53,013 nt of DNA from a virus: the IMG/VR virus record IMGVR_UViG_3300017971_000346, positions 1 to 53,013 of that record. One strand, written 5' to 3'. Below, piece by piece: positions 1 through 53,013 of this stretch. Under the pieces are notes generated by a model. That model was given only the letters and a program-made list of their open reading frames with translations. It had not been told where the DNA came from and made no database searches. A program made the position numbers and the translations under genes. Within the stretch, counting starts at the first letter, position 1. The number at the start of each line of letters is the position of its first letter.

Positions 1-527
1 GAAAATAATTCAACGTCGGAACTATCCCGAACCCGAAACCGTTTTGAAGAATGATTCCCAAAATAATCTACATCCCAATAATTCGTAATTGTCGTTCCGT
101 CAAATTTGCCTAGCTTGAACCCCGCTTGATAATCCCCGCGTGCATGATATTCCACTTTCGTATGCGACACGCCTTGAAAACGTGCTGGGTAATAACTGAC
201 AGGATCATAAACATGCAAGTACCGTGAGGGATTATTATGTCCAATACCGACTTTATACGTTAGCGTAGTCGGATATAATAGATTCGCTGACATTGCCCAA
301 TACCCGGGATTCGTTAATCCGGACGTCCACGAAAATCCGCCGCTCCCGTCACTAGTTAAATATGTTCCGTTTGCTCCGGGACTATCAAAAGAAATAGTTC
401 CAATGGCAAGTGAATCCGTTTTCAGATACCTTTTTGAAGTCATAAACGGAACCCATACAGGTATATTTTGTGCAAAACATCCAATAATTAAAGAAAGTAT
501 TATTAACAATATTGATACAAATTTCAT
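1..527 (-). CDS. Exported tail-fibre-like protein, N-terminal part (continues across window ends)
   Basis: This is the first 175 codons of a gene read leftwards off the window edge. The ATG at 527 has an AGGAG Shine-Dalgarno site. The protein opens with Lys at residue 3 and a long hydrophobic run ending in GCFAQN, which fits a signal peptide cleaved before Gln (CFA/Q); the IIGC stretch could also be a lipobox. The rest looks like a beta-rich phage fibre or host-range protein (GTYLTSDGSGGFSW, then a SRYLHVYD-type stretch). The frame joins exactly to the open frame at 53013, so the full protein is probably 701 residues. A terminator just upstream (551-583) separates it from the head genes. Role inferred: adsorption or virion decoration. 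Confidence 0.8.
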   Translation of the reverse strand, partial: MKFVSILLIILSLIIGCFAQNIPVWVPFMTSKRYLKTDSLAIGTISFDSPGANGTYLTSDGSGGFSWTSGLTNPGYWAMSANLLYPTTLTYKVGIGHNNPSRYLHVYDPVSYYPARFQGVSHTKVEYHARGDYQAGFKLGKFDGTTITNYWDVDYFGNHSSKRFRVRDSSDVELF

Positions 528-550
528 TTTTTAGCACTCCTAATTATTAT

Positions 551-583
551 AAAAAAAAGCTTTCCAATCATGTTGAAAAGCTT
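551..583 (-). terminator. Intrinsic terminator after head operon
   Basis: An 11-bp stem (557-567 with 573-583, one G.T pair) and a 5-nt loop are followed on the minus strand by eight T. It lies between the 61-residue ORF and the fibre gene, so the head unit probably ends here and the fibre has its own start or read-through. Confidence 0.8.
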
Positions 584-607
584 CCATAAATCAAGATTCT
601 TATTTTA

Positions 608-793
608 TTAAGCTTCTTTATCGTCGGATACTGCATTTTCAGAATCCGTTAATATTGTCACTTCGATCCCAGCCTTTCGGAATTCCATAATTTTTTCTTC
701 TGTGAATTTTAATTCAGTTCCTAACGGATATAAATTCCCCTGTTTACGATATGCAGTATTGAGGATACATTTATACAACTTTGCACGTGCCAT
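608..793 (-). CDS. Small protein downstream of the capsid genes
   Basis: This 61-residue protein has an AGAGGT Shine-Dalgarno site ahead of the ATG. The N-terminal half is basic, the middle (TEEKIMEFRKAGIEV) looks like a short helix-strand unit, and the tail is acidic. It is the last gene before the 551-583 terminator. Small proteins of this kind are common next to Mu-like capsid genes, but I do not recognise the family. No membrane segment is seen. Confidence 0.65.
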   Translation of the reverse strand: MARAKLYKCILNTAYRKQGNLYPLGTELKFTEEKIMEFRKAGIEVTILTDSENAVSDDKEA

Positions 794-842
794 TTCTACC
801 TCTAATAATAGTTATCTAAAGAAAATAAATTGAATTTTTTAT

Positions 843-1358
843 TTATTCAGCATTATCACTATTTCTTAATTTAAATTCTAACTCAAAATCAAATATGCCC
901 GGAGTACCGTTTATATTAATAAACTCGACTCCCAACCCTTCCGACTCTGTCACAGTTTTATATGTACTGTTAATTGTTAAACTATCAATCTGAGTTGCGG
1001 AAGTACCGACCAACGTATCCGTATCAAAAATTGTTTCTGATATTCCGGAACCGTTATACGAATAGCCAATTATACGGCATGAATCACCGGAAGCGGGAAC
1101 CCAAAAACAGCGCACCGCTTTGATTTCCATAGCAGACGTTGGTCGGTATGCACCTGCTGCTGTTGTATCGCCAATAAACCAAAAGTCAGTTGCAGTCGCG
1201 TCGGCCCCAAAATTTTTTGAAATAATCATTCTTTGGCCAGAAATATTCCCACGGATCACGGGCCAGTCTATTTTTGAATATTTCGTGGTCTGTGCTTCCA
1301 GGAAAGAAGCCGATAATATCAAAAATAATAAAAACAGCATTTTAAATTTAAACAGCAT
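843..1358 (-). CDS. Exported beta-rich protein after the major capsid gene
   Basis: This 171-residue protein begins with a clear signal peptide: basic start, Leu/Phe-rich core and a probable cleavage at LEA/Q near residue 22. The mature part is rich in Thr, Ser, Gly and Asp with alternating hydrophobic residues, as in beta-sandwich decoration or fibre domains. An AAGG site precedes the ATG. It sits between the major capsid gene and the fibre gene, where a head or fibre accessory protein would be expected, yet it carries an export signal. Function unknown. Confidence 0.7.
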   Translation of the reverse strand: MLFKFKMLFLLFLILSASFLEAQTTKYSKIDWPVIRGNISGQRMIISKNFGADATATDFWFIGDTTAAGAYRPTSAMEIKAVRCFWVPASGDSCRIIGYSYNGSGISETIFDTDTLVGTSATQIDSLTINSTYKTVTESEGLGVEFININGTPGIFDFELEFKLRNSDNAE

Positions 1359-1405
1359 AATAAACCTTTCTTTCTTTTTAACTATCCGTACTTAAATTAT
1401 CATGC

Positions 1406-2440
1406 TTAAACTACCACGGAGATCACATAATATCCGGCTCCGGCGGATACTACTTTTGGTACTTCAATGACCGATACTTCAACCATTGTCGATTTTCTAC
1501 CAGGTACATCATACAATGCAACTGTTAAATTTTGGGTTTGAAGCGTAACGCCTAATGTCATCCCTTTTCGCGGCGGAGTTGGATTAACAAAAGCGAATAA
1601 TGCATTTTTACCCCAAACATCAGCGTTTGAGATTGTTTGGCCTTCATTAGCAGAGTTATAAACAGACCGGCCTACATGCAATGTGTTTACTTTCAGCATT
1701 CTAGCCACTGTTTTTTCGTCTAACAAAGCAGGTTTGCTTAAATCTGAACCACCAACGATTCTTGCTTGTAATTCCGGGTGATCTTCTAATTGATCATATA
1801 CAGCGGAACCAATAACACAAGTGTTCATTAATTTCATTGCATTTTGGCGGATAGATTCATTTGCTGTTTTCGCCTGAGTCCGTGGATTTGAATTTTCATA
1901 ATCAGACCATTGATCTGAACCAGATAAGGTTTCCGAGTAGCTTGCAAATGTAGTTGCATTAAACAAAGCATCTTTCGTTCGGATTTCGCGGTTAAGCATA
2001 ATTAGTTCGGTTAATAGCTGGACTGCATCTTGGATAGGTTCAACGGGTTGATCTGCATTTTCCTTTGCACGCCGTCCGATCAACATGCCCAAAGAATATT
2101 CTAAACAAGTGTAACTTGATTCAGATAATCCGGCATTGACTAGGTTAGTGGTATCAGTGTCCGCTCGGATAACATTTGAAGGCAAAGTAACACGGTTTTT
2201 TGAATCGTAAACCCACCAAAGGCCACTCTCTTTTTTGACTTTTTTGACCGGCATAATCTTGGGCGCAATAAACATATCACTTTGCGAATATTCAATCGCT
2301 AAATCGGACATAATAGGATCAACATATACCGATCTTGAATCAAAAAAATTATATGATCCAGGTAAAGCGGACATATTGAAAATCTGCTGACCAGCATGTT
2401 TGAATTGCGGAAGTCCGTTTATAAATTCTAATCCTAACAT
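1406..2440 (-). CDS. Major capsid protein
   Basis: At 344 residues it has the usual length for a phage coat protein. The N-terminal part (SVYVDPIMSDLAIEYSQ, then FIAPKIMPVKKVKKESGLWWVY) resembles coat proteins in which a 'VDP.lTdiA.gY' segment is followed by a 'G.yw.Y' segment. The middle has a long helical region (residues about 130-160), and the C-terminal part is beta-rich (PPRKGMTLGVTLQTQNLTVALYDV-type strands). It follows the protease/scaffold and decoration genes, the standard order. Identification rests on this pattern and on position. Confidence 0.88.
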   Translation of the reverse strand: MLGLEFINGLPQFKHAGQQIFNMSALPGSYNFFDSRSVYVDPIMSDLAIEYSQSDMFIAPKIMPVKKVKKESGLWWVYDSKNRVTLPSNVIRADTDTTNLVNAGLSESSYTCLEYSLGMLIGRRAKENADQPVEPIQDAVQLLTELIMLNREIRTKDALFNATTFASYSETLSGSDQWSDYENSNPRTQAKTANESIRQNAMKLMNTCVIGSAVYDQLEDHPELQARIVGGSDLSKPALLDEKTVARMLKVNTLHVGRSVYNSANEGQTISNADVWGKNALFAFVNPTPPRKGMTLGVTLQTQNLTVALYDVPGRKSTMVEVSVIEVPKVVSAGAGYYVISVVV

Positions 2441-2487
2441 TTATATTACTCCTAATTTATTTTTAATCTAATTGTTATAAATTAATC

Positions 2488-2877
2488 TTAAGCTTCACTT
2501 GCCGCGGGAAAACAATCAATTCGTTGAACTAGTATCACATCCCCCTGAGCGGTTGCTGCCTCTAATGTTAACGCGCAAGCGTATTCATTTGCAGCATCAA
2601 CTAGCTCCAGTTTCCCCCCAGCCGCGTTTGCTACAGTTAGCATTTTATGAACTGCGCAAGCTTCATTAACTTTTGCTTTATACACACCGCTGACAGCGAT
2701 TAACGCCTCTTCACCGGAACCGGGTGTATTCATCAAAATCCCTAAAATTCTTCCGTTTCCAGTTGTTTGGACATTACAATATTTTGCAGTACTTTCGTAA
2801 ACAGCACAAAATTGATAACTCGAAAGATCGGCAGCAGCAATACGTGAAATCGTTGTATATTTTGTTGCGTTACCCAT
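2488..2877 (-). CDS. Capsid decoration/cement-like protein (DUF2190-like)
   Basis: This 129-residue protein is rich in Ala, Gly and Val and lies between the protease/scaffold gene and the major capsid gene. The pattern of short beta strands with GRILGILMNTPGSGEEALIAVSGVY followed by an ANAAGGKLE turn fits the small DUF2190-type capsid cement proteins found in exactly this position. Expected role: trimer-forming stabiliser on the capsid surface. Confidence 0.75.
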   Translation of the reverse strand: MGNATKYTTISRIAAADLSSYQFCAVYESTAKYCNVQTTGNGRILGILMNTPGSGEEALIAVSGVYKAKVNEACAVHKMLTVANAAGGKLELVDAANEYACALTLEAATAQGDVILVQRIDCFPAASEA

Positions 2878-2932
2878 TATATAACTCCAAATTTATTTTA
2901 AATTTTATTAATTCTAAATTAAACGATTTTTT

Positions 2933-3526
2933 TTACTCGTTTGTAAATCGGCTATATTGATTAAACAATTCCGGACTAGTTTTCCGTAATTTTGTAATTG
3001 CATCGGACAAAGTCATATTGACATTTTTTTCCTGTAAGTCATTAATCGCTTCTCGAAGTTTATTAGTAGGGGAACCACCGGAGTCGTTTGCAGTTCCCTG
3101 GAAATCATCGAATTTAATGTCGGGCATTTTTTCAATAATATTTTTCGCTAATGTTTCATCCTTTTCATATAATTCGATAAAATGATCAATCTGGCTGGGA
3201 TATATTTTGCCGGTTTTTGTCAGGGGATTAAATACAAACTCACGAATAGTTGTTTCAATCGCTTTCCGGTTCGCTTCCTTTTCGACCGCTTCTATACGTT
3301 CGGTTAATTTTAAAATCTGGGCGATTTTGTCGTTGTCAGCATTAGTTGCAGTTTCTAACTTTTTAGACAATTCATTATTTTTCTCGGTAAATTCAGTAAC
3401 CATTTCTTTTAATTTTGCTATTTTGGTTTTTTGTTCGCTGACAGATTTAACCAAATTAAGGAGAGTTTCATCGATTTTTGATTCATCTGTCAAATTTAAT
3501 ATCTTCATCAACTCTTTATTATCCAT
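2933..3526 (-). CDS. Probable scaffold protein from internal in-frame start
   Basis: Codon 176 of the protease gene is ATG, preceded on the minus strand by AAGGA with an 8-nt spacer. Starting there gives 197 residues containing just the coiled-coil scaffold region. Mu gpZ within gpI and lambda Nu3 within C use the same arrangement. The site is visible; its use is inferred. Confidence 0.6.
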   Translation of the reverse strand: MDNKELMKILNLTDESKIDETLLNLVKSVSEQKTKIAKLKEMVTEFTEKNNELSKKLETATNADNDKIAQILKLTERIEAVEKEANRKAIETTIREFVFNPLTKTGKIYPSQIDHFIELYEKDETLAKNIIEKMPDIKFDDFQGTANDSGGSPTNKLREAINDLQEKNVNMTLSDAITKLRKTSPELFNQYSRFTNE

Positions 3527-4051
3527 GTTTATGTCCTTATCTGTTAATTGAACAGGTTTTTGATTTTTTTTCAAAAAATTTATATTCGTTAAGGCAAACC
3601 CTAGGAATGTAAATCCGTGATCATAATCATTTTCATCCCAATAATTAGGAGTGAATTCCGGAGAAATATATAAATATTCTTTATTTTTAATATATTCTTT
3701 TGCTCTGTCAGTAAACATGACATAAGCATTGACCACATTTCCATCATCGGATAGTTCAAAATTATGTAACCAGCCGGAAGCTATCGCATTTTCATGATTA
3801 GGATCACCGCTACTATGTTGGAAATTTCCAGGTAAAATCCAATTATCTTTTTCATCTTTTCTAGCTCCCTTACCATGTATGAAATTATCAATTCCATGCT
3901 GCAAATCATTTTTTGTTATATTTATTTCACCATACGCCGGATGGTAAAACTCTCCGGTATATAAAAACGTGACTTTTGATAATCCGGTCTTTTCACTGAA
4001 TTCAACTACTTTGACAGGAATGATAGCTTGTAATATTTGAATTTTATTCAT
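2933..4051 (-). CDS. Head maturation protease/scaffold, Mu gpI-like
   Basis: This 372-residue protein is two-part. Residues 1-170 resemble the Mu gpI-type serine protease: a likely catalytic His79 in NFQHSS, a GW motif (ASGWL), an FTDRA segment, the likely catalytic Ser130 in YISPEF, and a closing 'FALTN'. Residues about 176-330 are a charged coiled coil expected of a scaffold. A GGAG site precedes the ATG. It sits between portal and capsid genes and probably cleaves the scaffold during prohead maturation. An internal start at 3526 could give the scaffold alone. Confidence 0.88.
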   Translation of the reverse strand: MNKIQILQAIIPVKVVEFSEKTGLSKVTFLYTGEFYHPAYGEINITKNDLQHGIDNFIHGKGARKDEKDNWILPGNFQHSSGDPNHENAIASGWLHNFELSDDGNVVNAYVMFTDRAKEYIKNKEYLYISPEFTPNYWDENDYDHGFTFLGFALTNINFLKKNQKPVQLTDKDINMDNKELMKILNLTDESKIDETLLNLVKSVSEQKTKIAKLKEMVTEFTEKNNELSKKLETATNADNDKIAQILKLTERIEAVEKEANRKAIETTIREFVFNPLTKTGKIYPSQIDHFIELYEKDETLAKNIIEKMPDIKFDDFQGTANDSGGSPTNKLREAINDLQEKNVNMTLSDAITKLRKTSPELFNQYSRFTNE

Positions 4052-4090
4052 AAACTAACTCCTAGATTTTAGACAAACAGACAGGCAAAA

Positions 4091-6250
4091 TCAATACCAT
4101 TCATAATAATTAGTGCCTCTACATTGTAAATCGCCTTTACAATTATCATATGCACCGTTTATTATTTTAACAAGCTCGGGATCACTTTGCAAATAAACTT
4201 TACCATCGATTTTCCTGCATTCAGAACAGATATTTTTATCCATAATTTCAGAACGTCTTATTTTATATGTTGATTTAATATCACCCGCTCGTTTATCCCG
4301 CGTTTTGTTAAATGACAAAAATGTAAATGAAGAAACGATATTTTCAAAAATCTTTTTGGATAAACTAAATAAATGTTCTTTTACTGTTGAAAAGACATTA
4401 AATTCTATGTAATTTATTTTTCCTTTTGTGTATTGTCCGTCCAGTACTTTCGTAGTCTCTTTTTTCAATCTAGCAGTAAAAGAACTAGTGACATATTGCA
4501 AAAAGGGGAAACATAATTTCCTATCATCTGTGATCGATTCCGCGATCTTTTCCCCTGTTTGCTTTTGATATTCCTTATCAATATCTTTCTTTATTTCATC
4601 CATAAAAGGTAACAGTGGAATTGAAATACTTTCGAATATTTTTGAATTATCTACTGAAAATGTATCAACATAATCCTGAATATCTTTTTTGCCAGTACCG
4701 ATTTCTATCATTATTTCAATATTACGTAAAAATTCATGTAGTACTAGTTTAAGTTCATTATTAAAAATTTTTAAAAACTTTCTATTATACTTTGTCAGAA
4801 TACTCACTTTTTCTGACAATGTAAATTCATACGGTTTAGGGACTCGGTAAAACTGAATAAACGGTTTGTTGTCAGAAAGATCGTAAAAATCAACTACTGA
4901 CATTTCTTCACTATCTTCCTTATTGATTGTTTTTTTTGAAGTAGTAACTTCAGGCACCGTTCCCTTATCCACTTTTATAATTGTTTCTTCTACTGGCAAT
5001 TCCAAACCATCGATAAAAAATTTTTTTAACTCTTCTGTAGGGTTCGCAATGCCAAACTTTTTCATTTTTTCTAACATGACGATCAAATTATCATAATCAA
5101 TAGTACGAATTTTTGGTTTCATAAATTTTGGTGGAATTACATTATCACCAAAATTTTCACGAACTAATCGTGGAATAATTGATCGTCCTTCAATATCTTT
5201 ATTTAAAACATCTTCTATAGAATTCGCAGTAGATTCCAGCGACAACATGAAAAAATTTGTTTTTGATTCTGCCAAACCGTAACTGCCAACGTCGGTCATG
5301 CCTACCATTAAAAAATTAGCTAAAAATCGATAAAACATTTGTCGATCTAATAAATCAATCTGTTTACTTAATTCTGGCATATTTGATATATTGCCGATGG
5401 TATTTAATTTATATCCGAACGGTGTGATCACATAACCTTTCTCATGAGAAACCCAGGTTTCACCAACTTCCTCCGCCGCTGTCTTATCTTCAGGTTTGGA
5501 ACCTGCTGGTAATTCTATATTAATTGTACGAATACCATAATTTTTAGCTGTAATAAGCATAATTTTTAAAATTAAATCTTTAAAATACCAATAACGGTAA
5601 ATAGCACGTAACATTGAAATTCCGGAATAATCTTTCCCACGTTTTTCCGCTGACCAAAGAATTAAATTTTCATTAGCGATTTGTAGATATTGGTATTTAT
5701 TATTTTTTGTAGCTAATTGAGTAATAGAAGTAAGATAATCATTTGTATGATTCCAATATTGGATCGTCTTTACAAGTCTAGGAGCTAAGTTTAATAAAAT
5801 TTGACCTTTATTAAAAATTCTTGCGGTCTCATGAATAGATACTCCCCACTCAATGCCGGACAAAATTTGATTCTGAAAGTCATTCCAAAGAAAATAAGGA
5901 TTTTCAAATAAAGCCTTTTCAACAAATTCAGCGACTTTTAAATCATAATTATCCTGAGAAGCAGGTTTTATCATTGAAGGGGATTGAGTTATCGGTAGTT
6001 TTATGGATAAAAGGCATGCCTGGACAACAGCATCGTTAATCATTTGCTCGATTAGATCATATTTGTTAATCATCCAATCAGATGAATAGTCGGAATCTGA
6101 ATATATACCGTTAAAATTTATAGTTCCGGATGCACCCTGAAATTTACTTCCATTTTGTGTATATTGCTTGAATCGTAAAAATGCCGCGTATTCATCTTTT
6201 GTTATTGAGACATTTGAGTTTTTCATTTGCTTTCGTTTGAATATATTCAT
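4091..6250 (-). CDS. Portal protein fused to MuF-like head morphogenesis domain
   Basis: At 719 residues it is longer than a lone portal. Residues about 30-450 resemble the DUF935 (Mu gp29-like) portal family: repeated acidic and helical segments and a 'GSYGLAESKTNFF' segment typical of the wing/clip region. Residues about 480-719 resemble the Mu gpF/SPP1 gp7-type domain, ending in a Cys-rich motif (CSECRKIDG, then CRGTNYYEW). These are usually two genes. It starts 3 nt after the terminase stop with an AGGA site and feeds DNA into the head as the portal ring. Confidence 0.88.
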   Translation of the reverse strand: MNIFKRKQMKNSNVSITKDEYAAFLRFKQYTQNGSKFQGASGTINFNGIYSDSDYSSDWMINKYDLIEQMINDAVVQACLLSIKLPITQSPSMIKPASQDNYDLKVAEFVEKALFENPYFLWNDFQNQILSGIEWGVSIHETARIFNKGQILLNLAPRLVKTIQYWNHTNDYLTSITQLATKNNKYQYLQIANENLILWSAEKRGKDYSGISMLRAIYRYWYFKDLILKIMLITAKNYGIRTINIELPAGSKPEDKTAAEEVGETWVSHEKGYVITPFGYKLNTIGNISNMPELSKQIDLLDRQMFYRFLANFLMVGMTDVGSYGLAESKTNFFMLSLESTANSIEDVLNKDIEGRSIIPRLVRENFGDNVIPPKFMKPKIRTIDYDNLIVMLEKMKKFGIANPTEELKKFFIDGLELPVEETIIKVDKGTVPEVTTSKKTINKEDSEEMSVVDFYDLSDNKPFIQFYRVPKPYEFTLSEKVSILTKYNRKFLKIFNNELKLVLHEFLRNIEIMIEIGTGKKDIQDYVDTFSVDNSKIFESISIPLLPFMDEIKKDIDKEYQKQTGEKIAESITDDRKLCFPFLQYVTSSFTARLKKETTKVLDGQYTKGKINYIEFNVFSTVKEHLFSLSKKIFENIVSSFTFLSFNKTRDKRAGDIKSTYKIRRSEIMDKNICSECRKIDGKVYLQSDPELVKIINGAYDNCKGDLQCRGTNYYEWY

Positions 6251-6252
6251 TG

Positions 6253-7656
6253 TTAAAATTTCCTGTTCATGAAAGTTTCTCGTAGTTGCATTTTATTAAC
6301 AGGCATGTTAAGTGAACGGTTCAGCGCCCTAGACTGATTACTCAAAAAATGAAAACTGATAGTCCGTTCCAATGCTTCTATAGCATGATTAGACGCAGTT
6401 TTCTCATTTTTATATTTGAACTCTTTTAACTCTGAAATCAAATTAACACAAGATTCGTGTATTTTAATTTGTCCGTTTTTGAACAATGGTTGAATAATCG
6501 ATCTTCTGACTTGAATTTCAATGTTAAAAGGAGCAAAATTCAAACCCTTCTGGGCAAACAGAAACGCCGGTGTTAGTTTGCCTAACAACTCACCGTCTCC
6601 GGATAATCCCTGGCTAGTCCCTTCCTTCTGAAACATCCGTTTACATCCGATATTAACAAACGATTCAAAATTATAAGTTTTATTTATTCCTATAAACGCA
6701 GTGACTGCATTATCAATACTGCTGTCAAATTCATAAAATTCTGAGTTTACCCAATATATTCCATTTTCAATCAATATGTCCAGTAAAACCATAGGTGAAG
6801 TATTCGAAATACCATAATCATTTCCGATCATCCGTTCACCATATTGTGGCCTTTTTATTTTTTCGAAATAATTGTGAGCAGTTAGATCGTAAATCATGCC
6901 TACATTGCCAAACCAGTTCCCCAATATGTATTTCTGAACCCAGTCATTAGAGTACGTTATATACATATCTTCATAATAATTTTTTTTCAGATGTTTCCTA
7001 TTAATCATGGGTTCCGGAGTAATCCCCAAAAAAGAATTATTAATACCTTGCCAATAACCGTATTGGACTTTATGTTTATCGCCACATATTTTAATCTCTT
7101 TTGTTTTTGTTTTTAAAGGAGTCCTAAAAAACAAATCTTTCAGATAGTGATCTCCCCCTTCCGTGTTACACGTGTAAAGCTTTTGATTCAAGACATTTGT
7201 TTGTCGAACTCGACCGCCAGCCAGATCAAAAACATCCTTTATTATCTCTTCAGCTTGGTCCATCCAAAGACCGCCAAGCTTAAGATTTTTTAATTGACCT
7301 ATTTGGTGGGGTTTGTCTACAGCGAAAAAACGAATTTCTGAACCGTTAGGATACCGCAAATGTTTTCTTGTCGAATGCCAATAATAAGCAGGATCTAGTG
7401 GTCCAATTCTATTTCCAAAAATTAATTCCATATATTCAGGTACAGTACTTGATTCTAATTCACCGCTAATATTCCGAAATATGGCAATTAAAATTCCAGG
7501 ATTTTCTAACATCATTTTATGAATTTTCAGGCAAGCAATTGAGGTTTTACCAGAGCCGAACTCACCGGTTAAAAGGATATTTTCTTTTCGGGAATCATAA
7601 AAAGCTTGCTGGTAAGGGTTTAGCTCGAAGGATGTTTTATCTCTAAAATTAATCAA
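6253..7656 (-). CDS. Terminase large subunit
   Basis: This 467-residue packaging motor has a Walker A at residues 31-38 (GEFGSGKT) and a Walker B-like segment GLWMDQAEE around Asp133; Gln follows Asp where Glu is more usual, with two Glu just after. A C-terminal nuclease domain is suggested by Asp280 in IGNDYG. The start is TTG at 7656, overlapping the small-subunit stop as TTGA, with only a weak GGAA site, so translation is probably coupled. It drives DNA into proheads and cuts the concatemer. Confidence 0.93.
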   Translation of the reverse strand: MINFRDKTSFELNPYQQAFYDSRKENILLTGEFGSGKTSIACLKIHKMMLENPGILIAIFRNISGELESSTVPEYMELIFGNRIGPLDPAYYWHSTRKHLRYPNGSEIRFFAVDKPHQIGQLKNLKLGGLWMDQAEEIIKDVFDLAGGRVRQTNVLNQKLYTCNTEGGDHYLKDLFFRTPLKTKTKEIKICGDKHKVQYGYWQGINNSFLGITPEPMINRKHLKKNYYEDMYITYSNDWVQKYILGNWFGNVGMIYDLTAHNYFEKIKRPQYGERMIGNDYGISNTSPMVLLDILIENGIYWVNSEFYEFDSSIDNAVTAFIGINKTYNFESFVNIGCKRMFQKEGTSQGLSGDGELLGKLTPAFLFAQKGLNFAPFNIEIQVRRSIIQPLFKNGQIKIHESCVNLISELKEFKYKNEKTASNHAIEALERTISFHFLSNQSRALNRSLNMPVNKMQLRETFMNRKF

Positions 7657-8048
7657 GTTAATTCCAGGGTTTCGGGTTCCTTATTGTCCTTGATTATTTC
7701 GATAATGTGTTTTAATGGTTTATCATCAGTTCCTAGTTGATCATACAAACCTTGTAACATTCCTAAATCTTTCAAAATATGAAGTGCGGTCATTAACTCA
7801 CCGTTGTCTTTAGCTGATGCAAATAGACGAAACCGATTGACTATATGCCACTCAATTTTCATTTTATTCGATTTTTGGTAGTGAAGTTTAATTTCTTTTT
7901 CAGCTAGTTTAACATAGCGGTACATTGACCGCCAACCAATGCCCCACTTATCGGAATATTCAACAACAATAGAGCGATGTGAACGTCCGTTTAAAATTTC
8001 AGTTACAATTGTACTAGTCCGTTCTTTTGTTTTGGATCGATCTGCCAT
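7653..8048 (-). CDS. Terminase small subunit-like DNA-binding protein
   Basis: This 131-residue protein has a helix-turn-helix-like segment near residues 20-50 (SHRSIVVEYSDKWGI followed by WRSMYRYVKLAE) and a helical C-terminal half, which fits a TerS that recognises the packaging site. It lies directly upstream of the large subunit with a 4-nt overlap. The ATG is unusual: it follows directly on the T-run of a terminator-like hairpin, and the only Shine-Dalgarno candidate (AAGGGG) is in the 3' arm of that hairpin. Confidence 0.8.
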   Translation of the reverse strand: MADRSKTKERTSTIVTEILNGRSHRSIVVEYSDKWGIGWRSMYRYVKLAEKEIKLHYQKSNKMKIEWHIVNRFRLFASAKDNGELMTALHILKDLGMLQGLYDQLGTDDKPLKHIIEIIKDNKEPETLELT

Positions 8049-8050
8049 AA

Positions 8051-8084
8051 AAAAAAACCCCTTGAAATGTTATTTTCAAGAGGT
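8051..8084 (-). terminator. Terminator-like hairpin abutting TerS start
   Basis: The arms 8057-8067 and 8074-8084 pair over 11 bp with one mismatch and a 6-nt loop. On the minus strand the stem is followed by a run of T that leads straight into the TerS ATG (8048-8046). It could end early transcription or act as an attenuator or RBS-masking hairpin for the packaging genes. Confidence 0.75.
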
Positions 8085-8095
8085 CAACGATGCAA

Positions 8096-8111
8096 AACAA
8101 TTATTGTTCCA
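8096..8111 (-). promoter_or_regulatory. Possible sigma-54-like promoter before TerS
   Basis: On the minus strand TGGAAC, 5 nt, TTGTT resembles the -24/-12 consensus TGGCAC-N5-TTGCW with one mismatch in each element; the -12 GC is GT here, which is a serious mismatch. It would start transcription close to the hairpin before TerS, where a late promoter is expected. It is offered only because the phage encodes a sigma-54 activator. Confidence 0.22.
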
Positions 8112-8160
8112 AAAGCTTATTTTTGAGGGATATTTTTAGCATTTCTGAAGCCGGTAGATT

Positions 8161-8631
8161 TTATTCTGGAAAGTCTTTATTGAAGTGTTTTAGTCCGGAA
8201 GCACTAACAACATACCCCTTATCACCCCTAATTTTTAGATGTAATTCTTTACTTGCAAATGCGTCCGTTAATCCGGTATTAATCAAATCGTGTTCAGCAT
8301 AAGCACTGCAAAAAGAAACGAATTTACTCCACTCAACGTAATGAGTTTTATTAATTTTTTTGATAAAAAAATACAAATAATAAAAGTTAATTATATATCC
8401 TAACGGTGTCAGTTCAGCATAACCTCTTTTAAATAAAGCATGATCTATAAATCCACATTCTGCTAATTTTAATAATTCAGATATAACAATTGATATTTTG
8501 TCCGGCGCTACCGTACCTTCTGAATTTCTGGTTAATTGATCGAATGTAACGCATAAACACGGATTTTTAAGTTTAGAAACAAAAATAGAAAGTATTAAAC
8601 AATCGTTTTGCTCAAGTTTCTTGTGTTTCAT
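8161..8631 (-). CDS. Hypothetical protein, winged-helix-like
   Basis: This 156-residue protein uses the ATG at 8631, which has AAGGAG 7 nt upstream; the in-frame TTG at 8637 is less likely. Residues about 10-80 (helices, then GYAELTPLGYIINFYY) recall a winged-helix fold with a wing-like strand pair, and the C-terminal end has a second similar piece (DKGYVVSASGLKHF). It is the last gene before TerS and overlaps its upstream neighbour by 20 nt. A role in early-to-late switching is possible but unproven. Confidence 0.65.
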   Translation of the reverse strand: MKHKKLEQNDCLILSIFVSKLKNPCLCVTFDQLTRNSEGTVAPDKISIVISELLKLAECGFIDHALFKRGYAELTPLGYIINFYYLYFFIKKINKTHYVEWSKFVSFCSAYAEHDLINTGLTDAFASKELHLKIRGDKGYVVSASGLKHFNKDFPE

Positions 8632-8818
8632 AATCAACTCCTTTTTCTATCCAACCAAACGCCAACAAAACACCCTTCACGGTTATTTTGTCAGGTTCGG
8701 TATTTATTAAATAATGCTTTCCGGCGTTTAGCCTGTTGTCAAGTTCACGAACGACTTCACGCAAGCGAAAAATTTCTTTTCCCATTTCGCGTTCTGATTT
8801 AATGAATGTGTCTGCCAT
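8612..8818 (-). CDS. Small hypothetical protein
   Basis: A 68-residue protein with a GGAAGGA site before the ATG. The first half is a charged helix with heptad character (EIFRLREVVRELDNRLNAG), the second a short beta-like piece (DKITVKGVLLAFGWIEKG). It overlaps both neighbours, as in a tightly packed operon. Function unknown. Confidence 0.65.
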   Translation of the reverse strand: MADTFIKSEREMGKEIFRLREVVRELDNRLNAGKHYLINTEPDKITVKGVLLAFGWIEKGVDYETQET

Positions 8819-9050
8819 TATGGTCCTTCCAGAATAAAATAAATTTAATCGTTAAGATTAATAATTTCACTAAAACTGCTATCACTACTGTATGGATTAA
8901 TAATGTAAGCATGAAAAAAGTTAAACTATTATTTGATGTTTTACCGTACAAATACCATGTACCTAATCTTGCGAATATTACGAAAAAAATTATAATTATG
9001 TCATGGCTTATTTTTTTAAATTCATGGTATAAATATTTGAAAAAAAACAT
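8799..9050 (-). CDS. Small integral membrane protein
   Basis: This 83-residue protein has two predicted membrane helices (about residues 16-34 and 43-72), a basic N-terminal end and a His-rich tail. AGGGA precedes the ATG. An opposing plus-strand frame covers the same bases, but the minus frame matches the operon direction and has the Shine-Dalgarno site. It lies in a minus-strand operon next to other membrane or regulatory genes. Function unknown; a holin-like role cannot be excluded. Confidence 0.6.
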   Translation of the reverse strand: MFFFKYLYHEFKKISHDIIIIFFVIFARLGTWYLYGKTSNNSLTFFMLTLLIHTVVIAVLVKLLILTIKFILFWKDHNGRHIH

Positions 9051-9059
9051 ATGATTTCC

Positions 9060-9611
9060 CTACCGTTTTTTTATTATACTTCTGCAATTTGGTATACTGA
9101 TTGAATTTTTGTTACTTTTTATAAAGTCAGCTAAGCACGGAACACTTTCAAAATTCAACTGACTTTTCATCGAATCTTGTACTAACTGCGCTATCTCAAT
9201 TTTTTTTCTATCTGAAACATTCATTCCCTCAAAAATGATATTCCAAAATAAAGCAGAGAGAGCTACAGTAAAATAAGTTTGCTTCGGCGGAAATGCAACT
9301 ACAGATATTTCAGTGACATCGTTATTAACTATAGCTCCACCGATTTCATAAAACGCTAAACGACTATAAAAATAAATATCAAGTTTGGATGGGCCTATAT
9401 TCCCAGATGGATGATTATGGATAAGAAAATCACCCGGGAATATATTTCCAAATGGCAATACCACACTACTTTCCTCACCGTTTGATATTCGTTCTACTTT
9501 ACCAAACTTTTTACCATGTTTTCTTAACCGAAACAAATGCTCACGTTTTTTATTTTCACTGATCAGCCTTCTCATTTTTTTAATTGAGTGCGCGTTAATC
9601 AAATTTTTCAA
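9060..9611 (-). CDS. JAB/RadC-like putative metalloprotein
   Basis: This 183-residue protein carries a complete JAMM motif: an upstream Glu around residue 46, His65-x-His67-PSG, then Ser75 and Asp78 (HNHPSG...SKLD). This is the RadC-type zinc-binding signature. I chose TTG at 9611 because it overlaps the upstream stop as TTGA and has AAAGGAGAG at 8 nt; an ATG 27 nt further upstream lacks a good site. RadC-like JAB proteins occur with phage and anti-restriction loci, but their activity is not settled. Confidence 0.8.
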   Translation of the reverse strand: MKNLINAHSIKKMRRLISENKKREHLFRLRKHGKKFGKVERISNGEESSVVLPFGNIFPGDFLIHNHPSGNIGPSKLDIYFYSRLAFYEIGGAIVNNDVTEISVVAFPPKQTYFTVALSALFWNIIFEGMNVSDRKKIEIAQLVQDSMKSQLNFESVPCLADFIKSNKNSISIPNCRSIIKKR

Positions 9612-9844
9612 AACAATATCTCTCCTTTTCTTTGGCATCTTTTACAGATAGATTTTATTGCTGGTTTTTTATGACAGATACAACAAAGCTCCGCTTGGAC
9701 CGATCCTCTTTTTTTGATAAAAAAAACATCCGGGTTGAGTCGGATCAAATCCGGCATGCAATCTGAAAACTGCAATAAGTCCGGGATCAACGTTTTTCGA
9801 TCAACTCCTCGAATAATCACATCATGTAATTTTATAATTTTCAT
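9608..9844 (-). CDS. Small zinc-ribbon protein
   Basis: This 78-residue protein ends in a four-Cys knuckle pair (CCICHKKP followed by CKRC), likely binding one zinc. It overlaps the 3' end of the membrane-HTH gene by 23 nt and the JAB gene by 4 nt, so all three are probably co-translated. A nucleic-acid or protein adaptor role is likely; the family is not recognised. Confidence 0.7.
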   Translation of the reverse strand: MKIIKLHDVIIRGVDRKTLIPDLLQFSDCMPDLIRLNPDVFFIKKRGSVQAELCCICHKKPAIKSICKRCQRKGEILF

Positions 9845-11309
9845 CGTTAATTTCTCTGATAATTCTATAAATATATCCTTGACTAACTTTTTTACCTGTG
9901 ATCATTGGGTATAGCTTAAATATCGTAGAAGCATTTAAACCGATATTTTTATAACAATAGGCTATAAAAGGTTTACTTTTTGACTGTACGGATTCGTACA
10001 TATCTTTAAGATTTTTCTTACCTTCGACTGACAAATTCAACTCACCATCCTTTGCGTCGTTCAAAATAGCCAGTCCCTGTTCAATTTGTTTGTTCAAAAG
10101 TTCACTATTTAGTTCACTGTCTTTTGAACTAATTGAACTATTTGGTTCACTATTTCTGTGAACGTTCACTAAATTTTGAACCTGTTGTGAACTAATCTGT
10201 GAACCAGAGTGAACTATACCGTGTTCATTTTGTGAACTTTTTGAACTAGTAGATAAACGTCTCTGTTTACTCTTTTTAATGTCAATAATTTCTGTGTCAT
10301 CCCCTTGATTCAGAATCTTAAGGATTTGTTCCATATTTCCGGTAAGATTAGATAACTTTTCATACGTTTGTTTATTCTTAATATCTAATCTGGTAGATAT
10401 AATATCTTCAACTCTGCTTTCTAGGTAACGATTAGACATATCTGAATGTTCTATGCTATCGGTAACGGCACCTAGAATTGAATTTTCAAACAGAGAGTTA
10501 AGACGTAAGATGATGACATAAATATTTCTGATAGCCCAAAAGTAAACCGAAATATAAACCAATATTTCAAGTAGGAACCCTAGAATAAAGTTTGAAAATT
10601 TGATAGATACATTAATTCCAATTGATCCTATAATTGATCTAATGGTGTTGTCCAGGAAGAATGTTTCCGTGTTTCCGTCGTTAACTGCGTCGATTTTTTT
10701 GTTGGAAGTACTTTCCATTTTTTCGGTTAATTCTTTATTTCTATTTGTTAATTTATCAATATCCGCTTGAAACTGATCTTGTTTGTTGTGGAATCTAGTA
10801 GCTGACAATTTTTCGTTTAATACTTCGATGGTCTTATTATTTATTTTTATTTCATCTGCATAGACTTCTGATAATCCGGATGCTTCAGTATATTTTGTCG
10901 AAGTTTTTGCAATCTCATAAGCTCTGATACCCAACTCACTGTGAGAGGCAAATAAAGAAAATAGTAAAGAAATCGCATAAGAGACAATAGCATAATTTAG
11001 TAGTCCTTTACGGCCAAACTTTAATTTAATCTGTTTTTTACTGTCGATGAGTTCCTTAGAATCATACGCATAACTAAAAACTACTAACAAGATTATAGAC
11101 AATGTTTTTATTAAGTCAATTGCTGCTCCTAAAGGTACGGCAAATAATAAAGTATTTAACCACCAATCGATGGTCCAAGCAAAGTGCCCAGATAACCACT
11201 TTATTACTAATTTCATCGTTAAAAACATTGATACAATCGCTAATGAATAAGATAGGAAAGTATCTAGCCACTTTATCTTCGGTTGCTTTAATATATTTTT
11301 TTCATTCAT
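9822..11309 (-). CDS. Membrane protein with coiled coil and C-terminal putative HTH
   Basis: This 495-residue protein has about four membrane helices (residues ~16-38, ~52-80, ~103-125, ~240-270), a coiled coil between the third and fourth (~150-205), and a Ser/Asn/Glu-rich linker (~345-420). It ends in a helical domain with a helix-turn-helix-like segment (GLNASTIFKLYPMITG, then VSQGYIYRIIREI). The linker is encoded by a dense array of TGAAC/GTTCA motifs (10059-10246). I chose ATG 11309 (AAGGA site) over the TTG two codons earlier. One reading is a membrane tether that binds phage DNA; this is inference. Confidence 0.75.
   Translation of the reverse strand: MNEKNILKQPKIKWLDTFLSYSLAIVSMFLTMKLVIKWLSGHFAWTIDWWLNTLLFAVPLGAAIDLIKTLSIILLVVFSYAYDSKELIDSKKQIKLKFGRKGLLNYAIVSYAISLLFSLFASHSELGIRAYEIAKTSTKYTEASGLSEVYADEIKINNKTIEVLNEKLSATRFHNKQDQFQADIDKLTNRNKELTEKMESTSNKKIDAVNDGNTETFFLDNTIRSIIGSIGINVSIKFSNFILGFLLEILVYISVYFWAIRNIYVIILRLNSLFENSILGAVTDSIEHSDMSNRYLESRVEDIISTRLDIKNKQTYEKLSNLTGNMEQILKILNQGDDTEIIDIKKSKQRRLSTSSKSSQNEHGIVHSGSQISSQQVQNLVNVHRNSEPNSSISSKDSELNSELLNKQIEQGLAILNDAKDGELNLSVEGKKNLKDMYESVQSKSKPFIAYCYKNIGLNASTIFKLYPMITGKKVSQGYIYRIIREINDENYKIT
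10059..10246. repeat. Array of TGAAC/GTTCA motifs inside a coding region
   Basis: Seventeen copies of TGAAC or its complement GTTCA occur here, fourteen of them starting at 10100, 10112, 10125, 10134, 10145, 10159, 10164, 10177, 10188, 10200, 10210, 10223, 10233 and 10242. Most steps are 9-14 bp, about one helical turn. Both orientations and different codon phases are used, so codon use alone does not explain the pattern. A second array lies at 41222-41374. Confidence 0.85.
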
Positions 11310-11586
11310 GATCAAACAATCCTTGATATACTTTTATTATAATTCCTAATTCTTTTAATGAGAATGACTTTTCATATAACTTTTTTACCGCATCATGTTC
11401 TTTGAAAATATCGTTTTCCGTATAGTCTTTGATAACTAAATTAACTTTATATCGTATTTGTTGGTAATTTGGGAAAGAAATATCAATTGTACGCGCGTAT
11501 TTAACAAAATACGATAAATTAATAACAGTTAATTTACATAGATAAAAAAATTTCAATAGAATTAACTCTGATTCTGATGGGTTCAT
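11302..11586 (-). CDS. Hypothetical protein
   Basis: A 94-residue protein, mostly helical with many Tyr, Lys and Ile, and an AAAGG site before the ATG. It overlaps the membrane-HTH gene downstream by 8 nt and the preceding gene by 4 nt, so it belongs to the same unit. No motif is recognised; the Leu/Phe-rich stretch near residue 10 is too short and mixed for a confident membrane helix. Confidence 0.6.
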   Translation of the reverse strand: MNPSESELILLKFFYLCKLTVINLSYFVKYARTIDISFPNYQQIRYKVNLVIKDYTENDIFKEHDAVKKLYEKSFSLKELGIIIKVYQGLFDHE

Positions 11587-12071
11587 AATTTTAGACCTTT
11601 CATTGCATTACTTCTGTAATCATTGTAGAAAAAAGTAGAAAAATTATCTTTTGTTTTTACACATACGCCAAAATAAATACCTTCATTACAACTTTTAAAT
11701 TCAAAATTCCAGGAAAAGAATAAACGGCAATAGTAGTCTATCCGTTTGTATTGAGGATGGTTATCACTATGGATTAGAAATGATTTGCAAGTTAAATTGC
11801 TTTGCAATTGGCTATTTTCGATGAATTTGATCCGTACAATACGGATTACTTTTCTATTAACTGTAAGGACTTTGCTAAGTTCAACAATGGCATTTTTGTG
11901 AGTAGGGAATAGATGACCGTTTACTACTTTTACCCTAAAAATACTAGGGTATTTCGCCTGTTTAAATGTGTAAATCGGATGTTTTTTTTGTAATTTTTGA
12001 TCTAATTCTAATAGTTCAAAAAAATCTGAATCAACTTCGACTAGTTTGTACTCATTAATTTTTTTCTTCAT
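11583..12071 (-). CDS. Hypothetical protein
   Basis: This 162-residue protein has an AAAGG site. It appears alpha/beta with a basic N-terminus, a central strand-rich part (IFRVKVVNGHLFPTHKNA) and an aromatic-rich C-terminal half with several Cys that do not form a clear zinc site. It lies second in the operon that starts at the 12424-12466 promoter. Function unknown. Confidence 0.65.
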   Translation of the reverse strand: MKKKINEYKLVEVDSDFFELLELDQKLQKKHPIYTFKQAKYPSIFRVKVVNGHLFPTHKNAIVELSKVLTVNRKVIRIVRIKFIENSQLQSNLTCKSFLIHSDNHPQYKRIDYYCRLFFSWNFEFKSCNEGIYFGVCVKTKDNFSTFFYNDYRSNAMKGLKL

Positions 12072-12073
12072 TC

Positions 12074-12367
12074 TTAGCCTTTCAATAGATTAAATTTGAT
12101 TATTTGATATAAATTAAACTTGATTCGTTTTCCTTCTAAAACAACAAAATCTACAAATTCTATATTTACCGTTCTAAAATTACCTATAATCCGATCAATA
12201 ACTATCATCCGGCAAGGATTTTCCCAACGATAACAATATCCGTTTTCGTTTATCCCGTGCAAAATCCGCGTAGTTCCATTTAATCTTTTATATTGAACGG
12301 TATAATTTTTCGATTTAACTTTATATTTGAAGAAATTTATGATAGCTTTTGTTTTTGTGGGTGTCAT
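12074..12367 (-). CDS. SH3-barrel-like small protein (DUF2693-like)
   Basis: This 97-residue protein has the pattern of small phage proteins that read 'F.k.nGt.R...g', a mid-strand segment, then 'wRt..i..i.f' (here VQYKRLNGTTRILHG and GNFRTVNIEFVDFVVLEGK). This fits an SH3-like barrel, as in the DUF2693 family; the exact family is tentative. It is the first gene after a strong promoter at 12424-12466, so it is expected early. GGGG lies upstream of the ATG. Confidence 0.6.
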   Translation of the reverse strand: MTPTKTKAIINFFKYKVKSKNYTVQYKRLNGTTRILHGINENGYCYRWENPCRMIVIDRIIGNFRTVNIEFVDFVVLEGKRIKFNLYQIIKFNLLKG

Positions 12368-12423
12368 TGTAAAGGCCCCTATTTAGCAGGAAGTAGATTG
12401 TATTTAATTAATTCTATACTATT

Positions 12424-12466
12424 AATATATGAATTAAAAATACAAAAGTCAAGTGGTTTTTCAATT
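12424..12466 (-). promoter_or_regulatory. Early promoter (minus strand)
   Basis: -35 TTGACT (12452-12447), a 17-bp spacer and -10 TATATT (12429-12424), preceded by the box TTGAAAAACCAC shared with other promoters in this genome. It drives the operon beginning at 12367. Confidence 0.8.
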
Positions 12467-12477
12467 ATTTTTTAATC

Positions 12478-12834
12478 TTAAGACCACATTTGGACCTTAT
12501 TAATATCGACTTCTTTTATCATTCCGAAGTAATATGTTTTGAAATTAATGATTTTTGCGCCCAGAGCGATACCTAGAAAATTACCGCGTACATACTTAAT
12601 TGATAAAATTTCCCCACATATTATATCTTTCGAGTGGTATTTTGCCGTTTTGCCGGTGCCCAATACCCGGATTTTGAAACCTTTTCTTTTAAGTTTCTCG
12701 CGAATATGTTTGCCCATTGTTTTAATTTTTTCGTTTTCTAAAATTTCTTGGATAATGGCGATATTCTCATCATATTGTTTCTTAGTATTGATTATTTCTA
12801 ATTTACCGGGATCGTCCAAATCTTTAGGTTTCAT
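12478..12834 (-). CDS. Paralog family A, copy 1
   Basis: This 118-residue protein is clearly related to the products at 13315-13650 and 17054-17416. Shared features in order are a helical N-terminus, a 'K.I...L...GF.i..LG.GK' block (KGFKIRVLGTGKTAK), an 'SK..I' block and a strand block 'Y..G.flGialga...yy.GmiKeV'. It is the most divergent copy. GAGGT precedes the ATG. It ends just upstream of the 12424 promoter. The three copies lie in one early region and probably act on host processes; function unknown. Confidence 0.7.
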   Translation of the reverse strand: MKPKDLDDPGKLEIINTKKQYDENIAIIQEILENEKIKTMGKHIREKLKRKGFKIRVLGTGKTAKYHSKDIICGEILSIKYVRGNFLGIALGAKIINFKTYYFGMIKEVDINKVQMWS

Positions 12835-12853
12835 TTAATTTTTACCTCGTATG

Positions 12854-13300
12854 TTAAAGTTCAATTTTGATGTTATGTTTGTTGGCTAAAAAAGTGAATT
12901 GATCTAATAAATTAAACTCCTCAAATATTAATTTTTCTGCTAATTGACTGACTGTGAATAATTGTCCATCCTTCCTTATTGTATAATCTCTGTTATACCA
13001 TTCTCTCGCTATAACTGCCAACGTAAAATCAAATTCAGGATCGTTTATATATTTTTGAAAAGCACTCATGAAATTAATGTTACCGTCATACGCAGTGCTT
13101 TGATAGAACGGCAATACATATTCCCGCATTAATATATTATCGGATGGATAGTATAGATATTTTAGATCGTAGTCCGTAAAGACAAAAATTCGCCCGTCCC
13201 AATTTTTAGAAAGAAATACTGAAGATGCCTGATACGGACTACTTACAAGTTTAAAATAAAATTGCCTGATATAGCGTAATTTTATATAATTTGTATCCAT
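12854..13300 (-). CDS. Hypothetical protein
   Basis: This 148-residue protein starts at ATG 13300, which has GGAGAG 7 nt upstream; a GTG at 13315 overlapping the previous stop is an alternative. It contains repeated aromatic segments (FKLVSSPYQASSVFLSKNWDGRIFVF-like strands, cut into short pieces) and a helical C-terminus. It sits between two members of paralog family A. No known family is recognised. Confidence 0.65.
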   Translation of the reverse strand: MDTNYIKLRYIRQFYFKLVSSPYQASSVFLSKNWDGRIFVFTDYDLKYLYYPSDNILMREYVLPFYQSTAYDGNINFMSAFQKYINDPEFDFTLAVIAREWYNRDYTIRKDGQLFTVSQLAEKLIFEEFNLLDQFTFLANKHNIKIEL

Positions 13301-13314
13301 AGTTAATCTCTCCA

Positions 13315-13650
13315 CTAGGAAGGCGTTAAAAGATTCCCGTTATCATCTTTTATTTTTACTTGCTTTACGAATCCATAATAAAACTGACCTCTTTTGACTG
13401 AAACGTTACTGATTCCAACGCCAACAAACCATCCATTCGCATATTTGTAACTTGAAATGTGGCGATCTATCAATTGCTTTGAACTGGTCCGTGAGGAGTG
13501 CCCGGAACCTAAACAGACCAAAGTAAAGCCATGTTTTTCTAAACGTTCTTGTATGCGTTTACCAACATACTTAACATCAGGATCGTTAATTATTTTGTTT
13601 AGAATAGTCAGATTCCATAGGTAATCCTGAATAGTTGTGATTGTTTTCAT
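13315..13650 (-). CDS. Paralog family A, copy 2
   Basis: This 111-residue protein has AAAAGGAG before the ATG. It shares with copy 3 the blocks 'kxIqerLexxGF', 'LGSGhSSRTSSKQLI.R', 'YANGwfVGVGIS' and 'fYyGfVKqVki'. The small, strand-rich C-terminal half suggests a compact beta domain. It overlaps the next gene's alternative start. Function unknown; conservation of Gly and aromatic positions across copies argues for one fold with different targets. Confidence 0.7.
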   Translation of the reverse strand: MKTITTIQDYLWNLTILNKIINDPDVKYVGKRIQERLEKHGFTLVCLGSGHSSRTSSKQLIDRHISSYKYANGWFVGVGISNVSVKRGQFYYGFVKQVKIKDDNGNLLTPS

Positions 13651-13664
13651 CGTCCCTACTCCTT

Positions 13665-13883
13665 TTACAGTGATTTCAAGTTAATTTGATACTTATCTTT
13701 GACATTTTTTTGATCTACCTCTGACATTTCAATGATAGCACTGAAAACAGCGATTAGTTCAAACGGAATGCAGATGAAATCTTTTTCGGTTTTAAGATAA
13801 ATAGTTTTTTGTTTAAGATCAATTTTATATGTACCGGTCGATCTATCCGCTATTTTAATCTCAATATTATTGAAGTTAGCCAT
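13665..13883 (-). CDS. Small hypothetical protein
   Basis: A 72-residue protein with an N-terminal run of beta strands (IEIKIADRSTGTYKIDLK) and a helical end. The start is odd: GAGAGGG, a run of seven T, then ATG, so the T-run forms the whole spacer. The 145 nt upstream (13884-14028) hold no gene and no clear promoter that I can see. Function unknown. Confidence 0.6.
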   Translation of the reverse strand: MANFNNIEIKIADRSTGTYKIDLKQKTIYLKTEKDFICIPFELIAVFSAIIEMSEVDQKNVKDKYQINLKSL

Positions 13884-14028
13884 AAAAAAACCCTCTCATT
13901 TAGCTCGTAAGACATTATTATTTAGTTTATTGTGTAATATGGTTATGTCCGATGTATTTTGATTATTCTGTCGATTATATAACCTTCATAATTAGTTTTT
14001 TGATAAAAAGAAAGCTCCTTTTAGACAG

Positions 14029-15240
14029 TTAACATCTATTGTTTTCTCCTTTCAATTCTTTTAGCTTGCAACGGCTTAAATAGGTACATTTTTGATTTTT
14101 GTATATTTCGTGTTTTTTGACAATTCCGGTTATCTCAAAAAATAATCCGGTTTGGTAATAATTCGTATAATCCATTTCAGCGGATTCAAATACAGATACC
14201 CATGATTTCGATGAAAACCACTTTAATATATTACCTTCAGAATCAGTGAACGTTAATAGATGTAATATGCAATACCTGGCTTCAAATGAAAAAGAATTAA
14301 CTAGTCTAACAGTGCCTGTATAACGTTTTTCAAGTTCGCCAACATATTCAGAAGTTTTCGGAACAGTATCTTGGAAATCTGTTAATGTCTTTTTTTCATA
14401 TTCCTTTCGTTTTATTTTTAAATAACTGTTTACCATCTCGGCAATATATCCCAACTCACTATGTTTGACAAAATTTTTTAATACTAATGTTTTGGCGTTA
14501 ACTAAGAAATCACTGGTTTCTTCACAATTTTGATAGTATTTAATGCAGTCCTTTGCTGAAATTTTACAAACATTCCAATACTCTTCATTTACATTAATTA
14601 CTTTTGGGCTATGGTAAGAATTTAACGCGATATTTTTTGTACTATCCTTTCCGCTTTTTGAAGGAAGGAATCCGAAATATTTGATTGAAACGACACAACA
14701 GGTCACATAATCAAATAAATAATAAGTAAAATCACGGCTTTTTGTCTTTATAGAATTTCTTTCAAAATCGCAGTCTATAAAATCAGATATTTTATTTATA
14801 TAGTTTATTACTACCTGTAAATCACATTCAAAAAATTTATTAATACATGAATTTTCAACTTGAATGAATTTATTAGTTTCTGTGTTTTTTAGAATGAATG
14901 TTACATTCCTGAAGTGGTTTACTTTGCAATGCTCACATACAAGTTTATTATGCAGATAACGATCTATAACGCCGACCTTAGAAAATAAAAGATTACGTTT
15001 TTTATCGTGTTCAATTTTAGCGATAAATTCGTAACTTTTGACCGGCGGAATCTCGGCTAATTCAACGGATATATTATAATGTCGATTTTTTTTGTTTGCA
15101 TTTGTGAGAAGGCCAAACTTGCTTGTGATCAACCATTCCGGTTCCTGTATTCTATGTATTTCACAATATTCTAATAATTCCCTGAAAGAAGCACGGAATA
15201 AATCTAACTTACTTTCTGGCACTACTTTTTTTATAATCAT
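14029..15240 (-). CDS. Phage protein with Cys-rich centre and C-terminal OB-like region
   Basis: This 403-residue protein has an N-terminal alpha/beta region, then CEHC at about residue 103 followed by 'NVTFILKNTETNKFIQVENSC', a pattern seen in phage proteins that read 'C..C...R..tf...d..tg...qvG..Cl.df'. The last ~100 residues (KRYTGTVRLVNSFSF to FFEITGIVKKHEIYKNQ) resemble an OB-like nucleic-acid-binding domain. AAAGG precedes the ATG. Likely role: early protein that binds nucleic acid, perhaps with zinc; not proven. Confidence 0.65.
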   Translation of the reverse strand: MIIKKVVPESKLDLFRASFRELLEYCEIHRIQEPEWLITSKFGLLTNANKKNRHYNISVELAEIPPVKSYEFIAKIEHDKKRNLLFSKVGVIDRYLHNKLVCEHCKVNHFRNVTFILKNTETNKFIQVENSCINKFFECDLQVVINYINKISDFIDCDFERNSIKTKSRDFTYYLFDYVTCCVVSIKYFGFLPSKSGKDSTKNIALNSYHSPKVINVNEEYWNVCKISAKDCIKYYQNCEETSDFLVNAKTLVLKNFVKHSELGYIAEMVNSYLKIKRKEYEKKTLTDFQDTVPKTSEYVGELEKRYTGTVRLVNSFSFEARYCILHLLTFTDSEGNILKWFSSKSWVSVFESAEMDYTNYYQTGLFFEITGIVKKHEIYKNQKCTYLSRCKLKELKGENNRC

Positions 15241-15254
15241 TTTAATACCTTTGA

Positions 15255-15288
15255 TTAAAAAATTAAGCCGGAGCGGTTAAACTCCGGC
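15255..15288 (-). terminator. Intrinsic terminator
   Basis: A perfect 7-bp GC-rich stem (15267-15273 with 15282-15288) and 8-nt loop are followed on the minus strand by TTAATTTTTT. It ends the short unit containing the 92-residue gene. Confidence 0.7.
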
Positions 15289-15297
15289 ATCATCATT

Positions 15298-15576
15298 CTA
15301 TTGATAATCTTCGCTAACAATAGCTATCACAACTGTTATGCTATCAATATTTGGCTGAATTTCAACCAAGTCATACCCGTTGGCAATCTTCATAATGTCA
15401 TTAACAGAGTCGAGTTCCATAGTTTGAGTGCTAAAAAATAAATAATATTCTGTTTTGCTGTTTGGTATTGGCCAAACATTAGTAAAATTTACTTTGCCTA
15501 TTTCAAAAAAATAATGGTCCTTTAGGTGAGAGTAGAAACTGTTGATTTCTTCGGGATTAAGATTATAATTCATCAT
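15298..15576 (-). CDS. Hypothetical early protein
   Basis: This 92-residue protein has AGGAG before a double ATG. It has its own promoter (15623-15665) and its own terminator (15255-15288), so it forms a single-gene early unit, often a sign of a highly expressed host-takeover protein. Sequence is alpha/beta with an acidic surface (net negative). No family recognised. Confidence 0.65.
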   Translation of the reverse strand: MMNYNLNPEEINSFYSHLKDHYFFEIGKVNFTNVWPIPNSKTEYYLFFSTQTMELDSVNDIMKIANGYDLVEIQPNIDSITVVIAIVSEDYQ

Positions 15577-15622
15577 GATAAAGCTCCTGTGTTAGGTTAT
15601 ATTTTAATTAATCAACTATCAT

Positions 15623-15665
15623 AAGATACAAAATAAATCAGTAAAAGTCAAGTGTTTTTTCAATT
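15623..15665 (-). promoter_or_regulatory. Early promoter (minus strand)
   Basis: -35 TTGACT (15651-15646), a 17-bp spacer and -10 TATCTT (15628-15623), with the shared upstream box TTGAAAAAACAC. It reads into the 92-residue gene. Confidence 0.85.
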
Positions 15666-15741
15666 ATTTTTGAAATTTATTGGAGTTTGGTAAATCCGAT
15701 AATCCGCTGTAAATGTCCTCTGGAAGGACCGTAATGCGAAC

Positions 15742-16125
15742 TCATTCCCCCCAAATTATCGAAATTTCGGTTAATCCGTTACTTCTAAACCATGATTCAT
15801 ATAAATCTACAAATTCACCTTCATTTATACAGGTTTGGATCATCTTTTCGAGGGTGAAAGAACGGAAAGGTTCAAAAATCTCTAAATACCGGTTATTTTC
15901 ACCGTCCCACTCACACCAGTTATCCGCATATTCAGTATCCGGGTTTACATTGCCTAAACCTTTAGCAGTTACTTGCATTAACAAATTTTCAGGTTCATTT
16001 TTAAAATAAGAATTTTGAGACATAGTTGTGATTTCTCTGTCTTTCCATACATTAATCTTTTCGCCAAACTTACAGAAAACATAGAAATAATGTACGTCTT
16101 TTAAAATTGATTCTTTAATTTTCAT
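15742..16125 (-). CDS. Hypothetical protein
   Basis: This 127-residue acidic protein starts at ATG 16125, with TTGGAG upstream; a longer frame to 16152 would start inside a hairpin and is less likely. It is aromatic-rich (WCEWDGENNRYLEIFEPF) with a conserved-looking IIWGE end. A long inverted repeat (16147-16203) lies in its leader. Function unknown. Confidence 0.65.
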   Translation of the reverse strand: MKIKESILKDVHYFYVFCKFGEKINVWKDREITTMSQNSYFKNEPENLLMQVTAKGLGNVNPDTEYADNWCEWDGENNRYLEIFEPFRSFTLEKMIQTCINEGEFVDLYESWFRSNGLTEISIIWGE

Positions 16126-16146
16126 TTTAACACTCCAATTAAATAA

Positions 16147-16203
16147 CAGCATCCTACAAATTTGGGTAAATTTAATCCTGTTAAACTAACAGTTAGGATG
16201 CTG
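16147..16203. repeat. Nested inverted repeat in leader
   Basis: A perfect 10-bp outer stem (16147-16156 with 16194-16203) encloses an inner 6-bp hairpin (16178-16183 with 16187-16192). No T-run follows on either strand, so it does not look like a terminator. It lies just upstream of the Shine-Dalgarno site of the gene starting at 16125 and may be an operator or structured leader. Confidence 0.7.
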
Positions 16204-16260
16204 CTATTTGTCATTATTTGAATTTCCGTTGTTTACTTTAAATTTTAGTTATTTTTAATC

Positions 16261-17067
16261 TTAAGGATGGACTTTAAATTTATCTGTAATTGCTAATTCG
16301 ACAACAGAATTCCACAACTCACAGTTAAATTTTAGCCTTTTATCGATATTCGTTACCTCCCTTGCACGCATTAAACGTCCAGTATTTTTCGCATTATACG
16401 AAAATCCCCCTTTTATGAAGTTTTCTTGAATTACATTGTATGTTGTCCATAGATCAGGCGCGTTATCATAAACACGTCTAGAAATAAGAAGATGCCCGGG
16501 AATGTAAGGAAATTCTGACTCGGAACCGTATACAGAAAGCATCGCGGCTTTGGCTAAATAATTTTTTTTTATACGATCCGTATAATAATTTTTCATCGTA
16601 TAGATTAGATCGCCAATTTTATTGATAGAATCGGATAGCTTAACATTAATATCTTCAATAACCTGTTCTTGGTCATCAGCATGCTTTATGATGCTTTCGA
16701 AAAACGAATCACCGAATATTAAATTATTGGAACATATACCCCTAAAATAACCAAAATTGACCTTTAAAAAACGAGTGTGATCATATAGATTTGTGAAAAT
16801 CAATTCTATATAATCACCATTTGGGAATCTGAATTTTTCATTTCGAAGTCGTACGGTATGCTTTTCATATCCCTTTAATAATATGTTACGTTTACTTTGG
16901 CAAATTAAGTCGCTAATATGCCAACCTGATAATAGGAATGGTGTGATCGCCTCGATAGTCGGAACTGGCTTGTTATAACTATTGGCGTAATAGGAGCTTT
17001 GTGTTTGAAATAAAATTGGAAATTCATTTCGTAAGTACAATTCCAACTCAAAACTAACTTTTTTCAT
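16261..17067 (-). CDS. DUF932 family protein
   Basis: This 268-residue protein has the DUF932 marks: a central 'GY..HTVRLRN' strand region, 'RGICSNNLIFG' (usually CTNG/CSNG), and the C-terminal signature DLWTTYNVIQENFIKGG with a following R-rich segment. DUF932 proteins are common in phages and plasmids and of unknown activity. GAGGAG precedes the ATG and it overlaps the upstream paralog gene by 14 nt, implying coupling. Confidence 0.85.
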   Translation of the reverse strand: MKKVSFELELYLRNEFPILFQTQSSYYANSYNKPVPTIEAITPFLLSGWHISDLICQSKRNILLKGYEKHTVRLRNEKFRFPNGDYIELIFTNLYDHTRFLKVNFGYFRGICSNNLIFGDSFFESIIKHADDQEQVIEDINVKLSDSINKIGDLIYTMKNYYTDRIKKNYLAKAAMLSVYGSESEFPYIPGHLLISRRVYDNAPDLWTTYNVIQENFIKGGFSYNAKNTGRLMRAREVTNIDKRLKFNCELWNSVVELAITDKFKVHP

Positions 17068-17416
17068 AGTTTTTCTCCTCTATGGCTTTTTGGACTACTG
17101 AATCAAAATTAAAATACAACTCAACTTTTTTTACTATTCCCCTGTAAATCAATCCGCTACCTGTTGAGCGTGCGGATATGCCTACTCCAACGTAATAACC
17201 ATTTGCGTAGTTTGTTGTTTTGAATTGGCGGTTAATAAGCTCCTTTGATCTTGTATAGCTTTTCTTTTCTGAGCCAAGCTCTATCATCTCAAACCCTTCA
17301 TCAAATAAAGACTGTTTAATGTCTTTTGAGATACTTTTTATTTCAGGATTTCTAATGATATTTAGAATAAAATAAATTGATTTCTCTAAATCTTCTTTTG
17401 TTCTTATTGATTGCAT
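17054..17416 (-). CDS. Paralog family A, copy 3
   Basis: This 120-residue protein has AAAGGTG before the ATG. It aligns with copy 2 over its length: 'IK.SLFDEGFEMIELGS', 'SYTRSKELINRQF', 'YANGYYVGVGIS', 'LIYRGIVKKVEL'. The first gene of its operon is a membrane protein; the next is the DUF932 gene. It lies about 3.4 kb from copy 2, so the family spread by duplication within the early region. Confidence 0.7.
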   Translation of the reverse strand: MQSIRTKEDLEKSIYFILNIIRNPEIKSISKDIKQSLFDEGFEMIELGSEKKSYTRSKELINRQFKTTNYANGYYVGVGISARSTGSGLIYRGIVKKVELYFNFDSVVQKAIEEKNYEKS

Positions 17417-17425
17417 AGTTCACCT

Positions 17426-17683
17426 TTATATTTTAGTTATGCCGATAAAAAAATGGTACATTATGTATAGTGCAGTACCAACAAAAACCCAGAAAATAAC
17501 CGGGTTTACGGTTTTTTTCGATGAATCTGCTTTTTTAACATGATCTGATTTCTTTATTGATTTTAATTCAGATAGGGATTTAAACTGTAAATATCCGGGT
17601 TCGGTTATCTTGATTTTTTGGAGCGGTTTGCCGGGTATTTTTATTCCAATAATCGTGTGTCCAGGGACTTTCATTTTTTTCAT
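17426..17683 (-). CDS. Single-pass membrane protein
   Basis: An 85-residue protein with one C-terminal membrane helix (about residues 61-80) and a cytoplasmic basic N-terminal part of short strands (GHTIIGIKIPGKPLQKIKI). AAGGAG precedes the ATG, and it is the first gene after the 17724-17766 promoter. Tail-anchored early proteins of this kind may act at the host membrane; function unknown. Confidence 0.65.
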   Translation of the reverse strand: MKKMKVPGHTIIGIKIPGKPLQKIKITEPGYLQFKSLSELKSIKKSDHVKKADSSKKTVNPVIFWVFVGTALYIMYHFFIGITKI

Positions 17684-17723
17684 AATTCATTTCTCCTTAT
17701 ATTAATGTTTCTGATGACTATAT

Positions 17724-17766
17724 AAGATAATCATAATAATCCAATAATGCAAGGGTTTTTTCAACT
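17724..17766 (-). promoter_or_regulatory. Early promoter (minus strand)
   Basis: -35 TTGCAT (17752-17747), a 17-bp spacer and -10 TATCTT (17729-17724), with the upstream box TTGAAAAAACCC. It drives the membrane protein, paralog copy 3 and the DUF932 gene. Confidence 0.85.
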
Positions 17767-17820
17767 TTATTTGAAATTACGCTGTTTTATTGAAAGTAAC
17801 AAGGTTGCTAGATTTTGAAT

Positions 17821-17854
17821 AAAAAAAACCCCTTGCAAAGTTAATCACAAGGGG
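17821..17854 (-). terminator. Intrinsic terminator
   Basis: CCCCTTG/CAAGGGG stem (17829-17835 with 17848-17854), 12-nt loop, then eight T on the minus strand. It ends the unit that contains the methyltransferase gene at 17942-18613. Confidence 0.85.
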
Positions 17855-17941
17855 ATTATGCTTATTCCTCAAAGGAAGGAAAGGAGAAAAAATATGAAAA
17901 AGTCAACCGCTGAGTGTGTAACGCAAGGAATATAAAAAAGT

Positions 17942-18613
17942 TCATTTTTTTTTATAATCAGGTAGCATGTAATCATAAGTCTCAATCTTACCTTTATACG
18001 TTATAAATTCTATACGCTGGCTATGCTCAAATCCTTTCTTATTCCAAACAATCCACATCATGGCGATTCCTGTTGTTCCGGTGGTTTCTCTGAAAGCCTT
18101 AAAATTACCATTTTTTGCGCAAGGGATACGCTTAGAGCATACATATGCAATTGAAAATGGAAATTCTCTAAATAATTCTTTCCGATCATCCGTTTCGAAA
18201 AATGATAGTTTTAGGAATAAAGCGATTTTTCTGTCAGGTTTAGCGGACTTTAAAATATGCCTGACAAATGAAATCGTTGAGCCTTTTTTATTACCTCGCT
18301 TGTATGGCGGATTTGTAATAATGTCTTGCTCAATTGAGTTTGGTTTATTGTCATAAAAATCTTTTAACTGAACTCCGTGTAATCCGTAATCAAATTTATC
18401 TTGCATTGTTACGCTGTAATTTAATCTTCGGAGAGTTAGTCCGATATGACCTTTCCCTGCAAATGGTTCCAGAATACCTAATTTTCTGCTAAACGACTCT
18501 TTTTCTAGTAGCATATGAACTGCCAGCGGGTGAGTTGCATAAAAATTGTTTTTATGCCGATCATAATCAGTTACCGGTGATCCGTTAGAAATTTGAAGAA
18601 AATGTTTACTCAT
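17942..18613 (-). CDS. SAM-dependent DNA methyltransferase-like protein
   Basis: This 223-residue protein has a motif I-like segment ILEPFAGKGHIG (residues 47-58) and the catalytic NPPY at 101-104 (IITNPPYKRG), typical of N6-adenine or N4-cytosine methylases. No separate target-recognition domain is obvious. ATG 18613 has a GAGGAA site; a GTG at 18628 is an alternative. No cognate endonuclease is seen, so host-restriction evasion is the likely role. Confidence 0.8.
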   Translation of the reverse strand: MSKHFLQISNGSPVTDYDRHKNNFYATHPLAVHMLLEKESFSRKLGILEPFAGKGHIGLTLRRLNYSVTMQDKFDYGLHGVQLKDFYDNKPNSIEQDIITNPPYKRGNKKGSTISFVRHILKSAKPDRKIALFLKLSFFETDDRKELFREFPFSIAYVCSKRIPCAKNGNFKAFRETTGTTGIAMMWIVWNKKGFEHSQRIEFITYKGKIETYDYMLPDYKKK

Positions 18614-18914
18614 GTGTAAATTCCTCACTAATTAATTCTAATATCAACAACGCTTTTTCCAATCCATCGCGTCGAATATAATAACGTTTTCTTCCTGAAT
18701 TATTATTTTTAATCACTTGCTTTCTGCATTCAAAATCACCACGTTTTATTAAAGTAGTTAATTCTGAATATTTTAAAGGTTTGTCAGTACGGTTTGGATG
18801 GCTTTTAATGATTTCTTTTACCTGAGAGCTTGTTAAATATCCCTCTTTTTTAAGCATATTCTTACAGATTCTAAATGACTCAGTCGTATTCGCTGTATAG
18901 ACTTTTGTTATCAT
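18606..18914 (-). CDS. Hypothetical protein, possible DNA-binding
   Basis: This 102-residue basic protein has a helix-turn-helix-like run near residues 24-60 (EGYLTSSQVKEIIKSH, then KYSELTTLIKRGDF) and a strand pair rich in Arg/Lys (GRKRYYIRRDG) that looks like a wing. It overlaps the methyltransferase gene by 8 nt, so the two may work together. GGGG lies upstream of the ATG. Regulatory function is inferred. Confidence 0.6.
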   Translation of the reverse strand: MITKVYTANTTESFRICKNMLKKEGYLTSSQVKEIIKSHPNRTDKPLKYSELTTLIKRGDFECRKQVIKNNNSGRKRYYIRRDGLEKALLILELISEEFTHE

Positions 18915-18926
18915 AATTATTGCCCC

Positions 18927-19112
18927 TTAGTTCAGTTGATCAAACTTTAAAAAATCATTCTCTTTTGGTTTTAAAGGTTTATTTTCTTTTTTAGGCATTT
19001 TATTGAACGTTTCCCAAAGATCACTGAGTATGCTGTCAAAATCTTTGAATTCATCGCTATTATTACCGACTCCGAAAGCATTAAAAAGTTTTTCATAATC
19101 ATCGTTATCCAT
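18927..19112 (-). CDS. Small acidic protein
   Basis: A 61-residue acidic protein with AAGGGA before the ATG. It is rich in Asp, Glu, Asn and Lys, mainly helical, without Cys or membrane segments. It lies between the 641-residue gene and the HTH-like gene in a close-packed operon. Function unknown. Confidence 0.55.
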   Translation of the reverse strand: MDNDDYEKLFNAFGVGNNSDEFKDFDSILSDLWETFNKMPKKENKPLKPKENDFLKFDQLN

Positions 19113-19126
19113 AATACAATCCCTTG

Positions 19127-21052
19127 TTAGATTTTATAATTTTTTAGAATTTTGTACTGATTTGGATCTAAAACATCACCCTCTCCGTATTTACCTACAG
19201 GGATTTTAGTGATTAGACTAAAATCAATTAAATAACGGCCTTCCTCATAAATAATAAACGGTGTTTCCGGAAGGCTACTATCATAACTATCTATTTCAAT
19301 TTTTTTAATTTGATATATGTTACCGGTTTTTAAAAACTCAATTTTAAAATTTCCGACTAAAAGAGAGGTACTTTTATTTTTTCTATTCAAATCATGTAAC
19401 AGTTTTCCGGCGTACTGCATTCTATGCGTTAATTTTGTTTCTTGATCCTCTGATAATATATCGCCAATTTTAAAATACTCTCCGTTACCGAAATAAAGAT
19501 AAATACCCATTTTATAGCAAGATTTTTGGTCCGATAAGTAGTCAAGTGAGAGTTTTTTGTAGCCCAATGCGTGAATTTCTTTGATTTTGTATTTCGGGAC
19601 GTTGTTATCATAAAATCGTAAGTATTTAATTTTAAACATACCTGTGTTCTCTTTAGTTGTATATTCTCTAGTGAAAAAGATTTGGTTTGCATGATCGCGT
19701 TTCATTTTGGCTTTAATAGTGTTTAGAACATCTCTGCTGACATAGGAACCTCTCGAAATATACATATTTTTATTGAAATATTTAAATATTATAGTACTGT
19801 GATAAGTCACCCCAATATTTAATCTAATTTCATTGTTTTGTTTATTTAGTCGTTTTATCGATATTGCAGTCAGGAAATATAAATCAATATCTATCTTATT
19901 GATAATTAAACGTAAGTAATGGTTTTCAAGACAAATCTCTGGCCTATCACTGTAATTTTTTTTCATATGATCTTCACAGGTTTGTAAAAACTCACAGAAT
20001 TCATTGAACAATTTTTTTTCAATAATGCATTCATTTTGAATATTATCAAAACAGGTAATATTTTTATTTTTACTGTTAGCTGGAAGGTACGAAACAAGCA
20101 AATTTTCGTCATAATAGCACTGTTCCACTTTTATATTATTGCAATGCTTTGAAAGAAAAACCTTTAACGATGGAGCTTTGATATTTTTGATGTAAATTAA
20201 CTCCTCTTTTTCCATATTTTGAAACAATTTAACTATTTCGACAGAATACAAATTTTCATTTGTATTGTAATAATGCAACGGTATTTTTGCGATCTGGTAA
20301 AATGCGTTGAGAAAATTAACCATGTAATATTCAGCGTATAACTTTGCTTCAGTCCAGGTTACAATTATCGGTTTTCCATGCACTAATTTTTTGATTATAG
20401 GATCGCTGTATAAATTTATACGTTTTTGTATTTCGTCGGATAAAAATAGATTACGTGCAGTGAATACGAAAGAATCGGTTTCATAGTCGAAATAACGGAT
20501 TATAGTTCCGCTAAGATTGTTTTCATAGTTAAATGTTTGTTCGTGCCTAACGGTTAACTTTAATTTTTTTATAATATTTATTAGAAAGTTTTCCAAATGA
20601 GTGAACTGTTTATTATTTAAAATTAAACCCGGATAAGCTCTGAGATTGTTCTGTGATGTAATTGAATTCCCTGTTATTGTTCCGGGAAAATTATATGTTT
20701 TTAGAATTGCTATTGTTGCAGTGGGTATTTCAACAGTATCGATAATTTTCATATCATCATTTAATTTTCGCCAAGTTATACGAAAACCCGGAACTGACAT
20801 CGAAAATTCTGGACTACTCTTCTTAAGTAATTTGTTGAATTCATCCACTTTACCAACCATTTTTTCAATTAATTTTTTTGATAAATTTTTTGTTGTATCG
20901 ATCTTCTTGCCTTCAAAAATAATCCTTTCAGCGTAATCTTTGGAAATCGGCGGATATTTATACGATATAAAAGCGTAGATAAGTGGTAAGAAAAAATCAG
21001 TTATACGGACCGTTTGATCGTTATTTTCTCGATATTTGATATAAAAATACAT
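19127..21052 (-). CDS. Large early protein of unknown function
   Basis: This 641-residue protein is the largest in the early region and has AGAGG before the ATG. It is alpha/beta, rich in Lys, Ile, Asn and Tyr, with no signal or membrane segment. No nucleotide-binding loop, nuclease or polymerase motif is visible. The C-terminal 200 residues alternate strands and turns (GMFKIKYLRFYDN, YLYFGNGEYFKIGDIL, GNFKIEFLKTGN), suggesting repeated beta modules. It is second in the operon driven from 21401-21442, so it is made early. Confidence 0.7.
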   Translation of the reverse strand: MYFYIKYRENNDQTVRITDFFLPLIYAFISYKYPPISKDYAERIIFEGKKIDTTKNLSKKLIEKMVGKVDEFNKLLKKSSPEFSMSVPGFRITWRKLNDDMKIIDTVEIPTATIAILKTYNFPGTITGNSITSQNNLRAYPGLILNNKQFTHLENFLINIIKKLKLTVRHEQTFNYENNLSGTIIRYFDYETDSFVFTARNLFLSDEIQKRINLYSDPIIKKLVHGKPIIVTWTEAKLYAEYYMVNFLNAFYQIAKIPLHYYNTNENLYSVEIVKLFQNMEKEELIYIKNIKAPSLKVFLSKHCNNIKVEQCYYDENLLVSYLPANSKNKNITCFDNIQNECIIEKKLFNEFCEFLQTCEDHMKKNYSDRPEICLENHYLRLIINKIDIDLYFLTAISIKRLNKQNNEIRLNIGVTYHSTIIFKYFNKNMYISRGSYVSRDVLNTIKAKMKRDHANQIFFTREYTTKENTGMFKIKYLRFYDNNVPKYKIKEIHALGYKKLSLDYLSDQKSCYKMGIYLYFGNGEYFKIGDILSEDQETKLTHRMQYAGKLLHDLNRKNKSTSLLVGNFKIEFLKTGNIYQIKKIEIDSYDSSLPETPFIIYEEGRYLIDFSLITKIPVGKYGEGDVLDPNQYKILKNYKI

Positions 21053-21120
21053 TTTTAGCCTCTTATCGTTGTTATAATTAACGTTTTTATTTAATTATAT
21101 CGTTTGGATGTTTATCAAAT

Positions 21121-21357
21121 TTAGTTCAGATAACTATCATCTAAACCCATAATCATCCATTTTTGCATTTTTTGACAGGCGTTTGTTGGGGTTTCAGCAA
21201 AAACAGTTTTAGTTAAAATCCTTTCCCCAAATCCGTCATTTATCATTGCTAACATTTTTCCAGATTCATCAAAACATATAAATCCGGAATTAGAATGGTC
21301 ACAAGGAATACCTTTTTCTGAACTTACGGTGTACGCGACGTTATAAAATGATTTCAT
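21121..21357 (-). CDS. Small early protein
   Basis: This 78-residue protein has a very strong AAAGGAGAG site and is the first gene after the leftward promoter of the divergent control region. It looks like a small beta-beta-alpha fold (GFICFDESGKMLAMIND followed by a helix TPTNACQKMQKWM). First genes after strong early promoters often act on the host, but there is no family evidence here. Confidence 0.65.
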   Translation of the reverse strand: MKSFYNVAYTVSSEKGIPCDHSNSGFICFDESGKMLAMINDGFGERILTKTVFAETPTNACQKMQKWMIMGLDDSYLN

Positions 21358-21400
21358 AGATCAACTCTCCTTTAAAATTATTCGCAAACTAACATATATC

Positions 21401-21442
21401 AATGTACAAATTTAATTTTAATAATGCAAGTGTTTTTTCAAA
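21401..21442 (-). promoter_or_regulatory. Early leftward promoter of divergent pair
   Basis: -35 TTGCAT (21429-21424), a 17-bp spacer and -10 TACATT (21406-21401), with the upstream box TTGAAAAAACAC. The matching rightward promoter is about 90 bp away. Confidence 0.85.
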
Positions 21443-21518
21443 TTTTTTTTTAATGATGTAACTTGTTATTTTTATTGAAATTATCGGACCGCTTAGGGAC
21501 CATTCGTAAAAATAATAT

Positions 21519-21558
21519 AAAAAAACACTTGCATTTTAGGTTTTTTATATGTACATTT
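21519..21558 (+). promoter_or_regulatory. Early rightward promoter of divergent pair
   Basis: AAAAAAACAC box, -35 TTGCAT (21530-21535), a 17-bp spacer and -10 TACATT (21553-21558). It is nearly a mirror of the leftward promoter. Between the two lies a repeated GGACC (GGACCGCTTAGGGACC, about 21487-21502) that could be an operator. Confidence 0.85.
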
Positions 21559-21603
21559 ACATAAGCATTAATGAGTATGACTAAAAAAAAAAAGGGAAAA
21601 ATT

Positions 21604-21921
21604 ATGCAAAAAACTAAACCACGGATCGTTTTGGAACCTGAGAATTTCATTATCGATGCATTTAAAAGATTTGCAAAATACCGCATTACTTCCAGAGTAG
21701 ATATTTTTCGAGAAATGTTTTTCGATGCATTGCAAAAATACATTCATTGCCCATTCTGCTATGAAATCCGGATGACAAAGGCCGAATTCGAAAATGAGAT
21801 TGGAATAAAAAAGCATAAGTTTGAATGTAAACATTGTAATCGAGCATATAAGTATAGTTACGATCTCGAAACAACAATCGATTTCTATGCATTGGGGGAA
21901 AAATCAAATGAAAACATTTAA
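21604..21921 (+). CDS. Ribbon-helix-helix plus zinc-ribbon regulator-like protein
   Basis: This 105-residue protein begins with a segment that fits a ribbon-helix-helix domain (PRIVLEPENFIIDAFKRFAK, then ITSRVDIFREMFFDAL). It is followed by a likely zinc site, CPFC at about 52-55 and CKHC at about 78-81. I chose ATG 21604, with AAGGG upstream; ATG 21571 has no site and would leave almost no leader. As first gene after the rightward promoter it may regulate the divergent promoter pair. Confidence 0.7.
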   Translation: MQKTKPRIVLEPENFIIDAFKRFAKYRITSRVDIFREMFFDALQKYIHCPFCYEIRMTKAEFENEIGIKKHKFECKHCNRAYKYSYDLETTIDFYALGEKSNENI

Positions 21922-22309
21922 AAAAGTATCTGTTTATCTGAGTTACATTTTGATTAAAATGCATTCCGGAGTTTTACTTAAAGTGTACCGCAATTCAGGC
22001 ATGATCGAAATAACTACCTTCGGCGTTTATTCGTTTAAAATAACAGAAAAAGAATTTAAAAAATTAAAAAAAATAATCAAAAAATATAAAATAAAAAGTA
22101 ATCTTGAAAAGCCGAAAATGCCAAAGATGTTTAAACAAAAATTAAGAGTTAACGATACTTTGATACTTTTTACTTTAACGAATGCTAAAATCGTATTGTT
22201 AAAATCAGGAAAAATTAAAATTAGCAGTACTTGCCTTGCTGATGTTAAACTAACAAGAGATGAATTAAAACAATCAATAAAACTTAGTAAAAAATTCTGT
22301 AAAAGTTAA
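21908..22309 (+). CDS. Basic hypothetical protein
   Basis: This 133-residue protein is very rich in Lys and starts at ATG 21908 with a GGGGG site, overlapping the regulator-like gene by 14 nt. It seems to hold two similar beta-alpha units (SGMIEITTFGVYSFKITEKEF and SGKIKISSTCLADVKLTRDEL), an internal duplication of about 70 residues. Basic charge suggests nucleic-acid binding. Family not recognised. Confidence 0.65.
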   Translation: MKTFKKVSVYLSYILIKMHSGVLLKVYRNSGMIEITTFGVYSFKITEKEFKKLKKIIKKYKIKSNLEKPKMPKMFKQKLRVNDTLILFTLTNAKIVLLKSGKIKISSTCLADVKLTRDELKQSIKLSKKFCKS

Positions 22310-22313
22310 CTTC

Positions 22314-22420
22314 TGGCATGATTATTGGATATATTATATATAATATATATTTATATATATTATATAATATATTATTAATTATATATTTTTTTTTTTTTTA
22401 TTTATATATATATTAAAAAA
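22314..22420. other. AT-only palindromic tract
   Basis: After the preceding gene about 90 bp consist almost only of A and T, including a perfect 16-bp palindrome (22331-22346), a run of 14 T (22386-22399) and alternating TA stretches. No gene fits. It lies in the early control/replication side of the genome and could be an easily melted origin element; other explanations such as a weak bidirectional terminator remain open. Confidence 0.5.
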
Positions 22421-22489
22421 AATATAAAAGATCTAGTTATAAGAATATAATAATACTAGTAGCTTAATTAAACCAAAGGAGAAATCACA

Positions 22490-22834
22490 TTGCATCAAAT
22501 AGAAAAAGATGAAATTATCAAACGACTGACAGCGTTGTACAATACCATAAATCCACGTTCATTATCGGACGATGAACTGATTAAGCTTTACGTAGATAAG
22601 TCTGTGTTGCATGAGGAGATCCTAGATAAAATGGAGTCGGCGGTCAGTAATTTAACCGAAAATGAGGCACGGGAAACCGCACGGTTAAAAGGTAGTGAAT
22701 TTCAAGAGTTATCCGAATTGCCGGATATTGAAAAAAACAAACCGGTCTGGTTTCATAAAGATACATTGATCTCGATAATTAAAGATACCACGGAAACTAT
22801 AAAAGATATTCTAATTAGTGAATTTGTAGAATAA
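22490..22834 (+). CDS. Hypothetical protein
   Basis: This 114-residue acidic, helical protein starts at TTG 22490, with AAAGGAG 8 nt upstream. Helices near residues 1-60 carry heptad-like Leu/Ile, so it may be oligomeric. It is the first gene after the AT-only tract. No motif recognised. Confidence 0.65.
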   Translation: MHQIEKDEIIKRLTALYNTINPRSLSDDELIKLYVDKSVLHEEILDKMESAVSNLTENEARETARLKGSEFQELSELPDIEKNKPVWFHKDTLISIIKDTTETIKDILISEFVE

Positions 22835-22855
22835 AAAAAAAACAAGGATGGAATA

Positions 22856-23185
22856 ATGCAATTTACTGAAGAAATAATTTTTGAACTTTGGCCTTTTACG
22901 ATCAAATTTTTAGATCATCCCGAAACGCAAGTCGAGCCATATTTTATGCTATATTCGAATAATGTTTTCGTTGCAAAAATACCCACAAAAACATTTTTGA
23001 ATACTTACGGAGAAAACTGTTTTGATATGTACATTTCCGCTATGCATATTTTAGAAGAAAAGTTAATCGCTGAGTCATTAGTGAATGAAAAAGAAAAAGT
23101 AACAGATAAATGCTTTAATTTGATTGCTGACGGCAAGTTTGATCTTGCTAAAATTTATCTAGAAATTTTAATTTATTTGGCTTAA
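22856..23185 (+). CDS. Hypothetical protein
   Basis: A 109-residue acidic protein with AAGGA before the ATG. It begins with strands (EIIFELWPFTIKFLDH) and ends in two long helices. It has no Cys pair or nucleotide-binding motif. It lies in the plus-strand early operon. Function unknown. Confidence 0.6.
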   Translation: MQFTEEIIFELWPFTIKFLDHPETQVEPYFMLYSNNVFVAKIPTKTFLNTYGENCFDMYISAMHILEEKLIAESLVNEKEKVTDKCFNLIADGKFDLAKIYLEILIYLA

Positions 23186-23239
23186 AAAAAAAACCAGAAT
23201 TGAAAAAAAATTTATACCTCTCACGGTAGGAGAAAAAAA

Positions 23240-23461
23240 ATGAAAAACACAGATAAGAATATTTTAATTTCTTTGCTTTTTATCGCTGTCGGTTCATTAT
23301 ATGCGTTTGAATTTGGTGTTTTAACGAATTTAAGAATTGTTTTTTCATTAGTAACTTTTCCGATGTTTTTCACATTATTCAAAGCAAATTTAAATGCTCA
23401 ACAGCGTGGTTTAATTATTACGATTCTTGTGATTATTTTAATTTATATTTTTGTTAAATAG
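23240..23461 (+). CDS. Small two- or three-helix membrane protein
   Basis: This 73-residue protein has hydrophobic segments at about 9-24, 29-46 and 53-72 and almost no soluble part. TAGGAG precedes the ATG. It lies in the early plus-strand operon, away from the late genes, so a lysis role is less likely than an early host-membrane role. Function unknown. Confidence 0.65.
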   Translation: MKNTDKNILISLLFIAVGSLYAFEFGVLTNLRIVFSLVTFPMFFTLFKANLNAQQRGLIITILVIILIYIFVK

Positions 23462-23470
23462 GAGTAATAT

Positions 23471-24043
23471 ATGCATATTTCAAATACCGATAAAACACGC
23501 TCTATCGAAGATAGTATGGCTATTCAAATTATATATTTAGATATGGACGGTGTGTTATTTGATTTTGTGGGTTCCGTTACGAAAAAAATCGAACAACTTC
23601 CTGAGATTGATTTAAAGAAACCGATCCATAAATGGTTTGGAATGTCTGCGACTAAATTCTGGAAGTATACTGATACTATGGAATTTTGGACTAATATGGG
23701 GCTTTATCCCGGTGTAAAAACCCTAGTTGAACGTTTAAATATTAAATATAAAGTTTATTTTTGTTCAACGCCTACATTATGTCCGTATTCTGTGAGTGGA
23801 AAATTATTTGCAATTCAAAAACATTTTCCCGGACTTCATAGAAATTTTGTGTTTACTCCGGCTAAAGAATTGTTAGTTGATAACAATACGATTTTTATCG
23901 ATGATCGATTCCAAGTAACTGAAAAGATCGATTTAATGATAAAAAAAAATAACTGCTATAATGCTAAAACTTTCCTTGTAAAACGCGCTTGGAACCGTTC
24001 ACAAAATACGTTTGAAGATATAGTAAACATGCTAACAAGGTAG
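23471..24043 (+). CDS. 5'(3')-deoxyribonucleotidase-like HAD phosphatase
   Basis: This 190-residue protein has the HAD motif I as YLDMDGVLFDF (Asp24 nucleophile, Asp26), motif II near FCSTPT, a Lys in 'FTPAKELL', and motif III acidic pair in FIDDRF. This is the order found in NT5C-type deoxyribonucleotidases, which dephosphorylate dNMPs. Phages use such enzymes to adjust host nucleotide pools. Residues 1-17 precede the core; the ATG at 23471 has AGGAG. Confidence 0.85.
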   Translation: MHISNTDKTRSIEDSMAIQIIYLDMDGVLFDFVGSVTKKIEQLPEIDLKKPIHKWFGMSATKFWKYTDTMEFWTNMGLYPGVKTLVERLNIKYKVYFCSTPTLCPYSVSGKLFAIQKHFPGLHRNFVFTPAKELLVDNNTIFIDDRFQVTEKIDLMIKKNNCYNAKTFLVKRAWNRSQNTFEDIVNMLTR

Positions 24044-24050
24044 ATATGAT

Positions 24051-24737
24051 ATGACTGACATTATGAAATTAAGCATGAATATCAAAAAGATCATAAAAAA
24101 GCAGAATATGCCAGAGGGAACGGTGGAGCGTGGTTATATTAACACTTGCATTGGTTGCGGTGTACCTGATTCGAAAACCGGCCTTTATGTCAATACTTTA
24201 AAACCATTAACTTTTATTTGTCTGGAATGTTCAAAAAAATTAAAAAGCAGTAAGGTAAAAAATAAATCTTTATTGGATGCTGGAATCCCTTCAAAATATT
24301 CAGATTCTGAGATTAAACCAAAATTAGTAGAATTTTTACGGAAGGACCGTTTAAATACAGTATTTTGTACGGATCAATCGTTAAATGTAAAGATGATTGC
24401 CGGATTTGTTAATCATCTATTTTCAAAAAAAATCGTTACATTTAAGTATTTTGAGCAGACCAAACTTTTTGATAATATTGTCCAATATAGCAAGATAGAC
24501 GGTTACTACGACTATCTTCCAGTTTATAAAACTAAAATTCTGATAATTAATAATATTAGTTTGATCAATAAATTTACAGTACCGATACTTGAAAAAATTG
24601 TTTTTGAACGTTGGCAGCATGGAAGATTTACACTATTAGTGTTTTCGGCTAATGTCAAGTTGCTGAAAACAATGGAATATAGGTTTCAACAATTAATAAA
24701 TAAAGGGGCTAAAATTAATAATTGGAAAGTTACGTAA
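24051..24737 (+). CDS. DnaC-like protein lacking Walker A, with N-terminal zinc finger
   Basis: This 228-residue protein has an N-terminal four-Cys zinc site (CIGCG then CLEC). Its C-terminal half follows the DnaC/IstB order: a Walker B-like 'KILIINNISL', a helix 'ILEKIVFERWQHGRFTLLVFSAN' ending in the sensor-like SAN, and a final 'MEYRFQQLIN' helix. At the expected P-loop it reads VFCTDQSLNVK instead of a GxxxxGKT motif, and the Walker B acids are Asn. It may be a helicase loader that no longer binds ATP, or a structural adaptor. Confidence 0.6.
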   Translation: MTDIMKLSMNIKKIIKKQNMPEGTVERGYINTCIGCGVPDSKTGLYVNTLKPLTFICLECSKKLKSSKVKNKSLLDAGIPSKYSDSEIKPKLVEFLRKDRLNTVFCTDQSLNVKMIAGFVNHLFSKKIVTFKYFEQTKLFDNIVQYSKIDGYYDYLPVYKTKILIINNISLINKFTVPILEKIVFERWQHGRFTLLVFSANVKLLKTMEYRFQQLINKGAKINNWKVT

Positions 24738-24932
24738 ATGATTGAGATTAAAGATTACTTTGTTCATGATCCCGGCGATCTGTCCGTTGGAATTTTTCCG
24801 GGCGACTGGGTAATAGAAGGTGATTTCTTCTTTGAAGATTTAGAAGAAAAAACAGAATTTGAAGATAAGCTAAGAGAAGCGTTTGTAATTATCACCGATA
24901 ATGCACAGATTAGAGAAGGTGCAGTAAAATGA
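24738..24932 (+). CDS. Small acidic protein
   Basis: A 64-residue strongly acidic protein whose ATG follows directly on the previous stop (TAA ATG), and whose stop overlaps the next start (ATGA). This spacing implies full translational coupling. Short strand-rich beginning (GIFPGDWVIEGDFFF) and helical end. Function unknown. Confidence 0.6.
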   Translation: MIEIKDYFVHDPGDLSVGIFPGDWVIEGDFFFEDLEEKTEFEDKLREAFVIITDNAQIREGAVK

Positions 24933-25120
24933 AATGTCCTCACTGTAAACAACAAATTGATTTACCTAATAGGAGTTATGCAAATGTAGAAGTTTACCGT
25001 CCTTACAATGCATTAGCCTCTACTTTATGTTGTGGTAAATTAGTTAGTTTACGCAGGATAATATTCTTCGAAATAAGCCCCTATAACAGCGGTAAATTGG
25101 GGATGATTAGAGAGTATTAG
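24929..25120 (+). CDS. Small zinc-ribbon-like protein
   Basis: A 63-residue protein starting MKCPHC with a later CC pair near residue 35, likely a zinc-binding knuckle. It overlaps the preceding gene by 4 nt. The C-terminal part is basic with strand character. Probable nucleic-acid adaptor; family not recognised. Confidence 0.6.
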   Translation: MKCPHCKQQIDLPNRSYANVEVYRPYNALASTLCCGKLVSLRRIIFFEISPYNSGKLGMIREY

Positions 25121-25148
25121 CGGAAAATCGACAAAAGGAGCTATAGGT

Positions 25149-26090
25149 ATGGAAAAATTAAAATTTTTACTACTCAAAGTTAAAGGTGGGTATTTTGTTT
25201 ATTGCAAACATGCGGGTAATTTGAATTTAGTGTTTGATCGAAAAAAGCCGTTCTTAACGGATCGTTACAGCTGGCTTTTTATTCAAGGTGAATTTTCAAT
25301 CATTGAATCTGAAGATGAAGTGATCGAAGTACCGGCCAAATATGTACTAAAAGATAAATATAATTATCTTATCGATACCGCCAAAATTAAAAAAGAATAT
25401 TTCGCTGATGAATTCGAAGAAAATGAAAATTTGAGAGACTTTGCTGGGTGTTTTAATCACAATATGCCTAAATTTAAAACGGTCTATACGTGGCTAGATT
25501 ATGATCTACTTGTTATCGATGATTTACAGAAAATGGCAACGGAGCCATTTACAGCAGATAATTTGTTGTGTAAGAAAACATCGTATCCAAAACAAATCAG
25601 AATTTTTGACGAATTTTTCCCAAAAGCTTTGACAGACAGTTTCCGAGTCATAATACCAGCAGAAAAAGGTTTCAATTTATTTAAAGATCATTTGGAAATT
25701 ATGTCCATAAATATTCCTGACACTGAATTTCACATAGACGATTATACAGTCACAATTTGCAAAAAAATAATTAATACCGTTTTAGCGGAGTCTGAAATTA
25801 AGGATCAATTTAGATCAAAAATTCCAGCGGATTGCACGGAAAAATTAAATAAAATTATAGATCATAGTCGAGTATCCGCAAACATAGATTCTTATATCTG
25901 TATGTTTAAGGTAACTGCAAATGTAAGTCGGTTTTCTAGCTATCCGCAATTCCCAGTATTTACCGCTGAAACCGAAAAAGATGCTATTGATTCGATTAAG
26001 CAATTTGCAAAAAATGTAATCGAATATGTTTCGGCCCCTGTTAATCTCTGTGATAATTGTCAAGGTAAAGGTTTTACATTTTCATGTTAG
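25149..26090 (+). CDS. Hypothetical protein with C-terminal CxxCxGxG motif
   Basis: This 313-residue protein has AAAAGGAG before the ATG. It is alpha/beta with an acidic middle (DEFEENENLRDF) and ends in CDNCQGKGFTFSC, half of a DnaJ-type zinc finger placed at the very C-terminus. No catalytic motif is visible. It lies among replication genes, and with no primase recognised in the genome it is one place to look for a divergent one, but there is no positive evidence. Confidence 0.65.
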   Translation: MEKLKFLLLKVKGGYFVYCKHAGNLNLVFDRKKPFLTDRYSWLFIQGEFSIIESEDEVIEVPAKYVLKDKYNYLIDTAKIKKEYFADEFEENENLRDFAGCFNHNMPKFKTVYTWLDYDLLVIDDLQKMATEPFTADNLLCKKTSYPKQIRIFDEFFPKALTDSFRVIIPAEKGFNLFKDHLEIMSINIPDTEFHIDDYTVTICKKIINTVLAESEIKDQFRSKIPADCTEKLNKIIDHSRVSANIDSYICMFKVTANVSRFSSYPQFPVFTAETEKDAIDSIKQFAKNVIEYVSAPVNLCDNCQGKGFTFSC

Positions 26091-26581
26091 GCTATCAACA
26101 TAAAAGGATTAATACTACTATTGGGATCGTGTTTACGATCCCGGTAGTTTTATATTTTTTATTATTTGACTTTCCATCTAATTTTTATATTTTAAATTTT
26201 CCGTGCGGTTTGATGTTTAGTACTTACTTAGCACACTCTGATTTCGATCAAAAACGGAAAGGAGTAATTGGGGTATTTTGGAGACTGTACGCTGATAATA
26301 TGAAACATAGATCGTTTTTTTCTCATGTTCCGGTAATATGTACTTTGATTAGAGATTTTTATATTACCATTTTCATCATGCCTATAATATTAATTTATTA
26401 TTTTTTTAGTCCGATAAAATTAACATCTTACCGTGCCATTTGTATTTTTGTATTTGGCCAGATAATAGCAGATAGTGTTCATTATATCCTTGATATTACA
26501 AGTACTGAAGTTAAAGTAATATCTACAAAAAGGAAAAATACCAAACGAAAAAAAAAAGCCACATGGAAAGATTATTTTTGA
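26084..26581 (+). CDS. DUF2227-like membrane metal-binding protein
   Basis: This 165-residue protein has hydrophobic segments at about residues 11-28, 31-50, 80-110 and 120-140. Between them are conserved-looking metal ligands: 'AHSDFD' near 51, 'KHRSFFSH' near 79 and 'DSVHYILD' near 138. The HRS..SH motif is the mark of DUF2227 and YdjM-like membrane proteins, proposed metal-dependent hydrolases. It overlaps the previous gene by 7 nt. The basic C-terminal tail is cytoplasmic by the positive-inside rule. Confidence 0.7.
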   Translation: MLGYQHKRINTTIGIVFTIPVVLYFLLFDFPSNFYILNFPCGLMFSTYLAHSDFDQKRKGVIGVFWRLYADNMKHRSFFSHVPVICTLIRDFYITIFIMPIILIYYFFSPIKLTSYRAICIFVFGQIIADSVHYILDITSTEVKVISTKRKNTKRKKKATWKDYF

Positions 26582-26637
26582 AGTATGTAACTACTAAGTA
26601 AACGGATCAACCTACTCACTTTAAATTAGGTAACCTT

Positions 26638-26922
26638 ATGATAACAAAAACTAAACCAAAACCAGAGTTTATCCGAGAATACAAATTTAATCACAAGGGA
26701 AACGGGTATGTGAAGGTAAGATTAAAAACAAACAGTAAACGATTATTTTTTTCTTGTTTGTTTTATCGAATTCCCCCTTTCCTAAATCCGGTTACTAGAC
26801 TCGATACGGAAAAAAACAAAATAGCAATGATTCGATTTGTGGATGACCTTAAAAGTAAATTATTAAAAACAAATGAATGGACATTAGATGAAGATTTTGA
26901 ACTTTCAAAAAACACTGAGTAA
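26638..26922 (+). CDS. Basic hypothetical protein
   Basis: A 94-residue protein with a basic, strand-rich beginning (GNGYVKVRLKTNSKRLFFSC) and an acidic helical end. TTAGG lies upstream of the ATG. It overlaps the next gene by 35 nt. No family recognised. Confidence 0.55.
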   Translation: MITKTKPKPEFIREYKFNHKGNGYVKVRLKTNSKRLFFSCLFYRIPPFLNPVTRLDTEKNKIAMIRFVDDLKSKLLKTNEWTLDEDFELSKNTE

Positions 26923-27118
26923 AACAATTAAAATACAGTACCAGGAAACTGGAAAACGGACTGCCATAAAAGTATCGTATTCCAAAGCGGTCCCTATTAA
27001 AGAAAAGTTATTTGCTGAATACGCATATCGAGATGGTCTTATTTGGCGAGAAATACTCCGCAAAGCTTTTGAAGATATGCCTAAAAAATTGGAAAAGATC
27101 GGATATTACCAAATTTAA
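26888..27118 (+). CDS. Basic hypothetical protein
   Basis: A 76-residue basic protein starting inside the previous gene with only a weak ribosome site, so coupling is likely. A strand region (IKIQYQETGKRTAIKVSY) is followed by two helices (KEKLFAEYAYRDG, REILRKAFEDM). It is the last gene before a 479-bp gap. Function unknown. Confidence 0.5.
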   Translation: MKILNFQKTLSKTIKIQYQETGKRTAIKVSYSKAVPIKEKLFAEYAYRDGLIWREILRKAFEDMPKKLEKIGYYQI

Positions 27119-27597
27119 CAAAAGTGTACCATATAGTACACCCACTCTATAGAGTTTGGCAAAAAGACTGACTGAATACCACTGAATTTCTTTATTCTTT
27201 AAGATTTTGGCCTGTTTTTAGCCTATTTTTTGGGAAATCCGGTCTCAAAGTTAACCAAAGATTTTCAATCTTTCATACAAACTTTTTTTAATATAAATAT
27301 ATATAAATAATATATTTAAAACAAAAAAAAAAAATTTTAACATAGGATGCAGACTTTCACATTTTTTGGAAAATTGAAAAGTTTGAAAAAGTTTGAAAAA
27401 GTCCAATAAAAACAATAGGTTATGGTTGATTTAGGGTAACCTATTAAATAACCGTAACTTAGTAACAAATTCGCAAGATTTTAAATCTTAAAGATGCCTT
27501 AGAGTTTGTTATTTTTAGGAATCGTTCAATGTACAGGATTTGAAGTATTAAAAAACAGTAAACCTTACGATAAAAAATCATTTTTGAGGTATTTTAA
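27119..27597. other. Gene-free region with palindromes and tandem repeats
   Basis: No convincing ORF is seen in these 479 bp. They hold an inverted repeat GTGTAC/GTACAC (27124-27129, 27136-27141), a perfect 12-bp palindrome ACTCTATAGAGT (27144-27155), an AT-rich tract, a direct tandem of GTTTGAAAAA (27381-27400), and a 9-bp inverted repeat AATAGGTTA/TAACCTATT (27414-27422, 27437-27445). The mix is typical of an origin or complex control region; a structured RNA is another option. Confidence 0.6.
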
Positions 27598-27819
27598 ATG
27601 CTAAAAGAAAATTGTATTTTTAGAATTCATAATAACAATAAATGGACAATGTTAATGCCTAGGAGTAAACTAATAGTTAAACTCAGAGAGTTGGGCATTT
27701 GCCGATCTTGGAATTGGCCTTACACTATAAAAAAAAATACCACTCGAAAGTTAAAAACTAAGTCCGGGCAAGTGGTAGTTGTTAGACGTGAACTTGACTA
27801 TTATGATGCAATTGATTAA
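27598..27819 (+). CDS. Small basic protein
   Basis: This 73-residue basic protein has GAGGT before the ATG. Aromatic and Arg/Lys positions (RSWNWPYTIKK, then a strand GQVVVVRRELDY) suggest a small nucleic-acid-binding beta domain. It directly follows the gene-free candidate control region. Family not recognised. Confidence 0.6.
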   Translation: MLKENCIFRIHNNNKWTMLMPRSKLIVKLRELGICRSWNWPYTIKKNTTRKLKTKSGQVVVVRRELDYYDAID

Positions 27820-27839
27820 TAAAAAAAGGAGTTACTACA

Positions 27840-28361
27840 ATGGGTAAAATTATTAAAACAGACGTAGAAATCGAGCAAACATTTATACGTGCGCCTAATA
27901 ATATGTATACTTTTTCATCAAAAAAAGTCCGGGAATGGGTAATATCAAATTGCGGAAAAGATACTCTAAATTTATATGCAGGAAAAACTAAGCTGGATAT
28001 TAATGAGACTAGAAATGATGTTAATCCGGAAATGCCAGCAGACTATCACATGCCTGCTTTTGACTTTTTAAGACTTTGGAAAGGAAGGAAATTTGATACT
28101 GTTATTCTTGACCCGCCATACAGCGAACGAAAAGCAATTGAATTTTATAAAGGATACCGAGCTTCAAATTTTAATAAAACAAAGGATGCGATTATTAACA
28201 TATTAAAACCGTTAGGAGTTGTAATTTCGTGTGGTTACCAGTCTGTAGTTATGGGAAAAAAACGTAATTTTTATATCCAAAAATTAGCCCATATCTCGCA
28301 TGGCGGAGCGATCCACGATACTACCATCACAGTAGAAAGATTTATTCCGGATGCTTTTTAA
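27840..28361 (+). CDS. Second DNA methyltransferase-like protein
   Basis: This 173-residue protein carries the catalytic DPPY at 91-94 (ILDPPYSERKAIEFYKG), with a reduced motif I-like 'LNLYAGKTKL' around 44 and a later strand 'GVVISCGYQSVV'. It is shorter than full methylases, so it may lack a target-recognition domain. AAAAGGAG precedes the ATG. It probably modifies adenine or cytosine in phage DNA, separate from the NPPY enzyme at 17.9 kb. Confidence 0.75.
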   Translation: MGKIIKTDVEIEQTFIRAPNNMYTFSSKKVREWVISNCGKDTLNLYAGKTKLDINETRNDVNPEMPADYHMPAFDFLRLWKGRKFDTVILDPPYSERKAIEFYKGYRASNFNKTKDAIINILKPLGVVISCGYQSVVMGKKRNFYIQKLAHISHGGAIHDTTITVERFIPDAF

Positions 28362-28381
28362 TAAAAAGGAGTGGGATTGAA

Positions 28382-28501
28382 ATGGCTGAATATTTAATCA
28401 TTTTTGTAATAATTGGACCAGCAATATTTTTATTTTGTAGGTTTATCGGTATTGTAGGAAAGTGGATTTTTTGGGATAGTTTTAGAAATTTGACAAAATA
28501 A
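28382..28501 (+). CDS. Tiny membrane protein
   Basis: This 39-residue ORF (MAEYLIIFVIIGPAIFLF..., ending FRNLTK) has a strong AAAAAGGAG site and one membrane helix at about residues 4-20. It directly follows the methylase gene and ends just before a bidirectional terminator. Function unknown. Confidence 0.6.
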   Translation: MAEYLIIFVIIGPAIFLFCRFIGIVGKWIFWDSFRNLTK

Positions 28502-28502
28502 T

Positions 28503-28530
28503 AGATGCCGGTTCACCCGGCATTTCTTAT
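28503..28530. terminator. Bidirectional terminator between convergent genes
   Basis: ATGCCGG/CCGGCAT stem (28505-28511 with 28517-28523) with a 5-nt loop, T-rich on the plus side. It separates the plus-strand operon ending at 28501 from the minus-strand ATPase gene ending at 28513. Confidence 0.75.
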
Positions 28531-29469
28531 TTTCACCCAAATAGACGGCATTTGATACCCCTGTTTTTTTGCAATAAAACCCATTGAGTGTAACATTCTT
28601 CGTACAATAGGGTATTTAACTTCAAAATTATCTTTTTTTGCTGTTTTGATAATAGCGTTAATCGTAATATCTTCGTATTTTTCATACATTTCTTTTATAA
28701 TTTCTGAAACCGCAATATCAATCAATTCTTTTTCAGTGTACTGTTTTTCTTGTTTTATTTGTATCCAATGAAAACCATCTGAATCAATTCGATATTTTAA
28801 ATCATTCCCCTGAATTCCATAATTACATTTTGTGTGTTTCATCAAACAGACAGTTTGATTATTATTACATTCATCTATTATCCGTTGGACATTACATTGT
28901 GATCTTGCTGCTCCGAGTATTCCTACAGTCCCTATACCGATATTTTGAATATCTTGATTTGTATTTTTCCCCCAATGCCGAACAATGACAATTGCAAGAT
29001 TTAATTTTGAAGCAACTGTTTGAAGTGCATCTAAATAAGGTACTACCTCTGTTATGTTATTGATATTACGATCACCCAGATAAGATTGTAATGGATCAAT
29101 TACGATTAGATCAATCTGATGCGTAGAAAGCTCAATAATAAAATTTCTAAATTCATCTTCATTTGTTAGGTCAAACGTACTATCATCAAAAAATATGTCA
29201 TTTCCTTTATATTTGAATAATTCTAAGCGAGGCTTTATAACAGTGTTTGGATCGTTTTCTTTTGTAAGATATAATGTTTTCAAATTCTTTACAGTAGATT
29301 TTTCGCCGGAGATACTTTTACCGGAACTGATAGCGGTCGCAAGGTTTAGAGCAAGAAAACTTTTCCCAGTCGAAGGTTGCCCATCTAAAATAGTAATTGA
29401 TTTTCTAACAACATAATTTCCCCAAAGTTGATCAATTTTTGTTGCGGCAAACTCATTCATATTTTTCAT
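28513..29469 (-). CDS. RepA-like RecA-fold ATPase, probable replicative helicase
   Basis: This 318-residue protein has Walker A GQPSTGKS (30-37), a 'KENDPNTVIKPRL' segment, Walker B LIVIDP (about 122-127) and the 'VRHWGKN' segment typical of the plasmid/phage RepA (AAA_25) group of hexameric helicases. A winged-helix-like C-terminal part follows. AAGGA precedes the ATG. It is transcribed opposite to its plus-strand neighbours, from the divergent region near 29.7-29.85 kb. It may work with the DnaC-like protein. Confidence 0.85.
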   Translation of the reverse strand: MKNMNEFAATKIDQLWGNYVVRKSITILDGQPSTGKSFLALNLATAISSGKSISGEKSTVKNLKTLYLTKENDPNTVIKPRLELFKYKGNDIFFDDSTFDLTNEDEFRNFIIELSTHQIDLIVIDPLQSYLGDRNINNITEVVPYLDALQTVASKLNLAIVIVRHWGKNTNQDIQNIGIGTVGILGAARSQCNVQRIIDECNNNQTVCLMKHTKCNYGIQGNDLKYRIDSDGFHWIQIKQEKQYTEKELIDIAVSEIIKEMYEKYEDITINAIIKTAKKDNFEVKYPIVRRMLHSMGFIAKKQGYQMPSIWVKIRNAG

Positions 29470-29490
29470 AATCTATAATCCTTATAATTA

Positions 29491-29712
29491 TTATTTTCCG
29501 CGGAAAGATTGGAGTGTGTTGATTAAAGTTACAAGCAAGATTTCAAAAAAATTTATTATAAAATGCCCAAAAATCGTTCCATCGTGTTCATGTATCTTAA
29601 GAATTTTTTTTATATTTGATTTAACAATACTAGCTAAATACTTTTCTTTATTTTCTCGATAATAGTTTTTTTTATATTCAGTTTGATCGTTGTTTTTTTT
29701 AATGTTATTCAT
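29491..29712 (-). CDS. Small protein with C-terminal hydrophobic helix
   Basis: This 73-residue protein starts at ATG 29712 with GGAG upstream. The N-terminal half is highly charged (Lys, Asn, Glu, Tyr) and the C-terminal half is hydrophobic (FGHFIINFFEILLVTLINTL), likely a membrane or amphipathic helix. It precedes the ATPase gene by 21 nt and is co-transcribed with it. Function unknown. Confidence 0.55.
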   Translation of the reverse strand: MNNIKKNNDQTEYKKNYYRENKEKYLASIVKSNIKKILKIHEHDGTIFGHFIINFFEILLVTLINTLQSFRGK

Positions 29713-29740
29713 GCTAAATTTCTCCAAAGTAAAATTAATT

Positions 29741-29779
29741 ATTTTTTTTCTTGACTTGTAACGTTAATTGTTTTATATT
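29741..29779 (+). promoter_or_regulatory. Rightward promoter for the replication genes
   Basis: -35 TTGACT (29751-29756), a 17-bp spacer and -10 TATATT (29774-29779), preceded by a T-run. It lies in the divergent gap before the gene at 29850. Confidence 0.8.
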
Positions 29780-29849
29780 ATGGTATCTTTAAGATTTAAT
29801 ATAATATAGTTAATGGCCAATATCAACAAAAAAATGGAGTTTAAAGAAA

Positions 29850-30617
29850 ATGAGTGAACAAAATAATAACTTTTTGGATTTAACAAATATCGTTCAAGGT
29901 GGAGGACTAGCCGGATTAACTACTCGCGTAAATCTGAGCTTCAAAGTGGATACGATTCCGGAAGGTAAACGTAAAAAAGAAATGCAAGGTTCGGGTAAAC
30001 GTGTAGCTTTAGTTATGTCTTTTCCGGATTTAAAAGACCAGCCATTCGCTTTTGAACGAAAATATCATCTAGGGCCAGTCGATAATTTTAAAATTATTGA
30101 TAATGGCTTAACAGTCCGGCCTATCGGCAATTATAAAATTCAGTCAAATTCAAATTTCGCCCGTTATTTTTTCACACCGACACACGCGGCATTTGAAGGA
30201 TTAGAGGAAGATGAAAATGTAAAAGCATTCATAACTTCAATGCAATGCGGAAGTGTCAAATCTATTCACGATATGACTGTTATTCTAGGAGAGATTAATC
30301 AAACCGATCAATCCGGCAATGTTTTATATAGAGCGGATGAAAAAAATTTTGATGCGGACGGAAACCCGATCATGCGGGAAAAAACTATTCCGTTTATTCA
30401 GTCAATTTTAGAGATTCATGTAATGTCCGAAGATCAAACGAAAGACATTATTCAGGAAGTATTAACAGCTAATATTGGCAAACCACCGATTGTAATTGAA
30501 AGTTTAATTCAAACAAAAACGCAGAATACCGGGTTGGAAGTTAATAACGCATTCTTGGAACCGTACGGATTTGCTTTTGAAAATGACGTTTTAGTTTCAA
30601 TTAAAAACCCAGAATGA
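29850..30617 (+). CDS. Hypothetical replication-module protein
   Basis: This 255-residue acidic protein is alone between a promoter and an intrinsic terminator, the pattern of an abundant early product. It is rich in beta strands with Gly/Pro turns and ends acidic. A single-strand DNA-binding protein would be expected in such a module and none is otherwise visible, but I see no clear OB motif; that role is a guess. The ATG has a GGAG site about 10 nt upstream. Confidence 0.6.
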   Translation: MSEQNNNFLDLTNIVQGGGLAGLTTRVNLSFKVDTIPEGKRKKEMQGSGKRVALVMSFPDLKDQPFAFERKYHLGPVDNFKIIDNGLTVRPIGNYKIQSNSNFARYFFTPTHAAFEGLEEDENVKAFITSMQCGSVKSIHDMTVILGEINQTDQSGNVLYRADEKNFDADGNPIMREKTIPFIQSILEIHVMSEDQTKDIIQEVLTANIGKPPIVIESLIQTKTQNTGLEVNNAFLEPYGFAFENDVLVSIKNPE

Positions 30618-30635
30618 TTTTATTTCCGAAAGGTG

Positions 30636-30667
30636 AGCCGGGTTTAACACTCCCGGCTTTTTTTTTC
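30636..30667 (+). terminator. Intrinsic terminator abutting the next start codon
   Basis: GCCGGG/CCCGGC stem (30637-30642 with 30652-30657), 9-nt loop, then nine T and, two bases later, the ATG of the nuclease gene at 30669. It is strong and clearly placed for the gene ending at 30617. Confidence 0.9.
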
Positions 30668-30668
30668 T

Positions 30669-31415
30669 ATGCAGATTTCAGATATTACAGATTATATAGA
30701 ATTCCCTATGCCAAAGACCAAACGCGAACCCGGAATTCATGTTTCAGATTTAATTCAATTTGCCCAGCTAAAAGAAGATAAAAAACGGTGTGCTTTTGAT
30801 AGAATGCCAGAAGATACAAAAAAAATATTTCGAGCGAAATTTGCAAATGGATTATTATTTGAAACTGCTCTCTCTCATTCCTTAGCGACGTGGTTTGAAC
30901 CAGTCCGACCAAAACCAATCCAAGTAGACGGGATTTGGTGTTCGCCAGACGGAATCATTAAAAATTTCACTTTTATGAAACGGACATTCTCTCCAGTAGT
31001 GGTTTTTGAATCAAAGTATTCGATGAAAAAAGCAGCATTTAATGAGAAAAGTTTTCATTGGTGGATAGTCCAAATAAAAGCTTATTGTTTTGCTGTAAAT
31101 TCTACTATCGGAATATTAGCATCCTTACATCCAATGGGGGATTATCTAAACCATATTTATCATATTGCAGGTAAAAAGCATACAATTTACCCAAATACAA
31201 AATTTAAAACATGGTTATTAGAATTCACGGAAAAAGAAATTTACGAAAATTGGAATCTTTTACTTGAATTAAAAGAACAATATAAAAAGGAGAAAGAACG
31301 TGATCTTAACATTAAAAAACTTATCTGTTGGCTTAATTCATTTATTATACGGAAAACCAGGTTCCGGAAAAACTCATTTTTGCCTGAACAACTCACTAAA
31401 AAAAATAATGTTTAA
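30669..31415 (+). CDS. PD-(D/E)XK nuclease, Cas4/RecB-like
   Basis: This 248-residue protein has the PD-(D/E)XK pattern: 'GIHVSDLIQ' near the N-terminus, a helix 'NGLLFETALS', Asp94 in CSPDGII, Glu114-x-Lys116 in VFESKYS, and Gln135...Tyr in the motif 'QIKAYCFAV'. No iron-sulphur Cys set is seen, so it is closer to RecB-type exonucleases than to classic Cas4. Its start follows the terminator with no ribosome site; ATG 30711 is an alternative. The last 39 codons overlap the next gene by 116 nt. Confidence 0.78.
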   Translation: MQISDITDYIEFPMPKTKREPGIHVSDLIQFAQLKEDKKRCAFDRMPEDTKKIFRAKFANGLLFETALSHSLATWFEPVRPKPIQVDGIWCSPDGIIKNFTFMKRTFSPVVVFESKYSMKKAAFNEKSFHWWIVQIKAYCFAVNSTIGILASLHPMGDYLNHIYHIAGKKHTIYPNTKFKTWLLEFTEKEIYENWNLLLELKEQYKKEKERDLNIKKLICWLNSFIIRKTRFRKNSFLPEQLTKKNNV

Positions 31416-32007
31416 TGTAGATAAGCCAGCGGATAAAAGTTGGTATACTTATATAAAAAAATCTACTATTGATCTGGAACACGTTGCAGCATATATTGAC
31501 CCGTCCCAAGATGAAAAGTCAGTCGCGGTACAGAAATTTGAAAATAACAAAGTCTACCATAATTTTTTAGTAAGGTTGCATTCAGTTTGTACTAAACCAG
31601 AAGATTTTGAGTTAATTATTATTGATAACGTTAATTCATTATCACAAATAATCAAATTAATGATTTTTGGAACTACTCAAATAATGCAGTATAATTACGG
31701 AGCATTGCGAGTCCACATTGAGCGTTTGTTCAGCATACTCGATAAGTCAGTAATCCCGGTTTTAATGACTACAGAAATGCGGGACTTTAATGATGTCTGT
31801 GAGCCTAAATGTGATGAATTATACGTTCATCGTAGTAATTTTACGCATAGGATGACAGCAGACGTTACACCAGAAAAAACAGATTATAACCTTATGGTTG
31901 ATAAAGCCCCATATACGGAGTTACGCGGGATGAACATTAGCAACACGAAAATAAACTTTAGTAATTTACAAGCTTTGGTTGAAAATTTCACACCAAAAGG
32001 AGAGTAA
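31300..32007 (+). CDS. RadB/RecA-like recombination ATPase
   Basis: This 235-residue protein opens with 'GLIHLLYGKPGSGKTHF' (Walker A at 18-25) and has Walker B 'LIIIDNVNSL' near 102, the order and spacing of single-domain RadB/Rad51-like proteins. It lacks the N-terminal domain of full RecA. The start is GTG 31300 with AAAAAGGAG. With the adjacent Cas4-like and ERCC4-type nucleases it probably forms a recombination set for replication. Confidence 0.75.
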   Translation: MILTLKNLSVGLIHLLYGKPGSGKTHFCLNNSLKKIMFNVDKPADKSWYTYIKKSTIDLEHVAAYIDPSQDEKSVAVQKFENNKVYHNFLVRLHSVCTKPEDFELIIIDNVNSLSQIIKLMIFGTTQIMQYNYGALRVHIERLFSILDKSVIPVLMTTEMRDFNDVCEPKCDELYVHRSNFTHRMTADVTPEKTDYNLMVDKAPYTELRGMNISNTKINFSNLQALVENFTPKGE

Positions 32008-32011
32008 TTAT

Positions 32012-32737
32012 ATGATAAGCATTAGTTCCGCTGTAGGTAGTCGTGAACTTTTGCCGTTATTCAATGAATCTGCAAAGCTTGCAACTATCCCCTTTGCAGA
32101 TTTTATTTTTTGTGGGTTTAATGGCAAAGAAAATCCGATCATAGCGATTGAACGAAAAACAGTTTCCGATCTAACATCTTCAATAATAAGCGAACGCCTG
32201 GTTGGCCAACAATTGCCGGCAATGTTTGATAACGCCGGGACTTGCTATTTAATGATAGAAGGAAAAATGGAATGTGCCAAAAATGGTACTGTGAAAGGAA
32301 ATTATTCCAAAATTGCATTTGATAAATTATTTAAGCCTTTGATAACTCTCGGTGAATTTTTAGATTTACGTATCATTTATACATTTTCTGAATTTGATAC
32401 TGTCAGAAAAATTGAAGCGTTGTACCAGTACTATAAAAAACCATATAGTACGCATCGTTCATTTTTTGCAAACCACCTAAATGTTCCGCCCGTAAAAAAG
32501 CCGATTTCCAGGATCACCTATTTAACCAGATTATTAGCATTAATCCCCTTTATCGGCTTTGTCCGAGCAAGTAAAATAAGTCAGCAGTTTGATTTACACG
32601 ATTTTGCAAATTACATCTTACATCGCGACGGATTCGATATTACAAAAATTCCAGGAATAGGAGTTTCTACAAAAAGACAATTAGATTATTTTCTTAACGA
32701 CGTGGAGAAAGAAAAAGATGAAAATTGCTTATATTGA
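32012..32737 (+). CDS. ERCC4/XPF-type nuclease with helix-hairpin-helix
   Basis: This 241-residue protein matches the ERCC4 nuclease fold: GSREL at 9-13 (usually DsRE), a strand with 'ADFIFCG', and the hallmark ERKTVSD at 47-53 (ERKxxxD), then 'SSIISERLVGQQ'. The C-terminal 40 residues form a helix-hairpin-helix (ITKIPGIGVSTKRQLDYF). The first Asp of the motif is Gly here. XPF/Mus81-type enzymes cut branched DNA. ATG 32012 has AAAAGGAGAG. It overlaps the exonuclease gene by 20 nt. Confidence 0.85.
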   Translation: MISISSAVGSRELLPLFNESAKLATIPFADFIFCGFNGKENPIIAIERKTVSDLTSSIISERLVGQQLPAMFDNAGTCYLMIEGKMECAKNGTVKGNYSKIAFDKLFKPLITLGEFLDLRIIYTFSEFDTVRKIEALYQYYKKPYSTHRSFFANHLNVPPVKKPISRITYLTRLLALIPFIGFVRASKISQQFDLHDFANYILHRDGFDITKIPGIGVSTKRQLDYFLNDVEKEKDENCLY

Positions 32738-34181
32738 AGATTTTAGGCATTCATACGCCGATCTTTGTTTTTTCGGTTATACTTCCGACGTTATGATTAA
32801 TTTTAAAAATGTAATCCTTCCGTTAGCCGGATTGAATGTATTTAAATTAAATCCTTTCCATTTATGGAATTTTAAAAGTCCGCAAGACCGTGAGCTATAT
32901 CCAAACCAAATAAAAGCAGGATTCAAACAACTTAAGTCGATGTTAAAAAGAAAACAGTTTGATTATATCATTGCTGCTGGAAAGGGAATTAATATTGCGT
33001 TAGAATCACCGGAACCGTTAATCATGCAATCCGGCATTCCGTATATCTCAAAACATCTTCCTGATTCATTAATATTACCGACCTTTCCCGGAAATAAGTG
33101 GCAATTTTCAGATAAGATATTATTGCAAGTTTTTAAAGATTACACTAATTTTGGCGAATACATAAAATTTAATATCCGCAAACCGACGATTCCAGGTGAA
33201 ATCGATAATAGTATAGAGATAAGCAAAGTTGAAGATTTGAAAGATTATTTAAATAAAGGATTCGATCATATAGCAATTGACACGGAGTTTGATGAAAATA
33301 AAGTACCGTTTTCATTGCAATTTTCGATTAACGGTATCAAAGGAGTTTTTATTCATGCAGATTCAACAAAAGTACTGACTGAGTTAAATCACCAACTACA
33401 TAAAAATAATCCAAAATTAATTATACATCACAGTTTAGTCGATCTTCCAATGATGGAAAAACTTGGTATAGATTATAATAAAAATATCAAAGATACTATG
33501 CTAATGGCAGCATATCAAGGAAATATTCCGAAAGGATTAAAAGCACTGGCATATCGACTACTTAATATAAAAATGCTTAATTATAATGAAGTAGTGCGCA
33601 CTGTTCAAAACAAACTTGCAATCGAATATTTAAACAAACTTAGTGAGATCGAATTTCCAAACCTTCCAGAGCAGATGATTTATAAAAAAATTGACAAAAA
33701 CGATATTTGGGAACATCTTGCTCCTTATAGACCACAAAATTTAAATACTCGAATTAACAAACTAATTTGGAAATATTCCGGTTACCCGGGTGAATATATT
33801 GAAAAAGACATCTATGAAATTCAAAAAAAAATTATTCGAAAAAAATTAAATATTCGTTCGGTACAAAAAAAACGCTTTCCACAACTTTGGAAGCTTGTTT
33901 CTGATGAAGATACATTAAAAGAATTCGATGAACAAAAGCAAACAATATTGGAAAAATATTCAGGTGATCTAGAAATCGACCTTGCTTATAAATGGAAAAT
34001 TATGGATAATAAAGATCAAGCCATCGAGGCATTGGGCGAAATGCCTATCGCTTCATTGAAACACGTTGATCGAAAATTAGCAGTTAAATATTCCGGGACT
34101 GATGCAATCGTAACATACAAAATATATTTCTTTCTGAAACAACTGTTAAATAATTATTATAGAGGGTTTAAAAATTGTTAA
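32718..34181 (+). CDS. DNA polymerase I-type 3'-5' exonuclease subunit
   Basis: This 487-residue protein holds the DnaQ-like proofreading domain: ExoI Asp188 and Glu190 in IAIDTEFD, ExoII Asp242 in HHSLVDLPMM, a 'DTMLMAAY' segment, and ExoIII Asp462 in YSGTDA. About 150 residues are inserted before ExoIII. The first ~160 residues form an extra domain, possibly a worn uracil-DNA-glycosylase fold (NPFHLWNF...PTFPGN), as in some phage polymerases. It overlaps the polymerase gene by 7 nt, so the two chains are expected to associate. Confidence 0.85.
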   Translation: MKIAYIEDFRHSYADLCFFGYTSDVMINFKNVILPLAGLNVFKLNPFHLWNFKSPQDRELYPNQIKAGFKQLKSMLKRKQFDYIIAAGKGINIALESPEPLIMQSGIPYISKHLPDSLILPTFPGNKWQFSDKILLQVFKDYTNFGEYIKFNIRKPTIPGEIDNSIEISKVEDLKDYLNKGFDHIAIDTEFDENKVPFSLQFSINGIKGVFIHADSTKVLTELNHQLHKNNPKLIIHHSLVDLPMMEKLGIDYNKNIKDTMLMAAYQGNIPKGLKALAYRLLNIKMLNYNEVVRTVQNKLAIEYLNKLSEIEFPNLPEQMIYKKIDKNDIWEHLAPYRPQNLNTRINKLIWKYSGYPGEYIEKDIYEIQKKIIRKKLNIRSVQKKRFPQLWKLVSDEDTLKEFDEQKQTILEKYSGDLEIDLAYKWKIMDNKDQAIEALGEMPIASLKHVDRKLAVKYSGTDAIVTYKIYFFLKQLLNNYYRGFKNC

Positions 34182-35428
34182 AACAATCAAAATTGTTTTT
34201 TGCGGATATTGATTCAGCGTGCATCCCGTTTATCAATGAAATGCATAAGAACGGCATTTTGATTGATAAAGAACATTTTAAAAAAATTGAAATTCAGTTA
34301 CTTAATAAGCTCTCAAAGATTCAAATTAAAATAGATAAATATTGCGGTCATCATATAAACCCGGCATCGAGCGATCAAGTAGTAGCAAAGTTAAATGAAT
34401 ACAATCTAACGTCTGTAAATTCTGAAACGGATCAAATCACATCCGCGGATCATGATACTTTATCTGGTATTGATTCGAATGAATTTGTTGAACTTGTTAT
34501 AAAGTACAAACAAATTGACAAACTTTTATCAACTTATATAACTAAATACCCGGCATTAATTGATGAAAATAATTTTCTTCATACTGAATATTCGCAGGCA
34601 AGGGTTGAAACTGGCAGACTTTCGTCGGCCCGGCCCAACCTACAAAATATTCCCTCCGGCAAAACAGAGGAAGGAAAATTAATTCGATACGGATTTATTG
34701 CTGAGCCTGGGTTTGATTTACTTCAACGTGACTATTCAGCTCAAGAAATCTATTGGACCGCCATATTATCAGGTGATCCTACAATGTTAAATGTTTTACT
34801 ATCCGGTGGGGATATTCATGATAATACAGAAATGAAGATTTTTGGCACTTGCAAAAAACATAGAAAACCTTCAAAGATGATCAATTTTGGCGTTATGTAT
34901 GGTATTTCAAAATATGCGTTACATCGAAAATTTATTACTGAAGGCGTTACTCAATTTAGTCAAAATGACTGCCAAACTTTTATCGATGAATTTTACAACG
35001 CCTATCCATTAATCCGAACATATATCCGGATGATCGAACAATTTATTAAAAGATACGGATATATTCAAAATTATTATGGGCACCGGCGTAGAATTCCAGA
35101 GATAAAATTAAAATCAAAACGTTCTCATGCATCCGCATTACGAAAAGCAGTAAATTATACGATCCAAAGTACGTCTGCATTCCAAATGAAATTAGCGATG
35201 AGTGCGTTATATGATTTAATAAATTCTGATTGTTTGTATGATATTTTAAAACCACGGATGCAAGTACATGACGAATTAATCTTATCATGCAGAAGTTCAG
35301 AGATCGAACATTGTAATCAAATACTAGTAAATGCCTTTAAAAACGCTTGCACTGATTTTGAACTAAAATTCAAAAGTGAAGGAAAAGCCGGAAAACGTTG
35401 GGGAACACTTAAAACGCTAGGAGACTAA
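34175..35428 (+). CDS. DNA polymerase family A, polymerase subunit
   Basis: This 417-residue protein has all family A motifs: 'TGRLSSARPNLQNIPS', motif A with Asp186 (LQRDYSAQE), motif B 'KMINFGVMYGIS' (O-helix) and motif C 'QVHDE' with Asp366. It has no exonuclease domain; that is the preceding gene. It starts at TTG 34175 with a GAGGG site. In motif B the position that sets dNTP choice is Phe of NFGVMYG. It replicates the phage genome. Confidence 0.95.
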   Translation: MLKQSKLFFADIDSACIPFINEMHKNGILIDKEHFKKIEIQLLNKLSKIQIKIDKYCGHHINPASSDQVVAKLNEYNLTSVNSETDQITSADHDTLSGIDSNEFVELVIKYKQIDKLLSTYITKYPALIDENNFLHTEYSQARVETGRLSSARPNLQNIPSGKTEEGKLIRYGFIAEPGFDLLQRDYSAQEIYWTAILSGDPTMLNVLLSGGDIHDNTEMKIFGTCKKHRKPSKMINFGVMYGISKYALHRKFITEGVTQFSQNDCQTFIDEFYNAYPLIRTYIRMIEQFIKRYGYIQNYYGHRRRIPEIKLKSKRSHASALRKAVNYTIQSTSAFQMKLAMSALYDLINSDCLYDILKPRMQVHDELILSCRSSEIEHCNQILVNAFKNACTDFELKFKSEGKAGKRWGTLKTLGD

Positions 35429-35429
35429 A

Positions 35430-35663
35430 ATGTTTAATGAATTAAAAAAACGAGCAAAATTAAATAAAAATATTAGAGTGAAATCACTTTTTTCAAATCT
35501 TACATCTGTACGATTTTATCGAATTGGGGATTTTTATTATTACACTGTGATCGATTCTAATAAAAATTTGGTAGATCGTATAGGTAAAAATTTTAAACGT
35601 AGACCATTTTTGACTAAAGACCATGCAATCAAAGATTTTATTAATACCGCACCTAACATTTAA
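35430..35663 (+). CDS. Small basic protein
   Basis: A 77-residue basic protein with TAGGAG, starting 1 nt after the polymerase stop. It has strands rich in aromatic residues (SVRFYRIGDFYYYTVID) and a C-terminal helix. It may be a polymerase accessory by position only. Function unknown. Confidence 0.55.
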   Translation: MFNELKKRAKLNKNIRVKSLFSNLTSVRFYRIGDFYYYTVIDSNKNLVDRIGKNFKRRPFLTKDHAIKDFINTAPNI

Positions 35664-35676
35664 AAAAGGAAATGTC

Positions 35677-35919
35677 ATGAATACTAATTCTTTTAAAAAA
35701 TTAAAAAAAGGCGATATTATTCAAAAAACAATGTTTGGGAAAAATGTCTGTTTAGAAATTTCCACAAACTTAATGACAAAATTAGAGCAAGGAAAAACCA
35801 AATTATTCTATCGTTGTGTTATTTTATCGTTCGGCGAAAATAAAAATCATCAAGTTATAGGCAACACAATAGATGTTTGTAACAGTAATGCTATTAGGAA
35901 AATATCTACCAATGGATAA
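35677..35919 (+). CDS. Tandem small protein, copy 1
   Basis: An 80-residue protein starting at ATG 35677 with AAAAAAGGA. It matches the next product in layout: 'F.KLKKGDII..T.F...V.L.I', a central charged strand region, and an 'IRKIS' end (copy 2: 'IRKIT'-like FRKIT). The two genes overlap by 8 nt, so they arose by tandem duplication. Likely a small beta-barrel fold; function unknown. Confidence 0.6.
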   Translation: MNTNSFKKLKKGDIIQKTMFGKNVCLEISTNLMTKLEQGKTKLFYRCVILSFGENKNHQVIGNTIDVCNSNAIRKISTNG

Positions 35920-36154
35920 ATTAGATTTTATAAAGTTAAAGGTCAATGATTATATAACAGATACTTTGTTTCCTGGTTACTCGGTCATATACAGAATAAT
36001 CAATATAACAAAATCAGGAAAAATTGTTTTTATGCAGGTTAGATGTGAACTTAAGAATTTGCAGGATTTCCAGAAAGTTCATACGTCTGGGGATTACGGA
36101 CGTTTCAGAAAAATTACAAAAGAAAAAGTATTTTCTATACTATTTCCAAAGTAA
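35912..36154 (+). CDS. Tandem small protein, copy 2
   Basis: An 80-residue protein starting at ATG 35912 inside the end of copy 1. Shares 'FIKLKVNDYI.DTLFPGYSVIYRI' and a 'FRKIT' end with it. It is the last plus-strand gene and converges with the cohesin-like gene, overlapping it by 20 nt at the 3' ends with no clear terminator between. Function unknown. Confidence 0.55.
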   Translation: MDKLDFIKLKVNDYITDTLFPGYSVIYRIINITKSGKIVFMQVRCELKNLQDFQKVHTSGDYGRFRKITKEKVFSILFPK

Positions 36155-36536
36155 TCCTGACTCCGAACTGGACATCTATAGTAATATCATTGATCCCACT
36201 AAAAATTGACTCCCACGTCGGCGTATTGCCATTCAAATATACCTCTCCCTGTTCAACGGTTATATCTAAAATGCCTTTCTTTAACGTGGTGAATGTTAAG
36301 GTTCCTATCGATCCTATAAAATCATCGATCACAGAAGATTCGTTATTAAACGCAAGTACTAATTCCCCTTGCGTATCATTTGCCAAATTAGCAACTGAAT
36401 GAGAAAATAATTGTGATAAATTACTTTCATCAAACTGAACTAATTCCGGATTATATTTTATCCGGAAACCGACTGTGTTGATCGGTTCAAAAATTTCTGC
36501 TTTTATGTTTAGTTTAAATTGCTCGTTAATTGTCAT
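36135..36536 (-). CDS. Cohesin-like domain protein
   Basis: This 133-residue protein is a single beta domain fitting the cohesin pattern: 'NTVGFRIKYNPELVQFDES' (the cohesin 'g.qf.l.YDp..l' strand), 'GELVLAFNNES', then 'GSIGTLTFTTLKKG' and a closing strand set. It lacks a signal peptide. GGAG precedes the ATG, which overlaps the dockerin gene's stop by 1 nt. Cohesins bind dockerins; the partner is encoded next door, and both are at the 3' end of the late operon. Confidence 0.7.
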   Translation of the reverse strand: MTINEQFKLNIKAEIFEPINTVGFRIKYNPELVQFDESNLSQLFSHSVANLANDTQGELVLAFNNESSVIDDFIGSIGTLTFTTLKKGILDITVEQGEVYLNGNTPTWESIFSGINDITIDVQFGVRITLEIV

Positions 36537-37243
36537 TAGTATTGCTCCTTAATATCATAATCACCCATTATTTCATCAAATTTAATTAAATCGTGTAAAT
36601 CAATCTCAAGATTCCTGTTAAAATCAAATGAATGTCTAAATTTCCCTGAATTATGATCGTGTCCTAAACATTTGTCAAATAGCTGTAATTCATAAATATC
36701 GATTTTGCCATCCCCATCAACGTCACCGGTTTTAGGTATTCTAAAAAGCCGGTTAATATTAATCATTGGAAACGGTGAATATTTACCGAAATATTTTATG
36801 TTAATAGTTTTATCAACCCAATTATCAAACACGGGTAACTTTTGTATACTTTGAATTAAATTTAACGTATCAGATATAGTCGAATCTATAGAAATAACTG
36901 CTCTCATCGTTGTATCGTCCCAAAAGTTAACAAATAATTGAGAATCAAAATATTCAAAATACGTCGTATCCTTATAAAAATAAATCGGTATTGAACTACC
37001 GCTAACGTTACCTGATATATCAATTGCATATATCCGAACTTCTATTCGCCCATCCCAGGTTATAGAGTCGCAATTAAAAACAGTATCATAAACCGCTACC
37101 TTGAAATAACGTTCATCCTGGGTAAATTCAACTTCATAATGACTTAAATCATCTTCAGGATTTTGATCCCAACGAATTACCATTGTAAACGCCTGAATCA
37201 CAAGACATATAATAATCAAAATAATATTAATGTAAGTTTTCAT
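36536..37243 (-). CDS. Exported protein with type I dockerin-like repeat
   Basis: This 235-residue protein has an N-terminal hydrophobic segment (residues 5-20, signal or anchor). A fibronectin-III-like part (WDQNPEDDLSHYEV to RIYAIDISGNVS) follows, then a middle region, and at 173-235 two calcium-loop repeats: DVDGDGKIDIYEL and DFNRNLEIDLHDL. This is the dockerin layout, with Asp-x-Asp/Asn-Gly in the first loop and a weaker second one. The next gene encodes a cohesin-like domain. It may anchor the virion or a lysis factor to the envelope. Confidence 0.8.
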   Translation of the reverse strand: MKTYINIILIIICLVIQAFTMVIRWDQNPEDDLSHYEVEFTQDERYFKVAVYDTVFNCDSITWDGRIEVRIYAIDISGNVSGSSIPIYFYKDTTYFEYFDSQLFVNFWDDTTMRAVISIDSTISDTLNLIQSIQKLPVFDNWVDKTINIKYFGKYSPFPMININRLFRIPKTGDVDGDGKIDIYELQLFDKCLGHDHNSGKFRHSFDFNRNLEIDLHDLIKFDEIMGDYDIKEQY

Positions 37244-37476
37244 TAATCTCGACCTTTCACATCCAAGTACTTTGAATAACTTGAATTTCCTAAAAATGCA
37301 GCAAATACAAGTACCATACTAGTGTTAAACGCTGACCAGAGAGGCATTAAAGGAGCCGGGTTTTCTATATTTAACATTTTTAGGGTAACGATAAAAAATA
37401 ACACCATAAACGAAGTAAAACCGATGAACCGTCGTGATGTTATAATTTTTAATAATTTATTAATATGAATATTCAT
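37243..37476 (-). CDS. Small two-helix membrane protein, holin-like
   Basis: This 77-residue protein has two membrane helices (about 17-34 and 44-62), a basic N-terminus and a charged C-terminus, which is the size and layout of a class II holin. AAGGGG precedes the ATG. It lies in the late operon between other membrane proteins. Holin function is inferred from layout and position; no sequence family is recognised. Confidence 0.55.
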   Translation of the reverse strand: MNIHINKLLKIITSRRFIGFTSFMVLFFIVTLKMLNIENPAPLMPLWSAFNTSMVLVFAAFLGNSSYSKYLDVKGRD

Positions 37477-37488
37477 TTAAAATACCCC

Positions 37489-37857
37489 TTATCGTTTAAT
37501 CCAAACAACTTTATAGAAAATTAAAAATGTAAATAGCGCTATTGTAACAAAAGCAAAGATGATGAAATAATCAGTTATGTCAATTTTCGCGCCTATATAT
37601 ACCGCAAGTCCCGCCATAAACGTCCGGGTAAAATCAGATAAATGCCAAAAATCAAAACGAAAAATTCCAAAATATAATTTTGAATCTTTCCAATCACTTT
37701 TCAGGAAAGAATAAAACATTTTTTTATAAGTAGGTGATCGATTATACTCATTTTCTGTCATAAAGTCAAAGATACTATTCTCAAAATGATGATTAATAGT
37801 ATCACAGATAGATTTGAAAAATCCAAACATAATCGCAGTCATAAAAAAATAAAACAT
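37489..37857 (-). CDS. Membrane protein of the late region
   Basis: A 122-residue protein with an N-terminal hydrophobic segment (residues 1-18), a soluble aromatic-rich middle, and two membrane helices near 80-95 and 97-117. AAAGGA precedes the ATG, which overlaps the upstream stop. It belongs to a four-gene membrane cluster that could be the lysis or virion-release cassette. Function unknown. Confidence 0.6.
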   Translation of the reverse strand: MFYFFMTAIMFGFFKSICDTINHHFENSIFDFMTENEYNRSPTYKKMFYSFLKSDWKDSKLYFGIFRFDFWHLSDFTRTFMAGLAVYIGAKIDITDYFIIFAFVTIALFTFLIFYKVVWIKR

Positions 37858-38123
37858 TATTTTCCTTTCTCGACTAACAGGCCGTATATTTTATCAAAAC
37901 GATCATCGATTGAACGTTTAAATTCATTAAATTCCTTTGTTGAATTATCACAATGTGATACTAGTGATATTTTCAACTGCTTAATCTCGGCTTCCAGAGT
38001 CTTAATCTTTGAGTCTCTTGCCCCTAGAAACATATTCAAGAATGTAGTGATTAATAAGAGTCCCGTCACGGTAAATTGTATTATATCTTTCCAGTTCCGA
38101 TCAAATCCAGGTTTCAGAGCCAT
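37857..38123 (-). CDS. Single-pass membrane protein with coiled coil, spanin/holin-accessory-like
   Basis: This 88-residue protein has one membrane helix at about 15-33 and then a coiled coil with heptads (IKTLEAEIKQLKISL ... EFNEFKRSIDDRFDKI). This layout matches i-spanins (Rz) and some holin-accessory proteins, which lie beside holins. It directly precedes the membrane gene at 37489. Function inferred from layout only. Confidence 0.6.
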   Translation of the reverse strand: MALKPGFDRNWKDIIQFTVTGLLLITTFLNMFLGARDSKIKTLEAEIKQLKISLVSHCDNSTKEFNEFKRSIDDRFDKIYGLLVEKGK

Positions 38124-38126
38124 TTT

Positions 38127-38669
38127 TTATCGTCTCCTAGCCAATACAAACTTTAAATAAGTAGTCCCGGAGTGCGATCCGCCATCCTTTAAAAACAATC
38201 TGAAAACATCACCGGACAAAACAGGAAGTAAAACAGCTGGAAAATTTCCCTCTGCTGTAATCTTACCTGTTAAATCATCCGAAAAATAACAATTAGATAA
38301 CGATGCTCCGGTATACGCCAAACTTGCGGCATTGGAAAAACACGAATCCGCAAATATTGAACTTTTATTGGCGTTTTGAATTATTACCGAAATATCCGGA
38401 GTCCCGCCGCTAACATAAGCTTGTACACTAAAATCAGACCCAATGTTTTGAAAATATTTCGAATAAACGGAATCCCCTGAAACAAACATAATTTCAAAGC
38501 TATCAATTGCAGCATCCGTAAAAGTTGTATCATTACCGTTCGATGTACGGTAATCAAAATCAATTAGCGTACTCATCGAACGATTGCCGGAAATTTCCCG
38601 TTGCCCGTATCCAATGGTAACAAAGGAAATCAAAAATAATAAAATTAATTGTTTGTATTTTCTATCCAT
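38127..38669 (-). CDS. Exported beta-rich protein
   Basis: A 180-residue protein with a signal peptide (hydrophobic core LILLFLISFVTIG, likely cleaved before Gln 23). The rest is Ser/Thr/Asp-rich with beta strands and Gly turns, like the other exported proteins here. GGAG lies upstream of the ATG. It overlaps the end of the sigma-54 activator gene by 25 nt, so the two are coupled. Function unknown; a surface or virion role is possible. Confidence 0.65.
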   Translation of the reverse strand: MDRKYKQLILLFLISFVTIGYGQREISGNRSMSTLIDFDYRTSNGNDTTFTDAAIDSFEIMFVSGDSVYSKYFQNIGSDFSVQAYVSGGTPDISVIIQNANKSSIFADSCFSNAASLAYTGASLSNCYFSDDLTGKITAEGNFPAVLLPVLSGDVFRLFLKDGGSHSGTTYLKFVLARRR

Positions 38670-39628
38670 TTTTCAGTCTCCGAATCTTCAATATTATATT
38701 TTTTAGTTTTATATGTAAGAACACGCTCTGTTATTCCTAGTAATTCAGCGGATTCTCTTTTATTATTTTTTGTAAAAATTAACGCTTTAATTATCGTATT
38801 TTTTTCAGTTTCTTCTAAATTCAACCTAGAAGTATCTAAATTTAAAAATACTTTTCCATCATACCCCTTCACTGCTGTTCTTGAGTATTGGTAATTATTG
38901 AAATCTAAATTATTTTTTGTTAAGGAGCCATTGCAAAGTAAACACCCTTTTAAAATAAAGTTTTTTAATTCGCGGACATTGCCGGGCCAAGAATAACTTT
39001 TTAAATGATCAAATATATTCTGTTCAATCTTAATATTTTTTTCTAATTTTACCATATTTTGACCTACTAGAACAGGTACGATCAAATCTAGATCTTCTAG
39101 CCTATCGCGTAAAGCAGGGATGTTAAAGGTTATTTCATTCAGTCGATATAACAAATCTTGCCTGAAAACTTTAGTATCAAAAATATCTTGATTTGTAGCT
39201 GAAATTAAACGAAAATCTGAATGAAAAACAGTGGCACCGCCGACTTTTTTAAACTCTTTTTTTTCAATTACATGCAGTAGTTTAGCTTGCATATCTGGTA
39301 AAATTTCTCCGATTTCATCTAAAAACAGCGTAGAGCCATTCGAAAGTTGAAAAATTCCGTCCTTTGCTTTCGTTGCCCCTGTAAACGCTCCCTGAACATG
39401 CCCAAAAAATTCACTTTCAAATAATCCGGTCGCTATACTGGCACAGTTGATACTCCTAACACTATGCAATTTTCTATCGCTATTTCTATGGATGAATCCT
39501 GCGATCTCACCTTTTCCGGAACCAGTTTCACCGATTAACATAATATTAATGTCAAACTTTGCTGCTTTTTTGATTTCCTTTAAAGTATTCTTAAACGCTA
39601 TATTTCTTGTTTTATCGATTTCTATCAT
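38645..39628 (-). CDS. Sigma-54-dependent transcription activator (bEBP)
   Basis: This 327-residue protein is an NtrC-type AAA+ activator: Walker A GETGSGKG (33-40), the sigma-54 contact loop GAFTGA (80-85), Walker B LFLDE (101-105), an 'RLNEITFNIPALRDR' arginine-finger region, and a Fis-like helix-turn-helix near 290-320. No receiver or GAF domain is present, so it should be constitutively active. The start overlaps the upstream tail gene stop as ATGA. It may switch late genes on through host sigma-54. Rare in phages to my knowledge. Confidence 0.92.
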   Translation of the reverse strand: MIEIDKTRNIAFKNTLKEIKKAAKFDINIMLIGETGSGKGEIAGFIHRNSDRKLHSVRSINCASIATGLFESEFFGHVQGAFTGATKAKDGIFQLSNGSTLFLDEIGEILPDMQAKLLHVIEKKEFKKVGGATVFHSDFRLISATNQDIFDTKVFRQDLLYRLNEITFNIPALRDRLEDLDLIVPVLVGQNMVKLEKNIKIEQNIFDHLKSYSWPGNVRELKNFILKGCLLCNGSLTKNNLDFNNYQYSRTAVKGYDGKVFLNLDTSRLNLEETEKNTIIKALIFTKNNKRESAELLGITERVLTYKTKKYNIEDSETEKWIENTNN

Positions 39629-41193
39629 AAATTTTCAATGACCTTTATTTTGAATTGTCTGTTCAGCGATCCTGAATGAAAAATTTCCTCTAAGTCAGTT
39701 TGTAGTACCATATTATCAAAATAATTGCGTCCTATGCCTACCGCAACGTCCTGATTATAATGATTTAAAATTTCATTATCGTTCATTAGATAATCATTCA
39801 ATAACAATATCTCATCGAAAAGACATTTTGCATAATTTGTACTTGATCCAGATGAACCGATGAAAACGCTGTCAACGTCTGCTGGAATTATTATCGAATT
39901 TCCGAAAGTACCGATATAACTACCATTTAAATAAAATTTAGCTCCGTCTGCTATGGAACCATCAAACAGAATAGTAACAAGATTCCAATCATCTTGAACA
40001 AATCCATACGGAGTTCCACTTACCGACAATGACTGAGTACTTCCGTTTTCATCTACCATACTGATTTGTATTGATCCGGAAGTATTCATTCGAATAATCC
40101 ATTTCGAAGATGCTGAGCTATAAAAATTAAAAAATGTCCGGTAGTCTGTATTATTTTCATCCCAGTCAGGTTTCATCCAAAATTGTAAAGTCCATTTGTT
40201 TTTATTGAACTTTTCTGGCAAATCTACTTGACAGGTTTCTGCATTCTGGGTAACTGCGTCCGGTTTGTAGCTAGATGAATGTTCAGTCGGTTCCAACTGT
40301 GCTTTACATACTATAATTGAATCCCCAATGTCATCTAGAAATATTTTTGCACCCCAATAATTCCCTGCACCAGCAATAGTGTGAGTTACTTCATAACGGG
40401 TAAATTCAGACGTAGCATAAAAAGTTTCATAAGCCAAAGTTCCTAGTCCTGAATCTTCGATACCTAATTGGAATAACGTGCCACCGTCCGCACTTTTGAC
40501 CCACACGGAAAAAGTAACAGTTTGGTATGTAATTGTTGAATACACCGTTCTTTGATAATTATTCCCACCGGCAACGGAAGTACAATAAAGACGTTCCGCT
40601 TCTAAATTACCTTCAATATCTTCAATACTATTCGAAGTCACTGTTAGATTAGTTTGAACCCAACCCTGTTGAGAATATGTAGTCGGCGGTGTTGCAATTG
40701 GGTTTGTACCAAATGAATTAGATTTATTTAGGAAGTTGAATCCTGAATCTTCAATCGATAAGGCACCACCGTATTTTCCGGAAACAATTTTTGGAGTGTT
40801 TTCAGCCGCGGTTTCTAATAAACCAGTCAAATAATCAATATACTTTGCGGTTCCTGTTCTACTTAGTGTTAAAGCAACCTTATCATTAGTTTCAAAATAA
40901 TATGAATCAAAAGAAATATAAAATCCCAAAGCACGGTCAATCCAAAGCTCAAAAGAAGTTCCGTCTTTTACATACTCAAACCAGTTGCGTATTAAATTAA
41001 AATTTTGTGGTGTTATCTGACTCCGTCCTAATTCGAGTATATGTCTAACAAAGCTATATTGAGTCTCTATCCCTCCAGCAGCAGTCGTTTGTGAAGATTT
41101 CGAAGTTTGGTGAGTGAGTCTCAAGACATCCCACATATTCTCTATGTCAACAATTTTATCTGTATCAAATCTAAACCTTCCGCCAATATACAT
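39625..41193 (-). CDS. Tail-tip protein with two beta-sandwich domains (LamG-like)
   Basis: This 522-residue protein has an N-terminal ~130-residue domain resembling minor tail/distal-tail proteins (MYIGGRFRF to ALGFYISFD), then a carbohydrate-binding-like jelly-roll (about 170-320) and a LamG/concanavalin-like domain (about 330-505, with 'WTLQFWMKPDWDE' and 'KFYLNGSYIGTF'). The last two commonly bind polysaccharides. AGAGGT precedes the ATG. Likely role: receptor or capsule binding at the tail tip. Confidence 0.75.
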   Translation of the reverse strand: MYIGGRFRFDTDKIVDIENMWDVLRLTHQTSKSSQTTAAGGIETQYSFVRHILELGRSQITPQNFNLIRNWFEYVKDGTSFELWIDRALGFYISFDSYYFETNDKVALTLSRTGTAKYIDYLTGLLETAAENTPKIVSGKYGGALSIEDSGFNFLNKSNSFGTNPIATPPTTYSQQGWVQTNLTVTSNSIEDIEGNLEAERLYCTSVAGGNNYQRTVYSTITYQTVTFSVWVKSADGGTLFQLGIEDSGLGTLAYETFYATSEFTRYEVTHTIAGAGNYWGAKIFLDDIGDSIIVCKAQLEPTEHSSSYKPDAVTQNAETCQVDLPEKFNKNKWTLQFWMKPDWDENNTDYRTFFNFYSSASSKWIIRMNTSGSIQISMVDENGSTQSLSVSGTPYGFVQDDWNLVTILFDGSIADGAKFYLNGSYIGTFGNSIIIPADVDSVFIGSSGSSTNYAKCLFDEILLLNDYLMNDNEILNHYNQDVAVGIGRNYFDNMVLQTDLEEIFHSGSLNRQFKIKVIENL

Positions 41194-41221
41194 TTTAATA
41201 CCTCTTATGGATAAAATAAAT

Positions 41222-41374
41222 TGAACTAATTTAAAATTTCAGTGAACCGGAATTGAACTAAAATGAACCATTAGTTCAAAATTGCTAAACTTTTTGAACT
41301 ATATTGAACCTGACTGAGTGAATTTTAACGCTATCGATAAAATTTGGTTCAATTTGCATTTAAGCGTAGTGAAC
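41222..41374. repeat. Second array of TGAAC/GTTCA motifs, intergenic
   Basis: Nine copies start at 41222, 41243, 41254, 41264, 41274, 41295, 41305, 41347 and 41370. Steps of 10, 11, 21, 42 and 23 bp are near whole helical turns. The 181-bp gap (41194-41374) between two tail genes has no ORF, so here the pattern is not shaped by codons. The array matches the one inside the membrane-HTH gene. Confidence 0.85.
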
Positions 41375-43768
41375 TTAATCAAAATAATCTGTTGTTGAGT
41401 ACGTAGCAAGTAATTTTATTTGTTTTATTTGAACTAATTTTACTGTAGTTGGTGGGTATGTACCGGACGTACCAACCCAGTCCGCACGAACCCTTATTAC
41501 TGTAGCTCCACCTAGATTCAACACATACATATCTGCGTACAATTTTTTTGAACTAGTTTCATCATAATAAATTTTTTTATATATTTCTTTTACATCTGTA
41601 CCAGAAGGATTTTGGATTTTTAGGTAGACTTCAATATATTCTGAATCTGAACCTAACGATTCGTTAGGTTGCTGAAGTTCAAACCTATACATAACACGAT
41701 CAACGTTTGTCCAAGTTGGTGAAATGTCCGCTACAGCATCGCCGGGTTGCAATGTTCCAGCAGCATGATCTGAATTTTCAGTAAGATCGGTTTCATAAAT
41801 ATCATCTTCCACTATTACTTCACCGCTCCAGGTTCCTGCGTGTCTATATCCTAAATAAGATGTCAGTTCAGCTATTACATCCAACTTTGAACCGCTAAAT
41901 TTATGAATTATATTGGTTATTTCGCATCCATCGTTTTCAAATCCCTTAGTGCCATTTAGAGGCCAAAGCAACGTGGGATACGTAAGATTAATAACATCCC
42001 CTGTTTGGTGCAACATTTTTTTAGAGGATAATTTAGCATTAATTTTCAGTGGGGGATTTCCAAAACGAGTTACAATTTTATTCATCAGATAAGTTTCATC
42101 TGCTGTCAGAAAGTATAAATCGTTTAATTCAATTCCATACGGTTTTTGTTCACCATAAACAACGTCTGTAGTTACATTCCTAATCATTCGTTTTTTATTA
42201 TAATTTCCGACTTTTATTGTTTCTACTAATCTATCTGTGAACTGTTTATAATCAACTTTCTGACTTTCTGATAAATAAATAATATCATCCTGAGTAATGT
42301 CCCACAAACCAGAATTTTCCACGTGAACATCAAAAAATAATACTCCTATTTTATGATTAGACGTTAGTATAAATTTCAATCCTAATGATTTGAAAATCAT
42401 CGATTCTAAAAAATCTAAACCATCATCTAAACCATCATCTATATCGAAAATATATTGTTCACGGAGCCAATTAACAGTATAACCTATCTTATTGGATATC
42501 CATTTTTGCCACTCGTTTTTAATTTGATTAACATCAAATAAACTTATTGACAGGCCCATACCGTAATCAGAAACCCCATTATCCCAGTCACCGTTTAATC
42601 CGGTTCCGGTACTCGTTAGAATACCCATAACTAAATCAAGAGATTCAGTCGTATAGTTATAAAAATGTAATATCTCTTTTATTGTAGCCCCTTCGCTATG
42701 ATCTTCCGAAGCATTTCCAAATGCTCCGCGTGTTCCCAGTGTAAAAGTAGTTGATGTTTTTGCGGTGTATTCGACAAATTCACTGTCAATTTTCAATAAC
42801 GTTTTTCTATGTGTTCCGACCGTTCCTTCAGTATCCCAGCTTGGCGTTTGTGCGGTTTGAAAATCTGCTGTAGAAGCAACCCCAATTACTTCAATATCTT
42901 CCTTGATTGATAAATTATCGATCCAAAATTGATCACCGGAATTAGCCAATGTAATTGAAATCGTCATATTTCCAGGATCGCTATTCGTGGTGAAAGAAGT
43001 TGCTTGGCTACCGGATGAAATAGACAAAGCAGTTGCGGAACTGGCAATCCCTACTGTTAAACTCGCGGTCGGGGAACCGATAACATTTGAAATACTGTAG
43101 CGTAGAATATACCGAGTATTTGGTTTTAAATTTTGGGCAAAGTCAGATTTATATTGATATATTGTACCGGCATCCGGTGAACCGGTCGCAAATACAATTA
43201 CATTTGTATACGTTGCATTCCATGCTGCTGCTCCAGAAAATCCCCAAAAGATATTAGATGAAAAATCACCGTTTGATAAATGTTCTTGCGCCGTTGCTGG
43301 GAACCCATTCGACAATGTAGTCCGAGCCAGATTTCTAAAAATCGGTTTAGCTTTTAAAATTTCGTTTTTTGCGCGTAATTCAAAAGTTAAACCATTGTTA
43401 GTAATATTAAAATCAATTATTTGTGCAATTGGAAAAGTGACAAAATCTGATTCAGTTAGACTTTGAAAACCAACCTTGACAGTCAAATCTTTTCCAATTA
43501 GATCATACCCAACTAAAGATGTAACTGCGTCATTCAAATTAACAGCTTTTAGTACAAACCCGCCAAACTGAGTCCTGCAACTGAACTCATCAAACATAAG
43601 CGGTGTTATTGTTAAATCAGTTCCAATTTTATAATAATCCGTGGTAATCCCAGAGAATGTATTACTACAGATTTTCAATGTAGAAATACCTTGAATTTCT
43701 GCAATCCATACCCAGTCCTGTGAATCTTGCGCTAATAATGCATTAAAATTACTGTTTGCTTCGATCAT
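41375..43768 (-). CDS. Large tail-tip/baseplate hub-like protein
   Basis: This 797-residue protein follows the tape measure in late-gene order. The N-terminal ~150 residues are a beta-rich hub-like domain (GIDLTITPLMFDEF-like start, FNITNNGLTFELRAKN), then a jelly-roll insert (about 155-290), a further beta domain, and a C-terminal part with another beta sandwich. It overlaps the tape-measure gene as ATGA. By position and length it fits the tail-associated hub (Dit/Tal region). No enzymatic motif recognised. Confidence 0.65.
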   Translation of the reverse strand: MIEANSNFNALLAQDSQDWVWIAEIQGISTLKICSNTFSGITTDYYKIGTDLTITPLMFDEFSCRTQFGGFVLKAVNLNDAVTSLVGYDLIGKDLTVKVGFQSLTESDFVTFPIAQIIDFNITNNGLTFELRAKNEILKAKPIFRNLARTTLSNGFPATAQEHLSNGDFSSNIFWGFSGAAAWNATYTNVIVFATGSPDAGTIYQYKSDFAQNLKPNTRYILRYSISNVIGSPTASLTVGIASSATALSISSGSQATSFTTNSDPGNMTISITLANSGDQFWIDNLSIKEDIEVIGVASTADFQTAQTPSWDTEGTVGTHRKTLLKIDSEFVEYTAKTSTTFTLGTRGAFGNASEDHSEGATIKEILHFYNYTTESLDLVMGILTSTGTGLNGDWDNGVSDYGMGLSISLFDVNQIKNEWQKWISNKIGYTVNWLREQYIFDIDDGLDDGLDFLESMIFKSLGLKFILTSNHKIGVLFFDVHVENSGLWDITQDDIIYLSESQKVDYKQFTDRLVETIKVGNYNKKRMIRNVTTDVVYGEQKPYGIELNDLYFLTADETYLMNKIVTRFGNPPLKINAKLSSKKMLHQTGDVINLTYPTLLWPLNGTKGFENDGCEITNIIHKFSGSKLDVIAELTSYLGYRHAGTWSGEVIVEDDIYETDLTENSDHAAGTLQPGDAVADISPTWTNVDRVMYRFELQQPNESLGSDSEYIEVYLKIQNPSGTDVKEIYKKIYYDETSSKKLYADMYVLNLGGATVIRVRADWVGTSGTYPPTTVKLVQIKQIKLLATYSTTDYFD

Positions 43769-45711
43769 ATACGTGACCTATCGAAATATAGTGAGTCCTG
43801 AATCATTGGTAATATTTGGTTTTTTATGACATCTTCATTCATATCATTTCCAGAAATGTTAAATGTAATATTTGGACTGTTATTGATTGTTTCACCTTGA
43901 CCGTTCGGACGGATCGAAACTGATTCCCCTGGCGAACCGCGAAACATTACTAATTGAGAATCAATTCCCCCTTGACCACCTATAACATAATCCCCACCGG
44001 TAGCATTACGGCCTAAATTTTGAATTCCGCTGAATAGTGCAGTACCTAAACCACCGCCGGTAAATAGTCCGGAAACACTCATTCCTAGTCCAAGAAAGTC
44101 AGAAAATCCCCACTCTGAGATTGACTTTGAAAATAATTCTTGCATTTCCCTTGCGGTTGAAAGAATACTTTGCATCATCCCACGGCCTTTATCCACTGAA
44201 TCCGTAAATTTTTGAAAATCTGTTCTCATATCAATAACAGGCAATTTTACTTTTGTGGTATTTTCTGCCATTTTGTCAATATCTTTTTTCCCTTTTTCTA
44301 TCAATTCTCTAACATCATTCATAGCTTTACCTACAGCTACAAAAGCAGGTTCCAATTTTTCAGTCGTAATTTCTGCGATTTCAGTTAAACCAGTTTTTTT
44401 CGCATTCATCCACTCAAAATCAAGTTCATAATTTTTTTGATCTTCCTCTGCTTTTTCTTTATCTAGTTCAGCAATTCCTGTCTTAACTTCTTTTACTATT
44501 TCCAGATTATCGGCCCATGCACTAGTTTTTTCAATCGCAAGCTCAACAGCATCCCCAATACTATCAAAAGAAAATTTAATGTTATCTATATTTCCTGCTG
44601 TTTTTTGTAGCATTGCCCCTATTTCATTACTGCCAAAATACGCGAAAGCTTCACCCGCGTACTCTAGAGCTTTTGATAATGCCCGGAGAGGAGCATTCAG
44701 AGCAGACTCAACCCAGGCACCTACAGATGTTAATAATCCTGAAACTGAATCAAAAGTACTTGATAATGAATTATCGACTTTTTCGATCTCTTCATTTGTT
44801 GCCATAAAATATACTGAAACTGAATCCCAAACAATTCCTAAAATTTTAGTCCAACGCTCGGTAACCTCTAAACCACCTTTTAAACTTTTCATCATAATGT
44901 TTAATTCAGATACAATAGAGGTTAATGCAGGGATAAAAATATCCCCTGCAACCTCGCCTAACTCTTTCAATGTTTCATTAAAAACGCGGGACTGGTTCGC
45001 GTAGGAGTCAGATGTTCTTTCAAGATCGCCAATTGCGTCTTTGGAGTCCTTGATCGATTTTGCAAGGATGACTTGAGTTCGGACATTTCGTTTTGTCTCT
45101 GCATCAAGATGCTGGTATGCTCCTACAGAATCAATCAAACCCATTTTGTAAGCTTCTTGTTTGATTGTTGCTACGCGAACATCGATGCCATATTTTGTTA
45201 AGGTTTCCGATCCCCCTGATAGTGCACTCATGAAATCCTCAACAACTTTTTGAGGAGCGGTATCGTTAAATGACCCAATATCAAGCGCTAACTGAGTAAA
45301 CGTTTTTGACATTTTAAACGCGGCATCAGCGGAAAACCCAGCGGGTTTAATCAGATCGCCTAAACTAGAAGTCATTTTATTCAATGATGATTCAGCATAG
45401 CCAGTTTTATCCGATAAGTCCTCTATAACTTCACTAGCTTCCTTAACTCCACGGAACACAACATTAAATTTATTTTCTACCTCTTCAGCAGTAGAAGCCA
45501 TATCAACCCATGATTTGATTACCATCCCTGCGCCTACTGCAATTGCAGCATATGCCCCTGCTGTCACACTTGAAAACCCTTGAATTGATCTCGTAATAAC
45601 GCTACTTGAACCTTTAGATTGATCTGCTAATGATTTAAAAAGACCGTTTAAACCTTTTAATTCTTTTTTGGGTTGATCGGCGTTTAATTTTATTCCGAAA
45701 AATAAGTTCAT
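43765..45711 (-). CDS. Tail tape measure protein
   Basis: This 648-residue protein is mostly alpha-helical with a hydrophobic stretch near residues 50-70 (AGAYAAIAVGAGMVIKSW) and a Gly/Asn-rich C-terminal tail. The 'LADQSKGSSSVITRSIQGFSS' start and 'KMTSSLGDLIKPAGFSADAAFK' helices are typical. By the rule of about 1.5 angstrom per residue it predicts a tail near 95-100 nm. AAGGA precedes the ATG. It follows the frameshifted chaperone genes, as usual. Confidence 0.92.
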   Translation of the reverse strand: MNLFFGIKLNADQPKKELKGLNGLFKSLADQSKGSSSVITRSIQGFSSVTAGAYAAIAVGAGMVIKSWVDMASTAEEVENKFNVVFRGVKEASEVIEDLSDKTGYAESSLNKMTSSLGDLIKPAGFSADAAFKMSKTFTQLALDIGSFNDTAPQKVVEDFMSALSGGSETLTKYGIDVRVATIKQEAYKMGLIDSVGAYQHLDAETKRNVRTQVILAKSIKDSKDAIGDLERTSDSYANQSRVFNETLKELGEVAGDIFIPALTSIVSELNIMMKSLKGGLEVTERWTKILGIVWDSVSVYFMATNEEIEKVDNSLSSTFDSVSGLLTSVGAWVESALNAPLRALSKALEYAGEAFAYFGSNEIGAMLQKTAGNIDNIKFSFDSIGDAVELAIEKTSAWADNLEIVKEVKTGIAELDKEKAEEDQKNYELDFEWMNAKKTGLTEIAEITTEKLEPAFVAVGKAMNDVRELIEKGKKDIDKMAENTTKVKLPVIDMRTDFQKFTDSVDKGRGMMQSILSTAREMQELFSKSISEWGFSDFLGLGMSVSGLFTGGGLGTALFSGIQNLGRNATGGDYVIGGQGGIDSQLVMFRGSPGESVSIRPNGQGETINNSPNITFNISGNDMNEDVIKNQILPMIQDSLYFDRSRI

Positions 45712-45740
45712 AGCATTCCTTGCTCAACTATCGTACTGAA

Positions 45741-46042
45741 TTATTTTTTACTTATTTGTCGCCAAGCGCTATTTTTAACAGAATTAAATTCCCTTGTTTT
45801 AGCTTGCTTATTGGCGATAAAATTTTTTATATACGAAAAACCAGAAATTACGTATGAATATTCTAAAGTTCCCAATACAGGAAAATGATCTTTAAATAGA
45901 TCGATTCCTAAAAATCCTATTTCTCCGAAAATGCCGTTACGCAAATACTTAAAATAGAATTCAAGAATCAATCTATTTAAAGGAAAAATTTCCGGTTCAT
46001 CGGTAACATCTGGCATAGTAAAAAAAACTATGCCACTTTCAA
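45741..46042 (-). CDS. Tail assembly chaperone, frameshift extension (gpGT-like)
   Basis: This frame is open from 46042 down to the stop. Read after a -1 slip it extends the gene at 46028-46360 by about 99 residues (entering as LESGIVFFTMPDV). An independent start at ATG 46016 would give 91 residues but has no good ribosome site. The G/GT arrangement between tail tube and tape-measure genes is standard in siphoviruses, where the longer form binds the tape measure. Confidence 0.8.
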
Positions 46043-46360
46043 GTTTTTTGCATATGATTTTCCATCAAAAAATGTTTCCGGATCAATCATTTTTCTAGAA
46101 ATGAAAATAAGACGTTTCTTTACTTCAATATTTTCATCCCCTAAAATTACAAATTCTTTGAATTTTTCTTTTGTGAATTTCACGGTTCCATTCTCGTCTC
46201 GGATACCTCTCCAATCATGCACCTTATTCAAAAAAATATCGTGGAAAGCTTCATCTTTTGGTTTGAAATCCTTATAAGGGATATATTCTATCAAATATCT
46301 TTCCCCTTTTTCAAATTCAACCCATGCAGTGTATTTTTTTTGTTCTGAAATGTTAATCAA
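46028..46360 (-). CDS. Tail assembly chaperone (gpG-like)
   Basis: This 110-residue protein lies between the tail-tube and tape-measure genes, where lambda gpG-type chaperones are found. Its last codons contain the slippery heptamer A AAA AAC in frame, two codons before Leu, allowing fusion to the next frame. The protein is acidic/charged and helical. The start is ATG 46360; upstream GGAGAAATATA gives a usable site. Confidence 0.82.
   Translation of the reverse strand: MINISEQKKYTAWVEFEKGERYLIEYIPYKDFKPKDEAFHDIFLNKVHDWRGIRDENGTVKFTKEKFKEFVILGDENIEVKKRLIFISRKMIDPETFFDGKSYAKNLKVA
46043..46049 (-). other. Programmed -1 frameshift slippery site (A AAA AAC)
   Basis: The zero frame of the gpG-like gene reads GCA AAA AAC TTG here. 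A -1 slip moves to CTT GAA AGT and into the open extension frame. A AAA AAC is a classic efficient slippery heptamer. Confidence 0.85.
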
Positions 46361-46376
46361 TTATATTTCTCCTATT

Positions 46377-47480
46377 TTAAGTTATTGCTGCACCGTCATG
46401 ATACTGATTACTGTCTATTGTGTTAACAACGGTTAATTTTACTGGAGCGGTCAAACCGGACATTCCGGTCGGAGCGGAATCTGCCTGTAAAGCTTGGTAA
46501 GGCAAAGTAGAAGGTAATCGATTTACTCCGGTTCCTGCAAATGTGGGTTGGACTGGCACTAATTTTGGAAATTCAAATTTTACATAATTACTTGAGTCCA
46601 AGTAAAACATAACTTCCATTTTTTTGTGCTGTTTATCCCGGAATTCTTCAAAAAATGTGCGATCAACAGTCTCATTAAACTGCAATGTGACTAAAATATT
46701 ACTGTGAATTCCACTTGCTCGCGGTTCATCGGTTTGGAATGTTCTTGCGTTTGAAGTTGTTCTATTAGCGGTATAGTCCGGTTCATTTGGTCTGCCAATT
46801 GTAATTGAGACGTTGTTGACTAGAACACGATCTGAACCGTCTCCGCTAGAATCAAATGCTGCTCCGTCATTGTCATTCATATTGATTCTACAATGTGAAA
46901 AAGCATAAGGGGAATCTTCATTTCCGTATGTAAACGGAGTTGCTCCGCCCGGGAAATTATCAGAATCATTAGTTGCTGCCGCTCCGATAAGAACATCGTT
47001 TGCAATTCCCTGAACATTTAAGTCAAGATATTGACCATCACCTTGTGTTATTTCAATCAAATGTGGCTTTACAGATGGAAATTCATATAACTGAGCTGTT
47101 GTTGAATCAATCATTACTGCACCAGAGAAAAACCGACCTGATACAACGTCTGCCATAGTTATTTCATGCGTATAGACACCAGCCGCTACTGACCCCGAGT
47201 CACTACCGATCAATTGGCAGACCGGAATCCATAGTGCACCCGCTTTATACAATTTTGTTTTCATCGAAAATGCTACATTTTTTACACCATTATAAACTTG
47301 TTTTGGAAATGCCCGGCCCATTGCGGTATCTTCAATTTGAGCATTCTGTGGACATAAAGGAGAAATTTCTTCAATCGGTACTCCTGCTGGACCAGTTAAA
47401 GCAACAGATGTTCCCCACGAAACACCCTTGATAAGACCAAAGAATAAATTTTGTCCGATTCCAGTTCCATCTACTGACAT
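46377..47480 (-). CDS. Major tail tube protein
   Basis: This 367-residue protein is beta-rich with short strands separated by Gly/Asn/Asp turns (NQNAQIEDTAMGRAFPKQVYN; NRTTSNARTFQTDEPRASG), the usual look of siphovirus tail-tube proteins, with a C-terminal Ig-like part possible. AGGAG precedes the ATG. It lies just before the chaperone pair, the standard order. At 367 residues it is on the long side, so an extra surface domain is likely. Confidence 0.85.
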   Translation of the reverse strand: MSVDGTGIGQNLFFGLIKGVSWGTSVALTGPAGVPIEEISPLCPQNAQIEDTAMGRAFPKQVYNGVKNVAFSMKTKLYKAGALWIPVCQLIGSDSGSVAAGVYTHEITMADVVSGRFFSGAVMIDSTTAQLYEFPSVKPHLIEITQGDGQYLDLNVQGIANDVLIGAAATNDSDNFPGGATPFTYGNEDSPYAFSHCRINMNDNDGAAFDSSGDGSDRVLVNNVSITIGRPNEPDYTANRTTSNARTFQTDEPRASGIHSNILVTLQFNETVDRTFFEEFRDKQHKKMEVMFYLDSSNYVKFEFPKLVPVQPTFAGTGVNRLPSTLPYQALQADSAPTGMSGLTAPVKLTVVNTIDSNQYHDGAAIT

Positions 47481-47503
47481 TTTTATAACTCCTGTTTTAT
47501 TGA

Positions 47504-47983
47504 TTATTGATTTATTTCATCCAAATGATTCAGATTATACTGTAAAATCGCTCCCCAATTATATGCACCGGATTCGTGTTCATCCCAGTCTAGATATTCA
47601 GTGCCTTCGTATGAACAAATATTAACAAAATTATTCAATCCAACGGTTTCCATGATAATTTCATTAATCGCACGCTCGTATCTGTATACTAATGTACTTA
47701 ACGTTCCCGGTGCGGCTGAGTGACTAATTATAATTTTAATTCTTAACGGAATATCCTTATAAATTGTACGTGAAGTATGTTCCGTTCCCCCTTGAAAAGA
47801 ATCCGGATAAATAAATATAGTCTGTTTATCTCTCACAAGTGCGGATTCTATTTTAAAATAAGTAAATGTAGAATTTAAAACGACTGAATCACCGTAATCC
47901 GTATTTAACTCTGTTATTTTTGCTGACATTCCTGCTATAAGTAAACTTTTGACTTGCTCTAATATTTGGTCTGTACTAATCAT
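47504..47983 (-). CDS. Tail completion/terminator-like protein
   Basis: This 159-residue protein lies between the virion-morphogenesis and tail-tube genes, where the tail terminator is found. It has an N-terminal helix (TDQILEQVKSLLI), a beta region (IPLRIKIIISHSA) and a helix-strand end, the alpha/beta layout of gpU/gp17-type proteins. No strong Shine-Dalgarno site is seen upstream of the ATG. Function by position and layout. Confidence 0.65.
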   Translation of the reverse strand: MISTDQILEQVKSLLIAGMSAKITELNTDYGDSVVLNSTFTYFKIESALVRDKQTIFIYPDSFQGGTEHTSRTIYKDIPLRIKIIISHSAAPGTLSTLVYRYERAINEIIMETVGLNNFVNICSYEGTEYLDWDEHESGAYNWGAILQYNLNHLDEINQ

Positions 47984-47997
47984 ATAATTGCACCATT

Positions 47998-48501
47998 TTA
48001 AAGTTTAGTGTCAAAAAATTTATTGTCACTGAATAATTTAAAATAATATTGCTCAAGACGTTTCATAAATTTTTTTTCATCGTCCTTTTTCATATTTACT
48101 ATTGGCCGTGCAGGTATTTTGTCTGTACCTTTTTGGTGAAAAGGAAATTTTTCATCTGGAGTATACCATTTCATTTCAACAGATTTACCGAGTTTTTTTA
48201 TTTCCGTGTCATTCCCTTGACCTTTGGCCAATGACTTTCTCATATCGCCATCGTAAACTAAAACAGTTCGGCCCGGTCGTTTTTTTGTTTTAGCTTTCAA
48301 ATACGCTTCACTTAATTGTTTCCATTTTCCGGATTTTGTAGAACGTCCTTCTGATGAAAAAACTCGATCAAGCAACATATATAAAATTAATGAAAAGTCA
48401 TTAATCAATTTTTTTGCTATTTTTTTTTCATCCAATAATTTGATTAAAACGTTTAATCGTCGCATAGCAACTATTTTATTTTTAAATGTTATTTCCATCA
48501 T
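47998..48501 (-). CDS. Virion morphogenesis protein (Mu gpG/HK97 gp10-like)
   Basis: This 167-residue protein resembles the phage virion morphogenesis group: a helical N-terminus, 'SGKWKQLSEAYLKAKTKKRPGRTVLVYDGDMRKSL' (the conserved 'W..ls..t...K......il..tG.Lr.S'), and 'EKFPFHQKGTDKIPARPIV' (the 'y...Hq.G....pPRpf.'). This motif pair is characteristic. It acts at the head-tail joint. The ATG is doubled (ATGATG). Confidence 0.85.
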   Translation of the reverse strand: MMEITFKNKIVAMRRLNVLIKLLDEKKIAKKLINDFSLILYMLLDRVFSSEGRSTKSGKWKQLSEAYLKAKTKKRPGRTVLVYDGDMRKSLAKGQGNDTEIKKLGKSVEMKWYTPDEKFPFHQKGTDKIPARPIVNMKKDDEKKFMKRLEQYYFKLFSDNKFFDTKL

Positions 48502-48510
48502 ACTATAAAT

Positions 48511-49203
48511 TTACCATTTTGTACTAAAAGCTATTTTTTGTAAATCATCGTCGGTAGAATTTTTAGCCATGTAACTAGAAACTGTTAAATTTGTTTCTTT
48601 TTGCTCTTCGTCAACAACAGCATCTAATAAACCCGGTATATTTTGTATTGCCCAAATTCCATCCTGTGTATTTTTGCTACCATAGTACTTATCGCACAAA
48701 GATTTTGAATAATTAGATTCGTTAGGTGAAATACTTTGAAATGCATTTTGCATTGTTTGGCATGCTGCACCGTAAGCATTGAGATCACTAACAAAGCCTA
48801 GCGCTGAATTGACTACATATAATGTAACGTTTGCTTCAAAATTAAAAGTAACTATGTCCAATGTCAAAGTATCGCCTGATATACTTTTAATATTTGCTTT
48901 ATCGATTGTTACAATCCCGTTAGATAGCCCATAAATCAAAACATCGTCTTTTGTTGTAAATTGCGATCCGTCTGTAACAATAACAGATACATCTGTTCCT
49001 GCCGTAATTGACAAAGCGATTGTATCCGACACATCATGTAAATTGTCTGGATCATACCCAGCGCCAAAAAGGATTAATCGCAAATGATTAGAAGCTAATT
49101 TGATGAAATTTTTTATTTCAGTAGTATTTGGTTCGCTACTATCATCAAATGTATATTGCTGAATTTTTTCGGTAACATCAGCTAAACTACAAAACATTTT
49201 CAT
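48511..49203 (-). CDS. Head-tail connector-like protein with beta insert
   Basis: This 230-residue protein starts at ATG 49203 with GAGG; the TTG at 49209 overlaps the previous stop. Helical segments (LADVTEKIQQYTFDD, EIKNFIKLASNHLRLIL) flank a beta insert near 70-125 (TDVSVIVTDGSQFTT to FEANVTLYVV) that looks like an added surface domain. Order and helical layout match DUF1320/gp6-type head-tail adaptors. Function inferred. Confidence 0.65.
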   Translation of the reverse strand: MKMFCSLADVTEKIQQYTFDDSSEPNTTEIKNFIKLASNHLRLILFGAGYDPDNLHDVSDTIALSITAGTDVSVIVTDGSQFTTKDDVLIYGLSNGIVTIDKANIKSISGDTLTLDIVTFNFEANVTLYVVNSALGFVSDLNAYGAACQTMQNAFQSISPNESNYSKSLCDKYYGSKNTQDGIWAIQNIPGLLDAVVDEEQKETNLTVSSYMAKNSTDDDLQKIAFSTKW

Positions 49204-49205
49204 AA

Positions 49206-49463
49206 TCAAACCTCGCCTATAATCGGTTTCATTTGATTTCTTATCATTCCTTGAATAAAATCTGTAACATCTGTAACAATAAACAATTTTACTGAATCTT
49301 GATCCGATATTATCGTTTTATCGATTTCTTTTTTCGCTAATTGCTCAAAATTATCCGGACTACTATGGATAACTTTTTGGTAAATAGTTTCATTTCCCCA
49401 CGTACTTTGTTTGTCGCTATTCTCTTCTTTATGCTGTACTACCCAGGAAATTACAACGATCAT
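49206..49463 (-). CDS. Small head-tail region protein
   Basis: An 85-residue protein with AAGGAG before the ATG. It overlaps the connector gene's region with TTGA-type spacing, so it is co-translated. Mixed alpha/beta, beginning with a hydrophobic strand (MIVVISWVV) followed by charged helices; this strand is too short for a signal peptide. Function unknown. Confidence 0.6.
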   Translation of the reverse strand: MIVVISWVVQHKEENSDKQSTWGNETIYQKVIHSSPDNFEQLAKKEIDKTIISDQDSVKLFIVTDVTDFIQGMIRNQMKPIIGEV

Positions 49464-49471
49464 ATGACTCC

Positions 49472-51433
49472 TTATTGAATTATTCTGAAATACTCAATTA
49501 ATGGAAATGCTCCGTAATTTTTCTTAGATTTTGTGCTACCTCGCATTCGAATATCTACATTGGTTGAATCAAAGAAACCAACCCATCCAACGGTATCCCC
49601 AAATAATATTGTATGCCCGGCATCAGACCATAAATCGTTAGCAGTTGAGTCTGGCCAAGCGCACCCACCGGCATAACTATTAAATAAGATTGAACTATCG
49701 CAAGCCCAGCCCCAAAAATTTTCGTAACAAGTACCGTATCGAGCATTATCATTTCCGGTCGAAATAGTATTTGTAATTGTATGATTCGTATTAGCTAATG
49801 TTCCAGTACGAATTTCCATACCATAACTTCGATTATTAGCTATTATACAATGATCTACCGTTACAGTTGGGGTTGCATCATTCATGATTTCGAAAGCTCC
49901 GCAAATAGCGGTACATCTAACTGCTACAGTATATTCAACTGTAATTTCCCCACCGTCATCGCTTGAATTATCAATATTAATTGCTGCACCTTGCGCACCG
50001 CCAAGATTGCCTCCAGGCCCGTCCGGATACCCAACTTCAGCACACGCACATGAATCAAACCAGCAATTACTGATTGTAGCATAAATCGGATGGGACGATC
50101 CGGATAAATACAATCCTGCACCCTTATTGTATAATTTTCTGCCATTAACAATTTTTAGCCCATCGATAGTAAAGCTGGTATTTTCAGTAATATCACTTTC
50201 AAAAACACTTGTATCGTTTTCAGCATCAAACACAGAACGCTTAATATATCGCCAACGTAATCCACGTTCTTCTTTCGTAGTTTCCCAACCTTCAAACCCA
50301 CCGAAAATGTCAACATTCGACTTGATCGTTAGTGGAAAAGTATGGGTATCTGTGTCATATCTACCTTCCGCGATCCAGATTTCGTCGAATTCACTGGCTT
50401 TATCCCAACAGCTATCTAGCGTGGAGTATACGCAATCTTGACCGGCCCAGGCATTTGATTCAACAGGTTTCATGTAGACAATCGTAAAAGTCCTATCATA
50501 CGAACTGTTAAAATCGGCACCGCGGGACCATTCACTGCCAATTAAATCCTGATCAATGTCAGTTGTGAAATAAGCACTCAAATCGGATCCAGTACTTACA
50601 GCGACCGAACCAGACTTCAAATGTAAATCCGGAGTTGAAGTACTGACAATTACGTCTGATGCTGTCTTGTTTATCATTGCCCGGGCACCACCGGCGGTCG
50701 CGTCGCTAGAAAGATTGTTAATTGAGCCAGTTGAAAAATTGGCATCTAGCTGAAAATCTGCTGTAGAATTATTCAAGCAAACATTATTTTTCCCCTGAAC
50801 CGGTGGTGCATCAAGCCAAAGACCACGATCTGAATCTAGTATTGTGTTATTCCATACATAGATCGTAGAATCATTTTGATAACAACGTATCCCAGCATCT
50901 TCACAGTCCCAAACAAAATTAGAATAAAATTGGATGTTTCCACCGTTATTTCCTGATGCAGCAAAGTTGTAAATACCAAACCTACAGGTATAAACTTCAC
51001 AATATCGGACAATACACCCATAACAAGATGAATCTGAATTCTCGGAATGAATATATATTCCCGTCTCGTAGATACTAGCGGTTAATTTTAGACCATCAAT
51101 TATAACATGCCGTTCTTTTACTTCGATAACAGCGGAGTCTGTAACTGCCGTAATTACTGCTCTAGTTCCGGTTCCGCCAAGTCGATTTGAATCTGCAACG
51201 GTAACCATTCTATAATATTGGCTATTCGAATACGCACCTTCCATTTTTAGCGAACCTGTGAAAGAATTTCGAATTTCTGCTATATGAATTTTTTGAGCAG
51301 TCACTAGATCAATATCTGTTGAATCCTCCCATGCCTCCCAGTCAGAATCTGAAGTGATCCCAGTGACAATTGTTGCTGAATATCCGGAAAGGTACAATAA
51401 AAATAACCAAATTAAAATTATTATTTTTTTCAT
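49472..51433 (-). CDS. Exported right-handed beta-helix protein
   Basis: This 653-residue protein starts at ATG 51433, with AAGG 7 nt upstream and the fibre stop immediately before; the in-frame start at 51520 lies within the fibre gene. A signal peptide (KKIIILIWLFLLYLSGYSA) precedes repeats of 'I.....G....N', 'YCEVYTCRFGIYN', 'NNTILDSDRGLWLDA' and 'ISNCWFDSC', the coils of a parallel beta-helix, with at least two helix regions. Beta-helix proteins on phages are often tailspikes or polysaccharide-active; the export signal is unusual. Confidence 0.8.
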   Translation of the reverse strand: MKKIIILIWLFLLYLSGYSATIVTGITSDSDWEAWEDSTDIDLVTAQKIHIAEIRNSFTGSLKMEGAYSNSQYYRMVTVADSNRLGGTGTRAVITAVTDSAVIEVKERHVIIDGLKLTASIYETGIYIHSENSDSSCYGCIVRYCEVYTCRFGIYNFAASGNNGGNIQFYSNFVWDCEDAGIRCYQNDSTIYVWNNTILDSDRGLWLDAPPVQGKNNVCLNNSTADFQLDANFSTGSINNLSSDATAGGARAMINKTASDVIVSTSTPDLHLKSGSVAVSTGSDLSAYFTTDIDQDLIGSEWSRGADFNSSYDRTFTIVYMKPVESNAWAGQDCVYSTLDSCWDKASEFDEIWIAEGRYDTDTHTFPLTIKSNVDIFGGFEGWETTKEERGLRWRYIKRSVFDAENDTSVFESDITENTSFTIDGLKIVNGRKLYNKGAGLYLSGSSHPIYATISNCWFDSCACAEVGYPDGPGGNLGGAQGAAINIDNSSDDGGEITVEYTVAVRCTAICGAFEIMNDATPTVTVDHCIIANNRSYGMEIRTGTLANTNHTITNTISTGNDNARYGTCYENFWGWACDSSILFNSYAGGCAWPDSTANDLWSDAGHTILFGDTVGWVGFFDSTNVDIRMRGSTKSKKNYGAFPLIEYFRIIQ

Positions 51434-51434
51434 A

Positions 51435-53013
51435 TTATGGCCTTGTATAGTGATAAAAAACGTTAAAAGAAATCCAATCGCATACGTCGGTCGGTCTAAC
51501 AATTGCAAAATGTTCACCATTCGCTACGGTAGAAGTGGTTAACGTGGTTTCAACTCTATAATAGATATTTTCACCATTTTCTGTTATTCGAGTTGAGTCA
51601 ATTCTAGCGGGTGAACCACCGGAATATTTATGTTTTACGAATATAACATCAACGTCATCGGTAGATGAAAATAAGTTAATACTGTCGATTGTTACGGTCG
51701 CTCCGGTCCAATTCTGCCAGAGTCGAATTGTATCACTAGACGCGGAAACCGGAGTATCAATAACCTTATGAAAATAGTCTGTAACAGCATCGTACTCGGA
51801 TTTTTTTAAATAATCCTGAGTCGTTTCACAAAAATCAAACACGGCATCGCTAGAAGGGATAGAATCAGTATCACCGTTCGTTACTAGAACAGAAACGTTG
51901 ACATCGATTGCATCGTTATTAGTGATCGTTAAACCATCACCGTCATAATGGACTAAACTATCCCCAAAATTTGCTTGAAATAACCGTGTATTCATTGTAT
52001 CTGCCAAAGAATATACATCTGTATAGTCGATCGGACAATGGGTTGATACATAAATTTTCCCTGCTGAAATATGCGAATATGCAACATACCCTACAATTGC
52101 CTTGTAACCAGACGTAGGTTCCGTGGTAGTGAATTCCCCCGCGACTGAATTAGACAAATATAATAAATCACCATCATCATAAGCAGATGTATTCAAATTC
52201 TTTACAAGGCCAAAAGTGGTTACATAGCCGTTCGAATTATTTTCAATTGTATGTGTTGCTACACCTAGCATATGACTAGTCCGGTTCGCATCCGCTTTCG
52301 CAAGCTCAATTGTAGGCAATTGATTTGTTGCACTATCTAGATAAACTACTTTTCCGTCCGTAATATCAGACCCAGAAATATTTCTAACTCTCACGTAACT
52401 TTCTTGACCTAATTGTAATGATACTTCGCTATCTTCTGAATAACAAGTAAGCGCGTGGTCATTGTCATCATAATACACCAATCCTTCATTATGTGCCGGT
52501 GGGGTTGCTTTTGGTTTCATTTGTATAGTCGCGAACTCATGATTTTCTACTGAATCACCAACGTCTGCGCGTAGAGTGTATAACGTTATATCGTACTGAG
52601 TCGCTAATTCTGTTGAATCTACAACAAAAGACCGATTAGATGAAATATCACCACCGCCATTCAAGCCGTATCCTGCTGTTAAAGTCACTCCAGAGTGTGC
52701 CACGTGTTCATCCGCGACAAAATCGGAAAACCCATCATGTTCCGCACCACCGCTTTCCGCCGCTCCAATTGTTGATCTTACGGTCCCTGCGTCGGCATCA
52801 TCGACAATAGTTGCGCCAAAAGCGCTTATTTCGGTACTCGCTGGTAATGATAACGTTTTCAAATCGGTATCTACCTCGGAGTCCATTAACGCTCCAGCCG
52901 ATGTGACATTATCTGTATCGGTAACATCTGCGCCATCCTCAACGTTAATGTCTGACCTGACTTCCGCGTAACTTCGACCCTCAATTCCGTTCGCGGTTAA
53001 TTTCGCGTAGTCA
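51435..53013 (-). CDS. Exported tail-fibre-like protein, main part (open to window edge)
   Basis: The frame is open to the right edge and continues in frame into codons 1-175 at 527-1, giving 701 residues. Here it has a fibre-type repeat (GRSYAEVRSDINVEDGADVTD), the widespread fibre segment 'VAHSGVTLTAGYGLNGGGDISSNRS', and the domain 'ESYVRVRNISGSDITDGKVVYL ... LYLSNSVAGEFTTTEPTSGYKAIVGYV' seen in many siphovirus tail proteins. The end is a small beta domain. Likely the adsorption fibre; the N-terminal export signal is the odd part. Confidence 0.85.
   Translation of the reverse strand, partial: DYAKLTANGIEGRSYAEVRSDINVEDGADVTDTDNVTSAGALMDSEVDTDLKTLSLPASTEISAFGATIVDDADAGTVRSTIGAAESGGAEHDGFSDFVADEHVAHSGVTLTAGYGLNGGGDISSNRSFVVDSTELATQYDITLYTLRADVGDSVENHEFATIQMKPKATPPAHNEGLVYYDDNDHALTCYSEDSEVSLQLGQESYVRVRNISGSDITDGKVVYLDSATNQLPTIELAKADANRTSHMLGVATHTIENNSNGYVTTFGLVKNLNTSAYDDGDLLYLSNSVAGEFTTTEPTSGYKAIVGYVAYSHISAGKIYVSTHCPIDYTDVYSLADTMNTRLFQANFGDSLVHYDGDGLTITNNDAIDVNVSVLVTNGDTDSIPSSDAVFDFCETTQDYLKKSEYDAVTDYFHKVIDTPVSASSDTIRLWQNWTGATVTIDSINLFSSTDDVDVIFVKHKYSGGSPARIDSTRITENGENIYYRVETTLTTSTVANGEHFAIVRPTDVCDWISFNVFYHYTRP

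Follow-up and report, generated by a model that had tools for sequence, protein, structure and literature searches.

Two phased TGAAC/GTTCA site arrays in a tailed phage genome, one of them within the gene for a predicted membrane-HTH protein

Results

Gene content of the window and the gene holding the first array

The window analysed here is a virus record of 53,013 bases, and its PHROG and Pfam matches are those of a tailed phage. Minus-strand genes at 1.4-8 kb encode the capsid, protease, portal and terminase, the region at 31-35 kb encodes a DNA polymerase, an exonuclease and a Sak4-like protein, and the tail genes occupy approximately 39-48 kb. No Rfam matches and no tRNA were identified in the window. 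A 700-amino-acid open reading frame on the minus strand runs from 527 to 1 and from 53013 to 51435, and is open in frame over the joined ends. This suggests, and suits rather than proves, that the genome map is circular or circularly permuted; direct end repeats were absent from the record. Scans for relatives of the terminase, capsid, polymerase, sigma-54 activator and AAA_25 proteins returned distant matches only or none. The product of 25149-26090 (plus strand) has a weak Pfam match to Gad1 (Gabija anti-defence), just over the cutoff (27.6 bits vs 27).

The first array, A1, lies within a minus-strand gene at 9822-11315, which encodes 497 amino acids from a TTG start, or 495 from the ATG at 11309. 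Hydropathy analysis showed four hydrophobic segments (residues ~20-43, 62-80, 105-123 and 244-269), and a Ser/Gln/Asn-rich linker, probably disordered, coincides with A1. The AF2 model predicted a C-terminal HTH (pLDDT 85), a four-helix domain of 74 amino acids encoded at 9822-10046 (minus strand), the HTH-like fold of which is also indicated by structural matches. The nearest of these include the HTHs of phage small terminases (Z 6.8, the best match) and KorA (Z 4.4), and they support an HTH moderately without pointing to any specific function. Foldseek searches with the domain returned nothing with an E below 0.001. The HTH fold and the membrane segments are both predictions. No sequence relatives of the protein were found in phages, plasmids, IMG/VR or GTDB contigs, and the absence of any PHROG or Pfam match gave it no identity as an O/DnaD-like initiator. 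A RadC-like JAB domain protein, under the Pfam cutoff, is encoded near this gene (9060-9638, minus strand).

A1 is a cluster at the DNA level

A1 comprises 17 exact TGAAC/GTTCA sites at 10059-10246, nine on the plus strand and eight on the minus strand, within the linker codons for amino acids 357-419. The initial annotation had described 14 copies in 150 bp, in both orientations and mostly at 9-14 bp steps. The present count agreed and made the cluster stronger than first described: 14 of the 17 sites were in a single 150-bp window, and 13 of the 16 steps measured 9-14 bp. The further claim that all codon phases are used held in part, as several phases occur; TGAAC is never in phase 0, because TGA there is a stop codon, and GTTCA is in phases 0 and 1 only.

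When the 63-amino-acid stretch was recoded with the phage codon usage (20,000 trials), the mean was 3.5 sites and the maximum 10. Permutation of the synonymous codons within the stretch itself (20,000 trials) gave a mean of 6.95 and a maximum of 14. Shuffling with the protein and codon use preserved, which the initial annotation had named as a check, thus did not reproduce the observed 17 sites. An unbiased 5-mer scan of the 53-kb window placed TGAAC first for clustering (E 2.9e-15) among the words containing any G or C, and the next-best word of this class not overlapping TGAAC at A1 had an E of 0.04. AT-only words form runs denser than the TGAAC arrays, but these are simple AT tracts. A1 is real, and it is a feature of the DNA. 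The best 60-bp window near A1 is 78% AT (93rd percentile), and no AT-rich opener was seen there in windows of this size.

A second array shares the phasing and the flanks of A1

The present analysis identified a second array, A2, which is absent from the initial annotation. Its 10 TGAAC/GTTCA sites (41222-41434) lie mostly in a 181-bp gap (41194-41374) that separates two minus-strand genes; a single site falls within the 41375-43768 gene, at its 3' end. The probability of such a cluster by chance is ~7e-8 over all windows. As an intergenic array cannot arise from codons, A2 is independent support for A1. Outside the two arrays, the window contains 121 TGAACs, which is the background level. An AT-rich tract beside A2 (41541-41600; 85% AT, in the top 1% of 60-bp windows) is a possible unwinding element. 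A near-pure AT island (100% AT over 60 bp) is located between genes at 22330-22425, near a strand switch and distant from both arrays; it could be an unwinding element or an origin.

For A1 the best-fitting period was 10.9 bp (coherence 0.73), and for A2 it was 10.4 bp (coherence 0.92), each equalled in ~1.5e-4 of random placements, which bears out the helical phasing proposed for 10059-10246. When the observed gaps were permuted, the values were 0.012 for A1 and 0.10 for A2, so part of the phasing signal is simply that most gaps are about one turn or a multiple of one turn. The sites of both arrays tend to lie mostly on one helix face.

The two arrays also share a flank preference, W-K-TGAAC-Y-A, which is missing from the 121 background TGAACs. 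Position -2 is A or T in all 27 of the 27 array sites vs 60% of the background, and position -1 is G or T in 94% of the A1 sites and 90% of the A2 sites vs 54% of the background. A flank model built from A1 ranked A2 above the background TGAACs (p 0.003), and the A2 model did the same for A1 (p 0.004). One-mismatch versions of TGAAC were not conspicuous within A1 or A2. Given this common preference, A1 and A2 appear to consist of one type of site recognised by a shared protein; they are DNA-level site arrays, probably for one protein.

Candidate binders

The product of 9822-11315 is the most likely candidate binder of A1 and A2, since arrays within or adjacent to a gene are usually bound by the product of that gene. 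An alternative candidate is an AAA_25/RepA-like helicase of 318 amino acids (28513-29469, minus strand; AAA_25 E 5e-21). Its C-terminus may be a winged helix, modelled as H-H-H-E-E at low confidence (pLDDT 63); the structural matches of this region (best Z 2.7) were given no weight, as the model is poor. The helicase and polymerase genes adjoin neither array. A PspF-like sigma-54 activator (38645-39628, minus strand; Sigma54_activat E 2e-52), the second gene downstream of A2, has an AAA+ domain with GAFTGA and a Fis-type HTH and is without a regulatory N-terminus; it is a less likely array binder.

Among the scanned window proteins, no match was found to D5_N, Pox_D5, a Toprim primase, a D5/SF3 primase-helicase or an O/DnaD-like protein, the AAA_25 helicase being the only relevant match. 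No ParA, ParM or other partition NTPase was identified among the scanned proteins, many of which are without an assigned function. The scanned open reading frames of the record, comprising nearly all of the large ones, gave no convincing integrase match.

Similar arrays in other phages

IMG/VR was scanned for four head-to-tail TGAACs at 10-12 bp. The scan returned 117 stretches, including 42 non-tandem arrays of at least six sites. The control word TCAAG, of the same composition and in the same geometry, returned 59 stretches and 14 such arrays, an approximately threefold enrichment of TGAAC in non-tandem arrays. Several non-tandem, mixed-orientation TGAAC arrays were located near replication genes, namely D5 (L011, L042, L064 and L084), VapE-like (L041), DUF3987 (L083 and L027), DUF927/Cch (L118) and AAA_25 (L086) genes. 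In L023, a gene matching DnaD-like and O-like PHROGs (phrog_2514 E 2e-18) encloses a GTTCA array, and the related genes of L010 and L021 contain similar internal arrays. Four IMG/VR contigs (L010, L021, L023 and L024) carry initiator-like genes with short-core GTTCA arrays in linker codons, and such origins within genes may be common.

Ten of the TCAAG control loci were checked, and one array adjoins an integrase gene, one adjoins a D5 gene and one is inside a gene of the Phg_2220_C family, which we take to be replication-related. The first of these, at L126:1505-1753, is in mixed orientation and directly borders the gene for a tyrosine integrase, and it resembles the arm sites of an attP. With yet another word, 11 GTAAC/GTTAC copies directly 3' of a primase gene in Streptococcus phage SW19 (L189:6105-6355) have the appearance of a short-core iteron origin. 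As TCAAG arrays occur in the same geometry, one-turn geometry and a 5-mer are no proof of an origin, and the 117 viral matches do not establish TGAAC as a word for origins. These sequences indicate that phage origins and attP sites have one-turn arrays in general, among which TGAAC is enriched and not diagnostic.

Discussion

Relation to known systems

Satellite phage P4 has two separated arrays of type 1 iterons for its alpha protein, ori (9310-9413) and crr (4314-4585), as the window has A1 and A2. The 'ori type 1 repeats' annotated in the P4 record in ori and crr are mostly TGTTCACC; the GTTCA core, the mixed orientation and the 10-11 bp steps within the P4 ori clusters are all shared with the window. 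The outer bases differ, as the P4 sites extend as GGTGAACAG and the window sites as WKTGAACYA. Furthermore, the original annotation places the P4 arrays between genes, whereas A1 is in a gene, and P4 has a gene for an alpha-type primase/SF3 helicase/winged-helix initiator, none of which was found among the scanned window proteins. P4 alpha binds the origin repeats via its winged helix (PMC4234260).

The lambdoid origin is an iteron array in the middle of O, the gene for a phage DNA-binding protein (PMC7466680). A1 is similarly placed within the linker codons of a gene for a putative DNA-binding protein, in this case between the membrane part and the predicted HTH. However, lambda has four iterons adjoining an AT-rich region, whereas A1 has 17 short sites with no AT-rich region beside them, and the A1 gene encodes a predicted membrane protein with no O-like match. 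The DnaD/O-like genes of L023, L010 and L021 share with A1 the core, the 10-11 bp steps and the position in linker codons, but contain at most six sites per 250 bp and no recognised membrane segments. The array linked to a DUF3987 primase-helicase gene in L083 has 17 TGAAC sites in both orientations, and its consensus, AAATTGAACYAAATT, is nearly that of A2 (flank model p 6e-7), a likeness inflated by the AT-richness of both arrays. Unlike A1, the L083 array is intergenic, flanks an AT-rich stretch and adjoins the helicase gene; a direct comparison of the window HTH with the C-terminal HTH of L083 gave nothing significant.

The centromeres of ParR/parC, StbA and pSK1 Par are also composed of approximately one-turn repeats, bound by the partition protein. 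The window differs from these in its mixed site orientation, in the fusion of the predicted HTH to membrane segments and in that no partition NTPase was found. Judged by these comparisons, A1 and A2 would fall outside the P4 and lambda-O families as a variant of phage iteron arrays.

Interpretation of the arrays

Our preferred reading, a tentative one, is that A1 and A2 are replication-initiation platforms for a single phage HTH protein, most likely the product of the A1 gene. The arrays would present one W-K-TGAAC-Y-A site per turn, and copies of the protein would stack along a single DNA face in each array, forming a nucleoprotein complex. The two arrays would most likely cooperate as an initiation region in which one is the origin and the other a distant helper, like ori and crr of P4. 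The linker that A1 overlaps is probably disordered, which would explain why the array is tolerated within a gene, just as the lambda origin is situated in O. Were the binder the A1 gene product, the initiation complex would be located at the membrane; the AAA_25 helicase, with its possible winged-helix tail, would be the second candidate. Binding, the identity of the binder, origin function and the cooperation of A1 and A2 are all steps that we infer. This initiation reading is the best supported, drawing on the recoding nulls, the significance of A2, the phasing, the common flanks and the parallels with P4 and with L023 and L083. Against a plain origin are the lack of an AT-rich opener at A1, the lack of a match to a known initiator family among the scanned window proteins, the fact that neither array adjoins the helicase or polymerase genes, and the TCAAG arrays in the same geometry.

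The initial annotation had proposed a DNA-level cluster superimposed on the linker region of a membrane-HTH protein, and the recoding null, the phasing, A2 with the same flanks and the predicted C-terminal HTH all agree with this. Its suggestion of an origin or a partition site is plausible for both functions, with the P4, DnaD/O-like and DUF3987 loci favouring the origin-like one. It is also possible, and here we are more guarded, that a membrane-anchored HTH protein binds the array in its own linker codons and a second array 31 kb away, and so fastens the phage genome to the membrane in two places; it would act either as an initiator located in the membrane or as a single-protein centromere.

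The main rival is that the membrane-HTH protein holds or segregates the phage DNA at the membrane through A1 and A2 without starting replication, whether for phage-plasmid partition, replisome anchoring or genome organisation. The four hydrophobic segments, long linker and C-terminal HTH encoded by the A1 gene would suit such a role, as would the one-turn spacing, which suits cooperative stacking, and the lack of a DNA opener at A1. However, the scanned proteins include no ParA, ParM or other partition NTPase, the binder is a candidate only, and the closest sequence parallels are replication loci; we regard this rival as unlikely, though deserving of serious weight.

Control of transcription is a still less probable role. 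A1 and A2 would then be operator or roadblock arrays, possibly looping the DNA between them, and could silence or time the late genes. With the record read as a circle, the two arrays lie on either side of the 22-kb module of head and tail genes; the 181-bp gap containing A2 is upstream of the 39625-41193 gene, and in the direction of transcription A1 precedes the genes for terminase, portal and capsid. However, there are only two clusters and the other 121 TGAACs are at background, unlike dispersed stoperators; moreover, A1 is not at a promoter, and 17 close-packed sites exceed normal operators. The self-regulatory array suggested initially fares poorly as simple autoregulation, since A1 is located over 1 kb downstream of the start of the gene and A2 is far from the gene altogether.

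Integrase arm-type sites (attP) or a packaging/terminase recognition array are very unlikely. The resemblance of the L126 TCAAG array to attP arms and the best match of the HTH fold to phage small terminases are in their favour, but no convincing integrase was found among the scanned open reading frames, no core-type site was seen, and the arrays are located ~2 kb from the small terminase candidate (7653-8048) and in the tail region. Marginally more remote is the idea that the arrays are enhancer sites of the sigma-54 activator. The position of the activator gene downstream of A2 and its Fis-type HTH would fit, but A1 is 28 kb away from it and sigma-54 promoter-like sites in the phage are at chance level (15 observed vs 14.4 expected); long arrays of short monomer sites are, in addition, an unusual form for sigma-54 enhancers. 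Coincidence of a low-complexity Ser/Gln/Asn linker with codon bias can be dismissed: such linkers do favour some GTTCA (AGT TCA encoding Ser-Ser), which raises the synonymous permutation mean to ~7, but none of the 20,000 permutations reached 17 and the intergenic A2, with the same flanks, is beyond a codon explanation.

Significance

To our knowledge, where and how replication starts, and whether it does so at the membrane, is known for only a few model phages. The array encoded within a predicted membrane-HTH gene offers a directly testable case, as synonymous recoding would erase the DNA sites and leave the protein untouched. The loci compared here suggest that short one-turn GTTCA iterons, including those within genes, recur at the origins of unrelated phage replication systems. 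If the enrichment of the word over control words holds, such iterons could serve as a guide to the origins of uncharacterised phages.
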